Assembly (NCBI GenBank): GCA_001803165.1
Contig: MHAZ01000021.1
Coordinates: 186,001-250,000, forward strand
Length of the DNA stretch: 64,000 bases
From: Stygiobacter sp. RIFOXYC2_FULL_38_25
Lineage (GTDB): Bacteria; Bacteroidota; Ignavibacteria; Ignavibacteriales; Melioribacteraceae
Direction of reading: 5' to 3'
Positions 1 to 64,000 of this stretch are shown one piece after another. The position numbers and the translations under genes were made by a program. The notes under the pieces were generated by a model, which worked only from the letters and a program-made list of their open reading frames with translations, was not told where the DNA came from and made no database searches. Position 1 is the first letter of the stretch. Every line of letters starts with the position of its first letter.

Positions 1-428
1 ATATATATAGGTACTCTTTGAGCTTATTAAAGGACACAGAAGACGCAAAAGATGCTGTTCATGAAACTTTTATCAGATATAGTGAAAATGAATCTCAATT
101 TCGTGGGGAATCTTCTCAAAAGACATGGCTTTTGGTTATTGCAAGAAATTACTGTTATTCAAAAATGAAAAAAGCAGATAGAGCCAATGTTAGAATTGAT
201 GACAATGATCCAATAATGTATAATCCAGAATACGATGTGGGTTTAACGCTTAAAGCCGCCATCAATAACTTATATCATGAACAAAGCGAACTATTATTTC
301 TTAAGGTTTATTATAATTATTCATATGTGGAAATAGCAGAAATAACAAATCAGACTGTAGAAAATGTTGCGATTAAATTATACAGAATCAGACAAAAACT
401 AAAAAAAATATTAGAGACCCAAATATGA
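1..428 (+). CDS. ECF-type RNA polymerase sigma factor (5' end cut by window edge)
   Basis: Extracytoplasmic-function sigma-70 factor, which directs RNA polymerase to a small regulon. The open frame runs from base 3 and encodes a region-2 helix (IYRYSLSLLKDTEDAKDAV, then HETF) before the first possible start at the TTG at 18, so the true start lies outside the window. The C-terminal half (SELLFLKVYYNYSYVEIAEI, then VENVAIKLYRIRQKLKK) is sigma region 4 with its helix-turn-helix. The stop overlaps the next gene's ATG (ATGA at 425-428), the usual coupling of sigma and anti-sigma genes. The family call is secure; the regulon is unknown. Confidence 0.9.
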   Translation, partial: IYRYSLSLLKDTEDAKDAVHETFIRYSENESQFRGESSQKTWLLVIARNYCYSKMKKADRANVRIDDNDPIMYNPEYDVGLTLKAAINNLYHEQSELLFLKVYYNYSYVEIAEITNQTVENVAIKLYRIRQKLKKILETQI

Positions 429-883
429 AAGACATCGAATATTTACTAAGCAAATTTATTGATGGGGAGATAGACGCGGACGAAGAACAAAAATTATTTT
501 CTTTTTTAAGCGCTGACAAAGATGCAAGAAAAACACTTTATAATTTTATCAAACTTAATTCGGAAGCATCTGGGGTTTTTAGATCAAATTTTGATTTTTT
601 GCCGGATGATTCAAAACTTGCAAAAAGCACAGATTATTCTTTCTTCAAGCGTAGATCAATCATCCTCAAGTTTCAGCCACTTAAATACGCGGCAATTTTT
701 ATTCTTGTAATTATTTCTCTTTTTCTCTTTACAAAAATGCAAGGTTACTCTAGTCAATTGGAATTAATTTCGAAAAACATGAAGCAACAATCAGAGCTAA
801 TAGAAATATTGAAAAATAGCATCCCGCCTGTTCGCGTCACATCTCAAGACGGGAATAAAATTGTAATAAGAACGAACTTGTGA
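425..883 (+). CDS. Anti-sigma factor-like membrane protein
   Basis: A 152-residue protein translationally coupled to the ECF sigma factor. The N-terminus (DIEYLLSKFIDGEIDADEEQ) has the layout of cytosolic anti-sigma domains that bind the sigma factor. I see no HxxxCxxC zinc motif, so it would be a non-zinc type. A single hydrophobic segment at about residues 82-97 (YAAIFILVIISLFLF) is followed by a short C-terminal domain of about 50 residues, probably periplasmic. The role as sensor and inhibitor of the upstream sigma factor rests on position and N-terminal similarity. Start is the ATG overlapping the sigma stop codon. Confidence 0.78.
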   Translation: MKDIEYLLSKFIDGEIDADEEQKLFSFLSADKDARKTLYNFIKLNSEASGVFRSNFDFLPDDSKLAKSTDYSFFKRRSIILKFQPLKYAAIFILVIISLFLFTKMQGYSSQLELISKNMKQQSELIEILKNSIPPVRVTSQDGNKIVIRTNL

Positions 884-890
884 GCAAATC

Positions 891-1682
891 ATGAAACGAA
901 CTATTTTATTATTGATCCTACTTCCTTTCGTAATTTTTTGTCAATCCTCTAAACGTAAGGTTCAGCTCATTGAAGATTTGGATGCTAAATACGAATTGCT
1001 TCAAGAAGATGTCGTCACAACATCGTTATTCCTAACTGGAACTAATATTGAAAACATTCTCAAGATATTTAACCAAACGTTTAGCAATTATTGGACGGAT
1101 ATTTCTAGATTAAATCGAATTATCACAATCAGATATGTTTTCTATATAAATGAAGAAGGGAAAATTGATAAAATAAAGCGAATGGATGTTTCATATCAAC
1201 CGAATCTACCCGGATTATTTTATGATAAAATAGAACCGAAGTTATTAGAACGTTTTGCACTAATAAAACTTACCTCTTTCTCTGATAATAATAAGGTCAA
1301 ATATCGCTTCGCTTTTGAGTATCACGTTGGAAATGGTAACAATAATAAAATGGAATCATCATTTTCTCTTGGTTTAAAAAACAGTGATGAAAGCACTAAA
1401 AGCATTGCCGAACTAAACGAATTGCCCCGCTTGATAGAAATGCCAACCCCCAGAGTTCCATCTCAGAAAAAAGGCAGCTTACGTGGAAAAACCTTTTTGA
1501 AAGTTACTGTTGATGAAAAGGGGAAAGTTGCTAAATCACTGATCATTGAAAGTGCTGGTGAAATTTTGGATAAAGCGGCGATGGAAGCAATGAAATCAGC
1601 AAAATTTAAACCTGGCATTAAAAACGGGAAAGCACATAAAATGGACGTTATAATTCCAATTGAATTTGATATGGGAAAATAA
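891..1682 (+). CDS. TonB C-terminal domain protein (energy-transducer-like)
   Basis: A 263-residue exported protein. The N-terminus is a signal sequence (KRTILLLILLPFVIFC); the Cys could be a lipid anchor but Phe at -1 is not a canonical lipobox. Residues about 180-263 form a TonB_C domain: PTPRVPSQKKGSLRGKTFLK, then VTVDEKGKVAKSLIIESAG and AAMEAMKSAKFKPGIKNGK. Canonical TonB has an inner-membrane anchor and Pro-rich linker; neither is evident here, so it may be a stand-alone periplasmic TonB-like protein. It follows the anti-sigma gene by 7 bases and probably belongs to the same transcript. Confidence 0.75.
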   Translation: MKRTILLLILLPFVIFCQSSKRKVQLIEDLDAKYELLQEDVVTTSLFLTGTNIENILKIFNQTFSNYWTDISRLNRIITIRYVFYINEEGKIDKIKRMDVSYQPNLPGLFYDKIEPKLLERFALIKLTSFSDNNKVKYRFAFEYHVGNGNNNKMESSFSLGLKNSDESTKSIAELNELPRLIEMPTPRVPSQKKGSLRGKTFLKVTVDEKGKVAKSLIIESAGEILDKAAMEAMKSAKFKPGIKNGKAHKMDVIIPIEFDMGK

Positions 1683-1725
1683 CTCTTTGCAGCGAAATAA
1701 TTCAGGAAGCCCCTAAGGAGGAAAC

Positions 1726-3021
1726 ATGAAGCATATAAGAATCATTGTAACAATAATTTCAATATCAGTTCTCTTTTTCTCGAGTATTTATTCTCAACAA
1801 CCGACGGCAGAAGAAATTATCGAACGATATATATCTGCAATTGGTGGACGCGAAGCAATCGAGAGAATTTCTAACTTAAGAATTGAAGGTGCTTTCGTTG
1901 CCAGAAGTGGGGAGAGCGGGAAATGGTTAGTAAATGGATCGTTCGAAGAAATCAAAACGACAAATGATCTGTATGGGTTCTTTGCTAAATATAACGGCAA
2001 CACCAGCAAAATAATAGTACAACCTAAAAGAGGCGTACATTTTTTCCCTGGTGCTAATTCCGATTATTTCTTTGGTGAGACTGACCGACATAATTTTAGC
2101 ACTCCGTTTTATTCAACCACATATTTAACCTTACAATCAAATACATATCTTCCGGAAAAAGAACAATACTTGATCGAAGAAATCAATAGAGACAGTATCA
2201 AATGTAATCTCTTCATTAATGCAAAGAGTTACTTATTAGAGGAAATAACATTTGAATACAACGTCAAAGTACTTAGTAAAAAACTCTTATTCTCTTACAA
2301 ATTCTCAGATTACAAAATGTTTGGGACAACAAGCTTGCCTTATAGGATAACCAAAACAATTAATGGAATTGGCACTGTAGATTATTTTATTAATAAATAT
2401 GATAGCAGCATTGTATTCAATGCGGATGATTTTGGCAATCCGATGAAATCCCCTTTTAAATTGGAAGTGGCTAATACCGTTTCTCTGAGCGAAAAAAAAG
2501 ATACCGCCTTAATCTCTAGCGAAAATCAAATTGCTGTTCAAAACAGTTTTAGCAAAGTTTTGAAAAGCGCCGAATTAGTATCTAGCCAATTGGTTGGAAA
2601 AGAAGTTTCTGATTTTATCTTTAATGATATTAAAGGGAAACAATATTCTAAAATTGACTTAATTGGGAAAATTACTTTGATTGATTTATGGGCAACCTGG
2701 TGTAAGCCTTGTGTTGAATCCTTACCATTTTTGGCTACCATAAACAACAGCTTTTCGCATGAAAAATTTCAATTATGGAGTATTTCTGTTGATAAACAAA
2801 AAGCAACTTTAGAAAGTTTTCTCAATAGTAATAAGGTGCCAACATGGACAATGCTTCACGATCCCGAATTATTGACTAAGGAAATATTTAAAGTCGATCT
2901 ATATCCGGTAACTATTCTTATAGATAAAAAGGGAATAATTAGAGAGATATATATGGGTAAGGGTCATGAAGCAGAAACAGCGCTTAAGATAAATTTGCTT
3001 ATCAAGGACAAAGAGCTATAA
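1726..3021 (+). CDS. TlpA-family thiol-disulfide oxidoreductase with N-terminal lipoprotein-sorting-like domain
   Basis: A 431-residue exported protein. After a signal peptide (IISISVLFFSSIYSQ), residues about 25-250 resemble the LolA/outer-membrane lipoprotein-sorting fold (AEEIIERYISAIGGREAIER). Residues about 285-431 are a TlpA/AhpC-type thioredoxin fold with the redox motif WATWCKPC near residues 323-330. It probably acts as a periplasmic thiol-disulfide oxidoreductase. The ATG is preceded by a strong Shine-Dalgarno (AAGGAGG at 1714-1720). It lies 43 bases after the TonB-like gene on the same strand. The redoxin domain is certain; the substrate is unknown. Confidence 0.85.
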   Translation: MKHIRIIVTIISISVLFFSSIYSQQPTAEEIIERYISAIGGREAIERISNLRIEGAFVARSGESGKWLVNGSFEEIKTTNDLYGFFAKYNGNTSKIIVQPKRGVHFFPGANSDYFFGETDRHNFSTPFYSTTYLTLQSNTYLPEKEQYLIEEINRDSIKCNLFINAKSYLLEEITFEYNVKVLSKKLLFSYKFSDYKMFGTTSLPYRITKTINGIGTVDYFINKYDSSIVFNADDFGNPMKSPFKLEVANTVSLSEKKDTALISSENQIAVQNSFSKVLKSAELVSSQLVGKEVSDFIFNDIKGKQYSKIDLIGKITLIDLWATWCKPCVESLPFLATINNSFSHEKFQLWSISVDKQKATLESFLNSNKVPTWTMLHDPELLTKEIFKVDLYPVTILIDKKGIIREIYMGKGHEAETALKINLLIKDKEL

Positions 3022-3073
3022 TCAAAAAAAGACTACTGGGAATATTGGAAAACGACTGTATTTCTGTTTATTA

Positions 3074-3170
3074 TCAAATTGAATTCAACATGTTGATAAC
3101 TTCAGCATGTATAGTTCGACCGGTTGCAATAATGCTGTTTCCAGTTTCTGCATCATTGCTTTACTAGTGC
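3074..3170 (-). pseudogene. Fossil 3' end of an inositol-monophosphatase-like gene
   Basis: On the minus strand this reads SNDAETGNSIIATGRTIHAE, then VINMLNSI and a stop at 3076-3074. It matches the C-terminus of the intact phosphatase at 3903-4682 (NNAETGNSIIATGGTIHNEV, then ISILNSL). At the nucleotide level about 78 bases align without gaps (3089-3166 against 3925-4002). Farther upstream the frame has stops where the intact gene has the codons for Tyr-Gln. It is a decayed partial copy just downstream of the HAD gene stop. Confidence 0.85.
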
Positions 3171-3183
3171 CAGGGGTTGAAAG

Positions 3184-3876
3184 CTAATCCAGCAGTTGAG
3201 TGAGGGAATAAATTGTTGTTACTTTTTCAAATTCCTTATTTGAATCTTCTTGAGAGACGCCATTATACTTAATTAAAATCGGTTTTATTCCTGCCGCTAT
3301 AGCCCCGTTAATATCATCTTTACTGTCCCCAACAAAAATTATTTCCTCATTCGTCAGTCCGGTTTGTCTGAGCGCGATATTAAAAATTTCCGGGTCCGGC
3401 TTTTTTATTTCCGTTGCGTCGGAGATAATTATCGGATCGAGATAATGATTAAGATTATGCTGTTCCACAACTTTGTTAATGTGACGAGTATGATCGAAGT
3501 TGGTTATTAAAGCAAGTTTATAGGTCTTTTGCAACTCTTTCAAAACAAAAGCGGCATCCATCGCTAGTGTTATGTTTGCTTGCCAGACACTGGTAGTTTC
3601 ATCAGCAAACTTTTCAAGTTCTTCTCTAGAAATTTCTATTCCGAGTTTTTCCAGCCATAAATTAATCTTAGTTTCATAAGTTGTTAACCCAAGCAGTTTG
3701 TCCTTTTCAACATCGCTTTCTAGAATATCCTTGCAAATCTTGCGAACATCGGCTAATGAACTGTCTATATGCTGACTAATAAATTTATAATAAGACAATT
3801 CCCAATCAGAATTTGATTTTTGCGCATCATTAAAAACTAGAAGCGTTCCGTATAAATCGAAAAAACACCTTTGCAA
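3184..3876 (-). CDS. HAD-superfamily hydrolase (phosphatase)
   Basis: A 230-residue haloacid-dehalogenase-like phosphatase. Motif I is FFDLYGTLL near the N-terminus, motif II is LALITNFD, motif III is the Lys in EIKKPDPEIF, and motif IV is IIFVGDSKDDINGA. The cap is of the all-helical C1 type. The only usable start is a TTG at 3876: an in-frame stop lies five codons upstream and the nearby ATG at 3899 is in another frame. It lies 26 bases downstream of the phosphatase-like gene at 3903-4682, so the two are probably co-transcribed. The substrate cannot be deduced. Confidence 0.9.
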   Translation of the reverse strand: MQRCFFDLYGTLLVFNDAQKSNSDWELSYYKFISQHIDSSLADVRKICKDILESDVEKDKLLGLTTYETKINLWLEKLGIEISREELEKFADETTSVWQANITLAMDAAFVLKELQKTYKLALITNFDHTRHINKVVEQHNLNHYLDPIIISDATEIKKPDPEIFNIALRQTGLTNEEIIFVGDSKDDINGAIAAGIKPILIKYNGVSQEDSNKEFEKVTTIYSLTQLLD

Positions 3877-3902
3877 TTTTTGAGCAGCTTACTTTTCATA
3901 AC

Positions 3903-4682
3903 CTACAATTTCTTTAAAGAATTTAAGATGCTTATTACTTCATTATGAATAGTTCCACCAGTTGCAATTATGCTGTTTCCGGTTTCAGCATTGTTGCCCT
4001 GGTAGTCGGTAATTGTTCCGCAGGCACCGCGGATTACGGGAATAACCGCCATAGAATCCCAAACGCTCATAATCGGATCAATCATAATATCGGCATAACC
4101 GGTTGCAACAAGATAATAGCCGTAGCAATCGCCCCACTGGCGGTAAACTTTTACTTTGTGCATCAGTTCTTCAAACTTTTTTATGTTCTGATATTTTTCA
4201 ATATGAATATGGTCGGTCGTTAAAAGTGTTGCCGAAGCAAGATTATTGCATTCGCGAACATGAACTTGCACACCATTTAATTCCGCGGTTTCATTATCAC
4301 CGATTAAAAATTCTTTAAGCACCGGCTGATTAATAACTCCTAAAATTGGTTTGCCGTTTTGTGTTAGCGCAATCAGCGTTCCAAACGTAACCGTTCCGTG
4401 GATAAAACTTTTTGTTCCGTCTATCGGGTCAAGAATCCATTTGTATTCTGCGTCGGAATTATACTCGCCGAATTCTTCGCCAATAATTCCATGCTCGGGA
4501 TAATTCTTCATAATCATTTCGCGCATTAACTCTTCGGCTTTTTTATCAGCAATTGTAACCGGAGTTGAATCGGCTTTGTCATCAATAGTAAATTCTTTGC
4601 GCCAGTATTGGTTGATTATCTTGCCGCTTGCGTCTGCAAGAAGTCTGCTAAATACTTTTAATTCGTTCAATTCTAACTCCAT
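3903..4682 (-). CDS. Inositol monophosphatase-family phosphatase (histidinol-phosphatase-like)
   Basis: A 259-residue Mg-dependent sugar/polyol phosphatase. Metal-site motifs are all present: GEEFGEY, WILDPIDGTKSFIHG, and the C-terminal SVWDSMAVIPVIRGACG. The DGTKSFIHG wording and WGDCYGYYLVATG are closest to HisN-type histidinol-phosphate phosphatases, although inositol-1-phosphate or another phosphate ester is possible. The ATG at 4682 (MELELNELKVF) is preferred over a GTG at 4700. No his genes lie nearby. A decayed copy of its 3' end lies beyond the neighbouring HAD gene. Confidence 0.9.
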   Translation of the reverse strand: MELELNELKVFSRLLADASGKIINQYWRKEFTIDDKADSTPVTIADKKAEELMREMIMKNYPEHGIIGEEFGEYNSDAEYKWILDPIDGTKSFIHGTVTFGTLIALTQNGKPILGVINQPVLKEFLIGDNETAELNGVQVHVRECNNLASATLLTTDHIHIEKYQNIKKFEELMHKVKVYRQWGDCYGYYLVATGYADIMIDPIMSVWDSMAVIPVIRGACGTITDYQGNNAETGNSIIATGGTIHNEVISILNSLKKL

Positions 4683-4701
4683 GTTTGTCTTAATTAACAC
4701 C

Positions 4702-4756
4702 GGGTTTGATAAATCAAACCCCTACAATAGGTGTAGGGGCTTCATTCATGAAGCCC
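4702..4756. repeat. Inverted pair of GTAG-type REP elements (BIME-like)
   Basis: Three overlapping perfect palindromes: GGGTTTGA-TAAA-TCAAACCC (4702-4721), CCCCTACA-ATAGG-TGTAGGGG (4719-4739) and GGGCTTCAT-TC-ATGAAGCCC (4737-4756). Read as two head-to-head units, each is TGTAG followed directly by a GGG...CCC hairpin, the GTAG-plus-hairpin layout of REP sequences mobilised by REP-associated tyrosine transposases. It lies between the divergent phosphatase and Sua5 genes. I see no RAYT gene in the window. Confidence 0.8.
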
Positions 4757-4968
4757 GAAAATAATTTGTATTTATCTGTCCAACTTGTCCTTTGCTACTC
4801 AACTCGCTCTATTGTCTTGCAAGCCAATAGCGAGACCTGTGCGAGTCGCGAAGTGGGCGCTCGGACTGACGAGAATTCTCATAAAGACAATTTTTATAAT
4901 TGTGTTGTATTCCAATGCAAAGATATTTCAAACAAGTCTTTATCAAAAATTATATTTTCGTAAAGGTT

Positions 4969-5931
4969 ATGAATACTTACAAAGCAAATAACGAAAGCAT
5001 ACTCCGCGCGTCGGAAATAATTAAATCGGGCGGACTTGTTGCTTTCCCCACCGAAACAGTTTACGGATTGGGCGCTGATGGATTAAACCCGATTGCAGTA
5101 GCAAAAATTTTTGAAGCCAAGAAACGCCCGGCATTCAATCCGCTAATTCTTCACATTGCTGATAGAACCTGGCTGAAAAAACTTTCTTCAATTGAGAACG
5201 AACGGGTTGAACAATTAATTAATAAGTTTTGGCCCGGACCGCTAACGCTTGTTCTCCCCAAGACTGAACTTGTGCCCGATATTGTAACTTCGGGCAATCC
5301 AACTGTAGCCGTTAGAATGCCGAATCATTCGGTAGCAATCCGGTTAATTGAAATGAGCGGAAGACCAATTGCAGCTCCCAGCGCAAATAAGTTCGGGCAT
5401 CTTAGTCCGACAGAAGCGGCTCACGTTGCAAAATATCTTGGTGATAAAGTTGATATGATCTTAGATGGAGGCAAAAGCACAGTTGGAGTTGAATCTACCA
5501 TTCTGCAATTCCATGAAAACAATTTTTATTTGCTTCGTCACGGCGGTTTATCCAAAGAAGAAATTGAAAAGGAAATTGGAGAAATTAAATTTGGAATAAC
5601 CGACGAGAACAAACCTAACTCTCCCGGTCAGCTTCCGTTTCATTATTCGCCGCACACTCCGTTAAGGTTTTTCAACGAAAAGTTTCTTGATGAGGATAAA
5701 AAAATAGGCGCGCTATTTTTCAAGGAAAACAAATACAAATTTCCTTTTGCAGATGCCCGTATTCTTTCACCAAAAGGTGATCTGCGCGAAGCCGCTGCTA
5801 ATTTGTTTTCTTTTCTCCATGATCTCGAAAAAGAAAATCTCGATTTGATTCTCGTTGAACAAATTGAAGAGAAAGGTTTGGGGCAAGCTATTATGGATAG
5901 GTTACGCAAAGCGACAAAACAACACGAGTGA
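4969..5931 (+). CDS. Threonylcarbamoyl-AMP synthase (Sua5/TsaC/YwlC family)
   Basis: Makes threonylcarbamoyl-AMP from Thr, bicarbonate and ATP for the t6A37 modification of ANN-decoding tRNAs. The 320-residue protein has the YrdC domain (ASEIIKSGGLVAFPTETVYG, then KIFEAKKRP, VAVRMPNH and RPIAAPSANKFG), a linker with SPGQLPFHYSPHTPL, and a C-terminal Sua5 domain. It is therefore the long Sua5 form, not the short TsaC form. The ATG at 4969 follows TAAAGG and gives the expected N-terminus; the longer open frame upstream encodes nothing family-like. It appears monocistronic. Confidence 0.93.
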   Translation: MNTYKANNESILRASEIIKSGGLVAFPTETVYGLGADGLNPIAVAKIFEAKKRPAFNPLILHIADRTWLKKLSSIENERVEQLINKFWPGPLTLVLPKTELVPDIVTSGNPTVAVRMPNHSVAIRLIEMSGRPIAAPSANKFGHLSPTEAAHVAKYLGDKVDMILDGGKSTVGVESTILQFHENNFYLLRHGGLSKEEIEKEIGEIKFGITDENKPNSPGQLPFHYSPHTPLRFFNEKFLDEDKKIGALFFKENKYKFPFADARILSPKGDLREAAANLFSFLHDLEKENLDLILVEQIEEKGLGQAIMDRLRKATKQHE

Positions 5932-5990
5932 TTAAACTTAGCAAATTACCACAAAACCGATATAGCGATGAGTATAGATGTACTCTGTAT

Positions 5991-6125
5991 CATCCCTAAA
6001 GGGACTTTGGTTTATTTGGTATTCTTTGCTTATAGATATTTTATCCCTACGGGATTTTTAGCTCCGCTAGGAGCGACATATCAATAGATTAATGAACACA
6101 ATATTTGTTTAGTCCCTTTAGGGAC
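5991..6125. repeat. Cluster of four short palindromes
   Basis: In the spacer between two convergent genes: TCCCTAAAGGGA (5993-6004), ATCCCTACGGGAT (6043-6055), GCTCCGCTAGGAGC (6061-6074) and GTCCCTTTAGGGAC (6112-6125). The first and last share the CCCTNNAGGG core in opposite flanking contexts. It looks like a nest of REP-like mini-palindromes and could terminate transcription from both sides; no clear T-run is present. Confidence 0.65.
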
Positions 6126-6135
6126 GGTATAAGAC

Positions 6136-6978
6136 CTAACTTTGTAGCAACTTTGCTATCGCATCCTTTAAAAAATTTGGTATAACAGTTTTTCTTGTAA
6201 GTTTAATTCCATCTTCAATTTCAAGAAGATCCAACATATCGTAATATTTTTGCTCGCCATATTTACTAACTACATGTTCTTTCCGTTCCGGCTGGCGGAA
6301 ATGATGATACATACTTGCCGAGTCAGCTTCAGGATGAAACTGCGTTCCGCAGAATTCATCATTAATTCTAACTGCCATTATTGCCCGTTCGAAAGGAACG
6401 TGGGGTCTATTTTTTTCCAGGCAAAGAATTTTTGCGCCAAGTTCATCAAACGCAATTCTGTTTGGCTGAACCACTTGCCATTCACGGAAATCAGCCGCGT
6501 AAAACATATCGGATAATCCGTCAAGCAAACTATCCTCTTTGCCAAATTCGGTTAAATGAACCGGCATTACGCCAAATGATTTTGAATGACGCTTAATTAC
6601 TTCGCCCAGCTTAAAATATCTTGCCATAATTTGGAATGAATGGCAAATAAAGAAAACATACTTCTTGCGTTGGTTATTGTGATTGTGTGACCAGATAAAA
6701 TCCAGTAAGCGGAAGTATTGAGATTCCCACGCACTGCCAACACCGTCCCAAGGACTTCCCGGTCCGCCGGAAGAAATGTAAATATCATAGTCTAAGTTTG
6801 GCAGTTCTAACTTATTTCTCGTCTCGTAAAATTTATATTCAAGAGAAACTTCCGGCAGATTGCAATCGGTTTCATTTAATATATCGCCAATGCAACGAAT
6901 GCCTTGATTTTCTTCTCCGTTGTATAAATCAATAACGGCTACTTTTATTTTTTGCTCCGTCAAGCTTAACCCTTTCAT
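6136..6978 (-). CDS. Class I glutamine amidotransferase-like protein (GMP-synthase amidotransferase type)
   Basis: A 280-residue single-domain protein of the class I GATase fold. The nucleophile elbow is FFICHSFQIMAR (Cys about residue 110) rather than the classical GxCxGxQ, and the His-Glu dyad is GTQFHPEAD (His about residue 213). N-terminal strands (IKVAVIDLYNGEENQGIR) and SSGGPGSPWDG match the oxyanion-hole region. There is no synthetase domain and no partner gene, so glutamine may not be the substrate. It lies between the DinB gene and a convergent repeat cluster. The fold is confident, the reaction unknown. Confidence 0.82.
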   Translation of the reverse strand: MKGLSLTEQKIKVAVIDLYNGEENQGIRCIGDILNETDCNLPEVSLEYKFYETRNKLELPNLDYDIYISSGGPGSPWDGVGSAWESQYFRLLDFIWSHNHNNQRKKYVFFICHSFQIMARYFKLGEVIKRHSKSFGVMPVHLTEFGKEDSLLDGLSDMFYAADFREWQVVQPNRIAFDELGAKILCLEKNRPHVPFERAIMAVRINDEFCGTQFHPEADSASMYHHFRQPERKEHVVSKYGEQKYYDMLDLLEIEDGIKLTRKTVIPNFLKDAIAKLLQS

Positions 6979-7013
6979 TAAACCGGTTGCACAATTTTAC
7001 TTTGTGTTATTAG

Positions 7014-7493
7014 CTACGCAACTATTTGTTCCATGTGATGTTTTAGGTGAACAAAGTAATCGCGAATAAAGTAATCCAGTGTTGCCGGCTGTTCTTTCGG
7101 AACTTCGATATACGCAATATCAAACAAATTATGATTTGTTCTTGGTTCCCGTAAAATATTGTCCGGAATTTCGGTGGCTAAGTGTGCAATCAAAAAATTA
7201 AATCCCTTCCACAACTCAACCAACGCAAACCAATTTACATATTGATAATTCTGCACCCGCACCCATTCATTTTGGTCATAGCCAGGAAAAACCAAATCAT
7301 CCTTAAATTGTGCGCGAACAAATCTCTGATGATTATTTGAAGCTGAGTCAATCAAATGACCCAAGATTTCTTTCTTAGACCATTTACCATCTTGCTTAGA
7401 TGAAGCTTCACCATCGCTTATCAATAATAATTTTGCGTAGGATTCCAGCAAATATTCTTTCTGTTCATCCAAAAAACTTTTTAGCGAATTCAT
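7014..7493 (-). CDS. DinB-family protein
   Basis: A 159-residue four-helix-bundle protein of the DinB/YfiT superfamily. The expected metal-binding histidines appear in ILGHLIDSASNNHQRF and in the C-terminal VHLKHHMEQI. Members include damage-inducible proteins and thiol-dependent transferases such as bacillithiol S-transferases; the substrate is not predictable here. Its ATG overlaps the stop codon of the upstream tricorn-like protease (ATGA, 7493-7490), so the two are translationally coupled. Confidence 0.85.
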   Translation of the reverse strand: MNSLKSFLDEQKEYLLESYAKLLLISDGEASSKQDGKWSKKEILGHLIDSASNNHQRFVRAQFKDDLVFPGYDQNEWVRVQNYQYVNWFALVELWKGFNFLIAHLATEIPDNILREPRTNHNLFDIAYIEVPKEQPATLDYFIRDYFVHLKHHMEQIVA

Positions 7494-10400
7494 TTTATTC
7501 CTTTCATAATTTCTTCTATAGCTTTATCAAGCTGCGGATCTTTTTTCTCAAACCTATCTTTGAAAGTAGTCTTAACGTAAATATCGGGTTTAACACCTTC
7601 AGCTTCCAAATCTTTTCCATCAAGCGTAAAGCAGCCCCAAGAAGGAAGCCGGTAGAAAGAACCATCAACAAGACTTTTGCCGGATGTGAAGATAATCCAT
7701 CTGTAGCTTTCTGTTCCAATAATTTTGCCGAGTCCAAGCTGCTTAAATCCTTGCGAAGTCATCTCGGCATCGCTAAGTGTTTGTTCATTGATAAGAATTA
7801 CAATTGGTTTTGCTGCCGGCGCAAAGTTAGGCTGTATTGTTAGTGCGCCGCTTCTGTATTTCCACTGCAAATAAGGTCTCTGAGATAAAAATTGCAAAAC
7901 CGCGTCGTGAACATTGCCGCCGGTGTTGAAGCGAAGATCGTAAATCAATCCTTCTTTGTAGTGAAACTCGTTTGTCATCTCTATCAAAAAGTTTTCAAGT
8001 TCACCGTCGCCCATATTTTTCATGTGTACGTATGCAATCTTGTTTTTCGATTTATCATCAACATACTTTTGATTCTGCTCGACCCATTCATCATACAAAT
8101 TGGTTTTAAGTTCGCCATAGCTTTGCGGATGAAGCTTCACGTTAACATTTTCACTTCCACGTTTGAATCCAAGCGTAATTTCTTCCGGCTGTGATGTAGT
8201 TAAAAAATATTTATCCCGGTTAGCGTCTTTATCAATTGCGATTCCGTTAATTGAAACAAGCTCGTCGCCCGGAAGAATTGCATTACCCTTCTTCCACGCG
8301 GCAGAGTTTTTAAGAATTGATTTTACTTTGTATGGATTCTCATTTTCAAAAACAATTCCGGTTTCCATTGATTCTGTCTTGTAGAAAACTTTTTCTTCAT
8401 CGCCATTGGAGTTGAAGCCGAGATGAGATGAATTAAGCTCGCCGAGCATATCGTTTAGCAGCAAGCGCAAGTTGGCGCGCGACTTTACATAAGGTAAAAA
8501 TGCTGAGTAATATTTCCCGAGCTTATTCCAGTCGGCTCCGTGGAATTTTTCATCGTAAAAATTCTCATCTAGATTAGCCCATGTTTCATAAAACATCTGG
8601 CTGAATTCCGCGGAAAGATTTCTGGTGAATTTTGCTTCGGTTTCTACGGCGGTAAGTTTGCTGCCGGCAAAATCAATTTTGTAAATCTTGTTTCCGGAAA
8701 GCAAATAATAATTGTCTTTGCCTTTAGTAATTTGATAACCGCTTACTTTAGCTCCTTCAAATTTTTTAGTTTCCGGTTTATCGAATGGCTTTAGAATCAT
8801 TTGGTAAAGATTGGTGCCCTCACCTTCATGATTAGAAGTAAAGAGCAGTCTTGTCTCATCACCTTTTTGATAAATATACGGCTGACCTTGAGTTCCGCTA
8901 AGTTTTACAATGCTTTCCCATCTGTCCTTCAATCCGGCAAAATCAATTTCCACTTTTACTTTGGAGGAATCTTTCTTTTCGGGTAAAAACAATTTTTCGA
9001 AACGGTCGGACTTAAATTCTTTATCAATCGGCTGAAGTGCTATTCTGTAAATATCATCGTTTCTTGTACCACGGGGATAGCTTGGAGTTAATCTATCTGT
9101 CGAGAAATAAATGTATTTGCCATCCGGCGACCATGTTGGCGAGCTTTCCGAAACTCCCGTCTTAGTAATCTCGTTAGATTTTTCAGTTTTGAAATCGTAA
9201 GCGAAAATATCCGACTCAAAATTTCTCTGTGCGGTGTATGCTAAAAATCTATCGTCGGGAGAAAAGCTTGGATCACCCGGATTGAGAGCCCAGAATTCAT
9301 CTTTCACTATTGTTTTTGATTCCAGCGATTTTGAATCGAGAACACGCAGCTCGTTTCTTCCGCTAAAGTAGGCAACCTTACTTCTGTCGTTGCTAATTAC
9401 AATTGATTGATTGTTCTGCTCATCTTTTGTCAGCTGTTTCTTTTCACCTTTACCGTCGGCCTTAATTGTAAATAGATTTAACCAGCCATTAACAGTTTGA
9501 TTAAAAATTATTGTGTCATTATTCATCCAAAGGACTTCAACTATCCGTTCTGCCGGATTAGCGCTAATCTGCTTTACAAACTTTCCTTCAACATCCGAAA
9601 CGAAAAGTTCGCCGCGGGAAACAAATACAAACTTCTTTCCATCCGGCGAAGCTGAGAAGTTTGTAACAGCGCCTTTGGTGTTATACTCTTGCGAGTTTGT
9701 TAATTTATAATTGCTTATCAGAGCAACCGGAACCTTCTCCGCTTTGCCGGATTTTGCATCATAAACAAAAAGCTGGTAATCTTTTTCGAAAACAACTTTC
9801 TCTCCGTTCGCACTAACTTTTGGTTTCTTAATCGAAGCATCAAATTTTGTGAGTTGTTTCTTCTTTCCATTTTCAAACGTGTAGAGATTATACTCGTCGT
9901 TTCCTTCATCGCTGGCAAAATAAATTTTACCATTCTTATCTATCGTTTGCCAAAAATCTTTACCGCGGTAATCCGTAAGCAGTTTGTATTCTTTTGTCGC
10001 CGGATTGTAAAACTTTACATCCGGATTGAAATCGCCTTTATAGCGCTTTCTGTTTGCCTGGCTCCAGCTTTCCCAGGTATCATTAAAATAATATCCTTTA
10101 CTGATTGGGTCTTCTACCAAATTGTGAGGCCAGTTAAAGAAGTTATCGAACAAGCGCACCGGCGTTTCACCATTTAACGACACTTTGAAAGCTGTTACTG
10201 AGTTAAATCTATCTGAAGCGAAGTAAACATATTTTGAATCCCAAGACCATGATTCAACTAAATCGTTACTGCTGTGAAAAGTTAGCTGCTTAATCGCTCC
10301 GCCTTCAACGGGAATTACATAAACATTGTTGTTTCCATCTTGATTGCTGGTGAAAGCAATCCATTTACCATCCGGCGAATAAACCGGGCGGGTTTCATTT

Positions 10401-10585
10401 CCATCCATTGCTGTTAAACGTAACGCGTTTCCGCCATTAACATTAACCGTCCACAAATCACCTTCGTAAGAAAAAACAATCGTTTTGGAATCGGGCGAAA
10501 GAGCCGGATCGCTTAAAAAGTATTCTTGATTCTGTGCGTTCAGTTGTAAAAACAATGCGAAGATTAAAAGTAGGACTTTTTTCAT
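7490..10585 (-). CDS. Secreted tricorn-like S41 protease
   Basis: A 1031-residue exported protease. A signal peptide (MKKVLLLIFALFLQLNAQ) is followed by WD40-like beta-propeller repeats carrying SPDGKWIAFTS- or SPDGKYIYFST-type motifs over roughly residues 25-640, then a helical region, a PDZ domain (about 760-860) and the S41 core. Tricorn catalytic elements are visible: LNSSHLGFN (Ser-His), TLSDAEMTSQGF (nucleophile Ser-Asp) and LEAEGVKPD near the C-terminus. It probably trims peptides in the periplasm. It is first in a two-gene unit with the DinB gene and diverges from the zinc-ribbon gene at 10690. Confidence 0.93.
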   Translation of the reverse strand: MKKVLLLIFALFLQLNAQNQEYFLSDPALSPDSKTIVFSYEGDLWTVNVNGGNALRLTAMDGNETRPVYSPDGKWIAFTSNQDGNNNVYVIPVEGGAIKQLTFHSSNDLVESWSWDSKYVYFASDRFNSVTAFKVSLNGETPVRLFDNFFNWPHNLVEDPISKGYYFNDTWESWSQANRKRYKGDFNPDVKFYNPATKEYKLLTDYRGKDFWQTIDKNGKIYFASDEGNDEYNLYTFENGKKKQLTKFDASIKKPKVSANGEKVVFEKDYQLFVYDAKSGKAEKVPVALISNYKLTNSQEYNTKGAVTNFSASPDGKKFVFVSRGELFVSDVEGKFVKQISANPAERIVEVLWMNNDTIIFNQTVNGWLNLFTIKADGKGEKKQLTKDEQNNQSIVISNDRSKVAYFSGRNELRVLDSKSLESKTIVKDEFWALNPGDPSFSPDDRFLAYTAQRNFESDIFAYDFKTEKSNEITKTGVSESSPTWSPDGKYIYFSTDRLTPSYPRGTRNDDIYRIALQPIDKEFKSDRFEKLFLPEKKDSSKVKVEIDFAGLKDRWESIVKLSGTQGQPYIYQKGDETRLLFTSNHEGEGTNLYQMILKPFDKPETKKFEGAKVSGYQITKGKDNYYLLSGNKIYKIDFAGSKLTAVETEAKFTRNLSAEFSQMFYETWANLDENFYDEKFHGADWNKLGKYYSAFLPYVKSRANLRLLLNDMLGELNSSHLGFNSNGDEEKVFYKTESMETGIVFENENPYKVKSILKNSAAWKKGNAILPGDELVSINGIAIDKDANRDKYFLTTSQPEEITLGFKRGSENVNVKLHPQSYGELKTNLYDEWVEQNQKYVDDKSKNKIAYVHMKNMGDGELENFLIEMTNEFHYKEGLIYDLRFNTGGNVHDAVLQFLSQRPYLQWKYRSGALTIQPNFAPAAKPIVILINEQTLSDAEMTSQGFKQLGLGKIIGTESYRWIIFTSGKSLVDGSFYRLPSWGCFTLDGKDLEAEGVKPDIYVKTTFKDRFEKKDPQLDKAIEEIMKGIK

Positions 10586-10689
10586 GTGACGCCTTCGGTT
10601 TTGATTTTATGGGACGGAATCTATCTTATTTCTACCAATTAAGAAATGGGAAATTCTTTGTAATTTTTCGGTAACAAATTATTGAATAG

Positions 10690-10914
10690 ATGGAAAACCC
10701 AAACAACTTCTCAAAACCGGCCTGTTCTTGCGGGTACGATAAATCAAATCTTAAAGTTCAGCACAAATGCGAGTATTCCGGTTTCGGACAAGTTTTATAT
10801 TGGATTGGAATAAGCGCGGTTCCGGTTCGCGTTAATTTTGTATGTACAGTTTGCAACGAGGCAATCGAATCTACAGATGATCCAAACATTTTGAAACAAT
10901 ACGTTGGACGATAG
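10690..10914 (+). CDS. Small Cys-rich hypothetical protein (zinc-ribbon-like)
   Basis: A 74-residue protein of unknown function. Cysteines at 12, 14, 27, 52 and 55 (ACSCGYDKSN, HKCEY, VCTVCNEA) suggest a zinc ribbon around a central hydrophobic hairpin (FGQVLYWIGISAVPVRVNF). There is no signal peptide. It lies between the divergent tricorn-like gene and the downstream M24 peptidase gene, 45 bases from the latter and on the same strand. I do not recognise a named family. Confidence 0.6.
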   Translation: MENPNNFSKPACSCGYDKSNLKVQHKCEYSGFGQVLYWIGISAVPVRVNFVCTVCNEAIESTDDPNILKQYVGR

Positions 10915-10959
10915 TAAACTAAAAATAAATCATAAGCGTAACTTCAGCTCGGAGGATGC

Positions 10960-12150
10960 ATGTCCAAACAAATGATTCTCGAAAAGATTGAACAAGCCGT
11001 ACAAATCTTGAATGAAAAAAATATTGATATGTGGATGATTTACGTCCGCGAAACCGGAAACATGAAAGACCCAATGATGGATATGATGGTTGGTACCGGA
11101 GCTACGTGGCAATCCGCATTCATTATTACCAAAAGCGGAAACACTCACGCTGTTATCGGTTCGCTTGAATTTGAAAACATGAAAACTGTTGGAATATATA
11201 AAAACATTCATCCTTACTTGAAATTTGTGAAAGATGATTTGCTAAAAGTGCTGGATATGTACAAGCCGAAAAAAATTGCTATCAACTTTTCCCGTAACTC
11301 AACACTTGCAGATGGTCTCCCTCACGGATTATATCTTGAGCTAATTGATCACTTAAAAGATACACCTTATGTAAACGCTCTTGTTTCATCCGAAGAAATT
11401 ATTGCTGCGTTAAAAGGAAGAAAATCTGCAAGCGAACTTGCCAACATGAAAGAAGCAATTAACGAGACTCTTAAAATCTTTGGCGAAGTAACTAAGTTTC
11501 TTAAAGCAGGTGTAACGGAAAAACAAGTAGCGGATTTTGTTCTCGATCTTGTTAAGCAGCGTGGCTTTGAAACCGCTTGGGATGTTGAACATTGTCCGGC
11601 GGTTTTTTCCGGTCCGGATACAGCTGGCGCGCATTCCGGTCCAACTAATCGGGTTGTTCAACACGGACACGTTGTTAATATGGATTTTGGCGTTAAGATT
11701 AACGGCTATTGCGCCGATCTACAACGCACTTGGTACATTTGCTATCCGCACGAAGAGAAAGCCCCAATGGAAGTTCAGCGTGGCTTCGATGTAATTGTTG
11801 AATCAATTTCTAAAGCTGCTGCCGAATTAAAACCGGGCAAGCAAGGCTGGGAAATTGATCAGATTGCACGCCACTACATTCAAATAAAAGGTTACGATGA
11901 ATTCCCGCACGGACTGGGACATCAAGTTGGAAGATTCGCTCATGATGGCGGATGCTTGCTTTGTCCAAAATGGGAACGATACAACAACTTACCTTATCTC
12001 ACAGTTGAGGAAGGAAATATTTTTACGCTTGAGCCTCGCCTAACTGTTAAGGATTTTGGAATTGCCACTGTTGAAGAAGAAGTTTTGGTAACTAAAGATG
12101 GATGTGAGTTCCTCTCGGAAAGACAGAAAGAACTTTATTTGATTAAATAG
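10960..12150 (+). CDS. M24-family metallopeptidase (Xaa-Pro aminopeptidase/prolidase-like)
   Basis: A 396-residue cytoplasmic pita-bread peptidase with an N-terminal creatinase-like domain. The dinuclear metal ligands are all present: two Asp in VNMDFGVKINGYCADLQRTW (about residues 240-253), His in FPHGLGHQVG (about 316), Glu in FTLEPRL (about 356) and Glu in VEEEVLV (about 371). It should remove or split N-terminal X-Pro from peptides. A good Shine-Dalgarno (GGAGG at 10951-10955) precedes the ATG. It converges on the alpha-amylase gene across a palindromic repeat element. Confidence 0.92.
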   Translation: MSKQMILEKIEQAVQILNEKNIDMWMIYVRETGNMKDPMMDMMVGTGATWQSAFIITKSGNTHAVIGSLEFENMKTVGIYKNIHPYLKFVKDDLLKVLDMYKPKKIAINFSRNSTLADGLPHGLYLELIDHLKDTPYVNALVSSEEIIAALKGRKSASELANMKEAINETLKIFGEVTKFLKAGVTEKQVADFVLDLVKQRGFETAWDVEHCPAVFSGPDTAGAHSGPTNRVVQHGHVVNMDFGVKINGYCADLQRTWYICYPHEEKAPMEVQRGFDVIVESISKAAAELKPGKQGWEIDQIARHYIQIKGYDEFPHGLGHQVGRFAHDGGCLLCPKWERYNNLPYLTVEEGNIFTLEPRLTVKDFGIATVEEEVLVTKDGCEFLSERQKELYLIK

Positions 12151-12170
12151 AAGAAGTGTATTTGCAAATG

Positions 12171-12310
12171 AAAAGAGGCTGTCTCAAAAGCTATTTTCAG
12201 AGTCACACTGAAGTCCGTCAGCTGACGGATCGAAGTGTGAGTTAAGCAAAAATTCTCATTTCTCGACTACGCTCGAAATGACTTTTTCACCTTTTGAGAT
12301 AACCTCTTTT
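12171..12310. repeat. MITE-like palindromic element, copy 1 of the convergent-gene repeat family
   Basis: A 140-bp element bounded by 20-bp terminal inverted repeats, AAAAGAGGCTGTCTCAAAAG (12171-12190) and the complement of CTTTTGAGATAACCTCTTTT (12291-12310), matching at 18 of 20 positions. Inside are a GTCACACT...AGTGTGA hairpin with an inner TCCGTC-AGCT-GACGGA stem and a CATTTCTCGAC...GCTCGAAATG palindrome. It fills the gap between the convergent M24 and amylase genes and is related to copies at 29206, 53338 and 62658. Confidence 0.85.
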
Positions 12311-12315
12311 TACTA

Positions 12316-14697
12316 TTACTGCAGCTTAATAAACCTGTAACTAGTCGAATTCATTTCAAGCGATATAACGTTTTCGGCAACACCAATTTTTGTATTCGTT
12401 TTCAAATCAACCACTTCACTGATTTTATAATTAGCTGGAAGAGTTAAACTAACTTTAACCGGTTCATCAGATTTGTTAAGCACAACTAGAATTCTTTCGT
12501 TAAAATCTGAGCGGATGAAAGCGTAAATATTTGCATCGGCTTGCAGAGTTAAGAAATCTCCACTGCTTAATGCAGTATGATTTTTTCGAATATTTATTAT
12601 TTGTCTAACATCATTAAGCATTTGTTTTTCATCTTTGGTTAATTCATTATTAAAGCGCATCATTCTTCTGTTATCCGGATCAGAAGCGCCGGTCATTCCA
12701 AACTCGCTACCATAATAAATTACCGGCAAACCGGGAATCGCATTCATGTAAGCGTAATAGAGTTTAGCTTTGTTATAATTTTTCGGGTTATCAACTTTTG
12801 GCGGATTGTTCCACCCTTCTTCAATTGCGCTCCACTGGGATGCTTCCAAATCGCCATCGGCAAAAGCCATAAAGCGGTTCTTGTCGTGGCTATCCATAAT
12901 GTTGCCCATTAAATTATTTTCGCCGTAAACCATAAATGATTTTTTCATCTCGGCATCAAGAGAGCTGAAGGATGCTTTCTTATCTAAAAATGTTGGAAGC
13001 GCCGCATCATAAAGATTAAAATTGAACTGCGCTGAAAGCTGACCGTTATTAACGTAAGAACTTATTAGCTCGTAGCTGCCGAAAGTTTCGCCAATCTGAT
13101 AAACAGAAACTTTTCTGGGAATTTCAATCTCGGTTTTAATTTTGCGCGTGAGCGTGCGCCAAAAATCATTCGAGATATGTTTTACGGCGTCTTGTCTAAA
13201 TCCATCTGCGCCCGTTTGTTTAAGCCACCAAATTGCGTTATCGGCTTGGTAGTTTATAATTTCTTTCGATCCTACAAAATTGAATTTAGGAAGATATGGT
13301 TCGAACCAGGTTGTTAAGCGGTATTCATCCCACAAGCGCAAATTTTTTCTTCCGTCCGGCAAATTAAGTTCGCCAAACCATTCCGGATGCTGCTTAAACA
13401 AAGGATGAGTTATGTGAATATGATTCGCTACAATATCCAAAAGAATTTTGATGCCGTGTTTATGCGCTGTGACAACAATCTCTTTCAGCTTTTTCATCGT
13501 TCCAAATTTTTCTTCCACACCGAAAGAGTTTACCGGCCAGTAGCCATGATAGCCGCTGTACCATCTGTGCGGCGCCGGAGATTCTTTGTAAGCTGTGTTT
13601 GGATTATCGTAAACCGGAGAAATCCAAATTGTGTTTATACCAAGCGAATCAAAGTATCCTTCATTCAGCTTGTTTATAATTCCTTGAAAGTCTCCGCCGA
13701 TGTAATTTGCTTTATCGAACAAGGAATCTTGCACAATAGGTTTGTTGAGAGATTTGTCGCTATCGCTGAATCTATCAATCATCAAAGAATAAATAATGCT
13801 GTTGTTCCAGCTTGCGTTATTCGGCTCAGTTGTTCCGTTCTTAAGAAACACAGATTGAATGTTTGTCGCTCTTCCATTTTTGGTAACCGCAACACGCAGA
13901 AGGTTATTTCCTTTTAATTCCTTACGCGGAATTGCAATTTCAATTTTGCCGCCGCTTATGGAAATGTTCTTTTCATTTACCTTTTGATTATCAAGCAGCG
14001 CAATTATGTTTGAGGCTGATACATCATTTCCTTCTTTTTCATTTTCGTAGTAGAAGCTAAACTTGCTTGTTGAAGAAGTAATTTCTTTTCCCTCTTTGTG
14101 AAGAAACAGTTTGCCAAGATTTGGTTCTGTTACGAAGAAGAGTGAATTAAAATCTCCCATGCCGTTTGGCTTTTTATCAGGATTGTTTGGGTCAACAATT
14201 TCTTCTCCGTCTCCAAAAAATTTGTATTCATATCTGCCCGGTTCTAACGCGACTTCGGCTTCAAAAACGCCATCACCATTTTCATCTTTCATTGGCAAGT
14301 TGCCGCGGTCCCAGCCGTTAAAACTTCCAAATAGAGTTAACTTCTTATACTGCTTCGTTGGCTTGAATGAAAACTTAAACTTCGGCTGAACACTTGACCG
14401 CACTGGAATAGAGTAAGTTTGTTTGCCGAGCTTGAAATCCACCAAAGTGATTCCGGAGAAATTCATATTAGGTGTGAAGTGCACTACTCCAGATTTTTTA
14501 TCATACTTAACTTTTACATCATTGTTTGGGCGGAATGTAGCTTCGTAATTTTTGCTGAAGAACATATCGCTGATGAGCATAGAATCCGGCTTGCCGGCAA
14601 TTAAGTTTACCGGTTTTATAATGTCTGTAATTTTTGATTGAGCGTTTATTAAACAGGAAATCGAAACAAAAACCAAAAGCAGCGCGCGCTTCCGCAT
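12316..14697 (-). CDS. Secreted GH13 alpha-amylase-family glycoside hydrolase
   Basis: A 793-residue exported enzyme acting on alpha-glucans. A signal peptide (MRKRALLLVFVSISCLINAQ) fixes the ATG at 14697; a start nine codons earlier would disrupt it. Residues about 105-190 form a CBM48/glycogen-binding-like Ig domain (KLTLFGSFNGWDRGNLPMKD). The GH13 barrel shows region I DIVANHIH (about 422), the nucleophile Asp in GFRQDAVKH (about 501), the acid Glu in QIGETFGS (about 535) and the third acid in MDSHDKNR (about 604), followed by a C-terminal beta domain. Layout resembles neopullulanase/cyclomaltodextrinase relatives. Exact specificity is open. Confidence 0.93.
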   Translation of the reverse strand: MRKRALLLVFVSISCLINAQSKITDIIKPVNLIAGKPDSMLISDMFFSKNYEATFRPNNDVKVKYDKKSGVVHFTPNMNFSGITLVDFKLGKQTYSIPVRSSVQPKFKFSFKPTKQYKKLTLFGSFNGWDRGNLPMKDENGDGVFEAEVALEPGRYEYKFFGDGEEIVDPNNPDKKPNGMGDFNSLFFVTEPNLGKLFLHKEGKEITSSTSKFSFYYENEKEGNDVSASNIIALLDNQKVNEKNISISGGKIEIAIPRKELKGNNLLRVAVTKNGRATNIQSVFLKNGTTEPNNASWNNSIIYSLMIDRFSDSDKSLNKPIVQDSLFDKANYIGGDFQGIINKLNEGYFDSLGINTIWISPVYDNPNTAYKESPAPHRWYSGYHGYWPVNSFGVEEKFGTMKKLKEIVVTAHKHGIKILLDIVANHIHITHPLFKQHPEWFGELNLPDGRKNLRLWDEYRLTTWFEPYLPKFNFVGSKEIINYQADNAIWWLKQTGADGFRQDAVKHISNDFWRTLTRKIKTEIEIPRKVSVYQIGETFGSYELISSYVNNGQLSAQFNFNLYDAALPTFLDKKASFSSLDAEMKKSFMVYGENNLMGNIMDSHDKNRFMAFADGDLEASQWSAIEEGWNNPPKVDNPKNYNKAKLYYAYMNAIPGLPVIYYGSEFGMTGASDPDNRRMMRFNNELTKDEKQMLNDVRQIINIRKNHTALSSGDFLTLQADANIYAFIRSDFNERILVVLNKSDEPVKVSLTLPANYKISEVVDLKTNTKIGVAENVISLEMNSTSYRFIKLQ

Positions 14698-14783
14698 TAA
14701 TATCTCCAAAATTTGATGGGGCAAAATAATTAATTCTGCTTGTATAAGCGTAAGGATATAGTTTGTTAAACGGTTTTTCTTTT

Positions 14784-14802
14784 GTCATGCTAGGACCATG
14801 AC
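14784..14802. repeat. Single GTCATnnTAGGACCATGAC palindrome
   Basis: A 19-bp imperfect palindrome differing by two bases from the one at 15706-15724, where it forms the second half of a composite repeat. It lies in the short spacer between the amylase start and the lipoprotein gene stop. Confidence 0.6.
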
Positions 14803-14818
14803 GACGGAGGAAATATGT

Positions 14819-15526
14819 TTAATTGCTCTTCCTTTTCAACCTAATCCCATACTTTGTTTCTTTTAAATAGTCTTCTCTAATTATAAACTTCATATTTATT
14901 CCTTTTGTTACTAACGTTTTATATTCAGCTTTACTTAGCATTACAAAAAATGAATTAGCAGAACTATCTTTAATAGGAACAGAATATTTGTAATTATCTT
15001 TAAAGAAGTATAGAGATTTAACTTTATCGACATGCTTATTAATTTTCAAATAAGACTTACTTTGATCAATGTATTTGTAATTTGTTTCTTTAATATTGCT
15101 ACCATCAGGTAAAGGCATATCGGCAATCATTGTGAATTTTTCATTATTTAGGAATAATGAATCATATAATTTATGCCAACTTCCATAACTTTTAAATGTG
15201 CTATCAATTATATCAATTGAAAGCGAATTTGAATTAACCTTTTTCTCTTTTATATTATTCAATATTATGGTTTTAGGAAAAGCTTTTAGATAACTTCGAA
15301 TAAACAATGTGTCTTTAATAGCCCACCATTTACCAAGTGTAACTGGTCCCCAAAATTCTAGATCGTTATAGATTTTAAATTGGAAAGTATTGTTAGTAGT
15401 AAGTGTAAGTCTCCAAATTGGTCCAGTCTGGTCAGCAATAAATTCATATTCACCATATTTTACTTTTTGAGTGCAACCCACTAACACCACTAATAACAAT
15501 AATGCTTTTATTATATTCTTGAACAT
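14819..15526 (-). CDS. Hypothetical lipoprotein
   Basis: A 235-residue protein with an SPII signal (IIKALLLLVVLVGC, lipobox LVGC), so it is likely lipid-anchored in the envelope. The first half (YEFIADQTGPIWRLTLTTNN, then TLGKWWAIKDTLFI) resembles small beta-rich domains that measure a value against a background, but I cannot place it in a family. Base composition is more AT-rich than its neighbours, and it is bracketed by palindromic repeats (14784 and 15583-15738), which suggests an accessory insertion. Confidence 0.65.
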   Translation of the reverse strand: MFKNIIKALLLLVVLVGCTQKVKYGEYEFIADQTGPIWRLTLTTNNTFQFKIYNDLEFWGPVTLGKWWAIKDTLFIRSYLKAFPKTIILNNIKEKKVNSNSLSIDIIDSTFKSYGSWHKLYDSLFLNNEKFTMIADMPLPDGSNIKETNYKYIDQSKSYLKINKHVDKVKSLYFFKDNYKYSVPIKDSSANSFFVMLSKAEYKTLVTKGINMKFIIREDYLKETKYGIRLKRKSN

Positions 15527-15582
15527 ATAAGACCTTGCGACTAAACCTCTGCCGCTATTTTTGTTTTATTGTTTTTTATATG

Positions 15583-15738
15583 CTGTCACGAACCATTCAG
15601 TGACAGTTAATTCTTTTTAGCGTCATGGTGAACAATAACAGCTGGGAAAGCTACATTATCTAAGCTGTCACGGATCATTCCGTGACAGTATATATCTTTT
15701 CTTTCGTCATAGTAGGACCATGACACTGGGAGAATTGA
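15583..15738. repeat. Composite double-hairpin repeat, two tandem copies
   Basis: Unit 1 starts at 15583 with a CTGTCAC...GTGACAG hairpin (15583-15606), a T-rich spacer and GTCATGGTGAAC. Unit 2 starts 82 bases later with a perfect 10-bp-arm hairpin CTGTCACGGA-TCAT-TCCGTGACAG (15665-15688), a T-rich spacer, GTCATAGTAGGACCATGAC (15706-15724) and CTGGGAGAATTG. A degenerate copy lies at 17911-17971 and a half copy at 14784. The roughly 300-base gap 15527-15828 holds no convincing gene besides these repeats. Confidence 0.75.
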
Positions 15739-15828
15739 TAGAGCAACAGTTCCAGAATTTATTTGTGTCCCAGTTGAATTTAACGGTTTGGCAATACATT
15801 GTTATGAGTAGTTTTTATTGTTTGTTTA

Positions 15829-16704
15829 TTAATTTAAAAATTCTTTCAGGTAACTTAAAATTGTTTTCGTTTGCATCATTAGGCTCACGTGTCCTTGTGA
15901 TGGTACAATTGCTAAATGCGATTTTGGCATTGGTTGCAAATCAGCAGAAACGCCGCCACCCAATAATTTATATGTTTTCATCAACTCAACTTTATCAAGT
16001 CCGTCATTGTCGCCTGAAATAATTAATACTGGTGCAGTAATGTTTGCGATATTGGAGTCTCCACAGTTAAATGGCGCTTTGGCAAAATCAAACATCTGTT
16101 TTAAAAACTTTGTCCATTTGGTTTTATCAGGTGCTGTTGCATCGTATGCTGTTTTTATTGGAGTGTTATTAAAAAATTCTGGTTTAAGATCATTAAACCC
16201 AGCGTTTACTATTGGTAGTCTGCCATCAGTTTTGTAAGTAGAAGAAATGATTACTAATTTTCTCAACCGCTTAGGGCTTTGTACAGCAAACTGATATGCC
16301 ACAGAGCCACCCATACTAAACCCTGCTACATCAGCACTGTCAATTTTCAGGTAATCCATCACTTTTTCTACATCAGTTGCTAGAGTAGTAATTGATAATT
16401 CCCTATCCGAAAACGGGGAATGCCCATGCCCCTGCATTTCAATGGCAATTACTTTTCTGGTTTTTGACAGTTCAGGTATCAATTCACCCCAGTTCATCTC
16501 AATGTTGTAAAAAGCACCGTGTAGTAAAATGATAGGATTACCATTACCATATACTTCATAGTAAACTTTAATCCCATTAGCAGGAACATAGCCACTATCA
16601 GTGGGTTTGACTTGTTGCCCGTTCGATTGTAATACTAAACAAAAAAGTAAGAAAACAATTGAAATGGGTCTGAAAAAATTATATTTCACAAATACTTTTT
16701 TCAT
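15829..16704 (-). CDS. Exported alpha/beta hydrolase
   Basis: A 291-residue alpha/beta-hydrolase-fold protein. A signal peptide (ISIVFLLFCLVLQSNGQQ) predicts export. The oxyanion-hole HG is in ILLHGAFYN, the nucleophile elbow is GFSMGGS, the acid is probably Asp in ISGDNDGLD, and the His is in PSQGHVSLM. It resembles esterases and haloperoxidase-like hydrolases; the substrate is unknown. It is last in an apparent ArsR-SRPBCC-hydrolase operon, 8 bases after the SRPBCC gene. Confidence 0.88.
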   Translation of the reverse strand: MKKVFVKYNFFRPISIVFLLFCLVLQSNGQQVKPTDSGYVPANGIKVYYEVYGNGNPIILLHGAFYNIEMNWGELIPELSKTRKVIAIEMQGHGHSPFSDRELSITTLATDVEKVMDYLKIDSADVAGFSMGGSVAYQFAVQSPKRLRKLVIISSTYKTDGRLPIVNAGFNDLKPEFFNNTPIKTAYDATAPDKTKWTKFLKQMFDFAKAPFNCGDSNIANITAPVLIISGDNDGLDKVELMKTYKLLGGGVSADLQPMPKSHLAIVPSQGHVSLMMQTKTILSYLKEFLN

Positions 16705-16712
16705 AAATACCT

Positions 16713-17207
16713 TTATTTTATAGTTGATAGTACATTTTCCAATCCGTTTAATGTCATTGTAAAGCCCTCTTTGAAGCCCATTTCAATCATTTTTTCCATT
16801 CGTTCAAGAGATTCGTTATAAATATTAATTGTAACGGTTGCGTTTCCGTTTTGTTCATTAAAAGTTATATCCCAGTCAGAGCCAGTCGGGTCTGGATTTT
16901 CGTCTTTATCTGCAAAAACATTAAAAAAACTAAAATTAGTTTTGGGATTTATGGAAGTATATTTTTGAATTGCCCAGCGTTCGTATCCTTCCGGGCTGAC
17001 CATTGCATAAAATCTTCTTCCGCCAACTTCAAAATTCATCACTTTTGTCTTTGACGCAAACGGTTTTGGCGCCCACCATTGGTCAAGCAGTTCCGGTTTC
17101 GTCCACGCATCCCACACCAAATTCAATGGTGCGTCAAATTCGCGTTTTATGATTAGCGTTTTGTTGTTTTTATCAACAACAAAGTCAAACAGCAGATTTG
17201 TGCTCAT
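16713..17207 (-). CDS. SRPBCC (AHSA1/START-like) domain protein
   Basis: A 164-residue cytoplasmic protein with the Bet v1-like hydrophobic-pocket fold: [20 protein letters not shown], then [26 protein letters not shown] and the C-terminal [17 protein letters not shown]. The AHSA1 branch is very often encoded next to ArsR-type regulators, as here (2 bases after the ArsR stop). It probably binds a small ligand; the ligand is unknown. Confidence 0.9.
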
Positions 17208-17209
17208 TT

Positions 17210-17524
17210 TTATTTTCCTTTCATTGTAGTTAATAAATTGTCAAGAGCGTCAAAACGGTCTTCCCAATTTTTGCGGAATTGTTCTAACCATTTATCAATT
17301 TGCTTCATTTTTTTTATTTCCAATTGATAATAAATTTCTCTGCCTTGGTATTCTTGGTTCACTAATTCACATTCAGTTAAAATTCTCAAATGCTTGGAAA
17401 CTGCTTGTCTGCTAATATCAAATTGTTCGGCAATGGCGTTTGGTGTCATTGCGTGTATTGCTATCAGCGCAATAATTGCGCGGCGCGTTGGGTCTGCAAT
17501 TGCTTGAAAAATGTCTCTTCTCAT
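17210..17524 (-). CDS. ArsR-family transcriptional regulator
   Basis: A 104-residue winged-helix repressor: [18 protein letters not shown], then [20 protein letters not shown] as the recognition helix region, and [15 protein letters not shown] as the wing. I see no metal-binding Cys pair of the ArsR/SmtB type, so it belongs to the non-metal SRPBCC-associated group. It is first in a three-gene operon and a perfect palindrome lies 23 bases upstream of its ATG, consistent with autoregulation. Confidence 0.92.
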
Positions 17525-17547
17525 TCTATTAATATCCTATAAAAACG

Positions 17548-17565
17548 TGCAACCGATTGGTTGCA
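17548..17565. promoter_or_regulatory. Putative ArsR operator
   Basis: TGCAACC-GATT-GGTTGCA is a perfect inverted repeat 23 bases upstream of the ArsR start. An extra half site (TGTGCAACTT, 17572-17581) follows. Position and symmetry suit a dimeric winged-helix repressor controlling its own operon. Confidence 0.6.
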
Positions 17566-17848
17566 AATATATGTGCAACTTTTCGGTTTCGCAAATTCTT
17601 TTTCAGTTTTTTTCAGAAAGTTAAAAATTTCAGTCGGAAGTGTCTGTTTGTAGGGTTTCGCTAAAATTGCCCATAATATTGTAAACTTGATTTCAATATT
17701 ACCTGATTTGGGAGTGACAAACGATTAACTGAAGTTTGGTGCATCTGACGTCCTATTATCAGATCCATTGAGAATTTGGCTCCAGCCACTCAAATTCATT
17801 TCAGTCTTAATAGATTTTTATTTCTTTTTCATTGAGTGTCTTTTGTAG

Positions 17849-17971
17849 AGACTTGCCGCCCGTCTAGACTCGACCCAGCCGAGGCTGACGGCAAGACTTT
17901 ACGTATTTTTTGTCATTCCGTTACAGCGTTTTTTCTAGCGTTATGTAGAGCCATGGCGACCTTGGAAAATT
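17849..17971. repeat. Long hairpin plus degenerate composite repeat in a 410-base gene-free gap
   Basis: The gap 17566-17974 holds no convincing gene. At 17849-17898 AGACTTGCCG pairs with CGGCAAGACT (9 of 10) around a 30-base GC-rich loop. At 17911-17971 a degraded copy of the composite repeat of 15665-15738 can be followed: TCATTCCGTTACAG, a T-rich spacer, GTTATGTAGAGCCATGGCGA and GGAAAATTG. The rest is AT-rich without visible structure. Confidence 0.55.
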
Positions 17972-17974
17972 GTG

Positions 17975-18544
17975 TTAAGCAGCTTTTTCCACTTTCGCAG
18001 TTTTCTTCTTATTAATTAGGCGGGCAATACGGTAACCGGTGTAGGCAAAGAATGGCGCTACAATTACATCTATTGTATAGTGAACGTGCTGGGCTAAAAC
18101 CGCAGCGGCAACAAGAATTGTACAAACAACCAGAATTGTTTTAAGAATTTTATTTTTTGCTACAAGAGCCAACAAAAACATTGTTGCGGTATGTCCGGAA
18201 AAGAAAAGATCGCGCAGAAGTGTTTTCCCTCCGCCAAAGAAAGCTACAAAAGGATCTTCCATTGGAATAATATCCGGCGGAGCGTTGAATGGAAGAAAAT
18301 AAATTGTTATCAATCTAAGCGAGGCAACTAATGTATAAGACTGAAACGCGATTATAATTCTTCTGGGATATTTTGCGATTGAAACAAGTCCGACAACCAA
18401 AGCGCCGTAAATCAAAACAAAAGTTATCCATGTTAAATCAATCGGTTTAAATGTTGAAAGAAGCGGATCATCCAAAGAAAAACCGGGACGTGTTTCGCTG
18501 TAAGGTAAAAATTTTGCAAGGAAGAAAAGCGCCAAAGCAAGCAT
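17975..18544 (-). CDS. PAP2-like membrane phosphatase/phosphotransferase (N-terminus uncertain)
   Basis: Multi-spanning membrane protein of the PAP2/sphingomyelin-synthase-like type. Catalytic motifs are LFFSGHTATMFLLAL and HVHYTIDVIVAPFFAYTGYR, each with the expected His, plus several hydrophobic helices. It should handle a lipid or inositol phosphate headgroup. The given coordinates use the only in-frame ATG, giving 189 residues. However, the frame stays open for over 40 codons upstream and reads like protein (HLLEIKEAWKTALADKAFRA, then KFFISVA), with no ATG, GTG or TTG. The true start may be an ATT at 18631 preceded by AGGAAAA. Confidence 0.8.
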   Translation of the reverse strand: MLALALFFLAKFLPYSETRPGFSLDDPLLSTFKPIDLTWITFVLIYGALVVGLVSIAKYPRRIIIAFQSYTLVASLRLITIYFLPFNAPPDIIPMEDPFVAFFGGGKTLLRDLFFSGHTATMFLLALVAKNKILKTILVVCTILVAAAVLAQHVHYTIDVIVAPFFAYTGYRIARLINKKKTAKVEKAA

Positions 18545-18698
18545 AGCGACTGATATAAAAAACTTTGCACGGAATGCTTTATCCGCAAGCGCGGTTTTCC
18601 AGGCTTCCTTTATTTCTAATAAGTGTTTAATGGTTTTCCTAATCTCTAAAAAATAACGCCGAAAGATAAAAACCGCGCCTCAGTTAGCAAAGTTTAGT

Positions 18699-19166
18699 TT
18701 ACTTATCCAGTTTCCCGAAAATCTTTTTCAAGAATGCCATGAACCTATGAAACGGATCGGCACCTTTAATAAACATCATAGGGCAGCCGTTATGAATTAC
18801 AGTCAACCCATTCTCTTCGCCAAACTGCGCCGCATCTTTGTTGTAGCTGCCGTTTCCCATTCCATGATGAAACCAAACCCGCTTGATTCCATTATCAACA
18901 CACTGTTTAACAACCTCTGCTGAAGCTGCTGGGTTTGTTGCAATAAAAACAGCATCGGCTTTCTCCGGCGTTTCGGCTAGATTCTTATAGCACTTATCTC
19001 CTTCAATTAAATCCGCATTTGGATTGATTGGATAAAGTGTGTAACCGGCTTCCTTAAATTTTTTGTAGATGGCGTTTCCAACTTCTGTTTTTGGATTTCT
19101 GGAAACACCGGCAATCGCAATTCTTTTTTGCGAAAGAAAATCATCAACCTTTTCTTTGTAAGTCAT
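18699..19166 (-). CDS. CoA-binding Rossmann-fold protein
   Basis: A 155-residue protein of the CoA_binding_2 family (YccU-like): KRIAIAGVSRNPKTEVGNAI, then YPINPNADLIEG, ADAVFIATNPAASAEVV and VWFHHGMGNGSYN. These are the nucleotide/CoA-binding half of succinyl-CoA-synthetase-like proteins without a catalytic domain. Function in the family is poorly defined. The gene starts 9 bases after the stop of the giant lamin-tail protein gene and may be read from the same transcript. Confidence 0.9.
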   Translation of the reverse strand: MTYKEKVDDFLSQKRIAIAGVSRNPKTEVGNAIYKKFKEAGYTLYPINPNADLIEGDKCYKNLAETPEKADAVFIATNPAASAEVVKQCVDNGIKRVWFHHGMGNGSYNKDAAQFGEENGLTVIHNGCPMMFIKGADPFHRFMAFLKKIFGKLDK

Positions 19167-19175
19167 TTTTGCACC

Positions 19176-22100
19176 TTAAAGTTTTCTAGCTACTACAATT
19201 GGTTTCTTTATTGTTTCGATATTGTTATTGCCTTCTGCGGCAATTTCTATTAAAAGAATATAAATGCCAATCCGTAACGCTCTGCCTTCATCATCAAGTC
19301 CGTTAAAAATTACAAAGTTGTTGGTAGCCGAAGGACGGTTTTCCAGCAGCGTTCTTACCAAACGTCCTTGGCTGTCGAATACTTTTATCTGAACTTGCGA
19401 GAGTTTATATGGCAGATTGAAATTAATGATTGCAAAATCTTCAAAGCCGTCGTTATCCGGCGAAAACGGATTTGGACTAATGTTAACCTTGGAATCGCCG
19501 GCAATGTTTTGAGTATAAATAGAATTTTGTTTTCCCGGAGTTGCGCCTTCGGAAGTTACGCTTGTACTCCAGTTGGCTTTATCATTTGTGTTGAGTGCCG
19601 GATTTAATCTTTCCAAAGATTTGTTTTTCGTTTCAAGAAAATTTCTGTTGTGCCAGCTTGGCGAATAAACTACAGAATCTAAAGTTGTTCCAAATAAATC
19701 TTTAACCAGTAAAGACGTTCCTTCATTTGAAAAACTAAGCGATGAAGAAACACGGCTTGTTTTTTTATTTAACGACGGATACTTTTGGTAGATCGTAGAA
19801 TCCGAAGCGAGCACGAAAAACTCTTTTGGCGGAACAACAAAAGTTGCTTGCGAAAGTTTAACTCTCTCTTTAGCGCCAATAACCAAATCCATTCCGCCAA
19901 CTTGAATTGAATCGTTTGATGTATTATAAAGTTCTACAAACTCAGCTCCGCCGGTTTCCGGTTCATATAAAATCTCGTTGAACACAAGTGAGCCGGTTTT
20001 GTAACTCTTTGGATTAGCCGAAGCGTTTTTAATTCCAGGTGAAGCACCAACAGTAGAAATTGAACCCGTCCAGTTTGTGCTGTCGCTGGTAGCTTTGGTT
20101 AAAGAAATTCTTTCCAGCGATGAGCCGTTGCTTCCGCCCCAGCTTGATTTGTAGAAGAAGCTGTCAATCACCGCACCGCGGAAATCATAAATCATAACTC
20201 CGTCTGCTGTATTGCCGAGCGAACCAAATTTAGTTTGGTAAAATTTCTTGGGCGGAATGAAAGCATACGCTTGCGTATCCGGCGTTGCAATGCCATACTC
20301 GCCAGGTTGAATAAAATCATCACTTGTTGTTATTGTTACTTTTGTTGGAGCCGGAAGCAAATCGCTGATCGCCCAGTTTTTCAAGTTGATTGCTTCGTTC
20401 GATGTATTTAGAAACTCCACCCATTCCGGTTCATGAGAAAGCGGATCGTACATTACTTCCGTTATCAAAACTGCGTTCGGTTTCGCGCCGGGAATAATAT
20501 CACCACTGAAAAAATTATTTAGAGTGTCTTCATCATTTGAGAAAACCACTTTGCAAAGGATTGTTTTTACATCGCTCAACTTAATTTTACTTGATGAGTA
20601 AACAACGAGCGAATCATTGCTCTTTAAGTTGGTTCCGCTTGTTTCTCCCAAAAGAGTATATGCGTTATTGTTCTTTACAAAGTAGCGGACGGAATATTTA
20701 TCAGCGGCGCTGGTTCCATAGTTAATAACTTTGGCGCCAATATTTATGTCTTCGTTAACAGCCGGATAAATTGGCTTTGGCACAACAGCTTTCAGCGCAA
20801 GATCATATTTCTTAATCGCAACACTGTTAATTCTTCCCGGCGTGCTCAATTCCAAATCTTTGGAAGAACCCCAATTTGTTTTTTCCGTAGGCAGCACAGC
20901 AACTAATTTTCTTTCGAGAGACTTTCCATTTTCTCCGCCCCATTTGTTTTCGAAGCGGACGGAATCAATTGTTACATCGCGCGAGTCTTTAATTACTACA
21001 CCATCGGCATCGTTATTTAAATTGGCGAATGTCGTTACAATAAGCTTAGACGGAATCTCCCGGTGAAAATTCTTTATCGCGCTGTCTTTGGCGATTACCA
21101 GGAAAGTGTACTTTGGAAAAAGAGAATCATTTGCTTTAATAATTTGCTTCTGCGGTGTCGTTAACACATCTGTAATTGACCAATCTTCCAAATCAACATC
21201 AATACCGGAAGCGTTGTAAAGTTCAATCCATTCCGGCTCGCCGTTAAGCGGATTGTACATTACTTCATTAATATAAACTGTTCCGGTAGAATAACCGGGA
21301 CGAACGGATGCCGAAGCAGAATTATTCGTTAAGTCTTCGTCCGCACCAAAATCCACAACTGCTTCATAAGTATGTTTTGTGAGAATACTTTCAATCGCGA
21401 ATGTAAAATCATAAGTGAGTGAAGCTTCTTTAGTAATTACCAAAGTGTTAGTTTCTTCCACTTTTAGCTTAGAGCCATCTTTGTTAATTCTATATAAGAT
21501 GAATTTAAAAGCCGCATCGTTTTTACCTTTGTTAGTTGCCGAAGCGGAAATCTTTACTCGCTGTCCAGCCAATGGAACTGTTGGATTATAAGACAGTTTT
21601 GTTAATGCAACATCAAATTTCTTTTGCGAGATGGAATTAATAAATCCCGGTGTTGCACCCAATTGATGAACAGAAGTTTTCCAGTTGGTTGAATCGGTTG
21701 ATAATTTAATCCAGTCTAAACGCTCTAAAGATTTTCCGCCGGTTCCGCCCCAACTGCTTTTGTATTCAAGAGAATCAATTGTTCGGTTGAGCGAATCGAG
21801 TATTACAACTTTATCTCTTGCGTTGTTGAGTGTTGGAAACGCTGCAATAATAGACTTGCTAATATTTGTAAACCTTGTAAACACCGCACTGTCTTTAGCC
21901 GTAACAAAAAACTCTTCCGGTTTTAATACTACATCTTGCGTAATAACTTTGCTTTTGCCCGAGCCGTTGCCAATTTGATAACCTTTCAAATTAATTTGCT
22001 TCGTGCTGTTGTTATAAATTTCAATCCACTCCGGCTCACCGACAAGCGGCGCGTACATAATTTCGTTTATTACCAGATCGTTTCTTTCTTCATTAACTAC

Positions 22101-25100
22101 CACGCAATTAATTTTCAACAACGATTGGTTATTGTCCGCAAATTGATCCTCCGCAAATTCAACAGATGCCAGATAATTATTAATACCATTCAAGTATGAA
22201 CCGTCTTCAACATTATAAGTGCTTGAGGCGCCCGCAGCCAAATTTGTTTCATTCTTTAGATAAACCAATTCGCTCGGCTCACCAAATCCGTTTTTATTTC
22301 CATCACGGTAAAGTTTAACGGAAAATTGCGAAACATTATTCTTACCAATGTTTTTAATGACGATACTCATCTTTATTTTCTTACCAACCACACCGTAATT
22401 TTGCGGCGATGTAATTGAAGTAACCTCAAGATCAAAATCTTTTTGCGCAACTGTGTTAATTTTTCCGGGCGAGCTTAACTCAATATCTTTCGAGGAGTCC
22501 CAATTTGTTTTTGCATTTGTGGGACTTTCAATCGCAACTCTTTCTAACGATTTCCCAGCTTCGCCACCCCACGATTTATCATACAGCAAAGAATCAATTG
22601 CTGCACCGCGGGAATCTTTAATTACAACACCATCGGCATCGTTGTTAAGATTTGCAAACGGGCTTACTATCAGTTTGCCGGAAATTGATTTGTGGTAATC
22701 TTTTATAGTGCTATCCTTTGCTACAATCAAATAGGTTTTACTCGGGAAGGAAAAATCATTAGTAAAAATTTTTGTTGTTTGCGGAGTTGTAAGAACATCG
22801 GCAATGGACCATTCTTCCAAATCAACATTGTAAGCCGAATTATTGTAGAGCTCAATCCATTCCGGCTCGCCGTTTAACGGATTGTACATAACTTCGTTAA
22901 GCAAAACTGTTCCAGCCGGATAACCGGGACGAACAAACGCCGTTGTTAAATTGTTGGTTTGATCTTCATCTGCGGAACAATCAGCAAAAACTTCAAAAGT
23001 TTGTTTTGAGGTAATGCCATCTATTACAAAAGTAAATTCATAAGGAAACGATTCACCTTTCGCCAGAGTAAACGTATTGGATTCTTCAACCTTCTGTTTG
23101 CTTCCATTCTTGTTAACTCTATTTAGAACAAATTTGAATGCTGCGCTATTTTTACCAATGTTGGAAGCTCCGGCAGATATTTTCACTTTCTGCCCAACAA
23201 CCGGTGCTGACGGTGCGAAGATTATTTTTGAAACAGCAATATCAAATTTCTTTTGTGAGTGTGAGTTTACCGAACCCGGTGTTCCGCCAAGTTCGTTAAA
23301 TGAAGTTTTCCAGTTGGTTGAATCAGCCGAAGCGCGAACCCAGTCTATTCTTTCTAATGATTTGCCGACAGCACCGCCCCATGTGTTTTTATATTCGAGC
23401 GAATCAATTGTTCTGTCTAAAGAATCGAGAATTGCAACTTTGTCTTTCGAATTGCCCAAATTTGCAAATGTTGCGATAGAAAATTTTGAGAGCTTAGGAT
23501 AGGTTTGGTACATTGAGCTATCGCGTGTTATCACAAAATATTCTTCGGGATTTAGAATTACATTCTTAGTTACAACTTTGTTCTTTGATGTTGAGTTAAC
23601 AAGCTGATAACCATTCAGATTAATCTGCTTAGAACTCTTGTTGTAAATTTCAATCCATTCCGGTTCCGAAGAAGTTGGGCTGTACATTATTTCATTAACT
23701 ACTAAATCGCCCGGCAATTCGTTTAGCTGTACTGCATTGATTTTACAGATAGCAAAATTGTTTTCGATGAATTCATCAGTTAGAAGATCAACACGCACAA
23801 AAAACTGATTTGGTCCGGGGACAAAACTTCCTACTGTAAAGTTGAATTCGGCTGTAGCCAGACTTGCAATGTTCGCTCCGATTATCTCATCTAATTTTTC
23901 ATCATCATCCATCAAACCATTTAGATTCATATCGCGGAACAATTTTACAGAATAACTCGCTTCTGTATTCTTGCCAAGATTTTCAATCACCGCCTTTAGC
24001 TGAATTGTTTTTCCAATCTCGGCGTACATTGCAGTGGTGCTGAAATTTTTCACGCTCAAATCATGGTTCTTAGTTGAGACAGAGTTTATCTTAGATGGTG
24101 TTGCTCTGTATTTACTGACTGATGTTTTCCAGTTAGCCGCTTCCGCAGAAGAAACATCAAAAGAAACTCTTTCCAGAGATTTGCCGCCGGTGTTTCCGCC
24201 CCAGGTTGACGAGTATTTCACGGAATCTACGGTGGAGTTTGTATTGCTTTTAATTATAATATCGTCTCCCCCATCATTTAGTAAAGGAAGTTTACTTACT
24301 ATCACATTTAATGAGTTAGTATAGTAATTCGTGATTGCGGCATCGCTGCTAACAACAACATATTCGTTAGGTTGCAAAAGAAAATCTTTCGTAGTTATAG
24401 TCTCATCTGATGAACTATCTGTTACCCTCCAATTTTTCAAGTTTACTGTGTGATCTGTCCTATTGTAAAGCTCAATCCATTCCGGTTCATCGTTAGATTG
24501 CTTATACATTATTTCATTTACAACAACATCTGTATAAGATGCGGGTTTCTCGGCAATGTTAACGAGAACGTAAGCTTTGTTGTCGGAAATTTTCTCATCC
24601 GGTGCATAAGTTACTTTTGCAATAAGCAGATTCTGCCCAACTTGATCAGCATAAAATTTTGCTTCCACAAAAATTGAATCGTTTGAGGAGAGATCAATGT
24701 AACTCCGGCTGAATATTCTTTCACTTACTTGCTCTATAGAATCCGCATTGGCGTCTCGGAAAATTTCAACAGAATAATTGGCGGCATCGAGCACACCGCT
24801 ATTCTTTACTATGAAGTTAACCGCAACAGAATCGCGCTCTACCGGATTTGCCGGAGTAAGAGAACTTAGTCTAACTGTAAGATTATATAAATAGGAAACC
24901 GGGGTAACGGAATTAATCTTGCCAGGCGTTCCGTTTGCAGTAGTTCCGTTACGCCAGTTAGTAGAGCTATTATCTTTGTTCAATAAATATTTTTCATCGG
25001 AAATACCGGCGTTATTATCTGCCGAATAAGTATAAGTATCAACAACTAAGCTTGAAGCGTTAAGTAGAGAAACATCGCGGCTGGTTGTGTTTGCCATTCC

Positions 25101-25472
25101 CGAAGTACCAAACGATGTATCGGAAATTTTAAGTACAATTGCGTCTGCCGGAATTAAATTTTTATACGCGCCGTTGTTGTAATCGTAATCGTTTTCAATT
25201 ACAACGGCGTATTTGCCCGGCTGAAGATCCAGCCCGCCGATAAACGAAACAAGATTGTCTGCGGTTGAAGTGTAATACTTAATCTTGAATCCGGTAAGGT
25301 TAACAGTTTCGGTAGTTGATGTGTTATAGATTTCGATAAACTCGCCGTTGCTTTCGGATGGATTAAACATAATTTCGGAAAGAGTAAGTACAGAGCCGGT
25401 TTGACCAAAAGAATGCACTGGTGTGAAGAACAACACGCTAAGTGCTGCAAGAACAATTAATTTTTTTCTCAT
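19176..25472 (-). CDS. Giant secreted lamin-tail-domain (LTD) repeat protein with C-terminal FlgD-like sorting domain
   Basis: A 2098-residue cell-surface or secreted protein. After a signal peptide (LIVLAALSVLFFTPVHSFGQ) come eight lamin-tail domains, each opening with NEIMYxPxxxEPEWIELYN-type motifs at about residues 42, 331, 606, 867, 1146, 1412, 1682 and 1844. Most are separated by CARDB-like beta domains (KISAGASNIGKNSAAFKF). Each LTD ends with SWGG...GKSLERI and a PGxINS turn. The last 100 residues (ISPNPFSPDNDGFEDFAIIN, then GLDDEGRALRIGIYILLIEI) match the FlgD-like/T9SS-type C-terminal domain. Domain pairs 3-4 and 5-6 are near copies. It probably acts in adhesion or surface structure; the ligand is unknown. 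Confidence 0.92.
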   Translation of the reverse strand: MRKKLIVLAALSVLFFTPVHSFGQTGSVLTLSEIMFNPSESNGEFIEIYNTSTTETVNLTGFKIKYYTSTADNLVSFIGGLDLQPGKYAVVIENDYDYNNGAYKNLIPADAIVLKISDTSFGTSGMANTTSRDVSLLNASSLVVDTYTYSADNNAGISDEKYLLNKDNSSTNWRNGTTANGTPGKINSVTPVSYLYNLTVRLSSLTPANPVERDSVAVNFIVKNSGVLDAANYSVEIFRDANADSIEQVSERIFSRSYIDLSSNDSIFVEAKFYADQVGQNLLIAKVTYAPDEKISDNKAYVLVNIAEKPASYTDVVVNEIMYKQSNDEPEWIELYNRTDHTVNLKNWRVTDSSSDETITTKDFLLQPNEYVVVSSDAAITNYYTNSLNVIVSKLPLLNDGGDDIIIKSNTNSTVDSVKYSSTWGGNTGGKSLERVSFDVSSAEAANWKTSVSKYRATPSKINSVSTKNHDLSVKNFSTTAMYAEIGKTIQLKAVIENLGKNTEASYSVKLFRDMNLNGLMDDDEKLDEIIGANIASLATAEFNFTVGSFVPGPNQFFVRVDLLTDEFIENNFAICKINAVQLNELPGDLVVNEIMYSPTSSEPEWIEIYNKSSKQINLNGYQLVNSTSKNKVVTKNVILNPEEYFVITRDSSMYQTYPKLSKFSIATFANLGNSKDKVAILDSLDRTIDSLEYKNTWGGAVGKSLERIDWVRASADSTNWKTSFNELGGTPGSVNSHSQKKFDIAVSKIIFAPSAPVVGQKVKISAGASNIGKNSAAFKFVLNRVNKNGSKQKVEESNTFTLAKGESFPYEFTFVIDGITSKQTFEVFADCSADEDQTNNLTTAFVRPGYPAGTVLLNEVMYNPLNGEPEWIELYNNSAYNVDLEEWSIADVLTTPQTTKIFTNDFSFPSKTYLIVAKDSTIKDYHKSISGKLIVSPFANLNNDADGVVIKDSRGAAIDSLLYDKSWGGEAGKSLERVAIESPTNAKTNWDSSKDIELSSPGKINTVAQKDFDLEVTSITSPQNYGVVGKKIKMSIVIKNIGKNNVSQFSVKLYRDGNKNGFGEPSELVYLKNETNLAAGASSTYNVEDGSYLNGINNYLASVEFAEDQFADNNQSLLKINCVVVNEERNDLVINEIMYAPLVGEPEWIEIYNNSTKQINLKGYQIGNGSGKSKVITQDVVLKPEEFFVTAKDSAVFTRFTNISKSIIAAFPTLNNARDKVVILDSLNRTIDSLEYKSSWGGTGGKSLERLDWIKLSTDSTNWKTSVHQLGATPGFINSISQKKFDVALTKLSYNPTVPLAGQRVKISASATNKGKNDAAFKFILYRINKDGSKLKVEETNTLVITKEASLTYDFTFAIESILTKHTYEAVVDFGADEDLTNNSASASVRPGYSTGTVYINEVMYNPLNGEPEWIELYNASGIDVDLEDWSITDVLTTPQKQIIKANDSLFPKYTFLVIAKDSAIKNFHREIPSKLIVTTFANLNNDADGVVIKDSRDVTIDSVRFENKWGGENGKSLERKLVAVLPTEKTNWGSSKDLELSTPGRINSVAIKKYDLALKAVVPKPIYPAVNEDINIGAKVINYGTSAADKYSVRYFVKNNNAYTLLGETSGTNLKSNDSLVVYSSSKIKLSDVKTILCKVVFSNDEDTLNNFFSGDIIPGAKPNAVLITEVMYDPLSHEPEWVEFLNTSNEAINLKNWAISDLLPAPTKVTITTSDDFIQPGEYGIATPDTQAYAFIPPKKFYQTKFGSLGNTADGVMIYDFRGAVIDSFFYKSSWGGSNGSSLERISLTKATSDSTNWTGSISTVGASPGIKNASANPKSYKTGSLVFNEILYEPETGGAEFVELYNTSNDSIQVGGMDLVIGAKERVKLSQATFVVPPKEFFVLASDSTIYQKYPSLNKKTSRVSSSLSFSNEGTSLLVKDLFGTTLDSVVYSPSWHNRNFLETKNKSLERLNPALNTNDKANWSTSVTSEGATPGKQNSIYTQNIAGDSKVNISPNPFSPDNDGFEDFAIINFNLPYKLSQVQIKVFDSQGRLVRTLLENRPSATNNFVIFNGLDDEGRALRIGIYILLIEIAAEGNNNIETIKKPIVVARKL

Positions 25473-25689
25473 GTGCGGTATGAATTGTGGGTTATTATAC
25501 GGATTGAAATATAACTAAAGAAGAATATCTCTGCATGAAGTTTCTTCTTTTCAAATTGTTAGTCGTATCAACTTTATCTTTTACAGAGCTTATATCTGTT
25601 GTTATGTTTTTCAATAATTGATATGTTCAATCCGGTAAAAATAGAATTACTCAATCTTCCGTTAAACAAAGAATAAAACCAAGGAATAT

Positions 25690-27744
25690 ATGAGACACGT
25701 AAAACACTTTGCGGCTTTTTTGATTACTGCTCTGTTGTTCAGTTGCAATATTAACGAACCCAACATGCCGCGGTGGGATGTTTCGCTAAATCTTCCGATA
25801 GCAAAGAAGAGTTATACTTTAATGGACTTGCTCGAAAAAAGCTCCGAACTGAAATACTACAAGGACGGCAGCAATCTGCTTTACTTCTCGCAAGAGCAAA
25901 ATATTGATAAGATTGATTTGAAGGACAAACTTAAAATTGATGCTGTCACCGAAACTGCTTCGGAAACAATCGGTTCAATTTCTATTGCCGGCGATTCGGT
26001 TACTACCGACATCGGTTTCGATTGGATAGCTCCCGGCTTACAACCTGGAATGAAAATTATTATTCCGCCGGTTAACGACGTTCCCGTTTCCATCAACACA
26101 GATATAATTGATGAATTTCTTTCAGTAAAGCTTGATGGCGGGACGATTGATCTATCTATTACAAATCAATTTCCTTCTCCGGTTTCTCTAACGCTTAAAA
26201 ACATTGTTCTTAAAAATTCTTCCGGAGGCGAAGTTGTTGCGCAATATAGCGGCAGCACAACTATTCCGGCAAAAGAGACAAAAACCATAAAAGCTATTGC
26301 AATTACGAAAGGCATATTTATTAAGAACCAGCTAAAACTTGAGTGTTTGGTTTCTACGAGTGGAAGCGGTTTAACTTTGATTACTTTGCCCCAAAATTCT
26401 TTCTCTGTTAAAGCTAAATTTGTAAACTTAAGCGTGGTAGAGGCGCAAGCAAAAATTCCGGCACAAGACCCGGTGGTAATTGATAACACAATAACTATTG
26501 ATGAAGGTGAAACACAGCCTACTAAGTTTTCCAACATAAAAATTGAAACCGGTTCTCTGACAATAAAAGTGACAAACAATTTGGACATTGACGCGACACT
26601 CACGCTTACGATTAACAATCTAAAAAATCCAAGCGGACAAACTTTTACGGAGATTCGTTCTATAGCAAGGAAACAAACGGTAACTCTGTTCAACAATTTT
26701 TCCTTGGCGGATTACTCAATAGTAAGTTTGAACGGCTCGCCGACGAACCAGATGAGCTACAAAATTTCTTTGCAAACAAAAGCTGCTTCGGATTTCCGAA
26801 CAATTAAAAGCACAGATGGATTTTCCGGCTTGGTAGAACTGAGTAATCTTCAGCTGAAAGATTTTAGCGGACAGCTACAGCCGCAAATTGTTTCGCCGGA
26901 ACGAAGCGCCGTTTCTCTTGATCTGCAAGACTTAAAGAACAAGCTGCAATTCCAGCAGATTAATCTTCGTAATCCACTCGTTCAGCTTCGGCTAAAGATT
27001 GGCTCGCAATTCGAATTCAAAATTGATGGAAGAATTGAAGCTAAAAATAGTCTGGGGCAGAGAGCTATTCTTGGTTTGAACAGCAGAACGCTCAACACAA
27101 CTTTACTAACTCCGGCGGATTCTATTTTATCAATCAACTCAGACAGCTTAAGTTTATTCTTCAAAAAATTCTCCCGTTTCCCGGATTCTTTAATTGTATT
27201 TGCCGGTGGAACGCTTAATCCCAATTACAAAACTGTTAGTCTGAAAAGCACAGATCAGATTTCGGGAAGAAGTGTTTTCGAACTCCCTCTCGATTTTGGA
27301 ATTGCCGATGCGCAGATAGCAGATTCTGTTGCTGTTGATTTATCAAACGACGAGCGCGATAATCTAAAAGATATTAATTCCTTAGAAGCCGGAGTTGTGC
27401 TCACAAACGGTTTGCCGGCATCAATCTCATTCACCGGAAAACTTTACGATCAGAATAATAATTTCTTGACTTACTTCCCGCCAAAATACTCAGATCAAGA
27501 TTCGATTCTAACATTTAACGGCGCGCTAACAGATGGTGCCGGAAATGTTTCTACTAAGAACAAACAAACCAAAACTGTAAAAGCGCTTAAGGCAGAGATT
27601 GATAAAATTGCAAAAGCCAAATACATGCGTGTAAGTTTCAGACTCAATACAACTGCGCCGGGCAACACTCCCGTTCGTTTTAGAACCACAGACGATTTAC
27701 TAATTCACGCTTTCGGTTCAACCAATTACCGTGTAAACCCATAA
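25690..27744 (+). CDS. Large hypothetical lipoprotein
   Basis: A 684-residue protein with an SPII signal (FAAFLITALLFSC), so likely lipid-anchored in the envelope. The mature part is beta-rich with recurring blocks such as TLKNIVLKNSSGGEVVAQYS and LTINNLKNPSGQTFTE, suggesting several Ig-like sandwich domains. No catalytic motif is evident. It is 7 bases ahead of the outer-membrane protein gene and divergent from the giant LTD gene, so the three probably form a surface-protein locus. The 217-base spacer at 25473-25689 should hold both promoters. Confidence 0.7.
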   Translation: MRHVKHFAAFLITALLFSCNINEPNMPRWDVSLNLPIAKKSYTLMDLLEKSSELKYYKDGSNLLYFSQEQNIDKIDLKDKLKIDAVTETASETIGSISIAGDSVTTDIGFDWIAPGLQPGMKIIIPPVNDVPVSINTDIIDEFLSVKLDGGTIDLSITNQFPSPVSLTLKNIVLKNSSGGEVVAQYSGSTTIPAKETKTIKAIAITKGIFIKNQLKLECLVSTSGSGLTLITLPQNSFSVKAKFVNLSVVEAQAKIPAQDPVVIDNTITIDEGETQPTKFSNIKIETGSLTIKVTNNLDIDATLTLTINNLKNPSGQTFTEIRSIARKQTVTLFNNFSLADYSIVSLNGSPTNQMSYKISLQTKAASDFRTIKSTDGFSGLVELSNLQLKDFSGQLQPQIVSPERSAVSLDLQDLKNKLQFQQINLRNPLVQLRLKIGSQFEFKIDGRIEAKNSLGQRAILGLNSRTLNTTLLTPADSILSINSDSLSLFFKKFSRFPDSLIVFAGGTLNPNYKTVSLKSTDQISGRSVFELPLDFGIADAQIADSVAVDLSNDERDNLKDINSLEAGVVLTNGLPASISFTGKLYDQNNNFLTYFPPKYSDQDSILTFNGALTDGAGNVSTKNKQTKTVKALKAEIDKIAKAKYMRVSFRLNTTAPGNTPVRFRTTDDLLIHAFGSTNYRVNP

Positions 27745-27751
27745 GGAGAAA

Positions 27752-29191
27752 GTGATGAAAAAAGTAAATCTGGTTACTGCTGTTTTGATTCTTATTCTTT
27801 CGAATTATATTCTTGCTCAGGGTGCCGGTTCAAACGGAGTTACAGACGCACGCTCTATGGGAATGGCTAAAACTTTTACAACTTCTTCGTTTGGAATTTA
27901 TGCGGTCGGAAAAAATCCGGCTAATGTTTTTCAAGATTCATCAAAGAAAGTAGAACTTATACTTCCCATTCCTCTGCCGAATGTTTCCGGCGCAGTGGGC
28001 TCTAATTTTATTTCTCTTGATGAATACAACTATTACTTCGGCACAAAGGTTACGGGAGCTGACGGCAAAACTACCGGCAGATTATTAACCGAGCAAGACA
28101 AAACAAAACTGAAAGATTTATTTGCCGATGGCGGAACGGTCTTTTCCGACATACACGTTCAGCTTGTAAGTATTTCTATTCAGCCGACAAAAGCCTTTGG
28201 CGCGTTGGCGTTTACAATTACAGATAGAATTTCCGGATTAATGACTTTTCCAAAAGGATTAATTGATTTGGGAATTGAGGGAAATCTTCCGAACAAGGTT
28301 TACAATTTTAACGACACTCAGTTTAAAGCAAGCTGGTTAAGAAAATATTCTTTCTCTTATGCACGCGATTTTAAGATTATTCCAAAGCTGTTTAAGAGTT
28401 TCAAAGTTGGCGCATCTATAAATTTTGTTAGCGGATTTTTCTACACCGGGCTTGATCACATTAAGACCGAATTAAAAACCGGCGAAGCAAATGCAATTAC
28501 CGGCAAGGGAGATTTTCTTGCATACTCTGCCTTCTCGCCGGATTTCAAAGTGAAGTACAACTTTGTAAAGGATGAAAAGAAAGAAGACTTTTCCGGAACT
28601 CCATTTCCAACTCCGGCTGGAAGCGGCGTAGGTTTTGATTTTGGAATCAGTACAATGCTAAGTAAAAATTTCTCGCTTGGCTTTTCTATCACGGACATTG
28701 GTAAAATAAAGTGGGATAAAAATGTTGCTCAGTATTCTTCCAACGCAGCAATTTATTTGGATGATCTAAGCGACAAAGCTCAACGCGATACTTTAGTAAA
28801 CCGTCTTACCGGAAAAGAGAGCGGCAAGTTTATAAGTTCTATCACAACTCAAATGGCAACCGCTCTGCATATCGGCGCATCATTAAAAGTAGAAAATGTT
28901 CCGGGTACAATGCTGCTCGCGTTGGATTATCACCAAGGAATGAATGATGAACCGGGCAACAATAAAAAAGCGCGTGTTGCGTTAGGAGTTGATTGGTACG
29001 ATCTCGGAATTTTTGCGCTTCGCACCGGCTGGTCTGTTGGCGGTTTTAATAAATTTAATTGGGGATTAGGCTTAGGTATTGATTTTGGTGTTATTGCCCT
29101 AAACTTTGGTTCACCGGATTTTCAAAATGTTGTCTCGCCAAACAAAGCTAAACGCATTACTTTTGCTTTTGATTCTGTTTGGAGGTTTTAG
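27752..29191 (+). CDS. Outer-membrane beta-barrel protein (DUF5723-like)
   Basis: A 479-residue exported protein with signal peptide (LVTAVLILILSNYILAQG). The mature N-terminus (GVTDARSMGMAKTFTTSSFG, then YAVGKNPANV) and many amphipathic strands (VGASINFVSGFFYTGLDHIK, LGFSITDIGKIKWD) resemble the DUF5723 or PorV-like barrels common in Bacteroidota. The C-terminus ends in Phe (TFAFDSVWRF), the usual BAM signal. It follows the lipoprotein gene with an AAGGAG Shine-Dalgarno and may work with it in the outer membrane. Confidence 0.78.
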   Translation: MMKKVNLVTAVLILILSNYILAQGAGSNGVTDARSMGMAKTFTTSSFGIYAVGKNPANVFQDSSKKVELILPIPLPNVSGAVGSNFISLDEYNYYFGTKVTGADGKTTGRLLTEQDKTKLKDLFADGGTVFSDIHVQLVSISIQPTKAFGALAFTITDRISGLMTFPKGLIDLGIEGNLPNKVYNFNDTQFKASWLRKYSFSYARDFKIIPKLFKSFKVGASINFVSGFFYTGLDHIKTELKTGEANAITGKGDFLAYSAFSPDFKVKYNFVKDEKKEDFSGTPFPTPAGSGVGFDFGISTMLSKNFSLGFSITDIGKIKWDKNVAQYSSNAAIYLDDLSDKAQRDTLVNRLTGKESGKFISSITTQMATALHIGASLKVENVPGTMLLALDYHQGMNDEPGNNKKARVALGVDWYDLGIFALRTGWSVGGFNKFNWGLGLGIDFGVIALNFGSPDFQNVVSPNKAKRITFAFDSVWRF

Positions 29192-29205
29192 ATAATTATA
29201 AATTT

Positions 29206-29332
29206 TAGAGAGGCAGTCTCAAAAGGTGAAAAAGTCATTTCGAGCGTAGTCGAGAAATGACAATTTTCGCTTGATTCACACTTCGACTCCGCTCAGTGTG
29301 ACTCTGAAATGGCTTTTGAGACAACCTCTCTA
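29206..29332. repeat. MITE-like palindromic element, copy 2 of the convergent-gene repeat family
   Basis: A 127-bp element with 20-bp terminal inverted repeats, TAGAGAGGCAGTCTCAAAAG (29206-29225) against the complement of CTTTTGAGACAACCTCTCTA (29313-29332), matching at 18 of 20. It is the copy at 12171 in reverse orientation. Inside are GTCATTTCGAGCGTAGTCGA with GAAATGAC and a CACACTTCGAC...GCTCAGTGTG hairpin. It fills the gap between the convergent barrel-protein and DUF6159-like genes. Confidence 0.87.
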
Positions 29333-29341
29333 TTTTATAAA

Positions 29342-30184
29342 TCATTTTAACCGAAATGCTTCGCTCACTAATCTCTCTTCAAAAAATCCGGTTGTTTTTC
29401 CTTCTGCCGCATAAATGTAAACCGCCGCTTCATAAATACTGCTTAACGTTGAGCTGATTAACGCGAGTAATATAAAAGAGAGTACAAACAGAGAGATAAC
29501 AAAAATCAGCATCCCGGTAGTTAAAACTTCTGCAAGCGCAACCATCGTGAGAACCATTGTTATAACCAAAGCAAGCGTTATAAATCCGGTAACCAAACCG
29601 ATACTTAAATTACCCGCAATCTGCTCTCCCCATGTTTTTTTCAATAGCGAAGTGCTCCGCTTGATTGCATCAATTGGTCCAATATTCTCAACCACCAGAA
29701 CAGGTATAACTAAAAATGTTGCAAGGTTCCATGCAAAGCTTAGAATTGATACAACTATCTTTCCGAAGATTCCTGAGCGCTCAGAAATGCTTCGCAAAAT
29801 CAAACCAACCGTTGCTGAAATGAAAGCGTAACCCAGAATAGTAGTTATGTGGCCGAATGCGATTTTGAATCCGTCGCTTACAGTTGGATTGCCGCCTCGC
29901 AAACGAATCATCGCTGCACCAACTAAAGCAGTGTTGCTAAAAATTATAATTGTGTATTGGACAAAATAAAAGACAAATCCGACTACATACTTTAGAATTC
30001 CGCTGTCGTTCAGTACTCCTTTATCAAAAAAGCCTGCAAAGAACATCGGCACCGCGAAACTTATGGTTACCAATATCACCGCAACTGTAGATAAGATTGG
30101 AAAAATTATCAGCTCTTTGTCTTCCCGTAAAACCGCCCAACTTGCTTTCATCAAGTTCCAGCTATTACTAAGTTTTGTAAACAT
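29342..30184 (-). CDS. Multi-spanning membrane protein (DUF6159-like)
   Basis: A 280-residue integral membrane protein with about six hydrophobic helices (IIFPILSTVAVILVTISFAV, VGFVFYFVQYTIIIFSNTAL, GLVTGFITLALVITMVLTMV, FVISLFVLSFILLALISST). The N-terminal NSWNLMKASWAVLREDKEL and the central VVENIGPIDAIKRSTSLLKK, then TWGEQI are characteristic of the DUF6159 group. Function is unknown. It lies 61 bases downstream of the SPFH gene on the same strand, with a REP hairpin in the spacer. Confidence 0.8.
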   Translation of the reverse strand: MFTKLSNSWNLMKASWAVLREDKELIIFPILSTVAVILVTISFAVPMFFAGFFDKGVLNDSGILKYVVGFVFYFVQYTIIIFSNTALVGAAMIRLRGGNPTVSDGFKIAFGHITTILGYAFISATVGLILRSISERSGIFGKIVVSILSFAWNLATFLVIPVLVVENIGPIDAIKRSTSLLKKTWGEQIAGNLSIGLVTGFITLALVITMVLTMVALAEVLTTGMLIFVISLFVLSFILLALISSTLSSIYEAAVYIYAAEGKTTGFFEERLVSEAFRLK

Positions 30185-30208
30185 AAGTCATCTCTCAATA
30201 TGATTTTA

Positions 30209-30233
30209 GTAGGGACGTTGTGTACAACGCCCC
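30209..30233. repeat. GTAG-type REP element
   Basis: GTAG (30209-30212) is followed by a hairpin GGGACGTTGT-GT-ACAACGCCCC with one A-C mismatch. The layout and the GTAGGG...CCC frame match the REP units at 4702-4756, while the stem interior differs. It sits in the spacer between the SPFH gene and the DUF6159-like gene. Confidence 0.65.
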
Positions 30234-30245
30234 AATAATAATTAT

Positions 30246-32309
30246 TTATGCCGCGTTTTGCTTATCATTCGTTGAAGTTTTTCCAGCTACAAGATTGGTT
30301 AAGAAAGCAGAAAGCAAACCGCCAAGATTGTCTCCTCCTTGAACAAGAAAATCCGGAGTAACTTTTATGTTGCCGCTTGCAATTTGTTTTGCAATTTCGA
30401 TTGCAGTAACACCTTGCTGACCGACAGCTTTATTTTGCAGCTCATAAGCTTTAGCGGTTGATTCACCAATCGCCAGAATCTTAGAACCTTCGGCATCACC
30501 TTTTGCTTTAATACCAAGAGCTTCGCCGGTAGCACGTAAGCGGATGCTTTCTGATTCACCTTCTGCAAAGCGAATTGCTTTCTGTTTATTCTGCTCTGCT
30601 ATTTTAACACCAATCTCGGCTTCAACTAGATTCTTTTGTTGATCTGCTTCAGCGCGAGTTTTTTCTGTAGCAATTCTTGTCTGCTCTGCTTTCTGCATAT
30701 CTTGATACATTGCCTGCTGCTGCTGAGCAATAATTTTCTTTGTCTGTGTATCCATTAACTCTTGCGGTAAATTGATTTGACAAATCAGAACGCTAACACA
30801 TTCAACATGATATTTTTCCAATTCAGCTTTCGCGCGTTCCTCAGCTTTGCGCTGCTCTTCCTGTCTGTCTTGCATAAAATTCATCGCGGAAGTTGAAGAT
30901 GCTTGGTTACGGAATGATGAATCAATCATTGGGTGGATTACATGAAGAATTAGATTTTCAATCGAACCAATTTTTGCAACCATGTACGGTGCTTGATCAG
31001 GACGAACTCGAATGACAACTTTTACAGAAACACTGATTTCGAAACCGTCGCGTGAAATAACTTTTAACGGATCGAAACGTGTTGAATCGGCGTTATCCCA
31101 ATCAATCGTAATGTTTGTTGTATCTATAACATAAGCCATGTACGCGCGGCGGTTTAAATAATAGAAACCCGGTCCCGCAACTTCTTGCTGAATACCGCGG
31201 TAACCTTTCGGCACCACGTAACGTTCAATTCCCATATTCAAACGTTTCTCAATTGCTTTATATGCCTCTGTGCCTGGTTTAACATCATCCAGCTTGGCGG
31301 CTTCAGTAATTGCATTTTTAACTTCTACGGGTTCATCACCAACGTTTGAAACAACTACGGCAACCTGTCCGCGCTCAACAACGGCAACATCATCAAGCTC
31401 GATTTTGAAAATTAACGGATTGATATAATACGTTCCCGGCTTGAGTACATCGAACTGCGGACCGCGTTGCCCGCCTGCTTGCAAAAATTTAGAAGCGTTT
31501 TGAAAATCATTATGCCCAACCACCGGTTTAGCAACATATTCCGCTTCCGGCAGAGGCTCGCCATCTAAAGCAGTTATTAATCCAACATTATTAGCCGGAA
31601 CAACAGTAGCGTTTTGAATTTCGACATGGAACAGGTCTGTATTGATACGGTAAGTTCCCGGGAACAATACTTCTATCTGCGGTCCTTTCTGCCCGCCATT
31701 CCGTAAGAAGTTTTCTCCGTTTTCAAAATTAGAATGTCCTTCAATTTTTTGAGCGAGTAAACGACCGGCTGGAATTGGTCCGCCGTCCATCGAAGTTATT
31801 AAACCAATTTTTCCTTTATCAATAAATATTGATGGCACTTTTCTAACATTAAACAGAACCGGATTTATTCTATAAACACCGGGGGGAAGAATTTCAATTT
31901 GCGGTCCCTTCTCGCCGCTGTTAATTAAAAATCTTTCCCCGTCTTGAAACGAATTATGTCCTTCTACAACCTTAGCAAAAATTTTACCGGGAGGAATCGC
32001 GTTTCCGTCAATTGATTCAATAATGCCGATTTCATTCTCAGTAATCACAGTGAATGAATATTTCTTCGGCACATATAAAAACGGAATTAGAAAGTGCAAG
32101 CCCGGTCCAAGCGTTCTTGCTTGAATACCAATTTCATTTGCAAGAGCGATAACTCGTCCTTGCGGCATTTTCTTGCCAAAGTATTTTCTTTCGATTACAG
32201 CAATTTCCCGTCCGCCAACTATCACAATTGATTTTGCAATTAGAACTATTACAATTAAACCAATTGCGTAGGGCAGAATATTGCTTAAAAGCTGTTCAAG
32301 ATTGTTCAT
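30246..32309 (-). CDS. SPFH/band 7 (flotillin-like) membrane protein with internal repeats
   Basis: A 687-residue protein. One N-terminal membrane helix (YAIGLIVIVLIAKSIVIVGG) is followed by a repeated module of about 70-75 residues between about residues 95 and 315. Three clear copies read IGLITSMDGGPIPAGRLLA, then EGHSNFENGENFL and NGGQKGPQIEVLFPGTYRI with variations, and degenerate copies flank them. The SPFH domain (ISVSVKVVIRVRPDQAPYMV) is at about 410-530, then a long Ala/Glu-rich coiled coil and a C-terminal flotillin-like tail (AKAYELQNKAVGQQGVTAIE). It likely forms a membrane scaffold. The repeats are an unusual expansion. Confidence 0.88.
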   Translation of the reverse strand: MNNLEQLLSNILPYAIGLIVIVLIAKSIVIVGGREIAVIERKYFGKKMPQGRVIALANEIGIQARTLGPGLHFLIPFLYVPKKYSFTVITENEIGIIESIDGNAIPPGKIFAKVVEGHNSFQDGERFLINSGEKGPQIEILPPGVYRINPVLFNVRKVPSIFIDKGKIGLITSMDGGPIPAGRLLAQKIEGHSNFENGENFLRNGGQKGPQIEVLFPGTYRINTDLFHVEIQNATVVPANNVGLITALDGEPLPEAEYVAKPVVGHNDFQNASKFLQAGGQRGPQFDVLKPGTYYINPLIFKIELDDVAVVERGQVAVVVSNVGDEPVEVKNAITEAAKLDDVKPGTEAYKAIEKRLNMGIERYVVPKGYRGIQQEVAGPGFYYLNRRAYMAYVIDTTNITIDWDNADSTRFDPLKVISRDGFEISVSVKVVIRVRPDQAPYMVAKIGSIENLILHVIHPMIDSSFRNQASSTSAMNFMQDRQEEQRKAEERAKAELEKYHVECVSVLICQINLPQELMDTQTKKIIAQQQQAMYQDMQKAEQTRIATEKTRAEADQQKNLVEAEIGVKIAEQNKQKAIRFAEGESESIRLRATGEALGIKAKGDAEGSKILAIGESTAKAYELQNKAVGQQGVTAIEIAKQIASGNIKVTPDFLVQGGDNLGGLLSAFLTNLVAGKTSTNDKQNAA

Positions 32310-32825
32310 ACATCTCCTCTAGTTATTATAGATTTTATTTAGGTGAATCTGTTGCAAAGACACACGTAACCTTCTAACAGATATACTTCGCTACAGAAGA
32401 ATCTGAAATTGATTTACTCTGTTAGAAGTAATTCTAAATACCCGGAATAGTCCTGGAAAGGTTTTTTGATTGTGGTTGAGAGTATAAAAATTGCTGCGGA
32501 TTGTGCATGGTTGCCCCCGTTAAATTACTTAAACAAAAAATTACTGATGATGAATCGTCTTGTCCTTCCATTTTACTTTTTCGTCCAATGTTTTCAGATA
32601 TTAAAAAACTTAATCTAAATATTGTTCCTAAAAATCTGTTTCAGTTTACGTTTTACATTATTCTTTTTCAACAGCATTTAGTTAGACGTACGAAAAGTAA
32701 AAGGTTTTATTTAAGATAGGTTGTTACTTTATAACTATGAGAATAAATTCTAAAACAATTGTTTATACTTTAGCCGATTGATAAGTTTACCGAGAATTTA
32801 TTTCAAAATATAATTGAGGACGTCT
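32310..32825. other. Gene-free gap with one long inverted repeat
   Basis: No convincing gene. CTTCTAACAGA (32371-32381) and TCTGTTAGAAG (32418-32428) form a perfect 11-bp inverted repeat around a 36-base loop just upstream of the SPFH gene. The rest is AT-rich. It must hold the divergent promoters for the SPFH gene (minus) and the PH-like/MFS pair (plus), but I cannot assign boxes. Confidence 0.5.
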
Positions 32826-33251
32826 GTGGAATCTTACAAACTGAAGCAAAATTTTACCGGCTTGTTTCAAGCTTACGGAACACCAATTTCGTTTATAGCT
32901 GTACTTGCTTACTTAGCTTTTACATTTTCCCAATTTAGCTCTCCATTTTTTATCATTTACTTTGCAGCAATTATTGCTTTTGCCGGCTACCGTTATTTCA
33001 TCTACATTAAGCGCCCAATGGAAATTGAAGTGACTGGCGAACAAATAAAAATGAAAGATATTTTGGGAAAGGTTACTGAAATAACTTTTGCCGACTTAAC
33101 TGATATTGAAATTAACAGACGAAAAGAACTATACATTTCTTTTAAGGAAACAAAACTTAGAGGATTAAATACATTTAAGAATTTTGCCCGTTTTATTGAT
33201 GATGTGAAAGTGAAAAACCCAAATACCAAGTTCTGGGGTTTTGAGAAGTAA
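32826..33251 (+). CDS. Two-helix membrane protein with PH-like C-terminal domain
   Basis: A 141-residue hypothetical protein. Two hydrophobic helices (FIAVLAYLAFTFSQFSSPFF, IIYFAAIIAFAGYRYFIYI) precede a cytosolic domain (MEIEVTGEQIKMKDILGKVT, then DLTDIEINRRKELYI) resembling bacterial PH-like/YcxB-type domains. The start is a GTG at 32826 with GAGGA about six bases upstream. A TTG twelve bases earlier is less likely. It ends two bases before the MFS transporter start and is co-transcribed with it. Confidence 0.65.
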   Translation: MESYKLKQNFTGLFQAYGTPISFIAVLAYLAFTFSQFSSPFFIIYFAAIIAFAGYRYFIYIKRPMEIEVTGEQIKMKDILGKVTEITFADLTDIEINRRKELYISFKETKLRGLNTFKNFARFIDDVKVKNPNTKFWGFEK

Positions 33252-33253
33252 CC

Positions 33254-34483
33254 TTGAACAAAAAAGACGCTTACGCTGCAATAAAAATTTTAGATTACCG
33301 CCGCTTCATTCTCGCGCGTTTTCTGTTAACGTTTGCAATTCACATGCAGTCTGTAATTGTAGGCTGGCAAATTTACGAACTAACACACGACGCGCTTTCT
33401 CTTGGAATGATTGGATTAGCTGAAGCTATTCCATTTTTATCCGTTGCGCTTTTTGCCGGACACGTTGCCGATACTGTTAACCGGAAAAAAATTATTCTTG
33501 TTACAAACATAATTTATGTTGTCTGCGCAATAGCTTTGCTTTTGATATCAACTCAATTCCATTTTGCTCTGGCAAAGTTTGGTGTGTTTCCTATTTATAT
33601 AATTATTTTCATTACGGGCTTGGCGCGAGGGTTTATGTCTCCTGCTACAAGCGCGTTTGCTGCTCAGTTAATTCCAAAAGAACTTTTCGGAAACGCTTCC
33701 ACCTGGAACAGTGTTGCATGGCAAACCGCGGAAATTTCCAGTCCGGCAATTGGCGGATTGGTTTATGGATTTTGGGGAGTTGGTGCAGCTTACTCTTTAG
33801 TTATAATTTTTAGTTTAGTTGGATGGTTTTTCTTTTCATCGGTTAAGAACAAACCTATGCCGGAAAAAACCAAAGAGGAACCAATTTCAAAAAGTTTAAC
33901 CGCCGGATTGAAATTTGTTTTTAGCAATCAAATTATACTCGGTTCTATCAGTTTGGATATGTTCGCGGTTTTCTTTGGAGGCGCGGTCGCGGTTCTACCA
34001 ATTTTCGCTGATCAGATTTTACATGTTGGCGCGCAAGGTTTAGGCTTTCTTCGCGCCGCGCCGGCTGTTGGTGCCGTGTTAATGTCCTTTATACAAGCTC
34101 ACAATCCGCCATTTAAGAATGCCGGTAGAAATCTTATCATCAGCGTTTTCCTTTTCGGACTTTGCATTATTGCATTCGCTATAGCGAGAAATTTTTACTT
34201 AGTATTGTTTGTGTTATTCCTTAGCGGTGCGGTTGATAATATAAGTGTGATAATCCGGCATACAATAATTCAAACATATACACCGGATGAAATGCGCGGC
34301 AGAGTTTCTGCTGTTAACGGAATTTTTATCGGCTCATCCAACGAACTTGGCTCGTTTGAATCCGGCGTGGCGGCTAAATTACTTGGGTTGATTCCTTCTG
34401 TAATTTTTGGGGGATGCATGACATTGATTGTGGCAACAGTTACAAGCTTCATTGCGCCAAAACTTCGCAAATTAAAAATGTAA
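33254..34483 (+). CDS. MFS transporter (MFS_3/EntS-like exporter)
   Basis: A 409-residue integral membrane protein with about twelve helices. The conserved loop 2-3 motif is GHVADTVNRKKIILVTN, with helix 1 starting RRFILARFLLTFAIHMQSVI and helices 7-12 after GLKFVFSNQIILGSISLDMF. The MFS_3 branch contains enterobactin exporters and drug efflux pumps; the substrate here is unknown. The start is a TTG at 33254, because the family N-terminus (DYRRFILARF) begins just after it and no ATG is available. Confidence 0.88.
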   Translation: MNKKDAYAAIKILDYRRFILARFLLTFAIHMQSVIVGWQIYELTHDALSLGMIGLAEAIPFLSVALFAGHVADTVNRKKIILVTNIIYVVCAIALLLISTQFHFALAKFGVFPIYIIIFITGLARGFMSPATSAFAAQLIPKELFGNASTWNSVAWQTAEISSPAIGGLVYGFWGVGAAYSLVIIFSLVGWFFFSSVKNKPMPEKTKEEPISKSLTAGLKFVFSNQIILGSISLDMFAVFFGGAVAVLPIFADQILHVGAQGLGFLRAAPAVGAVLMSFIQAHNPPFKNAGRNLIISVFLFGLCIIAFAIARNFYLVLFVLFLSGAVDNISVIIRHTIIQTYTPDEMRGRVSAVNGIFIGSSNELGSFESGVAAKLLGLIPSVIFGGCMTLIVATVTSFIAPKLRKLKM

Positions 34484-34582
34484 GCCCTCTCCAAAATGAA
34501 TTCCGATTAAATTTTTCTCCCTTACAAAAAACCTTTTCTTTAATTTGCACTCACATTTGAAACAATCCAGTTAGGATAAATT

Positions 34583-36985
34583 ATGAAACGATTCTTTTAT
34601 TCTTCCATTTTACTCGCTGCAATTTTCACCGCACAATTATTTTCTCAAACCGATTTAGTTACAAAAAAGATTATCGAGATTGGTAAGACCGATAACCAAA
34701 CTATGCGTCATTTGGATATTCTCTGCAACCGAATTGGCGGCAGACCAATAGGTTCCGATGCATATACCAATGCTGCTAATTGGGTTTTAGGCGAATTCAA
34801 AAGCTGGGGAATAAAAGCAGAGCTTGATGAATCGGGAGAACTGCCTGTAGGCTTTAACAGAGGCGCTTGGTTCGGTAAAATGATTAAGCCGAAAGAAATG
34901 CACCTTGAGTTTGGAACACCGGCTTTCACTGCCGGAACTAAAGGTGTTCAGCGCGGGCACGTTGTTATTATACCAAGCACAGATGCAAAGTTGGATTCGC
35001 TCAAAGATAAAATTAAAGGCGCGTGGGTTTTAATTGATGGAATTAATGAAGGCTGGCCCCGCGACCGCGATTCTATTTCTACCTTAACAAAAAAGTTAAC
35101 CGCATTCGGAGCTATTGGAACAATTCAGCTTACAAAACTTCCAATTCGTTTGCTAGATGCGCGTTACAAAATTACATGGAATAAATTGCCGACTCTCCCC
35201 GATATAAAACTTCTCGATACTCAATTCAATGAAATAAAATCTCTTGCTGAAAAGGGAGAAGAAGTAATCCTTGAATTTGACATCCGTAATTTCTTTAAGC
35301 AAGGACCGGTAACATATAACAACGTTATCGGAATAATCCCGGGAACAGAATTTCCGAATGAGTATGTTGTTCTTGGCGCACACTTAGATTCTTACGATGA
35401 AGCAACCGGCGCTATTGATAATGGTTCCGGCGTAACACCAATGATGGAAGCGATGCGGATGCTTGCTCTTTCCGGCGCTAAACCTAAACGCTCTATTATG
35501 GTTCAAATATATGCCGGAGAAGAAAGAGGTTTGCTTGGTTCTAAATCATGGATTGCAAAAAATAAGGAACTCCTTCCCAAAATTTCCGTAATGCTAAATA
35601 AAGATTTCGGAACAAATCCAATAGTTGGAATTGGTATTCCAAAAATAATGATGGAACAAACCAAAGCAGTTGTTGAACCAATTTTAAACGCCGGATTAAA
35701 ATATCCTTTCAAGCTTACCGAAACCGGCGAATTTAGAAAAGCCGGACGTGGCGGCACAGATAGTCATTCATTCTTAATGGAAGGCGTTCCAACACCACGC
35801 TTAAGTTCCGAAGGGCCACATCAATATGGAAGAACCTGGCACACGCTTTACGATACTTACAATGAAGCCATTCCGGATGCGCAGGAAGATGCTTCCGTAA
35901 AAATTGCTTTGCTTGCTTATGGTTTCGCTAATCTCGATGAACTTCTTCCGCGCGAAGGCGCTTTTACTCCGGATGGAATTTATGCCGATATAACTACCGC
36001 ATCAAAAGGAAGAATTACACTTGCTCTCGATTATGAACACGTGCCAATGACTGTAGCTAACTTTGTTGGCTTAGCAGAAGGAACAATAAAAAACGATGCG
36101 ATTGCAGAAGGCAACCCTTATTACTCAAATATAGTTTGGCATCGTGTGGTTCCCACTCACGTTATTCAAGCTGGAATGCCGAACCCGCCTACCGGACGGG
36201 CAGACACCGGAAAAGAAACCGAAGGTCCCGGTTATGAATTTCCAAATGAGATTTATTCCGGTCTTTCTCACAACAAAGCTGGTATGCTCGGAATGGCTAA
36301 CGCTGGTCCGAACACGAACGGAAGCCAGTTCTACATTACTCTTGCCGACCGTTCTTACTTAGATGGCAACTATACTTTATTTGGCTGGGTTACTGATGGA
36401 ATGGATGTTGTAAATAAAATTGCTCAAGGCGATACAATTAGAAATATTACAATTACACGCATTGGGGAGAAAGCAAATGCGTTCAAAGTAACTACAGATT
36501 CTTTTATGAAGATGGTTAATGACGCCAAAGCAAAAGTTAAACTTGCCGATGAACAGAGAATTAAAACCGAAGCTCAACTTGTAGCGAACAATTATTCTAA
36601 TGCTTTAACAACTGCCAGTGGATTGAAATACATTATCAAGAAGGAGGGAACAGGAGAAAAGCCTCAACCAGGTTCTACAATCAAAGTTAAATACACAGGT
36701 AAGTTTTTAATTAGCGGAGTTGAGTTTGCAAGCACAAGCATTGAAGGGAAAGCAAATACAATTGATTCACCGGAAATATTTGAATATGTAATCGGGACAA
36801 CAAAAATTAATCCCGGAGTTGATGAAGCGCTTGCAGACATGAAACCAGGCGAAGTTAGATTAGTAATCGTTCCATCAAACTTAGCATTTGGAACAAGCGG
36901 ATTCTACGGTAAATCTATAGAAGGAAAGAAGCGCTTTGTAATTTCCCCAAACACAAGCTTGGTTTATGAGATTGAAGTATTGTAA
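34583..36985 (+). CDS. Exported M28 metallopeptidase fused to cyclophilin and FKBP prolyl isomerase domains
   Basis: An 800-residue three-enzyme fusion. After a signal peptide (FFYSSILLAAIFTAQLFSQ) comes an M28 zinc aminopeptidase (about 25-455) with PA insert; metal/catalytic motifs are HLDSYDEATGAIDNGSGV (about 266), GEERGLLGS (about 311), NKDFG and GGTDSHSF. Residues about 460-630 are a cyclophilin (VPMTVANFVGLAEG, YYSNIVWHRVVPTHVIQAGM, NTNGSQFYIT). Residues about 678-800 are an FKBP domain (LKYIIKKEGTGEKPQPGSTI, YEIEVL). It probably processes proline-rich or misfolded peptides in the periplasm, with isomerases presenting bonds to the peptidase (inference). Confidence 0.93.
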   Translation: MKRFFYSSILLAAIFTAQLFSQTDLVTKKIIEIGKTDNQTMRHLDILCNRIGGRPIGSDAYTNAANWVLGEFKSWGIKAELDESGELPVGFNRGAWFGKMIKPKEMHLEFGTPAFTAGTKGVQRGHVVIIPSTDAKLDSLKDKIKGAWVLIDGINEGWPRDRDSISTLTKKLTAFGAIGTIQLTKLPIRLLDARYKITWNKLPTLPDIKLLDTQFNEIKSLAEKGEEVILEFDIRNFFKQGPVTYNNVIGIIPGTEFPNEYVVLGAHLDSYDEATGAIDNGSGVTPMMEAMRMLALSGAKPKRSIMVQIYAGEERGLLGSKSWIAKNKELLPKISVMLNKDFGTNPIVGIGIPKIMMEQTKAVVEPILNAGLKYPFKLTETGEFRKAGRGGTDSHSFLMEGVPTPRLSSEGPHQYGRTWHTLYDTYNEAIPDAQEDASVKIALLAYGFANLDELLPREGAFTPDGIYADITTASKGRITLALDYEHVPMTVANFVGLAEGTIKNDAIAEGNPYYSNIVWHRVVPTHVIQAGMPNPPTGRADTGKETEGPGYEFPNEIYSGLSHNKAGMLGMANAGPNTNGSQFYITLADRSYLDGNYTLFGWVTDGMDVVNKIAQGDTIRNITITRIGEKANAFKVTTDSFMKMVNDAKAKVKLADEQRIKTEAQLVANNYSNALTTASGLKYIIKKEGTGEKPQPGSTIKVKYTGKFLISGVEFASTSIEGKANTIDSPEIFEYVIGTTKINPGVDEALADMKPGEVRLVIVPSNLAFGTSGFYGKSIEGKKRFVISPNTSLVYEIEVL

Positions 36986-37025
36986 CAATGTTTAGTAGAA
37001 ACAAAGTGATTAAATACTCAGTAAC

Positions 37026-37050
37026 ATTTCCGGGACGGTGTCTCGGAAAT
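37026..37050. repeat. Stem-loop upstream of the DUF1016 gene
   Basis: ATTTCCGGGAC-GGT-GTCTCGGAAAT has 11-bp arms with one G-T wobble. It lies between the peptidase fusion gene and the DUF1016 gene. No T-run follows, so a factor-independent terminator is doubtful; it may be another REP-like palindrome marking the left border of the inserted gene. Confidence 0.5.
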
Positions 37051-37083
37051 TGATTTATGAGAAAAAGTTTTTATGGGTAATAA

Positions 37084-38214
37084 ATGATGAGTTTAGAAAT
37101 TACCTCTAATAAAGAATATAAGAAGTGGCTTACCGAGCTAAAAACCAAAGTCCGCACTGCTCAGTTAAAAGCTGCCGTTAGAGTAAACACAGAACTCATT
37201 ACTCTTTATTGGGAAATGGGTGCAGACATCGTTTCAAAACAATCCGAAACCAAATGGGGCGATAGATTTCTCCGGCAATTGAGCAAAGATTTGGCGGAAG
37301 AATTCCCGGAGATGAAAGGTTTTTCCGAGAGAAATCTGAAGTATATCCGGCAATGGTATAGTTTTTACGCATCAACCACCAACGCAATTGGGCAACAACC
37401 TGTTGCCCAAATAACGAAACAACTTGTTTCGCAATCGCCTGCGGTATCAAACAGCGAACAGACTGTTGATCTAAATGGGCAGCAAGTTGTTTCACTTATT
37501 ACCCAAATCCCATGGGGTCATAACATTGCAATCATCGCAAAATGCAAGAATATTGAGGAGGCGCTTTTCTATATTCAAAATACTATCGAGCATGGATGGA
37601 GCCGTAGTGTTTTAATTCATCAAATAGAGAGCGGGTTATTCCGCAGAACAGGAAGCTCGGTTAACAATTTTACTCTTACTCTTCCCTCACCGCAGTCCGA
37701 TCTTGCAAAACAAACTATTAAAGATCCCTATGTTTTCGATTTTCTAAGCATGACCAAAGATTATAACGAGCGCGAGTTGGAATCCGGACTTGTTGATCAT
37801 TTGACTCACTTTCTATTGGAACTCGGCGCCGGGTTTGCCTATCTGGGAAGGCAAATACAAATTAATGTGGGCGAAAAAGAATTCTTTATCGATCTTCTCT
37901 TCTACCATACAAGGCTTCACAGCTATGTTGTGGTAGAACTTAAAACCGGAGACTTTGAACCGGAGTTTGCCGGTAAACTTAATTTTTATATTAAAGCTGT
38001 TGATATGCAATTTAAAAAAGAGGGAGACCAGCCTACAATAGGAATTCTGCTATGCAAAAAGAAAGATAAACTTGTAGCCGAGTACGCTCTTAGCGATATA
38101 CATAAACCAATTGGTGTCTCCGAATACCAGTTAACACAATCTCTGCCGGATAATTTAAAACCAAGCTTGCCAAGTATTGAAGAAATTGAAAGAGAATTTG
38201 ATGTGGAACGATAA
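37084..38214 (+). CDS. DUF1016-family PDDEXK nuclease (YhcG-like)
   Basis: A 376-residue protein. The N-terminal DUF1016_N domain spans about residues 5-100 (LKAAVRVNTELITLYWEMGA, then FSERNLKYIRQWYSFY). A Gln-rich linker follows. The C-terminal PDDEXK domain begins near IPWGHNIAII, with the catalytic FFIDLLFYH (about 266) and VVVELKTGDF (about 281-290). The family is associated with mobile and defence loci. The start MMSLEITSNK could be either Met codon. It sits between the peptidase fusion gene and a fossil copy of that gene's 3' end, so it is likely an insertion. Confidence 0.9.
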   Translation: MMSLEITSNKEYKKWLTELKTKVRTAQLKAAVRVNTELITLYWEMGADIVSKQSETKWGDRFLRQLSKDLAEEFPEMKGFSERNLKYIRQWYSFYASTTNAIGQQPVAQITKQLVSQSPAVSNSEQTVDLNGQQVVSLITQIPWGHNIAIIAKCKNIEEALFYIQNTIEHGWSRSVLIHQIESGLFRRTGSSVNNFTLTLPSPQSDLAKQTIKDPYVFDFLSMTKDYNERELESGLVDHLTHFLLELGAGFAYLGRQIQINVGEKEFFIDLLFYHTRLHSYVVVELKTGDFEPEFAGKLNFYIKAVDMQFKKEGDQPTIGILLCKKKDKLVAEYALSDIHKPIGVSEYQLTQSLPDNLKPSLPSIEEIEREFDVER

Positions 38215-38243
38215 TGAGTAACAGAAATTTTGTTTCCCAATAG

Positions 38244-38330
38244 TTTTACTGCATTTTGATTGAAGGTAAAAAGCGTTTTGTGATTTCTCCAAACACAAGT
38301 TTGGTTTACGAAATTGAGATTATACAGTAA
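38244..38330 (+). pseudogene. Fossil 3' end of an FKBP-domain gene
   Basis: Reads FYCILIEGKKRFVISPNTSL, then VYEIEIIQ and a stop at 38328-38330. It matches the C-terminus of the peptidase-cyclophilin-FKBP fusion (IEGKKRFVISPNTSLVYEIE, then VL). Over 20 codons from 38259 about ten differ and all differences are synonymous, so the copy was under protein-level selection before it lost its upstream part. No reading frame continues upstream of 38244. Confidence 0.88.
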
Positions 38331-38461
38331 CAGTTGTAGAATAATTTAGTATTCTCTGCCGCAACTGTAAAGTTTTGGATGATTATTGCGTATTAGTAAT
38401 TAGTTACTTCGGCAAGAATCGTTGTAATACGCAAAATTATCCCTTCAAGAATGGAGTGGTT

Positions 38462-39688
38462 ATGAAAAGAACACTGCTAAAGGTCTTTTGCTACGCAGCA
38501 TTTTTACTAATCTACGCATGCGATTCAAACAACGTTAACCCGGTTGAAAACCCAAAAAGAGAATTTTCTCTTCTTGAAAAGCAGTTAGCTTCATCAGCAG
38601 ATGATTTTTCTTTTAAGCTTTTCAAACAAGTTTATAATTCCGAACCGGATAAAAATTTATTTGTCTCCCCCCTTAGCATTTCTATGGCGTTGGGAATGAC
38701 GATGAACGGTGCCGATGGAACTACCTATGACGGAATGAAATCAGTTTTGTCTTTGGATTCATTTACGAGGCAGCAAGCAAACGAAACTTATCAATCATTG
38801 ATGAATCTACTCTGTTCCGTTGATCCAAAAGTTACTATGAACATTGCAAACTCGATTTGGTACAACAAGGATTACACGTTTCAAACGGATTTTATTGAAA
38901 CAAACAAAAAGTATTTCAATGCGGTTGTTAACGCGATGAACTTTCAAGATCCGGCAACTGTAAACGTAATCAACAACTGGGTTAAGACTTCAACCAAAGA
39001 CAAGATTGAAAAAATTGTTGATCAGATTTCCCCAGAGACTATAATGTATCTCATCAACGCAGTTTACTTTAAGGGAACGTGGAAATATCAGTTCGATGCA
39101 AACAAAACGAAAGATGATATTTTCACCACTGAATCCGGCAAAAAAGTTGCCGTTAAAATGATGGAACAAGAAACCGAGATTTCCACATTTAGCAACGAAC
39201 TATTTACCGCGGTGGATTTGCCATACGGAAGCAGCGCTTTCAGTATGACTTTGTTTCTTCCTAATACCGAAAAAAAACTGCGAGAAGTAGTTTCTTATTT
39301 AACCAGAGAGAATTTCGATTCAGTTGTTAATCATCTTGCAAGCGGGAAAAGAAATTTATTCCTACCAAGATTCAAACTTGAGTACAAAATAAAATTAAAC
39401 GACGTATTAAAAGCACTTGGAATGGGAGAAGCTTTCGACCCGGGCAAAGCCAACTTTAAAAAACTTTATGCCGGAATCGGCAACGCTTACATCAGCGATG
39501 TTGATCATAAAACATATGTTGATGTGAATGAAGAAGGAACGGAAGCGGCAGCAGTTACCTCCGTTGTAATAGGTGTTACTTCAATTATGAATAACAACAT
39601 CAGATTTGATAAACCTTTTTTGTTTTTGATTCGCGAGAAAAACAGCGGTGCTATAATTTTTGTTGGAACGCTTGCTGATCCAAGCTGA
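38462..39688 (+). CDS. Serpin-family serine protease inhibitor, lipoprotein
   Basis: A 408-residue serpin. The SPII signal (VFCYAAFLLIYACDSN) indicates a lipid-anchored envelope protein. Serpin signatures: NLFVSPLSISMALGMTMNGA, LINAVYFKGTWKYQFDANKT, and the breach/hinge YVDVNEEGTEAAAVTSVVIG with the reactive-centre loop following (about residues 355-375), then IRFDKPFLFLIREKNSGAII. A normal hinge (GTEAAAVT) indicates a functional inhibitory serpin; the P1 residue cannot be fixed by eye. The ATG at 38462 is chosen because the signal peptide begins there. Confidence 0.93.
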   Translation: MKRTLLKVFCYAAFLLIYACDSNNVNPVENPKREFSLLEKQLASSADDFSFKLFKQVYNSEPDKNLFVSPLSISMALGMTMNGADGTTYDGMKSVLSLDSFTRQQANETYQSLMNLLCSVDPKVTMNIANSIWYNKDYTFQTDFIETNKKYFNAVVNAMNFQDPATVNVINNWVKTSTKDKIEKIVDQISPETIMYLINAVYFKGTWKYQFDANKTKDDIFTTESGKKVAVKMMEQETEISTFSNELFTAVDLPYGSSAFSMTLFLPNTEKKLREVVSYLTRENFDSVVNHLASGKRNLFLPRFKLEYKIKLNDVLKALGMGEAFDPGKANFKKLYAGIGNAYISDVDHKTYVDVNEEGTEAAAVTSVVIGVTSIMNNNIRFDKPFLFLIREKNSGAIIFVGTLADPS

Positions 39689-39753
39689 GAAGTTTTCAGC
39701 TGTCTGCTTTCAATATAGGTTTTTGCTGAAAGCTGACGGCTTAAAGCTTATAG

Positions 39754-40638
39754 CTACCCATCATACCTTTTTCTTCTGTTGCTTGATGTGCGGCATTCAT
39801 CCGAGCAGCAGTAATCGTGTTCAATCTTACATTCATTGCAAGTTACCAGCAGCTTATCGCAATCTTGGTTGTGGCAGTTGATGTAGTATGATGCCGGCGT
39901 TCCGCAAAAGTAACATTTGCTGATGTGTTTCGTTTCTTCGTTTGTATTTGGGGTGATGACTCTGCGCTCATCAAAGACAAACATGCTGCCTTCCCAATAT
40001 TTATCCGGAAATTGATTTATGTAATTCCAGATTCCGCCGTTCATCTGATAAACATCTTGGAAACCATGTTCAACCAAATAAGCACTCGCTTTTTCGCAAC
40101 GGATTCCACCCGTGCAATAAGTTACAACTGTTTTGTCTTTGTAGTCTGCAATTTCATCGGCAACTTTTACCCAATCGCGGAAGGTTTCCATCTTCGGCGC
40201 AACTGCATTCTTAAATTTTCCAATCACACTTTCGTATTCGTTGCGCGCATCAATAATTAGAAACTCTTTGCCGCTTTCATAAAACTCGTTCAACTTTTCC
40301 GGCGCCAAATACTTTCCGGTTTTGGAAAGATCAACTTCGCCAAAGCTCGCGTTTACAATTTCCCTTTTTAATCTAACATGAATTTTCCTAAAAGCGTGTC
40401 CGGAATTTTCATCTTCCTTGAACCAAATATCCGAGAACTGCGGATAGCTGCGTATTTCATTCTTGAACGCTTCGATGTTTTCAACTGTGCCGGAAACAGT
40501 TGCGTTAATTCCCTCGCTGGAAATCCAAACGCGTCCTTTGATATCGTGATTCTGGCAGAATTGTAAATGATCTTGTACAAATTTTTCCGGCTCGGGAAAG
40601 CTGATGTATTTATAAAAAAGTAAAACCCGGTAATCCAT
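39754..40638 (-). CDS. trhO: tRNA uridine(34) hydroxylase TrhO (rhodanese-related, YceA-like)
   Basis: Oxygen-dependent hydroxylation of wobble U34 to 5-hydroxyuridine in tRNA. The 294-residue protein shows the N-terminal acylphosphatase-like domain (HDIKGRVWISSEGINATVSG), a rhodanese domain with active-site VTYCTGGIRCEKASAYL (Cys about residue 174), and a Cys-rich C-terminus (CYFCGTPASYY, CDKLLVTCNEC, YCCSDEC) typical of the longer family members. The ATG at 40638 (MDYRVLLFYKY) is preferred over a start 14 codons upstream. It diverges from the YciI gene across 57 bases. Confidence 0.93.
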   Translation of the reverse strand: MDYRVLLFYKYISFPEPEKFVQDHLQFCQNHDIKGRVWISSEGINATVSGTVENIEAFKNEIRSYPQFSDIWFKEDENSGHAFRKIHVRLKREIVNASFGEVDLSKTGKYLAPEKLNEFYESGKEFLIIDARNEYESVIGKFKNAVAPKMETFRDWVKVADEIADYKDKTVVTYCTGGIRCEKASAYLVEHGFQDVYQMNGGIWNYINQFPDKYWEGSMFVFDERRVITPNTNEETKHISKCYFCGTPASYYINCHNQDCDKLLVTCNECKIEHDYCCSDECRTSSNRRKRYDG

Positions 40639-40695
40639 TCTCTTCCTTTCTTCTCGCATTGCGCTTATATTTGTCCGCAAAAATAGTAAATAGGA

Positions 40696-40995
40696 ATGAA
40701 AATGAGATACGTTGTCGTAGAAATAATTTATAAGGCGCCCATTGAGAAAATTGAGGAATTAACGCCAATTCACAGAGAATTTCTTCAACAGGGATACGAA
40801 TCCGGAATGCTACTCGTCTCCGGACCGAAAGTACCGCGCACGGGTGGAATTGTGATTGCAAAAGCTAATTCTATGGAAGAGATAACCGGGTTCTTTAAGA
40901 ACGATCCTTACGCTTTGAATGATGCGGCTGATTACAGTTTTATAGAGTTTAACCCGAAAAGCTACCAAGAGATTTTGAAAGGATGGTTGGAATAA
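40696..40995 (+). CDS. YciI-family protein
   Basis: A 99-residue dimeric ferredoxin-like alpha/beta-barrel protein of the YciI group. Landmarks are VVVEIIYKAPIEKIEELTPI, the conserved His in HREFLQQGYESG, SGPKVPRTGGIVIAKANSME and the conserved Asp in FFKNDPYALNDAADY. Family function is poorly defined, although some members have dioxygenase- or lyase-like activity. The Met at 40702 is an alternative start. The short divergent spacer implies shared control with trhO. Confidence 0.88.
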   Translation: MKMRYVVVEIIYKAPIEKIEELTPIHREFLQQGYESGMLLVSGPKVPRTGGIVIAKANSMEEITGFFKNDPYALNDAADYSFIEFNPKSYQEILKGWLE

Positions 40996-41068
40996 AAATA
41001 GTACGAAGACTTTGCCTACCTAATTAACTTCATCGTTGCTATATTTGGGTCAAAATTAGTGATAGTAT

Positions 41069-42400
41069 ATGAATCAGCCTGATGTGCGCGTTGGAGTTCT
41101 AACGGAAAAGGAAATCCGCTTCGATTTGTACGGCGAATTCTCCATTCACAGTTACGAAAAAAAATTCAGCGGTAAGTTTACAGCTAAGCTTGCCGAAAAT
41201 CTCATAGTTCTCTTCCAGGACAAAAAAGAAGTTCTCTCGGCAAAGGAGATTACTTTTATTCCGAACGATCTGGAAATAGAATCTTTTCTGCTTCGCGATG
41301 TTGTTATTGGAATCAATTTTCACTGGCAGAAAAAAGAAAACCAGCGCTTCCGCGGCAAGCTGAACTTGATTAAAGAAGATGATAAGATTACGGCAATCAA
41401 TATTCTTCCGCTGGAAGATTATCTTACAAGTGTTATCTCATCAGAAATGAGCCCAAACTCGTCGGTAGAACTTTTGAAAGCGCACGCAATTGTCTCGCGC
41501 GGCTGGCTTCTTGCACAGTTAGCAAAGAAGAAAACTCACACCACTACAATGATTGAGAACGCTTCAGAAGATGAATTAATCCGTTGGTACGATAGAGAAG
41601 ACCATGTAAACTTTGATTTCTGCGCGGACGATCATTGCCAGCGCTATCAAGGAATAACAAAAATTATTAACGATCACGCAACAACTGCAATCTTTGAAAC
41701 GCGCGGATTGTTCTTAACCTACAACGATAAAATTTGCGATACTCGTTACTCAAAAAGCTGCGGCGGAATTTCGGAAGCATTCGAAGCTTGCTGGGAAGAT
41801 ACACCGCATAAATATCTTTCTCCTATTGTTGATTACAAGTTTGAGTTGGATGGCTATGATGTTGATCTAACCAAAGAAGCTTCCGCTGAAAAATGGATTA
41901 AGAGTTCGCCTCACGCATTCTGCAACACAACCGATAAAAAAATTCTCTCGCAAGTTTTGGTTGATTTTGACCAAGACACAAACGATTTCTTCCGCTGGAA
42001 AGTAGAATACACACAAGAAGAAATTGCCGGATTAATCAATACAAAAAGCGGTTTTGATTTTGGAGACATTCTCGATCTCGTTCCTGTAAGCAGAGGCGCG
42101 TCATCAAGACTAATCAAACTAAAAATCGTTGGCTCCAAAAAAACTTTAACAATTGGTAAGGAACTTGAAATCAGAAAGGTTCTTTCCAAAACTCATCTCT
42201 ACAGTTCGGCATTTATTGTTCAAAAAGAAAATATTGTTAACGGAGTTCCGCAGAAATTTACTTTACTTGGCGCCGGTTGGGGACATGGAGTTGGGCTTTG
42301 CCAAATAGGCGCGGCAGTTATGGGAGAAAAGGGTTACACGTTTGATGAAATCCTAACGCATTACTTCCGCGGCGCAACAATTCAAAAAGGATATGAATGA
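41069..42400 (+). CDS. SpoIID/LytB-domain protein
   Basis: A 443-residue protein with a SpoIID domain, a family whose founder is a lytic transglycosylase acting on denuded peptidoglycan. Motifs: LPLEDYLTSVISSEMSPNSS, LKAHAIVSRGWLLAQ, RYSKSCGGISEAFEACWED and the C-terminal GAGWGHGVGLCQIGA. There is no N-terminal signal sequence, unlike classical SpoIID, so cytoplasmic or atypical export is possible. Its stop overlaps the glycosyltransferase start (ATGA, 42397-42400), opening a four-gene coupled operon. Confidence 0.9.
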   Translation: MNQPDVRVGVLTEKEIRFDLYGEFSIHSYEKKFSGKFTAKLAENLIVLFQDKKEVLSAKEITFIPNDLEIESFLLRDVVIGINFHWQKKENQRFRGKLNLIKEDDKITAINILPLEDYLTSVISSEMSPNSSVELLKAHAIVSRGWLLAQLAKKKTHTTTMIENASEDELIRWYDREDHVNFDFCADDHCQRYQGITKIINDHATTAIFETRGLFLTYNDKICDTRYSKSCGGISEAFEACWEDTPHKYLSPIVDYKFELDGYDVDLTKEASAEKWIKSSPHAFCNTTDKKILSQVLVDFDQDTNDFFRWKVEYTQEEIAGLINTKSGFDFGDILDLVPVSRGASSRLIKLKIVGSKKTLTIGKELEIRKVLSKTHLYSSAFIVQKENIVNGVPQKFTLLGAGWGHGVGLCQIGAAVMGEKGYTFDEILTHYFRGATIQKGYE

Positions 42401-43506
42401 GAGTACTTTTCACTTGTCTTTCCCAAAGTTGGGGCGGAATGGAAATGTACGCCTTAACTACGGTTAAGCAGCTTCTCAAACACAATATCGAAACCGAACT
42501 TGTCTGCTACCCCGATTCGCAGCTTCACCAGGAAGCAGTTAAAGAAAATATTGCTGTACATACTTTCCGATTCAAATCTTATTTTAGTCCGGCAGCAATC
42601 AGCAAACTTTCCTCTTTGATAAAGAAAAACTCTTACGATGTAGTTGAGTGTGGCGGCTCAAAAGATTTATGGTTTGTTGTTCCGGCGCTTAAACTCTCCG
42701 GCTCCATTATTCCCCTTTTTCTTTCTAAGCAAATGGCGTCGTTCGTTATTAAGAAAGATATGATGCACCGATGGATTTACAACCGCGTTACCAAAGCGTT
42801 TGCCATCAGCAATATGATTTTGAAGAATCTTGAAGAAACAACACCGCTTACAAAAGATAAAATTATTCTTCTGCACAACGCTATTGATACAACGAAGTTT
42901 GATCCGGCAAAGATTGATAGAACTAAAGTACGAAAGGAATTTTCGATCGCGGATGATCAATTGTTGATCGGAATGATCGCGAGATTTAGTCCCGGCAAAG
43001 GACATGAAGAATTTCTTAGAGCCGTAGAACTAATACTTGCTAAGCACTCAAACATTAAATTTATGATTGTCGGTGAAGCAAGCCGGGGCGAAGAAAGCTA
43101 TGCAAAGAAAATAAATGCGCTTGCCGGTGAGTTAAATATTTTGGATAAAATAATTTTCACCGGTTTCCGTAAAGACACTCCGGAAATTTTAGCCGCGCTT
43201 GATATATTTATTTTCCCTTCGCACGATGAAGCTTTTGGAATTGCGCTTGCCGAAGCGCTCAGCATGAGCAAGCCTTCAGTTTGTTCTAACTTTGCCGGAG
43301 TGTTAGATATTGCCGTTGATGATGAGACCTCTTACTTGTTCGAAAAAGGAAACGGCGACGATTTGGCATCCAAGACAGAGAAGCTAATTAACTCTAAAGA
43401 AACCAGAGAACGTTTTGGCATAGCGGCAAGAAGACGAGCTATCGAAATGTTCGACTTAGAAATTTGCACAGAAAAATTAATTCAACACTTTAAGCAAAGC
43501 AGATGA
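42397..43506 (+). CDS. Glycosyltransferase family 4
   Basis: A 369-residue GT-B glycosyltransferase. The N-terminal domain starts RVLFTCLSQSWGGMEMYAL, and the C-terminal nucleotide-sugar domain has IGMIARFSPGKGHEEFLRAV, FTGFRKDTPEILAALDIF and the EX7E motif DEAFGIALAEALSMSKPSV. The acceptor is unknown; the neighbouring SpoIID-like gene suggests a role in envelope or glycan work. Both its start and its stop overlap neighbouring genes by four bases. Confidence 0.92.
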   Translation: MRVLFTCLSQSWGGMEMYALTTVKQLLKHNIETELVCYPDSQLHQEAVKENIAVHTFRFKSYFSPAAISKLSSLIKKNSYDVVECGGSKDLWFVVPALKLSGSIIPLFLSKQMASFVIKKDMMHRWIYNRVTKAFAISNMILKNLEETTPLTKDKIILLHNAIDTTKFDPAKIDRTKVRKEFSIADDQLLIGMIARFSPGKGHEEFLRAVELILAKHSNIKFMIVGEASRGEESYAKKINALAGELNILDKIIFTGFRKDTPEILAALDIFIFPSHDEAFGIALAEALSMSKPSVCSNFAGVLDIAVDDETSYLFEKGNGDDLASKTEKLINSKETRERFGIAARRRAIEMFDLEICTEKLIQHFKQSR

Positions 43507-45596
43507 CCTTTCTTAATCCAGCGGTACTTTTAGGTTTGATTGCAGCGGCAATTCCAATTGTTCTGCACTTTCTCAACTTGCGTAAGCTAAAAACCATCGA
43601 GTTTAGCACACTTGCGTTTTTAAAGGAATTGCAGAAAACAAAAATCCGCAGAATCAAATTGAAGCAATGGATTCTTCTTCTTTTGCGAGTTCTAATTATT
43701 CTCTTTTTGGTAATGGCTTTTGCCAGACCAACCTTAAAAACTATTTCTTTTGGCGATTCTTCCACCGCGAAGACAACCGCGGTCATTATTCTAGATAACA
43801 CTTTCAGCATGTCTGTAATTGGCGAAAAAGGCTCTCGGCTTAATAATTACAAACAGATTGCAAAGAATTTGCTAGCCAACTTTCAGCCGGGTGATGAAAT
43901 TGCGGTAATTGCAGTTGGCTATCCAAAAGCTAAGAATGTTTCTCCTTCCGGGAATTTTGCTTCAGTTAAAAGGGAAATAGATGATTTAGAGATTTCCAAC
44001 ATCAGCGGAACAATTAACGAAGCAATGATAAAAGCTTCTCAAGTTTTGTATTCTTCAAAGAATTACAACAAAGAGATTTATTTGTTAAGCGATCTGCAAA
44101 AAGGAAGAATTGTTAACACCAATTCGGAGATTTCCGGATTCGGGAAAACGATTTCTTCCGATACACGTTTGTATCTGTTCAACGGAACAACTAACGAAAT
44201 TGTTAATCTTGGTATTGATGATTTGAAACCGAACAACCAGCTTTATGAAGTCGGCAAAGAAGTTAGTTTTTCTGCAATTGCTAAAAATTATTCCAGCTCA
44301 ACGATAAATGATAACGTTGTTTCTTTCTTCATCAACGGAAAAAGAACAGCGCAGAAAAATCTTTCTCTTGCCGCAAATGAAGCTAAAGAAATTTCATTTG
44401 AAACAACATTGCAAGATACCGGACTTGTAGAGTTCAGTGCTGAACTGGAAGACGATGCGATTCTTCAGGACAACAAAAGATTTTACAGCGTTTACATTCC
44501 TAGTGATATTTCTCTTTTGATTTTGTATGACAAACCAGATGACGCGAAATTTGTAAAACTCGCTTTGGACATTCCGAATTCCAAAATTAAGTTGACCGAG
44601 CTGCGAGCAGAGCAAATTTCTTCTGTTAATCCACTAAAATTTGATGCTGTAATTTTAATCGGCGTTGATAAAATTGCTGATGCAAAGTCTTTAGCTAACT
44701 ATCTTTCAGTCGGTGGAAACATAATAGTAATGCCCGGTTCTCAAAGCACGCTTTCCGGATTTCAAAAGTTCAGTAAGGAGCTTGGCATTCCAAGTTCTAC
44801 TGCTATTGTTGGCAAGCCCGGTTCGCCTGATTCATTTACACAATTCGCTAAAACTGATTTTCAGCACCCTCTGCTAAAAAATATTTTTGAAGAGAAAACT
44901 AAAACACAGATCGAATCGCCGGAAATCTTCTGCTACTTCAAAACATATTCCGGCTCCAGTGGAAAAAACATTATTTCCTTAGCCGATAATTCTTCTTTCC
45001 TTTCCGAATACAACGTTGGTAAAGGAAAAGTATTGCTCTATTCGTCAGCACCTATTCTCAGCTGGAATACTTTTCCGATGAAAGCTTTTTTCGCACCACT
45101 AATGGCAAAATCTCTTTTGTATTGTTCGGTTAAAGAAAATCGAGATTCCTCTAGTGTTTGCGGGAAAGATGCGTTTGCCGATATCTCGAATTCTTTTTCT
45201 CAACAGATAAGAGTTACAACGCCAAGTAATCTTGATGATTATTTCAGTACCGATTCACTCTCGAACAAAAAATATCTTCCCTATCTAAATACAAACGAGA
45301 TCGGTACATACAAAGTGTTGGGTGGAAACCATTTACTCGATTACTTTTCAGTAAATCACGATCCACGCGAGTCTGTTTTGGAATCTGCTTCCGAAACTGA
45401 GTTTGAAGATTACTTAAACCAAATTGGTTACGAAGGAAAGTTTATTTCTCTTTCAACCGAAACAGATTATCTAAAGGAAGTTTATCAATCACGGTTTGGC
45501 ACGGAGCTTTGGAAATATTTTTTAATCATTGTTCTATTGTTAGCTATTGCCGAATCACTTTTAGCAAGAAGTTCTAAGAAAGATTTAACTACATGA
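43503..45596 (+). CDS. BatA-domain/VWA-like membrane protein
   Basis: A 697-residue membrane protein. The N-terminus is the aerotolerance-regulator BatA domain (FLNPAVLLGLIAAAIPIVLH, then NLRKLKTIEFSTLAFL) with two helices, the second at LKQWILLLLRVLIILFLVM. A VWA-like domain starts with AVIILDNTFSMS, a modified MIDAS (DxxxS). A long extracytoplasmic region and a final helix (YFLIIVLLLAIAESLLA) follow. It probably binds partners via the VWA fold. It is coupled by ATGA overlaps to the GT4 and hflX genes. Confidence 0.85.
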   Translation: MTFLNPAVLLGLIAAAIPIVLHFLNLRKLKTIEFSTLAFLKELQKTKIRRIKLKQWILLLLRVLIILFLVMAFARPTLKTISFGDSSTAKTTAVIILDNTFSMSVIGEKGSRLNNYKQIAKNLLANFQPGDEIAVIAVGYPKAKNVSPSGNFASVKREIDDLEISNISGTINEAMIKASQVLYSSKNYNKEIYLLSDLQKGRIVNTNSEISGFGKTISSDTRLYLFNGTTNEIVNLGIDDLKPNNQLYEVGKEVSFSAIAKNYSSSTINDNVVSFFINGKRTAQKNLSLAANEAKEISFETTLQDTGLVEFSAELEDDAILQDNKRFYSVYIPSDISLLILYDKPDDAKFVKLALDIPNSKIKLTELRAEQISSVNPLKFDAVILIGVDKIADAKSLANYLSVGGNIIVMPGSQSTLSGFQKFSKELGIPSSTAIVGKPGSPDSFTQFAKTDFQHPLLKNIFEEKTKTQIESPEIFCYFKTYSGSSGKNIISLADNSSFLSEYNVGKGKVLLYSSAPILSWNTFPMKAFFAPLMAKSLLYCSVKENRDSSSVCGKDAFADISNSFSQQIRVTTPSNLDDYFSTDSLSNKKYLPYLNTNEIGTYKVLGGNHLLDYFSVNHDPRESVLESASETEFEDYLNQIGYEGKFISLSTETDYLKEVYQSRFGTELWKYFLIIVLLLAIAESLLARSSKKDLTT

Positions 45597-46861
45597 TAAC
45601 ATTAGCACCACAGCCTAAAGAGCGAGCAATATTAATTGCATTAGCCTTTGGCGAATACACCAAAGAGCAAGTTGAAGAGCATCTTGATGAACTAGAGTTG
45701 CTGACAGATACAGCCGGAGCAATTACGGTTTTTAAGATTATGCAAGAGCGTTACCGCCCCGATCCGGCTTTCTATATTGGAAAAGGAAAGGCGGAAGAGA
45801 TTGCGCAGTTAATTGAGCTCAATGATATTCAGCTTGTAATTTTTGATGATGATTTGAATCCCACACAAGTGCGTAATCTTGAAAAACTTTTTGAGCGGAA
45901 AATTTTAGATAGAAGCGGATTGATTTTGGACATCTTCGCTTCTCACGCAAAAACCCGCGAAGCCAAAACACAAGTTGAGCTTGCCCAGCTTCAATATATG
46001 CTTCCCCGTTTAACCCGCGCATGGACACACCTTTCCAAACAGTATGGCGGCATTGGAACTAAAGGTCCGGGTGAAACACAGATTGAAACAGACCGCCGCG
46101 CTATCAGAACGCGCATTAGCAAGTTGAAAGAAAATCTTCGCAAGATTGAATCTCAGCACACAACTAAAAGCGCGAGCCGTAAAGATTTTCTTACGGCAAC
46201 TTTAGTTGGTTACACAAACGCCGGCAAATCAACTTTGCTAAACCGCTTAACAAGTTCAGATGTTCTAGCAGAGAATAAACTATTTGCTACACTGGATTCA
46301 ACCACTCGCTCCTTTGAATTGAGTAAAGGAAAGACAATTCTTCTAAGCGATACAGTTGGATTTATCCGTAAGCTTCCACACAATCTTGTAGCTTCATTTA
46401 AGACCACACTCAACGTTGTCCGTGATGCGGATATTATTATTCACGTTATAGATGTAACTCACGATTTTTACGAAGATCACATTCGTGTTGTTGAAGAAAC
46501 GCTGAATGAGCTTGATGCTCAGAAAAAGACTCAGATTAAAGTTTTCAACAAGGTTGATGCTCTGAACGACCGAAATAGGTTAGATCTCGTAATGAGTAAT
46601 CATCCGGAAAGTATAATGGTTTCTGCGGAGCGTGGAATAAACATTGGAAATTTGAAAAAATTTCTCACTGAGATTTATGAAAAACATTTCAGCGAAGTAG
46701 AAATAGAAATTCCGAATAATGAATCAAAAAAGATAGCAAAGCTCTACGAGTTAGCAGACGTAACATCAATAAAATACTTGGATGATAAAGCGCAGATAAA
46801 ATACCGCGCAAGCTTTTCCAATCAACAGAAAATTAAGCGATTGATTAGTGAAGCAAGCTGA
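45593..46861 (+). CDS. hflX: GTPase HflX
   Basis: Ribosome-associated GTPase that splits stalled 70S ribosomes. The 422-residue protein has the HflX N-terminal domain (AFYIGKGKAEEIAQLIELND), the GGIGTKGPGETQIETDRR signature, and a G domain with G1 GYTNAGKSTLLNRL (about residue 205), G3 DTVGFIRKLPH and G4 NKVD. A short C-terminal domain follows. The start ATG overlaps the preceding stop, so it is the last gene of a coupled operon with SpoIID, GT4 and BatA-like genes. Confidence 0.96.
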   Translation: MITLAPQPKERAILIALAFGEYTKEQVEEHLDELELLTDTAGAITVFKIMQERYRPDPAFYIGKGKAEEIAQLIELNDIQLVIFDDDLNPTQVRNLEKLFERKILDRSGLILDIFASHAKTREAKTQVELAQLQYMLPRLTRAWTHLSKQYGGIGTKGPGETQIETDRRAIRTRISKLKENLRKIESQHTTKSASRKDFLTATLVGYTNAGKSTLLNRLTSSDVLAENKLFATLDSTTRSFELSKGKTILLSDTVGFIRKLPHNLVASFKTTLNVVRDADIIIHVIDVTHDFYEDHIRVVEETLNELDAQKKTQIKVFNKVDALNDRNRLDLVMSNHPESIMVSAERGINIGNLKKFLTEIYEKHFSEVEIEIPNNESKKIAKLYELADVTSIKYLDDKAQIKYRASFSNQQKIKRLISEAS

Positions 46862-46876
46862 AATTAAAACTATTTT

Positions 46877-46899
46877 GCCACTAAGGCACTAAGACACAA
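46877..46899 (+). repeat. Left flank repeat of the GxxExxY cassette
   Basis: GCCACTAAGGCACTAAGACACAA. Its last 13 bases (CACTAAGACACAA, 46887-46899) are perfectly inverted at 47337-47349. It lies 9 bases before the GxxExxY start. Confidence 0.65.
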
Positions 46900-46908
46900 A
46901 AAATAATT

Positions 46909-47331
46909 ATGGAAGACTTTTTAATTAGCGAAAACCGATATGATTATTTACCTCTTTCTCAGAAAGAAGAGCAAATTGGGAAAGCCATTGTAAACTCTGC
47001 TTATAAAGTTCACAGAGAATTAGGTCCCGGATTGCTTGAAAAGGTTTATGAAGTTTGCTTAGCCCATGAGTTAACCAAATGTAATTTTAGCGTAATACGC
47101 CAACTTGATGTTCCTATTAAATATGATAATATAACGTTTGACGAAGGATTGAGGCTCGATTTACTCGTGGAGAATTTAGTTGTTTGCGAACTCAAAGCTG
47201 TTGAACTTGTTAATCCGGTTTGGGAAGCACAAATTCTGAGTCATCTAAAACTTACCGGATTACGTTTAGGTTATTTAATCAATTTTAATGTGCCTACTAT
47301 TAAACAAGGAATTAAAAGATTTATTCTTTAG
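46909..47331 (+). CDS. GxxExxY protein
   Basis: A 140-residue protein of the GxxExxY family. The naming motif is in HRELGPGLLEKVYEVCLAHE, and the conserved second half is RLDLLVENLVVCELKAVELV, then QILSHLKLTGLRLGYLINFN. Family members resemble PDDEXK nucleases (DLLVEN and CELK would be the core), but a function has not been proved to my knowledge. It sits in a 475-base interval bounded by short inverted repeats, like an inserted cassette, between hflX and the first ammonia-lyase gene. Confidence 0.88.
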   Translation: MEDFLISENRYDYLPLSQKEEQIGKAIVNSAYKVHRELGPGLLEKVYEVCLAHELTKCNFSVIRQLDVPIKYDNITFDEGLRLDLLVENLVVCELKAVELVNPVWEAQILSHLKLTGLRLGYLINFNVPTIKQGIKRFIL

Positions 47332-47351
47332 TGCCCTTGTGTCTTAGTGGC
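47331..47351 (-). repeat. Right flank repeat of the GxxExxY cassette
   Basis: The minus strand reads GCCACTAAGACACAAGGGCAC, the inverted partner of 46877-46899 (13 bases perfect). It begins at the last base of the GxxExxY stop codon. Confidence 0.65.
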
Positions 47352-47384
47352 GTTTTATGTTTTATGGATTTTTGGGAGTACAAA

Positions 47385-48941
47385 ATGAAATTAGTTATTG
47401 ACGGTCATTCGTTGAGTTTAGACAAGATAGATTTCTTCTTACGAGAAAATCCCGTTGTAGAGCTTTCGGCTCAATCAAAAAAGAAAGTGTTAGCCGCCCG
47501 CAAACTTGTTGATGAGTGGGTTGAAAAAGGAGAAACAATATATGGAGTTACAACCGGCTTTGGCGGATTTTCCAGCGTAAGAATTCCCAAAGAAGATATT
47601 GCCCGGCTGCAAGAAAATTTAATTATAAGTCATACTGCCGGTGTTGGGGAAAACTTACCGCCGTTTATTGTTAAGCTTATGATGCTTCTCCGTGCTAACG
47701 CACTTGCAAGCGGATTCTCCGGAATCAGACTTGAGACACTCCAGCTTTTAATTAACATGATGAACAATAATATCATTCCTGTTATTCCGTCTCAAGGTTC
47801 TGTTGGCGCCAGCGGCGATCTCGCTCCGCTTGCTCATCTTGTTTTAGCTATGATTGGCAAAGGCGAAGTGCAGATCATTAAAAATATTCTTGATGAAAAA
47901 GCCGGAAGCACAAAACCAGTTTCATCAACGCACGCACTAAAGAAATTCCATTTATCTCCGGTTAAACTTGCTGCTAAAGAAGGATTAGCATTAATTAACG
48001 GTACACAAATGATGACGGCTTTTGGCGCTTTCATTTGTATTGAAGCGAAGAAGTTGATGAAGCTCGCCGATATTTCCGGTGCTCTTTCACACGAAGCTTT
48101 ACGCGCAACCGACCGCGCTTTCGATCCGCGAGTACATAACTTGCGTCCATATCCGGGACAAATTGCAACTGCAAAGAATTTATTGGCTCTGCTAAAGAAC
48201 AGCGAAATCCGCGCCTCACATTTGCAAGACGATCCTCGTGTGCAGGATTCATATTCAATCAGATGTATGCCGCAAGTTCACGGCGCTTCCCGCGATGCTA
48301 TTGATTACGTTTGCTCGCGCATTGAAATTGAGCTCAACTCGGTGAATGATAATCCAATTATTTTTCCGGATGATAAAGATTACATCAGCGGCGGAAATTT
48401 TCATGGTCAGCCACTTGCTCTTCCCTTAGACTTTATGGCGATTGCTTTGGCGGAACTTGCAGACATTTCCGAGCGAAGAATTGATAGACTCACTAACGGA
48501 ACATCAGAGAAACTGCCAAAGTTTCTTGCTAAAGATGGCGGACTCAATTCCGGCTATATGATTGCTCAGTACACTGCGGCGGCGTTAGTATCTGAAAATA
48601 AAGTTTTATCTCATCCGGCAAGCGTGGATTCAATTCCAACTTCAGCCGGCAAAGAGGATTTGAATTCGATGGGATCAATTTCAGCGAGAAAGTGTCATCA
48701 AGTGTTGAAGAATGTTCAAACAGTTATTGCGATTGAATTGCTTCTCGCCGCTCAAGGAATTGATTTCTTGAAACCGTTGGGATGCGGTGTTGGAACTGGT
48801 GCAGCTTATAAAGCTATCCGAAAAGTAATTCCTACTTTGAAGCATGATAGAATTCTTTTTGAAGACACCAAGAGCATTCTCAAATTGGTTTCGGAGGGAA
48901 AATTTTTAAGAGAAGTTGAAAACGAAGTTATTCTTTTATAG
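47385..48941 (+). CDS. Histidine/aromatic amino acid ammonia-lyase (HutH family), paralogue 1
   Basis: A 518-residue MIO enzyme that eliminates ammonia from His or an aromatic amino acid. The MIO triad Ala-Ser-Gly is in GSVGASGDLAPLAHLVLAM (about residue 141). Other motifs: YGVTTGFGGFSSVRI, IISHTAGVGENLPPF (Ser-His as in histidine lyases), VQDSYSIRCMPQVHGASRDA and SVDSIPTSAGKEDLNSMGSI. The GKEDLNSMGSISARK segment is also reminiscent of Phe/Tyr lyases, so specificity is open. The ATG at 47385 follows GGGAG. No other hut genes are present. A paralogue lies at 51418-52953. Confidence 0.9.
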   Translation: MKLVIDGHSLSLDKIDFFLRENPVVELSAQSKKKVLAARKLVDEWVEKGETIYGVTTGFGGFSSVRIPKEDIARLQENLIISHTAGVGENLPPFIVKLMMLLRANALASGFSGIRLETLQLLINMMNNNIIPVIPSQGSVGASGDLAPLAHLVLAMIGKGEVQIIKNILDEKAGSTKPVSSTHALKKFHLSPVKLAAKEGLALINGTQMMTAFGAFICIEAKKLMKLADISGALSHEALRATDRAFDPRVHNLRPYPGQIATAKNLLALLKNSEIRASHLQDDPRVQDSYSIRCMPQVHGASRDAIDYVCSRIEIELNSVNDNPIIFPDDKDYISGGNFHGQPLALPLDFMAIALAELADISERRIDRLTNGTSEKLPKFLAKDGGLNSGYMIAQYTAAALVSENKVLSHPASVDSIPTSAGKEDLNSMGSISARKCHQVLKNVQTVIAIELLLAAQGIDFLKPLGCGVGTGAAYKAIRKVIPTLKHDRILFEDTKSILKLVSEGKFLREVENEVILL

Positions 48942-48995
48942 AGTTTTTGAATAAAAATATTATTAGTTTTCAATAGTATCTATTTCGGGGTGCTA

Positions 48996-50513
48996 ATGTT
49001 TAATTATAATTCTATCATTACTTCCTCTAGATTACGACCATCAAGTATTCAAAGAAGTTTTCTACCTGATGAAATGGAAAGTGATCGAGCACGTTTATTG
49101 TTTTCTAGTCCATTTCGAAGACTTCAACAAAAAGCTCAGGTATTTTCACTCGAACATAATTCAGCCGTTCGGAGCAGATTAACTCATTCCCTTGAGGTCG
49201 CTCACTTAGGTCGTTCTATTGCAAAAAATATTTTACATAGCTTGAAGGGAAATTCCCAAACCTATGGTCTCAATAATTTAGATATTCAACAATCTTTTAT
49301 AGATGTGGTTGAGTCTGCATGCCTTTTACACGATATTGGAAACCCGCCATTTGGACATTTTGGAGAAATCGCAATTCGAGATTGGTTTACCCAACACGGC
49401 AAGGAATTATTTTCAAAAAGCATAGATAATCAACTTACAGGAACCGACAATGAACGTAAGACTGAGTTTAAAAATGATTTTGACTCTTTATTTTTTCCAG
49501 ATTTTAAAGAGTTTGATGGAAACGCGCAAGGATTCAGAATAATCACCAGATTACAATGGAATAGAGATTCTTGCGGTTTGAATTTAACGTGTTCATTATT
49601 AGCTGCATTTATAAAATATCTTAGGTGCCCTGCTGATATTAAAGGTGTTGACAAGGCAAAGCATATTTACAAAAAGCCTGGTTTTTTTTATTCGGAGAAA
49701 GCACTGTTTGAAAACGTATGGAAAATTCTTGGTTTGCGAATTGATTCAAGACATCCATTGAATTATATCATGGAAGCTTCCGATGACATTGCATATTGTC
49801 TTAGTGATATTGAGGATGGAATTGAAAAAAAATTAATTTCAGAAGACTTTTTCAAAAGTGAAATAAAAAGAGAATATGAGAAAATTATTGACGGGAAAAC
49901 ACAGATTGATATACTAAATAAATGTATTTCAGATGCTGAATTATTAGCAAATAAAATTCAAAATAGTTTTTACTTCAATTTTAAAATTGATTTGACGCGA
50001 AAATTAGTCATAGTAGCCGCCAATGAATATATTAAGACTCACAAGGAAATTCTGGAAGGAAGAAGATCTTGCGGACTTTTTGACGGTACTGACCATGCCA
50101 GCCTTATTTTAAAGGCTCTGAAAGAGTTTGCTAGGAAGAATTTATACACTAAATCTGACGCTGAGAACATTGAATTAGCAGGCTATTCAATAATTAGTGG
50201 CTTACTGACAAAATTTGCTCCTATATTGTGCCTATGCTTTGATGATTTTACTACAGTGCAAAATGGAGGTTTTCGACTTCGAAATGGACTTCCTACTGAC
50301 ATTGAGAGGCGATTATTTCACAGATTACCTCCTAAATATGTAAAAGTTTACAAAGATAAAATTCAAGAACTCGCAGATGAGAGTAATATTGATATCTATC
50401 TGGAAGAATGGTATTATAGAGCGCATTTAATAGTTGACTATATTTCCGGTATGACAGATTATCATGCCCTGGAAACGTTTCAATTACTATCAGGTATAAA
50501 AGTTGACGCATAG
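48996..50513 (+). CDS. Deoxyguanosinetriphosphate triphosphohydrolase (dGTPase, Dgt-like)
   Basis: Hydrolyses dGTP to deoxyguanosine and triphosphate. The 505-residue protein matches the long E. coli Dgt type from end to end. HD-domain ligands: RLTHSLEVAHLGRSIAKNIL, CLLHDIGNPPFGHFGEIAI and IMEASDDIAYCLSDIEDGIE. Further Dgt-specific strings are FRRLQQKAQVFSLEHNSAVR and the C-terminal WYYRAHLIVDYISGMTDYHA. The ATG at 48996 is preferred over a GTG two codons earlier. Its 3' end overlaps the next gene by 11 bases. Codon use looks more AT-rich than the flanking lyase genes, suggesting transfer; dGTPases occur in antiphage systems. Confidence 0.93.
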   Translation: MFNYNSIITSSRLRPSSIQRSFLPDEMESDRARLLFSSPFRRLQQKAQVFSLEHNSAVRSRLTHSLEVAHLGRSIAKNILHSLKGNSQTYGLNNLDIQQSFIDVVESACLLHDIGNPPFGHFGEIAIRDWFTQHGKELFSKSIDNQLTGTDNERKTEFKNDFDSLFFPDFKEFDGNAQGFRIITRLQWNRDSCGLNLTCSLLAAFIKYLRCPADIKGVDKAKHIYKKPGFFYSEKALFENVWKILGLRIDSRHPLNYIMEASDDIAYCLSDIEDGIEKKLISEDFFKSEIKREYEKIIDGKTQIDILNKCISDAELLANKIQNSFYFNFKIDLTRKLVIVAANEYIKTHKEILEGRRSCGLFDGTDHASLILKALKEFARKNLYTKSDAENIELAGYSIISGLLTKFAPILCLCFDDFTTVQNGGFRLRNGLPTDIERRLFHRLPPKYVKVYKDKIQELADESNIDIYLEEWYYRAHLIVDYISGMTDYHALETFQLLSGIKVDA

Positions 50514-51174
50514 AATTTGTTTTAATAACCATCCCATTGAGCTATTTTTCTCAAAAATTTTGCCGCAACTACCAAGTGAGGCAGAATTATCTTTTAGTGC
50601 TTACACATATAAACCACAATCTATTATAGAGCTAAGAGAAACCAAGAAATTCTTGGTAAGAGAGATAGATATAACATTAATTGAAAATCTTTTCGCCTCA
50701 TTAGATAAAAATCAAGAATTTGCAATTAATTCTGCGATAAAATTTCCCGATGGAAATATTAAACATATTCCTATGATCGACTTTCTAACGGGGTCGATCA
50801 AAACTGTAAGGTCTATTATGCCATTAATTATCCAATATCCAATTATAGAAAACATGTACATATATGATTCGGGATCATCCTATCATGGATATAGCACTTA
50901 CTTAATTGATGAAAAAAGTTGGGTAAAGTATATGGGATTATTGCTCCTTCTCAATCTTCCCGGTAAAGAGCCAATAATCGATTACAGATGGATTGGGCAC
51001 AGATTGAATGCTGGTTATGGAACCCTTAGATGGACAAGTAATTCAAAAAAACATTTACACGAACCTCGTTATTTGTTCGGATTACGAAAAAATGAGGCAA
51101 CTCGCAATAATTCAATTATTGATGAAATTGACTTAAAAGCAATTCCTCAGGAAGATTTGTTTTTATCTTTATAA
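50503..51174 (+). CDS. Hypothetical protein, possibly primase-polymerase (AEP)-like, coupled to dGTPase
   Basis: A 223-residue protein starting at a TTG inside the last codons of the dGTPase gene, so translation is probably coupled; no ATG is available near the start. Possible archaeo-eukaryotic-primase-like order: a hydrophobic strand ending in Asp (HIPMIDFLTG), then IYDSGSSYHGY resembling the SGxxYH motif, then IIDYRWIGHRLNAGYGTLRW resembling the third motif with its Asp and Arg-rich tail. A clear DxD first motif is missing. It lacks a signal peptide and is AT-rich. The family link is a pattern-based guess; the overlapping arrangement is certain. Confidence 0.6.
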   Translation: MTHRICFNNHPIELFFSKILPQLPSEAELSFSAYTYKPQSIIELRETKKFLVREIDITLIENLFASLDKNQEFAINSAIKFPDGNIKHIPMIDFLTGSIKTVRSIMPLIIQYPIIENMYIYDSGSSYHGYSTYLIDEKSWVKYMGLLLLLNLPGKEPIIDYRWIGHRLNAGYGTLRWTSNSKKHLHEPRYLFGLRKNEATRNNSIIDEIDLKAIPQEDLFLSL

Positions 51175-51305
51175 ATATTTTCTTTCCCCAGTCTCTCTTT
51201 CTTGTCAATCCATTTATCTAATTTGGTTATCGCCAGCCCAAACAATGTTATTCCGATCATAATCAGAACCGTTACAAGTATAAAAACAATTGTGTATAAG
51301 CTCAT
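51147..51305 (-). CDS. Small single-span membrane protein
   Basis: A 52-residue open frame with ATG at 51305 and stop TGA at 51149-51147. A strong Shine-Dalgarno (AAGGAAAG) lies three bases before the ATG. The protein starts with a hydrophobic helix (YTIVFILVTVLIMIGITLFG) followed by a charged tail (ITKLDKWIDKKERLGKENIY). Its 3' end overlaps the 3' end of the convergent primase-like gene by 28 bases. It diverges from the second lyase gene across 112 bases. Function unknown. Confidence 0.65.
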   Translation of the reverse strand: MSLYTIVFILVTVLIMIGITLFGLAITKLDKWIDKKERLGKENIYKDKNKSS

Positions 51306-51417
51306 TTACTTTCCTTTTACTTACTCTTTAGACGCATCACAAGTTAGATTATTTTGTTAAAATTTTCATATCCATTTCTTAAGTTGCTATTAAACTTAAT
51401 CCCAAAAGGAGATTAGT

Positions 51418-52953
51418 ATGCCTATTGTTCTTGATGGTTCAAACCTAACCGTTGAAAAAGTAGTAGCAATTGCTCGCTGTAATGAAAAAGCAGAGTTACA
51501 CCCGGAAGCTCTTGAAAGAATTAAAATTTGCCGCGCAATGCTTGAGCAAAAAATTCAAGCGCACGAAATTATGTATGGAGTAAATACTGGCATTGGTGAG
51601 TTTAGCGAAGTTGTATTGGATGATGAGCAAGTAAAAGAATTTCAGAAGTATTTGATTTACAACCACGCTGCCGGAATTGGAGACCCGGCACCAATTGAAT
51701 ATGTGCGAGGTGCAATCGCTGGTAGAATTAATGTTCACGCGCATGGAATGTCCGGCATTCGTCCCGAGATTACATTAACTCTTGTTGAAATGTTAAACAA
51801 AGGAGTTACTCCGGTTGTCTGCCAGAAAGGTTCTGTAGGCGCAAGCGGAGATTTGGCGCCAATGAGCCAAATAGCTTTGCTATTGATGGGAGAAGGCGAA
51901 GCATTCTTTAATGGAGAGCGTTTGCCGGGAAAAGTAGCTTTTGAAAAAGCCGGTATTGCAATTCCCGGTCTTGAAGCCCGTGATGGACTCGGTACAATTA
52001 ACGGATCAAATCTTCTTACCGCAATGAGCGCAATTCATCTTTATGATATTAACCGATGGTTGAAACAAGCAGAGATTGCATGCGCTATGTCGCTGGAAGC
52101 ATTGTTTGCAAATCTAAAACCTTACGATGTCCGCCTACATGAAGTTCGCGGCTTTAAAGGTTCGGTACGCAGCGCCTGTTCAATAATTAAATGTATTGAA
52201 GGAAGCGATCTTCAAACCGGAAAGTTAAAATCAAAAGTACAGGACGCTTACTCAATGCGTTCTTCGCCGCAAGTAATCGGCGCCGCTCACGATGCAATTG
52301 CTTACGCAAAGCAGCAAGTGGAAATTGAACTTAATGGTGTTGGCGATAATCCGATTTTCATCCCTCAGAATAACATAACACTCACCGGCGCAAATTTTCA
52401 AGGAACTCCGGTTTCACTTCCTATGGATATGGTTAGTGCCGCAGTAACAATGGTTTCTGTTCTTTCAGAAAGAAGATTGAACCGCTTGCTTAATCCAGCT
52501 CTCAGCATTGGTCTTCCCGATTTTCTAACCAAAGGCGCCGGTATGTTTTCCGGTTTGATGCTAAGTCAATATACGGCAGATACATTAATTGTAGAACAAA
52601 GAATGCTTTCTGCGCCGGCTTCTGTTCAATCAATTCCAGCAGCGGCAGACCAAGAAGATTTTGTTTCTATGGGAATGAACACAGCAATTAAGAACGCGCA
52701 AATTATTGATAACGCTTACGGCGTCTTGGGAATTGAATTCATCGCCGCATCGCAAGCGCTGGATTTCCGCAATTTTACAAATGGACTCGGTGTTACTAAA
52801 GCAAAAGAAGTTGTCCGCAGGCATGTTAAACATTTAGATGTTGATCGTCCGCTTTACCCCGATCATACAAAAATGAAAGAAGTTGTAAAGAGTTGCGAAA
52901 TCTTGGAAGCTGTAGAAGAAATAGTTGGCTCATTAGAACAATCACCAAAATAA
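51418..52953 (+). CDS. Histidine/aromatic amino acid ammonia-lyase (HutH family), paralogue 2
   Basis: A 511-residue MIO enzyme, paralogue of the product of 47385-48941. The MIO triad is in GSVGASGDLAPMSQIALLLM (about residue 141). Other motifs: MYGVNTGIGEFSEV, YNHAAGIGDPAPIEYV (Asn-His where histidine lyases usually have Ser-His), VQDAYSMRSSPQVIGAAHDA and SVQSIPAAADQEDFVSMGMN. The QED supports a histidine-lyase-like pocket; an aminomutase or other aromatic activity is possible. The ATG follows AAAAGGAGA. The lectin gene starts 12 bases downstream. Confidence 0.9.
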   Translation: MPIVLDGSNLTVEKVVAIARCNEKAELHPEALERIKICRAMLEQKIQAHEIMYGVNTGIGEFSEVVLDDEQVKEFQKYLIYNHAAGIGDPAPIEYVRGAIAGRINVHAHGMSGIRPEITLTLVEMLNKGVTPVVCQKGSVGASGDLAPMSQIALLLMGEGEAFFNGERLPGKVAFEKAGIAIPGLEARDGLGTINGSNLLTAMSAIHLYDINRWLKQAEIACAMSLEALFANLKPYDVRLHEVRGFKGSVRSACSIIKCIEGSDLQTGKLKSKVQDAYSMRSSPQVIGAAHDAIAYAKQQVEIELNGVGDNPIFIPQNNITLTGANFQGTPVSLPMDMVSAAVTMVSVLSERRLNRLLNPALSIGLPDFLTKGAGMFSGLMLSQYTADTLIVEQRMLSAPASVQSIPAAADQEDFVSMGMNTAIKNAQIIDNAYGVLGIEFIAASQALDFRNFTNGLGVTKAKEVVRRHVKHLDVDRPLYPDHTKMKEVVKSCEILEAVEEIVGSLEQSPK

Positions 52954-52965
52954 ATTGGAGCTGAA

Positions 52966-53331
52966 ATGAAAAAGTCGTTAGTTGCAATCGTAGCATTGGT
53001 TTTCTTCTTTGGCAGTCACACACTGTTTGCACAAATGAAAGTACAAACGGGAGTATTTAACGCTGATAAAAATATTTCCAACTTTATGCTTGCTGCCGGC
53101 GGAGATATGGAAAGGACACAACAGATTAGCGTTACGTTTCCTAAACCGTTTACCAAAACTCCCGATATACAGATAAGCGTAACTAGAATAGACCAGGACC
53201 GTGGCAACAATACCCGTTACGATGTTAAAGTTACCAACGCTCACAAAGCTGGTTTTATGGTTGAAGTGAAAACTTGGGGCGGTTCAAAAATTTATTTGAT
53301 TGGCGGAACGTATATGGCTATAGGAGAATAG
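52966..53331 (+). CDS. Secreted H-type lectin-domain protein
   Basis: A 121-residue exported protein. After a signal peptide (SLVAIVALVFFFGSHTLFAQ) the mature part matches the six-stranded H-type lectin fold: VTFPKPFTKTPDIQISVTRI, DQDRGNNTRYDVKVTNAHKA, then GFMVEVKTWGGSKIYLIGGT. H-type lectins bind GalNAc-like sugars; the binding residues cannot be judged here. It lies 12 bases after the second lyase gene and is probably co-transcribed with it, although no functional link is obvious. Confidence 0.75.
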   Translation: MKKSLVAIVALVFFFGSHTLFAQMKVQTGVFNADKNISNFMLAAGGDMERTQQISVTFPKPFTKTPDIQISVTRIDQDRGNNTRYDVKVTNAHKAGFMVEVKTWGGSKIYLIGGTYMAIGE

Positions 53332-53337
53332 TGCAAA

Positions 53338-53420
53338 AGTCATTTCGAGCGGAGTCGAGAAATGTAATAGGGTATCAATGTCACACTTCGATCCGTCAGC
53401 CGACGGACTTAAGTGTGACA
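53338..53420. repeat. Convergent-gene repeat family, copy 3
   Basis: An imperfect CATTTCGAGCGGAGTCGAGA palindrome (closing AATG, 53341-53364) is followed by a strong hairpin: TGTCACACTT (53379-53388) with AAGTGTGACA (53411-53420), inner stem TCCGTC-AGCC-GACGGA. It lacks the terminal repeats seen in copies 1 and 2. It lies between the convergent lectin and lipoprotein genes. Confidence 0.82.
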
Positions 53421-53426
53421 TATTTT

Positions 53427-53840
53427 TTATAATTCAAACTGTCTTTCTATTTTCGCTTTTCTTCCGGTGTAATCATCTGTCGCGTTGAATATCACAGTGT
53501 ATTTTCCAGCTTTATATGTAGAGTCTAAATTGATCTGTGTGTTTATTGCTAAATCTATTACGTCTTTATCCGCAAGCTGGTCAACTCTTCCATGCTGAAC
53601 ATCTTTCTTAACAATTCCTTCCGGAGTTTTCAAATCAATTACAAAAGAAACTTGCGCGCCCAATCTTCCTTTGTATTCTTTCTTCGCGAAACCCTTTGCT
53701 TGGCAGCTAGCATTTAACTCCCAACTATTATCTAAAGAGTAAGCAAACGCAACAGGTGAGTATAACTCAAACTTTTCTTCTTGTTTAGAGCAACCGATAA
53801 TTAAAAAAACTAGCAGAATGACCGGAAAGATTTTTTTCAT
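53427..53840 (-). CDS. Hypothetical lipoprotein
   Basis: A 137-residue envelope protein. The SPII signal (KKIFPVILLVFLIIGC, lipobox IIGC) fixes the ATG at 53840. The mature part is a small beta domain (LRAQV-like stretch RLGAQVSFVIDLKTPEGIVK, then YKAGKYTVIFNATDDYTGRK), resembling Ig-like or accessory domains that respond to drag or binding, but no family is recognised. It follows serC on the same strand, separated by that gene's terminator. Confidence 0.65.
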   Translation of the reverse strand: MKKIFPVILLVFLIIGCSKQEEKFELYSPVAFAYSLDNSWELNASCQAKGFAKKEYKGRLGAQVSFVIDLKTPEGIVKKDVQHGRVDQLADKDVIDLAINTQINLDSTYKAGKYTVIFNATDDYTGRKAKIERQFEL

Positions 53841-53861
53841 AAAGCACTCCATAAAAAAATA

Positions 53862-53882
53862 GGGTCGAATTCTCTTCGACCC
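53862..53882 (-). terminator. Rho-independent terminator after serC
   Basis: GGGTCGAA-GAGAA-TTCGACCC on the minus strand, perfect 8-bp arms, followed by CTATTTTTTTAT. It lies 36 bases downstream of the serC stop and just upstream of the lipoprotein gene. Confidence 0.8.
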
Positions 53883-53918
53883 ATACTAAATACTAATTAC
53901 TATTTACTAACGACTGAA

Positions 53919-55004
53919 TTAGTTGTTCTTCTTAAATTCGCTCATGAATTCAACCAAAGCTTCAACTCCGGCTTTTGGGAAAGCATTATAAATTGAAGCA
54001 CGAATTCCGCCAACAGAACGGTGACCTTTCAAGCCACCGAAACCTTTTGCCGAAGCTTCTTTCACAAATTTTTCTTCCAATTGCTCGTTTGGCAATCTGT
54101 AAGTAACATTCATAAGTGAGCGGGCATCTACCGCGGTTGTTCCTTTGTAATAACCATCGCTGCCGTCAATTGCATCGTAAAGAACTTTGGCTTTGTCCAA
54201 GTTGCGTTTATACATTTCATCCAAGCCGCCCATGTTTAACAGCCATTTGAAAACTAAGCTTGCAATATAAATTCCAAAAGTAGTTGGCGTGTTATACATT
54301 GTTTCGTTATCAGCGTGAATTTTATAATTCATATATGTGTGAAGCGAATCGCTGCTGCGCTCAAGCAAATCTTTTCTTACGATAACAACTGTAACGCCCG
54401 AAGGACCAATATTCTTCTGTGCACCGGCGTAAATCAATCCATATTTGTTTATATCAATCATCTTGTGGAGAAAATCCGAAGAGGCATCACAAACAAGAGG
54501 AACGTTGCCAACTTCCGGCTCTGTTCTAAATTGTGTTCCAAATATTGTATTGTTCGAAGTGAAATGAACGTAAGATGCTTCAGCGTCTAATTTCATTTCA
54601 GCTTGTGTTGGTATTCTTGAATGATTATCAGCTTTTGTTGTCGCAGCAATATTAACAGTACCAACACGCTTTGCTTCTTTAACAGCTTTTTCTGACCACG
54701 CGCCCGTTACAATGTAATCAGCTTTATTTTTGGGGGGCATTAGATTTAACGGAACCATAGAAAATTGGAGAGTTGCGCCGCCTTGTAAAAATAGAATTGA
54801 ATAGTTGTCGCCAATGTTCAACAGCTTTCTTAAATCCGCATCAGCTCCTTTAATAATTCCATCAAAGATTTTTCCTCGGTGGCTCATTTCCATAACGCTC
54901 ATTCCGCTTCCTTTGTACGAATACAAATCTTGCTGAGCCTCTAACAAAACCTCTTCCGGTAAAATTGCCGGTCCGGCACTTAAGTTATAAATACGGTTTT
55001 CCAT
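53919..55004 (-). CDS. serC: Phosphoserine aminotransferase
   Basis: Transfers an amino group from Glu to 3-phosphohydroxypyruvate in serine synthesis; also used for pyridoxal phosphate in some bacteria. The 361-residue protein is full length. Landmarks: YNLSAGPAILPEEVL, SILFLQGGATLQFSMVPLNL, the PLP Lys in IYAGAQKNIGPSGVTVV (about residue 196), and FVKEASAKGFGGLKGHRSVG with the C-terminal GGIRASIYNAFP. It lies 64 bases downstream of the histidine kinase gene, and the DUF1015 gene, a frequent serine-pathway neighbour, is two genes upstream. Confidence 0.96.
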   Translation of the reverse strand: MENRIYNLSAGPAILPEEVLLEAQQDLYSYKGSGMSVMEMSHRGKIFDGIIKGADADLRKLLNIGDNYSILFLQGGATLQFSMVPLNLMPPKNKADYIVTGAWSEKAVKEAKRVGTVNIAATTKADNHSRIPTQAEMKLDAEASYVHFTSNNTIFGTQFRTEPEVGNVPLVCDASSDFLHKMIDINKYGLIYAGAQKNIGPSGVTVVIVRKDLLERSSDSLHTYMNYKIHADNETMYNTPTTFGIYIASLVFKWLLNMGGLDEMYKRNLDKAKVLYDAIDGSDGYYKGTTAVDARSLMNVTYRLPNEQLEEKFVKEASAKGFGGLKGHRSVGGIRASIYNAFPKAGVEALVEFMSEFKKNN

Positions 55005-55068
55005 CTTAATCCTCTTATATGTGAAATTCGGTAGGTGAAACTTAGCAGAAATTTAGGAGCGGCTCAAA

Positions 55069-57228
55069 TCAAATTTGGACTTTCGCTCTAGGCAAAGTAA
55101 ATGTAAAAGTAGTGCCTTTGTTCTCTTGGCTAACAAAAGAAATTTGTCCTCCGTTCATCTCAATTAGTTCTTTACAAATGATGAGACCTAACCCGGTACC
55201 CTTTTCGTCGTTTGTACCGCGGGAAGTAGTTTGCGAATCTATCTGGAAAAGTTTTTCCTTAAACTCGCTTGGCATTCCTATTCCATGATCAATAACATTT
55301 ACAATTACTACATTTTCTAAACTTTGAGCAGTTATTTCAACTTTACCTTTTTCGTATGTGAACTTAATTGCGTTGGTAACCAAATTTTGAATTACCGAGT
55401 GAATCATCCTTCTATCAGCCAAAACATTTGAGCCTTCCGGAATCTGATTAATCAGTTTAATCTGTTTTCGTTCGGCATTTTGTGATAGAAGAAAAAGAGA
55501 ATGAGAAAGTTCTTCGAACAAATCAAATACTTCCGGATTGTATTCCATCCGCTTGGATTGTAGTCGTGACCAATCCAGCAAGTTTTCCAAAAGCATGTAA
55601 ATGTCTTTTACTGTTCTATTCAGTTTAACTAAGAAAATATTTTTTTCTTCTTCAGTTAATTCTTCACTGTCTTCGGCAAGTATTTCGGCTAATCCTTTCA
55701 AACCAAAAAAGGGACTTTTCAAATCGTGAGAGATGATTGAAAAGAATCTATCGCGTGATTTTATTGTGCTTTCTAATATTTTGGATTTTTCCTTAATGTC
55801 TTTATTAACTTTTTCGAGTTGCTTCTTAACTTGTTTAATGGACAAATAACGTTTATACAAAACAACTATTGCAACTAAAGCCAAAAAGAAAACAATATAT
55901 CCGTAAACTGTTTTGTTTTGTTCTTTTTCTATTTCCAGATTTTTGATTCTAAGCTCATTGTCTTTAGAATCAACATCGTAAATAACGGAAAGCTCTAAAA
56001 TTTTATCGCGGGTTTCTTTGCTCCAAACCGAATCTAGAATTGCTGAGTACTTTTTAAGATATGTATAAGCCGAATCGTTTTTCCCAATCACTCTGTTTAT
56101 CTCCGAAAGCTCCCGATAAATATTAGCTTCTAATCTTTTGTTGCCAATTGAGAGAGCATAGTCCAGCGCAGATTTGAACGATGTCTGTGCAACAGAAATA
56201 TCACCTTTAGCTTTTTTAACTACGGCTATATCGAACAATACCGTAGCAATACCAAATTTATCATTAAGCTGCTTTCTTATTTCTATCGAACGATTATAGT
56301 ACACCAACGCCTCATCATACAGTTTCCTGGCTAGAAAAAGATTGCCGAGATCGTTATATGAATAGGCCATGCCACTTTTATCACCGGTTTGTGTTTTTAT
56401 TTTAAGCGATTCATTTTGATAGTACGCTGCTTTATCATAGTCTTTCTTCTTAAAATAACTTACCCCCAAATTGTTTAAGACACGTCCCAACACATAATTG
56501 TTTTTTAAACTGTCAGTCATCTCCAAGACTCTATTGGAATAAATAATTGATTGGTCTACCTGATTCATTTCGTTATAAACAAACGCAATGTTATTAAGGG
56601 TAAGTCCAATCTCAAATTTATCATTTAACGTCTCTTTGATTTTTAACGAACGGAAGAAGTAATCAATAGCTTTGCCGTAATCGCTCCATTTCCAGTAAAT
56701 CAACCCTATATAGTTGAGAGCTTCCGCGGCAAGCTCTTGCGCCCCGGAATTGTTGGCAAGGTTAAGTGCCTCCCTGTAACGCTTAAACGCGGAAACGAAT
56801 TGATTGCGGCGCCAATGAATTAAACCGAGTTGGTTTTGCGTTCTTGCAATTTCTTTATTGTCTTTTATCTCTCTAAAAATTGCAAGCGCACTACGATACA
56901 ATTCCTCGGCTTTCTCTAAATTATTAAGAGTGTACTCGGCAAATCCAAGATTGTTTAACGCATTTGCCTCACCGAGATTATATTCATCCAGTCTGGATAA
57001 TTGTAACGCTTCTTCGGCATATGCCCGTGATTTTTCGAACGAATTTCTTTTGAGTTGATACGAAAGGTAGTTTAAAACATCAACGCGTTCTTTTCCTTTG
57101 AGTGAGGGAAGGCGTTTTTCAAGTTCACCGGCATTATTTTCTTGCGCTATTGCTGCCGAGCTTAGAAGTACCCCGAGAATAATCAGTATGTGGCTTATAT
57201 CCGATAATTTGTTTCGTGCTGTCAACAC
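55069..57228 (-). CDS. Membrane sensor histidine kinase with extracytoplasmic TPR domain
   Basis: A 719-residue sensor kinase. After a signal peptide (ILIILGVLLSSAAIAQ) come about eight to nine tetratricopeptide repeats (about residues 45-400; e.g. LGLIHWRRNQFVSAFKRYRE). A membrane helix follows (VYGYIVFFLALVAIVVLY, about 441-461), then a coiled coil and the HisKA box FFSIISHDLKSPFFGL (His about 500). HATPase: VTNAIKFTYEKG, DHGIGMPSEFKEKLFQ and GTGLGLIICKELIEMNG. No response regulator is adjacent, so it is an orphan kinase here. The signal sensed is unknown. Confidence 0.93.
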   Translation of the reverse strand: MLTARNKLSDISHILIILGVLLSSAAIAQENNAGELEKRLPSLKGKERVDVLNYLSYQLKRNSFEKSRAYAEEALQLSRLDEYNLGEANALNNLGFAEYTLNNLEKAEELYRSALAIFREIKDNKEIARTQNQLGLIHWRRNQFVSAFKRYREALNLANNSGAQELAAEALNYIGLIYWKWSDYGKAIDYFFRSLKIKETLNDKFEIGLTLNNIAFVYNEMNQVDQSIIYSNRVLEMTDSLKNNYVLGRVLNNLGVSYFKKKDYDKAAYYQNESLKIKTQTGDKSGMAYSYNDLGNLFLARKLYDEALVYYNRSIEIRKQLNDKFGIATVLFDIAVVKKAKGDISVAQTSFKSALDYALSIGNKRLEANIYRELSEINRVIGKNDSAYTYLKKYSAILDSVWSKETRDKILELSVIYDVDSKDNELRIKNLEIEKEQNKTVYGYIVFFLALVAIVVLYKRYLSIKQVKKQLEKVNKDIKEKSKILESTIKSRDRFFSIISHDLKSPFFGLKGLAEILAEDSEELTEEEKNIFLVKLNRTVKDIYMLLENLLDWSRLQSKRMEYNPEVFDLFEELSHSLFLLSQNAERKQIKLINQIPEGSNVLADRRMIHSVIQNLVTNAIKFTYEKGKVEITAQSLENVVIVNVIDHGIGMPSEFKEKLFQIDSQTTSRGTNDEKGTGLGLIICKELIEMNGGQISFVSQENKGTTFTFTLPRAKVQI

Positions 57229-57245
57229 TTAATTTTCTTCATATT

Positions 57246-58478
57246 CTAAATTGTGTGTACGAGTAGTCCGTCACGCAATTTCGGCTCGAACCAAGTTGAT
57301 TTTGGCGGCATAACTTCTCCGGCATCCGAAATATTAATTAGATCATCTAACGTAACCGGATACATTGAAAATGCTACTAATGCTTTTCCGCTGTTTACTA
57401 ATCTTTCCAATTCTTCCGTTCCGCGTATTCCACCAATGAAATCAATATTGGTATCCGTCCGCGGGTCTTCAATTCCTAAAACCGGATGCAGCAAATAATC
57501 TTGCAAAATGCTTACATCTAAATTATCGCCAAAAGTTTTACCATGTTTAACATTTTGGTTGGGTACTAATAAATGCCATTTCCCGCTTAAGTACATCCCA
57601 AAGGTTTTCTTTGAGGTAGGACTTGCGGATTTAGCTTCTTCAACAGTGAAATTTTGTTTTACCTTTTCAACGAACTCAGCTTCGCTCATTTTCAATTCAT
57701 GAACAACACGGTTGTAAGGTAGAATTCTTAATTGCTCTGCCGGAAAAAGTACAGCAAGAAAATAATTGTATTCTTCTGTTCCATTGTGCGAGGGGTTTTG
57801 ATCCATCTTAACTTTTTGTGTACGGCTTGCGCTTGCAGCACGGTGATGTCCATCTGCAATGTATAAGTTTTTAACCTTTGCAATACCGTTAACTACTACA
57901 TCATTTTGTTCTGTAGGCAAAATCCAAATTGTGTGCTTAATTCCATCAACGGCAGTGAAATCATAAATTGGAGAAATTTTCTTCATCGTATCATTTACAA
58001 CTTTGTCTATTTCCGAAACAGCTTTGTATGTTAAGAATACCGGACCGGTTTGCGCTTCGGTTGTAACGATGTGGTTTGTTCTATCATCTTCTTTGACTTT
58101 TCTTGTCTTCTCATGTTTCTTAATTACATCATTGTTGTAATCATCTACCGAGAACGTTGCCGCTAAACCAACTTGCGAGTGCTCTCCCATAGTAAGTTTA
58201 TAAACATAAATGCTTGGAACTGCTTCTTGAATTAACGGAGCTTCTTCTCTCAACCGTAAAAAATTTTCTTTTGCTTTAGCATAAACTTCGGGTGAATAAG
58301 CATCTGTTCCCTCTTTCAATTCAATTTCGGAACGTGTAACACGTAAAAAGCTAATTGGATTTCCTTTTGCCAGTTCGGCAGATTCTTCTTTGTTAACAAC
58401 ATCGTAAGGTACGCTTGCAACAAGGTGTGCAACTTTTGCATTTGGACGTACAGCCTGAAATGCGCGAATGACAGCCAT
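57246..58478 (-). CDS. DUF1015-family protein
   Basis: A 410-residue protein of the DUF1015 family. Landmarks: VIRAFQAVRPNAKVAHLVAS, then VPYDVVNKEESAELAKGNP, IYVYKLTM, KKHEKTRKVKEDDRTNH-like segment and the conserved LYIADGHHRAASA. The family is often encoded next to serA/serC, as here; its biochemical role is not settled. The ATG at 58478 is chosen because the family N-terminus starts there and GGAGA precedes it. The kinase gene starts 17 bases after the stop. Confidence 0.92.
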   Translation of the reverse strand: MAVIRAFQAVRPNAKVAHLVASVPYDVVNKEESAELAKGNPISFLRVTRSEIELKEGTDAYSPEVYAKAKENFLRLREEAPLIQEAVPSIYVYKLTMGEHSQVGLAATFSVDDYNNDVIKKHEKTRKVKEDDRTNHIVTTEAQTGPVFLTYKAVSEIDKVVNDTMKKISPIYDFTAVDGIKHTIWILPTEQNDVVVNGIAKVKNLYIADGHHRAASASRTQKVKMDQNPSHNGTEEYNYFLAVLFPAEQLRILPYNRVVHELKMSEAEFVEKVKQNFTVEEAKSASPTSKKTFGMYLSGKWHLLVPNQNVKHGKTFGDNLDVSILQDYLLHPVLGIEDPRTDTNIDFIGGIRGTEELERLVNSGKALVAFSMYPVTLDDLINISDAGEVMPPKSTWFEPKLRDGLLVHTI

Positions 58479-58553
58479 TTTTTCTCCAGATATTAAAATT
58501 TTGTAGGTGAAATTAGCACTTAAAGGTATGATTGCAAAATTTGCAGATAGCAA

Positions 58554-58580
58554 AATGCCCGGACTTTTGACCCGGGCATT
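58554..58580 (-). terminator. Rho-independent terminator after the TlpA-like gene
   Basis: Minus strand AATGCCCGG-GTCAAAAGT-CCGGGCATT with 9-bp arms, followed by TTG and an AT-rich tail. It lies 22 bases downstream of the TlpA-like gene stop and separates it from the DUF1015 gene. Confidence 0.7.
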
Positions 58581-58602
58581 TGAGGTAAAAGATATTGCGG
58601 CT

Positions 58603-60477
58603 TTATTGAATCATTCCGATCATTAACCCGAGTTCATCCACTAATTTATCAGCATCACCTCCAAAGCCTACACTCTTGAAACGAATATTTCCTTTTCCGT
58701 CTATGATAAACTTAGTCGGAATTCCGGAAACTTTATATGTCGTGATAACTTCGTTCTTATCATCAAGCAGAACGTGGAAAGGATAACTATTCTTTGTTAT
58801 AAAGTCGGTAGCATTTTTCTTTTTGTCTTCAACATTTTCCCAGGTATTAACAAATAAGAATTTAACTTTTCCTCCGGCTTCATATTTTTCTACAGCCTTT
58901 TTCATTCCGGGGAATGAAGCTAAGCACGGACCACACCAGGTTGCCCAGAAATCTACGATAACTGTTTTATCTTTTAAGTCTGCCAGCGAAACTTTCTTAC
59001 CATCCAAATCAAGCAAGCTGAATTGCGGTGCCGGCTCGTTAAGTAATTCCTTTTTTAAATTAGCGGTTTTCTTTTCGAATGCTGCTTTTTCAAATACGGC
59101 AACATATTTATCAAACCCGGTTTCGTTTCCATTTTGTTTTACATATACATTTTTAAGTAGCTCTTTCATCTTTGCAGTGGCATTTTCGCCAGACATATAT
59201 TTTTCCAACTTAGTTTGAGCTTCTTTGGTATTACCAACGGCAACCAGTGCATTAACATATCTTTCATTCGTTTCGCCTTCTTGCTCGTCAGCAAGTTCAA
59301 CTGCTTCAGCCAATGCTTTTACTGCTTCATCATTTTTACCGAGCTTTAGTAGAATTGCTCCGTAAGTATCCAAAATCATTCCCAAAGATCTCAATTTTCC
59401 TTTTTTTTGTTCTGGCTCCGTAATAAATGCCGAACGTTTCATACCAGGATTGGATATTTCCTTTCTGGCAAGATCAACTCCTTTCAGTGCAAGTTCTTCT
59501 GCTGTTTTTAAATCAACATCTTTTTCGTACATATCCCAAGCAAGTGAATTAAAATTCATTGGAGTAGCTATAGTTATTTTTGCGCTAAGATATTCTTTAG
59601 CTTTATCATATTGACTTGCTTTTAAAAATTCAATGTAAAGAATATTATTAATGTTTGCACTAAAGGTTCCTTGAGGAAAACTTTTAAAATACTCTTCGGC
59701 GATTTTCATTTTTTCATCAAGTTCTTTCGCTTTTCTGAATTCTGTATATTTTTTAGACTGAGCGATATTACAATTAGGGAATTTTTCAATAAGAATTTTT
59801 TCAAACTGAATTGCCTTATCCAGCACTTTTGCCATAGTATATCCGTTAACAGCGGCTGAAAGTTGCTTCTCATTTAATTGTTCTGGATTAGTAAAACTAC
59901 TCAATTCTGCAAGGATCAAGTCGGAACCTTTCTCTTTTAACACGCTTTCAACAGCTTGGAGATAATTCATCAAATAATCGTTTTTTATAGTCGGATTATT
60001 CTTTAAGTCCATTCTCATTAACTCAAGCGATTTTTCTTTTTCAATTTCTAGTTCAAAAAAGCTTCCAATGAATATTTGTATCCATCCTAGACTAGCGTTT
60101 GCACCGGCAACAATTTTCCCGGAGGCGTCGTGTGTTAGAACCACAAATCCTTTTTTAGAATTGTTATCCTTTTCCTCACCGGATGAAAATTTTACAAACG
60201 CACCTTTAGATGTATCCGCCATTTTAAACTTTGCCGTCCAATCTTTGCCGGATTTAGCCATTTTATATTCATCCGATGAACTTAGCAAAACACCAAATTG
60301 ATGAACTAAAAGAGTTACTTCATTCGCATCGGCTAATTTTGTTCCTTGAGGATTATAAGAAACAGTAACTTCATCACCGGCTTTTGGCTTCTCCGGTTTG
60401 AACGTTACTTTGCCTTGAGCAAAAACCAACTGCTGAAAAATTATTCCAACCAACAACAGCAAAACTGTTTTTTTCAT
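58603..60477 (-). CDS. Exported TlpA-like thioredoxin-family protein with helical N-terminal region
   Basis: A 624-residue exported protein. The signal peptide is VLLLLVGIIFQQLVFAQG. An N-terminal Ig-like domain (KAGDEVTVSYNPQGTKLADA) is followed by a long helical TPR-like region (AEEYFKSFPQGTFSANINNI; KLGKNDEAVKALAEAVELAD), and a C-terminal TlpA/thioredoxin domain has the motif WATWCGPCLASFPGMKKAVE near residue 510 and GIPTKFIIDGKGNIRFKS. It probably reduces disulfides in the periplasm; partners are unknown. It is followed by a terminator. Confidence 0.88.
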   Translation of the reverse strand: MKKTVLLLLVGIIFQQLVFAQGKVTFKPEKPKAGDEVTVSYNPQGTKLADANEVTLLVHQFGVLLSSSDEYKMAKSGKDWTAKFKMADTSKGAFVKFSSGEEKDNNSKKGFVVLTHDASGKIVAGANASLGWIQIFIGSFFELEIEKEKSLELMRMDLKNNPTIKNDYLMNYLQAVESVLKEKGSDLILAELSSFTNPEQLNEKQLSAAVNGYTMAKVLDKAIQFEKILIEKFPNCNIAQSKKYTEFRKAKELDEKMKIAEEYFKSFPQGTFSANINNILYIEFLKASQYDKAKEYLSAKITIATPMNFNSLAWDMYEKDVDLKTAEELALKGVDLARKEISNPGMKRSAFITEPEQKKGKLRSLGMILDTYGAILLKLGKNDEAVKALAEAVELADEQEGETNERYVNALVAVGNTKEAQTKLEKYMSGENATAKMKELLKNVYVKQNGNETGFDKYVAVFEKAAFEKKTANLKKELLNEPAPQFSLLDLDGKKVSLADLKDKTVIVDFWATWCGPCLASFPGMKKAVEKYEAGGKVKFLFVNTWENVEDKKKNATDFITKNSYPFHVLLDDKNEVITTYKVSGIPTKFIIDGKGNIRFKSVGFGGDADKLVDELGLMIGMIQ

Positions 60478-60551
60478 TTTTGATCCCGTTTTTGATTTTG
60501 AACGTGGATTAAAATACTGAGGTTTGCCCGGAAAGCCAAAGCAAAATAGGG

Positions 60552-61262
60552 TTAGAAATTCATCACCACATCAAATAAAAGAATTCCGGAATCCTCGCTT
60601 GCTTTAATCTCTACACTTTCAACTTCAGTAAGTTTAATTGCATCTCCGCTGGAAAGTTTAGTTCCTTCAATTTCAACCGAACCTTCTGTAACGTGAACAT
60701 AAACTCCGCGGGATTTATCAGTTTGATATGATACGCTTGTTCCGGCTTCCAAATCAGCTAAATAAATTTTTGCATCCTGGTTAAGAAAGATTACTCCATC
60801 GTCATGATTATTACTTGCAGCGAGAAGAAGTTTGTTCTTCTTTTCAGCTACATCATAACGAATATCTTCGTAACCCGGTTTTAGCCCATTCTGGTTTGGC
60901 ATAATCCATATTTGATAAAGTTTTAAAATCTCTTTATCGGAGGCATTGAACTCCGAGTGAAAAATTCCTTTGCCGGCAGACATTTTCTGCACTTCGCCAA
61001 CGCGGATAATTCCCTCACCGCCGGAGCTGTCTCTGTGTGCGACCGCGCCTTGAGTTACTATTGTAACAATTTCCATATCGCGGTGTGGGTGAGTTGGAAA
61101 ACCGGCACCGGCTTGAATTAAATCATCGTTAATTACACGAAGCGGACCAAACCCCATATTCTTTGGATCGTAATACTCACCAAATGAAAAACTGTGGTAA
61201 CTGTCTAACCAGTCTATTTTTGTTCTCCCCCGCTCTTTAGATCTAAGTACTTCTAACATCAA
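60552..61262 (-). CDS. Pirin-family protein
   Basis: A 236-residue bicupin. The N-terminal cupin has the metal motif GAGFPTHPHRDMEIVTIVTQ and HRDSSGGEGIIRVGEVQKMS, then GKGIFHSEFNASDKE; the C-terminal cupin is degenerate. Bacterial pirins are metal-dependent and some are quercetinases or regulators. Its ATG overlaps the stop of the DUF5519 gene (ATGA, 61262-61259), so it is last in a MarR-DUF5519-pirin operon. Confidence 0.94.
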   Translation of the reverse strand: MMLEVLRSKERGRTKIDWLDSYHSFSFGEYYDPKNMGFGPLRVINDDLIQAGAGFPTHPHRDMEIVTIVTQGAVAHRDSSGGEGIIRVGEVQKMSAGKGIFHSEFNASDKEILKLYQIWIMPNQNGLKPGYEDIRYDVAEKKNKLLLAASNNHDDGVIFLNQDAKIYLADLEAGTSVSYQTDKSRGVYVHVTEGSVEIEGTKLSSGDAIKLTEVESVEIKASEDSGILLFDVVMNF

Positions 61263-61678
61263 CTTCCCTTTCGTATTACTATTTGTTTAATTGTTGAAGA
61301 AACGTTTAGCGTTTCTATTCTTGATTCAAACTGTTCTATTGTAATTGTTTTTTGCTTAAGTGAATTGAGCAAATAAGAAAAGCGCAAAAGCCATAGCGCG
61401 TTTTTAATATCGGCTTCACTTTCGAAGTAGTAAGAAATCCAGCCGGTTTGCGGAAAGATATGATGCGGTTTTGCTAAACCTTCTGTAACAATTGCCTCTC
61501 TTAGCTTGTTGCCCAAAAGAATATCCATCGTTCCAAAATTATGAATGTGCCCAAACTCTTTGCCGTTTAGTTGAAACTCAATTCCGCCAAATCTGTGCGA
61601 ATGAATAGTTACATCATCCCAAAGAGAAAGCTGGTCAGAGATTTTCTCTTGTATTAGTTTTACCAAATTCTTTTCCAT
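61259..61678 (-). CDS. DUF5519-family protein (luciferase-domain-like)
   Basis: A 139-residue protein of the DUF5519 family. Landmarks: GGIEFQLNGKEFGHIHNFGT, MDILLGNKLREAIVTEGLA and FPQTGWISYYFESEADIKNA, then LWLLRFSYLL. The family is a small nuclear-transport-unlike alpha/beta domain often encoded with pirins; its chemistry is unknown. It lies between the MarR gene (24 bases upstream) and the pirin gene (4-base overlap). Confidence 0.85.
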   Translation of the reverse strand: MEKNLVKLIQEKISDQLSLWDDVTIHSHRFGGIEFQLNGKEFGHIHNFGTMDILLGNKLREAIVTEGLAKPHHIFPQTGWISYYFESEADIKNALWLLRFSYLLNSLKQKTITIEQFESRIETLNVSSTIKQIVIRKGS

Positions 61679-61702
61679 ACTCGCTCATCAGTTGAACAAT
61701 AT

Positions 61703-62158
61703 TTAAAGTTTGCCAACACCAATTCCAAGCTTCTTTAGCAAATCGCCAAGAGCTTTCTGTTCTTCGGTGGAAAGCACGGACATAAATTTTGTAATCTGCT
61801 CGGCGTGTCCAACAAAAACATCGTCGAAAAGCTGTTTACCTTTCGATGTAAGCTGAACAAGAATTGCGCGTCTATCTTCTTTGCTGTGCGTTCGTTCTAC
61901 ATAGCCAAGCTTTTCAACATTATCTAAAACCAAAGTCATGTTTCCGCCGCTGGCAAGCATCTTATCGCAAATCTCACCTACTTTTAGCGGACCCAAATGC
62001 CCGAGAACTTCTACTACCGCAAACTGAGGCTGGGTTAAGCCAAATGCCCTTATGCTTTCTGTAGATTTTTTGTTGAATGAAGTATAAGCCCGCGCAAGCT
62101 TTACCCAAGTTGATAAAGCTAAATCGGCTTTCTTGCCATATTTCTTTGTTGTTTTCAT
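61703..62158 (-). CDS. MarR-family transcriptional regulator
   Basis: A 151-residue winged-helix regulator: LARAYTSFNKKSTESIRAFG, then LTQPQFAVVEVLGHLGPLKV, the recognition helix region ICDKMLASGGNMTLVLDNVE, and the wing with VERTHSKEDRRAILVQLTSK. It is first in the operon with the DUF5519 and pirin genes and probably controls it. The ligand is unknown. The short spacer to the divergent DUF2203 gene (105 bases) should hold its operator, but I see no clear palindrome. Confidence 0.93.
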   Translation of the reverse strand: MKTTKKYGKKADLALSTWVKLARAYTSFNKKSTESIRAFGLTQPQFAVVEVLGHLGPLKVGEICDKMLASGGNMTLVLDNVEKLGYVERTHSKEDRRAILVQLTSKGKQLFDDVFVGHAEQITKFMSVLSTEEQKALGDLLKKLGIGVGKL

Positions 62159-62263
62159 AAATTATCACTAATTAAATTATTACGACATCAAAATAAATAT
62201 TAATCTGCGGCTTGTCAAGTTGTGGGAATAACGCTAAATTTACCTCAAGTGAAAGGATTACAA

Positions 62264-62644
62264 ATGCCACAAGTTGATGTGAGATATTTTACGCCGCGCG
62301 AGGCACAGAGAACTTTACCTCTTGTTAAACAAATTGTCCGCGACATTTTAAGTAACGCGAACAAAATAAAATCTATTGCGGAATCTATCGGTGAAGATTT
62401 TGAAGACAACGAAGAAGTGAAAGCCTTAACTGCGCAGATACAGCATTTTATGCGTGAACTTGAAGAACTTGGGTGTTCATATAAAGATTGGAATTTTGAA
62501 ATCGGTTTAGTTGATTTCCCGGCTTATATAAATGGCAACGAAGTTCTGCTTTGCTGGAAAAGTGACGAAGAGGATATTCGTTATTACCATGGTTTGTTAG
62601 ATGGGTTTCCAGGAAGAAAACCCATCCCGCCAGAATATTTATAA
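62264..62644 (+). CDS. DUF2203-family protein
   Basis: A 126-residue protein matching DUF2203: VDVRYFTPREAQRTLPLVKQ, IQHFMRELEELGCSYKDWNF, then EIGLVDFPAYINGNEVLLCW and RYYHGLLDGFPGRKPIP. The family is short, mostly helical and of unknown function; the family is often found in Ignavibacteria and Firmicutes. The ATG at 62264, preceded by AAAGGA, is preferred over a GTG at 62222. Confidence 0.88.
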   Translation: MPQVDVRYFTPREAQRTLPLVKQIVRDILSNANKIKSIAESIGEDFEDNEEVKALTAQIQHFMRELEELGCSYKDWNFEIGLVDFPAYINGNEVLLCWKSDEEDIRYYHGLLDGFPGRKPIPPEYL

Positions 62645-62657
62645 TTACGCTGCTTTA

Positions 62658-62726
62658 GTCATTTCGAGCGAAGTCGAGAAATGATCGTTCAGCAAATGTC
62701 ACACTTCGACTATGCTCAGTGTGACA
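62658..62726. repeat. Convergent-gene repeat family, copy 4
   Basis: A GTCATTTCGAGCGAAGTCGA palindrome (62658-62684) is followed by TGTCACACTTCGAC...GCTCAGTGTGACA (62697-62726). It lies between the convergent DUF2203 and OsmC genes and lacks terminal repeats. Confidence 0.82.
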
Positions 62727-62744
62727 AATCAACATTTAAATAGC

Positions 62745-63173
62745 TTACTTCGCTTCTTCTATTCTATAGGAATGTGTTATCTCAACAGCTTTTTGCAGCA
62801 TGGCGGTTACACTGCAATAGGTCTTCTGCGAAAGCTCAATTGCTCTCTCAACAGCTTCTTTAGGAATATCACTTCCGTAAAAAACATATTCCACATTTAT
62901 CTTAGTGTAAACTTGCGGATGAGTTTCTTGCATTTCCGCTGTTAAATTTATTTCAAAACCTTCCACGTTGATTTTTTTCTTTTTCAAGATTACGGCAACA
63001 TCGCTTCCTGTGCAGCCGCCGAGCGCTAATAGCAAAAGCTCTTTCGGTCTTGTGCCGGCGTTGCTTCCGCCAAACTCTTCCGGTCCATCCATAGTAACCC
63101 AGTGGTTTGAATCGGCTTTACCCATGAATGTTACACCTTTTATGTGTTTAACTACCGCTTTTTTCTCTGCCAT
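62745..63173 (-). CDS. OsmC-family peroxide-resistance protein
   Basis: A 142-residue OsmC/Ohr-type thiol protein. The first catalytic Cys is in LALGGCTGSDVAVILKKKKI (about residue 50) and the second in TYCSVTAMLQKAVEIT (about residue 115). The family reduces organic or lipid peroxides. It lies between a convergent repeat and the divergent arginase gene; the latter starts 129 bases away. Confidence 0.92.
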   Translation of the reverse strand: MAEKKAVVKHIKGVTFMGKADSNHWVTMDGPEEFGGSNAGTRPKELLLLALGGCTGSDVAVILKKKKINVEGFEINLTAEMQETHPQVYTKINVEYVFYGSDIPKEAVERAIELSQKTYCSVTAMLQKAVEITHSYRIEEAK

Positions 63174-63302
63174 GATTTATCCTATAATTTTTATTCTGTT
63201 AGATGTGTAGCTTGCCGGAAAGATTCTTCGAATCTTTTCATGATTTTGTATTTTTTTCTAAAAAGTACGGTTGTAAATTTATTCATAAAGTTTGGGAAAA
63301 AA

Positions 63303-64000
63303 ATGAAACAAGCAACAATAAGTAAACACATAGATATTTTCGGATTCCCGATGGATCTTGGCGCCGGAAGGCGCGGCGTTGATATGGGGCCATCGGCATT
63401 ACGTATTGCCGGAATTGAGCAGCAGCTCGAACGGCTTGGTTATGATGTTACAGATCACGGCGATGTGTTTATAAAAAACCAAGAACTGCAATTAATAAAA
63501 AATTCTAAGCTGAAATACCTTGATGAGATTATCCGCACCACCGAACTACTTGCTAAGAAAGTTGAGAAATCACTCGAGAGTGGAAATTTTCCCCTCTGCA
63601 TTGGCGGCGATCATTCAATGGCAATTGGAACGCTTGCGGGAGTCGCTTCACATTGCAAGAAACAGAAGCAAGAACTTGGTTTAATTTGGATTGATGCTCA
63701 CGCCGATATGAACACTGACGCAACAACTCCATCCGGGAATATTCACGGAATGAGTGTTGCCGCTTCGCTTGGTCTTGGCAGCGAATTACTTTCCGGCATT
63801 CATGGATTTTCGCCTAAAGTAAAACCGCAAAATGTTGCATTCATTGGAATAAGAAGTCTTGATGCTGAAGAAAGAGAAACGATTAAAAAGCTTGGAATGA
63901 AAGTTTACACAATGACGGAGATTGACCGGAAGGGAATTAATTTTATAATCAATAAAGTATTGAAAGATTTGAAGCCGCGCGTGCAGCATATACATGTAAG
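63303..64000 (+). CDS. Arginase (3' end cut by window edge)
   Basis: Mn-dependent ureohydrolase cleaving arginine to ornithine and urea. The open frame runs off the window after 232 complete codons. Motifs: IFGFPMDLGAGRRGVDMGPS, then the Mn-ligand motifs CIGGDHSMAIG (about 100-105) and LIWIDAHADMNTDATTPSGN (about 131-135), and IRSLDAEERETIKKLGM. The second half with the DxDxxDP-type ligands is missing. The ATG at 63303 is the first of the frame with the arginase N-terminus. Confidence 0.94.
   Translation, partial: MKQATISKHIDIFGFPMDLGAGRRGVDMGPSALRIAGIEQQLERLGYDVTDHGDVFIKNQELQLIKNSKLKYLDEIIRTTELLAKKVEKSLESGNFPLCIGGDHSMAIGTLAGVASHCKKQKQELGLIWIDAHADMNTDATTPSGNIHGMSVAASLGLGSELLSGIHGFSPKVKPQNVAFIGIRSLDAEERETIKKLGMKVYTMTEIDRKGINFIINKVLKDLKPRVQHIHV

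What the first reader, a model, noticed from the sequence alone, without database searches (positions are those of the whole stretch)
48996..51174. dGTPase overlapping a primase-like gene, inserted between two ammonia-lyase paralogues
A full-length Dgt-like dGTPase overlaps by 11 bases a gene whose product shows a possible AEP-like motif order (MIDF; DSGSSYHGY; IIDYRWIGHRLNAGYGTLRW). The pair is visibly more AT-rich than its neighbours and sits between two MIO lyase paralogues, beside a GxxExxY cassette. dGTPase-based nucleotide depletion is an established antiphage strategy, so a dGTPase plus polymerase/primase-like partner could be a compact defence module. The function is inference.
Basis: partly seen in the sequence, partly recalled or inferred. 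Interest (0 to 1): 0.75.

Follow-up and report, generated by a model that had tools for sequence, protein, structure and literature searches.

The report
dGTPase paired with primase-like regulator
Two overlapping genes, an enzyme that destroys the DNA building block dGTP and a primase-like partner, recur together in unrelated bacteria and are probably a compact antiphage defence in which the partner controls the enzyme.

Summary
A full-length E. coli-type dGTPase (48996-50513) overlaps by 11 bases a TTG-started gene (50503-51174) of Pfam PF24387 "AEP-like" (E 1.7e-34). A predicted model (pLDDT 84) matches archaeo-eukaryotic primases (VIA-align 2, best Z 10.7). Motifs II, III and IV are intact; motif I lacks its second acidic residue in 18 of 19 members, so polymerase activity is doubtful.

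The pairing is real: in 12 of 19 members found, from Bacteroidales to Vibrio and Acidobacteria, a dGTPase lies directly upstream, overlapping or 3-5 bases away. Seven show no adjacent dGTPase (one is cut by its contig end). The family is rare, absent from 57 relatives, and the pair is an insertion between two resident lyase genes. Six of ten coupled loci have PADLOC matches among nearest neighbours, generic ones in two.

The closest known system is Clover: a dGTPase controlled by a dinucleotide made by a Pol-beta enzyme. Here the partner fold differs and Clover's ligand pockets are largely not conserved: Clover-like logic, not Clover. One relative overlaps a patatin gene; one lies near a ThsA-like SIR2 gene, suggesting the partner changes effectors. 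Function is untested.

The parts
48996..50513 (+). HD-domain dGTPase, 505 aa (GTG start at 48990 also possible); E. coli Dgt-type
   Evidence: NF003429 E 8.3e-150; PF01966 HD 2.5e-09; PADLOC dGTPase model 1e-68; best solved relative E. coli Dgt 4x9e, 1.6e-86; the six catalytic positions published for CloA are conserved in 11 of 11 partner dGTPases
49329..49367 (+). dGTPase catalytic HD pair (H112-D113) and HE dyad (H121, E124)
   Evidence: invariant in alignment A2; mapped to CloA H117/D118 and H126/E129
50503..51174 (+). AEP-like partner, 223 aa, TTG start
   Evidence: PF24387 E 1.7e-34; AF2 model pLDDT 83.8, pTM 0.79; VIA-align 2 Z 10.7 to S-2L PrimPol 6zp9, 160 residues, rmsd 3.6
50503..50513 (+). 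11-base overlap of the two genes (probable translational coupling)
   Evidence: overlap of 1-11 bases in 10 of 11 intact pairs, 3-base gap in the other
50767..50784 (+). AEP motif I, IPMIDF: one carboxylate (D93); the second of hhhDhD/E is missing
   Evidence: D93 in 17 of 17 and in L056 and L057; position +2 non-acidic in 18 of 19
50869..50892 (+). AEP motif II, SGSSYHGY (sxH: S126, H128)
   Evidence: S126 and H128 in 17 of 17 and in L056 and L057
50977..50982 (+). AEP motif III, I159-D160
   Evidence: D160 in 17 of 17 and in L056 and L057
51028..51033 (+). AEP motif IV (Rh), R176-W177
   Evidence: R176 in 17 of 17 and in L056 and L057
48942..51174 (.). inserted unit between lyase HAL1 and lyase HAL2
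   Evidence: G042 and G034 carry orthologues of both lyases (64% and 85% identical) after hflX with no dGTPase or AEP-like gene between; G006 has hflX then HAL2; homology to G006 resumes at 51161

Best explanation
A two-gene, horizontally acquired antiphage module. The effector is the dGTPase, which when released destroys dGTP and starves phage DNA synthesis. The AEP-like protein, translated from the overlapping frame, is its dedicated regulator and works through nucleotides: I think it most likely makes, or failing that binds, a small nucleotide (a primase's first product is a 5'-triphosphate dinucleotide, the same chemical class as Clover's p3diT) that holds the dGTPase in check until infection changes the dNTP pool. 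Shown: both families, the fold, recurrent overlap with a dGTPase, patchy distribution, an empty site in relatives, defence-model neighbours elsewhere. Inferred: dGTP depletion in vivo, defence, the sign of regulation, and any product.
For: dGTPase with all catalytic residues. AEP-family partner with AEP fold. dGTPase immediately upstream in 12 of 19 members, with overlapping or nearly abutting genes in 11 of 11 intact pairs. Distances of the two proteins correlate across 11 pairs (r 0.85, 0 of 10,000 permutations; r 0.77, 1 of 10,000 after dropping two close relatives). Rare and patchy: 2 of 395 genomes of the phylum sample, the window's own included, and 0 of 57 other relatives. The coupled dGTPases score 610-688 bits with profile A2 (built from nearly all of them) against at most 430 for other dGTPases of the same ten genomes, 8 of which have one; the window's genome also has a second dNTPase. 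Six of ten coupled loci have a PADLOC-model gene among their nearest neighbours. Clover shows that a dGTPase plus nucleotidyltransferase works this way (PMC12265719; abstract, introduction, results and discussion read).
Against: Motif I lacks the second acidic residue in 18 of 19 members, and motif I carboxylates are essential in studied AEPs (PMC5862659, passages), so catalysis may be lost. Clover's p3diT pocket is not conserved: T25, R29, R34, D37 and Q311 are replaced in 11 of 11. The window's own neighbourhood looks metabolic; the 25 of 29 PADLOC families shown for 46 of its 48 other ORFs bear four names only, PDC-S02, PD_DExK, GlgB and TPR. Seven of 19 members show no adjacent dGTPase. 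The genome-contig scan was seeded with three dGTPase-linked members, which inflates the coupled fraction. In two of the six loci with PADLOC matches (L007, L011) the nearest matches are generic (a helix-turn-helix protein and a helicase). Shared ancestry can explain part of the correlated distances.
Confidence: 0.5

Rival explanations
1. Same defence module, but the AEP-like protein is a catalytically dead nucleotide or DNA-end sensor that binds the dGTPase directly and gates it, making no signal.
For: Second motif I acid missing in 18 of 19, while the presumed nucleotide-binding residues (S126, H128, R176) are invariant; overlapping genes fit subunits of one complex.
Against: D93 and D160, two of the three metal ligands, are invariant, unusual for a pure binder. 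The invariant S126 sits where S116 of S-2L PrimPol was proposed from simulation to replace a motif I acid (PMC8065100, passages), so catalysis is not excluded.
Confidence: 0.3
2. A DNA synthesis or repair pair: the AEP-like enzyme polymerises while the dGTPase shapes its substrate pool, as cyanophage S-2L uses the HD-domain dATPase DatZ alongside a PrimPol.
For: AEP fold with S-2L PrimPol as top structural match; S-2L has both an HD dATP triphosphohydrolase and a PrimPol (PMC8065100, passages).
Against: The conserved unit is two genes only; the neighbours differ between loci. The protein is a 223-aa single domain with incomplete motif I. One relative follows a patatin gene instead.
Confidence: 0.08
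3. A housekeeping nucleotide-pool pair with no role in defence; the neighbours reflect islands that collect any mobile gene.
For: The window copy lies among genes that look metabolic, with few PADLOC matches. Four of ten coupled loci (L006, L009, L012, L013) show no PADLOC match at 1e-10 among the nearest ORFs scanned singly (not every nearest ORF of these was scanned singly).
Against: Rare and patchy, a second dNTPase in 8 of 10 of the same genomes and in the window's, an insertion site empty in relatives, integrases beside two Acinetobacter copies, and 6 of 10 loci beside restriction, IetS, helicase or regulator genes.
Confidence: 0.12

Closest known systems
Clover (CloA dGTPase + CloB), PMC12265719
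   Same: Two-gene unit of a full-length HD dGTPase and a nucleotidyltransferase-type partner; catalytic residues shared. CloA (9p8s-9p8v) is among the solved relatives of the window dGTPase (E 2.8e-50 to 3.1e-48).
   Different: CloB is a Pol-beta-fold enzyme; the partner here has an AEP fold. The dGTPase is nearer E. coli Dgt than CloA (1.6e-86 against 2.8e-50). p3diT residues T25, R29, R34, D37, Q311 and dTTP residues D61, K256, S418 and A444 (the last a main-chain contact) are replaced in 11 of 11.
Antiphage dGTPases (SpdGTPase 9p8w; NCBIfam NF041026; PADLOC dGTPase)
   Same: dGTPase predicted to deplete dGTP; matches PADLOC's dGTPase model at 1e-68.
   Different: Far below the NF041026 cut-off (175.7 against 400 bits) and closest to PRK04926; SpdGTPase is a more distant relative (8.5e-23). 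Here the enzyme comes with a partner.
Pfam PF24387 AEP-like (Archaeo-eukaryotic primase 1D-like)
   Same: The partner is a member (118.9 bits, cut-off 27).
   Different: I found no paper on its function in the searches listed under Tried and rejected.
Cyanophage S-2L DatZ + PrimPol (PMC8065100)
   Same: An HD-domain dNTPase and an AEP-fold protein in one genome; best structural match of the partner.
   Different: S-2L PrimPol has all motifs plus PriCT-2 and C-terminal domains, in a phage whose DNA carries 2-aminoadenine (passages).
CBASS and Thoeris effectors
   Same: A PF24387 gene follows a patatin phospholipase in G1141 and lies three genes after a ThsA-like SIR2 gene in M. chubuense.
   Different: The three and four genes I scanned there held no CD-NTase or ThsB match; in M. 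chubuense, Shosta-like genes lie between, so the link is loose.

Membership tests
AEP superfamily | AEP fold | tested here: met
   VIA-align 2: 35 chains at Z 8 or more; top rows S-2L PrimPol, RepB' and PriS. Foldseek alone was weak (one match at E below 0.001, 2atz)
AEP superfamily | motif I hhhDhD/E | tested here: not met
   D93 present throughout, second acid absent in 18 of 19, window included; L018 has E. One AEP motif is thus incomplete
AEP superfamily | motif II sxH | tested here: met
   S126-Y-H128; S126 and H128 in 17 of 17 and in L056, L057
AEP superfamily | motif III hD/E | tested here: met
   D160 in 17 of 17 and in L056, L057
AEP superfamily | motif IV Rh (only in some AEP families) | tested here: met
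   R176 in 17 of 17 and in L056, L057
AEP superfamily | primase or polymerase activity | not testable with these tools
   needs biochemistry
Pfam PF24387 AEP-like | score over gathering cut-off | tested here: met
   118.9 bits against 27
dGTPase PRK04926 (NF003429) | score over curated cut-off, full length | tested here: met
   499.9 bits against 405; profile 3-499 of 500
Clover | dGTPase with HD motif and HE dyad | tested here: met
   six of six positions in 11 of 11
Clover | Pol-beta nucleotidyltransferase partner (CloB) | tested here: not met
   partner is PF24387 with AEP fold
Clover | p3diT pocket of CloA | tested here: not met
   R38 and N181 kept in 11 of 11, R314 is K; T25, R29, R34, D37 and Q311 replaced in 11 of 11; F41 kept in 2 (window one of them), N75 in 1
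Clover | dTTP pocket of CloA | tested here: not met
   R47 and T449 kept in 11 of 11; D61, K256, S418 and A444 replaced in 11 of 11; Q172 kept in 5 (window one of them), N420 in 2, Y452 in 2
Clover | p3diT synthesis, dTTP activation, octamer | not testable with these tools
   needs biochemistry and structures
antiphage dGTPase NF041026 | score over curated cut-off | tested here: not met
   175.7 against 400 bits

The most novel reading that the evidence does not exclude
PF24387 proteins are a new class of immune nucleotide-signal enzyme built on the primase fold. They make (or once made) a primer-like dinucleotide that controls different attached effectors: usually a dGTPase, in one case a patatin phospholipase, possibly a SIR2 NADase. 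This would be a primase-fold counterpart of CD-NTases and of Clover's CloB.
Probability: 0.27. Interest if true: 0.9.

Novelty: new variant of a known kind. Interest (0 to 1): 0.7.

Why it matters
Clover showed that bacteria can arm a dGTPase safely by having a nucleotidyltransferase make an inhibitory dinucleotide. The pair here suggests that the same two-part logic arose again with an unrelated partner fold, the primase fold, and that the partner may serve other effectors. If a primase-like protein makes an immune signal, that opens a new enzyme class for nucleotide-based immunity; if it is a dead enzyme acting as sensor, it shows a primase fold reused to watch the dNTP pool. Either is directly testable with two small genes.

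Tried and rejected
GxxExxY as part of the module: rejected; HAL1 lies between, and tblastn finds no GxxExxY relative in the 11 other coupled loci. Cas6 match of the second gene (TIGR01877, E 0.021; PADLOC E 0.0055): far below cut-off, rejected. p3diT as the ligand: not supported. Viral scans: the window protein alone found none; A1 and A3 found the same two contigs, L019 and L020; A5 found none. Phage records: none. E. coli genomes: no DNA match to part of the Pantoea pair (DNA only, so weak). PDB sequence search with A1: chance matches only. Sub-cut-off matches L052 and L053 (with stops) and L059, and the sub-cut-off control signal in Bacillus subtilis, were not examined. The two genes that G034 has between its lyases match no PADLOC model.

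Literature: no paper describing a dGTPase with an AEP-like partner was found in nine topical searches (in some only 20 of 564, 33, 23 and 37 papers were listed); one search was on HP0184. These were listings plus the passages named. PMC12265719 does not contain 'primase'. Nicastro et al. 2023, which PMC12265719 cites for dNTPase-NTase pairs, was looked for under a DOI I recalled and is not held; it could describe related systems. PMC12839542 (passages): nothing relevant.

Limits: the genome scan used patterns from three dGTPase-linked members. In the profile samples the over-cut-off members new at the time were G137 (dGTPase) and G1141 (patatin), so the unbiased coupled fraction rests on two cases. 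PADLOC neighbours were picked by eye; A7 took the nearest two or three ORFs a side of ten of the 12 coupled loci (41 proteins; L013 has one on its right), and one search shows 25 of 75 families without naming members, so loci are assigned. Neighbours of the Pantoea copy were only read from annotation. For the background, 46 of the window's 48 other ORFs were given; members are not named there, and GxxExxY on its own had matched no PADLOC model. The CloA positions T25 and R29 lie in a poorly aligned stretch.

Full report
WHAT IS THERE. The dGTPase matches NF003429 (PRK04926) over its whole length at E 8.3e-150. The second protein matches Pfam PF24387 "AEP-like, Archaeo-eukaryotic primase 1D-like" at E 1.7e-34, 118.9 bits against a cut-off of 27. 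GC is 0.331 against 0.382 for the window; 6 of 248 sliding windows of that length are as low.

THE PARTNER'S FOLD AND ACTIVE SITE. An AlphaFold2 model from 15 sequences has mean pLDDT 83.8 and pTM 0.79. Foldseek alone is weak (one match at E below 0.001, 2atz; then the LigD polymerase domain and primases). VIA-align 2 ranks S-2L PrimPol first (Z 10.7, 160 residues, rmsd 3.6), then RepB' and primase small subunits; 35 chains reach Z 8. Identities are about 10%. [quoted passage not shown] AEP motifs as given in PMC5862659 (passages) are I hhhDhD/E, II sxH, III hD/E, and IV Rh in some families. D93, S126, H128, D160 and R176 are invariant in 17 relatives and present in the two found later, but the second acid of motif I is present in 1 of 19, L018. 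In PMC8065100 S116 of S-2L PrimPol was proposed from simulation to take over a shifted motif I aspartate (passage); by motif position S126 is its counterpart here (my inference). So nucleotide binding is likely and catalysis is open.

THE PAIRING. I found 19 distinct members over cut-off or confirmed by tblastn: the window; G137; 13 from genome contigs, Pantoea included; two viral contigs; G1141; and a Mycolicibacterium plasmid. A dGTPase lies directly upstream in 12: window, G137, Pantoea, two Acinetobacter, two Vibrio, Sedimenticola, Aliidiomarina, a betaproteobacterium, a Bacteroidales and an Acidobacteria genome. In the 11 with an intact dGTPase the genes overlap by 1-11 bases in 10 and are 3 bases apart in one; the Pantoea dGTPase has an in-frame stop and, by its annotation, a 5-base gap. 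The seven without: L016 (contig begins 20 bases upstream), L017, L018, L019, L020, L056, L057. Protein distances of the two genes correlate over 11 pairs (r 0.85, 0 of 10,000 permutations as high; 0.77 and 1 of 10,000 without two near relatives), partly through shared ancestry. With profile A2, built from nine of these ten plus the window's and G137's, the ten coupled dGTPases of the fetched genomes score 610-688 bits; 8 of those 10 genomes hold another dGTPase, scoring at most 430. The window's own genome holds one too (G000:C21:424163, open frame 434).

MOBILITY. The partner is absent from 57 relatives of the window's genome. PF24387 was found over cut-off in 2 of 395 genomes of the phylum sample (window included), 1 of 369 of the Vibrio class sample (the centre itself), 1 of 249 (the centre; two more below cut-off), 3 of 247 (the centre, the known V. 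aestuarianus genome and G1141), and 1 of 199 twice (the centres). Synteny: G006, of the same family, has BatA-hflX-HAL2 and no GxxExxY, HAL1 or pair; its homology to the window resumes at 51161. G042 and G034, of another family, have hflX, an orthologue of HAL1 (64%), then HAL2 (85%), about 70 bases apart in G042; G034 has two other, unidentified genes between them. The pair is thus an insertion between two resident lyase genes, at a site that has taken a different insert in G034.

CONTEXT ELSEWHERE. Among the nearest ORFs of ten coupled loci (41 proteins; loci assigned) PADLOC models match at E below 1e-10 in six: L005 (MkoA-like helicase, type IIG-like), L010 (IetS; type III-like helicase), L014 (cytosine methylase; an ATPase matching REase_II and spbK models; AbiH further out), L015 (type IIG enzyme, one gene away), and L007 and L011 (an R-M control-type helix-turn-helix protein overlapping or abutting the dGTPase, and a helicase; both generic, with IetS further out in L007). 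L006 and L009 have a phage-type integrase directly upstream. For background, 46 other ORFs of the window gave families of four names in the 25 of 29 shown (PDC-S02, PD_DExK, GlgB, TPR), so the window copy itself is not in a recognisable island.

OTHER PARTNERS. In G1141 the PF24387 gene (L056:7521-8204) begins on the last base of a patatin phospholipase gene (PF01734, E 2.6e-25; PADLOC phospholipase effector model 7e-09). On the Mycolicibacterium chubuense plasmid it follows a SIR2 gene (ThsA model, 2.5e-63), a DprA gene (ShosA, 2.8e-51) and a phosphoribosyltransferase gene (weak ShosT, 1.2e-05), near an integrase. In L017 an AAA+ gene (IetA and TRIP13 models) and a gene with weak, sub-cut-off radical-SAM and nucleotidyltransferase matches precede it. 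These are single cases.

MECHANISM. Clover (PMC12265719; abstract, introduction, results and discussion read) pairs CloA, a dGTPase activated by dTTP, with CloB, a Pol-beta nucleotidyltransferase that makes pppTpT to hold CloA down. I mapped 25 CloA residues named there onto the 11 coupled dGTPases. All six catalytic positions are conserved. Of ten p3diT residues R38 and N181 are kept (both also in E. coli Dgt) and R314 is lysine; T25, R29, R34, D37 and Q311 are replaced throughout, F41 and N75 in most. Of nine dTTP residues R47 and T449 are kept; D61, K256, S418 and A444 are replaced throughout; Q172, N420 and Y452 vary. So this is not Clover, and its ligands probably differ if it has any. 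But a primase-fold partner next to a dGTPase fits the same logic: a primase's initiation product is itself a 5'-triphosphate dinucleotide (established knowledge, not tested here). I put signal synthesis ahead of a dead sensor because two of three metal ligands are invariant, and I mark it as inference.

VERDICT. A real, recurrent, mobile two-gene unit; probably defence; a variant of the dGTPase-plus-nucleotidyltransferase kind with a partner fold for which I found no functional report in the searches listed.

Noticed in passing
L056:5488-8204 (G1141:C16): PF24387 gene overlapping by one base the end of a patatin phospholipase gene, with a second patatin gene nearby: an apparent swap of the effector.
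   Followed up: partly
L057:2485-6429 (NC_018022): ThsA-like SIR2, Shosta-like DprA and phosphoribosyltransferase genes, then a PF24387 gene, near an integrase on a Mycolicibacterium plasmid.
   Followed up: partly
L018:2492-3646: Archaeal MAG protein with a PF24387 domain behind an N-terminal extension and an acidic residue that gives motif I its usual D-x-E form.
   Followed up: no
L019 and L020: Two large viral contigs (181 and 163 kb) carry a solo PF24387 gene; in L019 it sits in a run of repeated short proteins, one of them scanned and matching DUF285. Could be a decoy, counter-defence, or a viral origin of the family.
   Followed up: no
L004:10430-11959: Pantoea plasmid copy of the dGTPase is interrupted by an in-frame stop and annotated as two genes, while the partner stays open.
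   Followed up: partly
L007 and L011: Between two Vibrio species the AEP-like proteins are 90% identical but their dGTPases only 63%, as if the dGTPase evolves faster or was exchanged.
   Followed up: no
window 46909-47331: GxxExxY (PD-DExK) gene between hflX and HAL1, with no relative in the fetched stretches of G006, G042 and G034: a second insertion.
   Followed up: partly
L047:5817-7811 (G034): Two genes (330 and 312 aa) sit between the same two lyases where the window has the dGTPase pair; no PADLOC match. The site may take inserts repeatedly.
   Followed up: partly
PDB 2atz: HP0184 of Helicobacter pylori is a top structural match of the partner (Foldseek E 9.2e-04, VIA Z 9.2); [quoted passage not shown]
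   Followed up: partly
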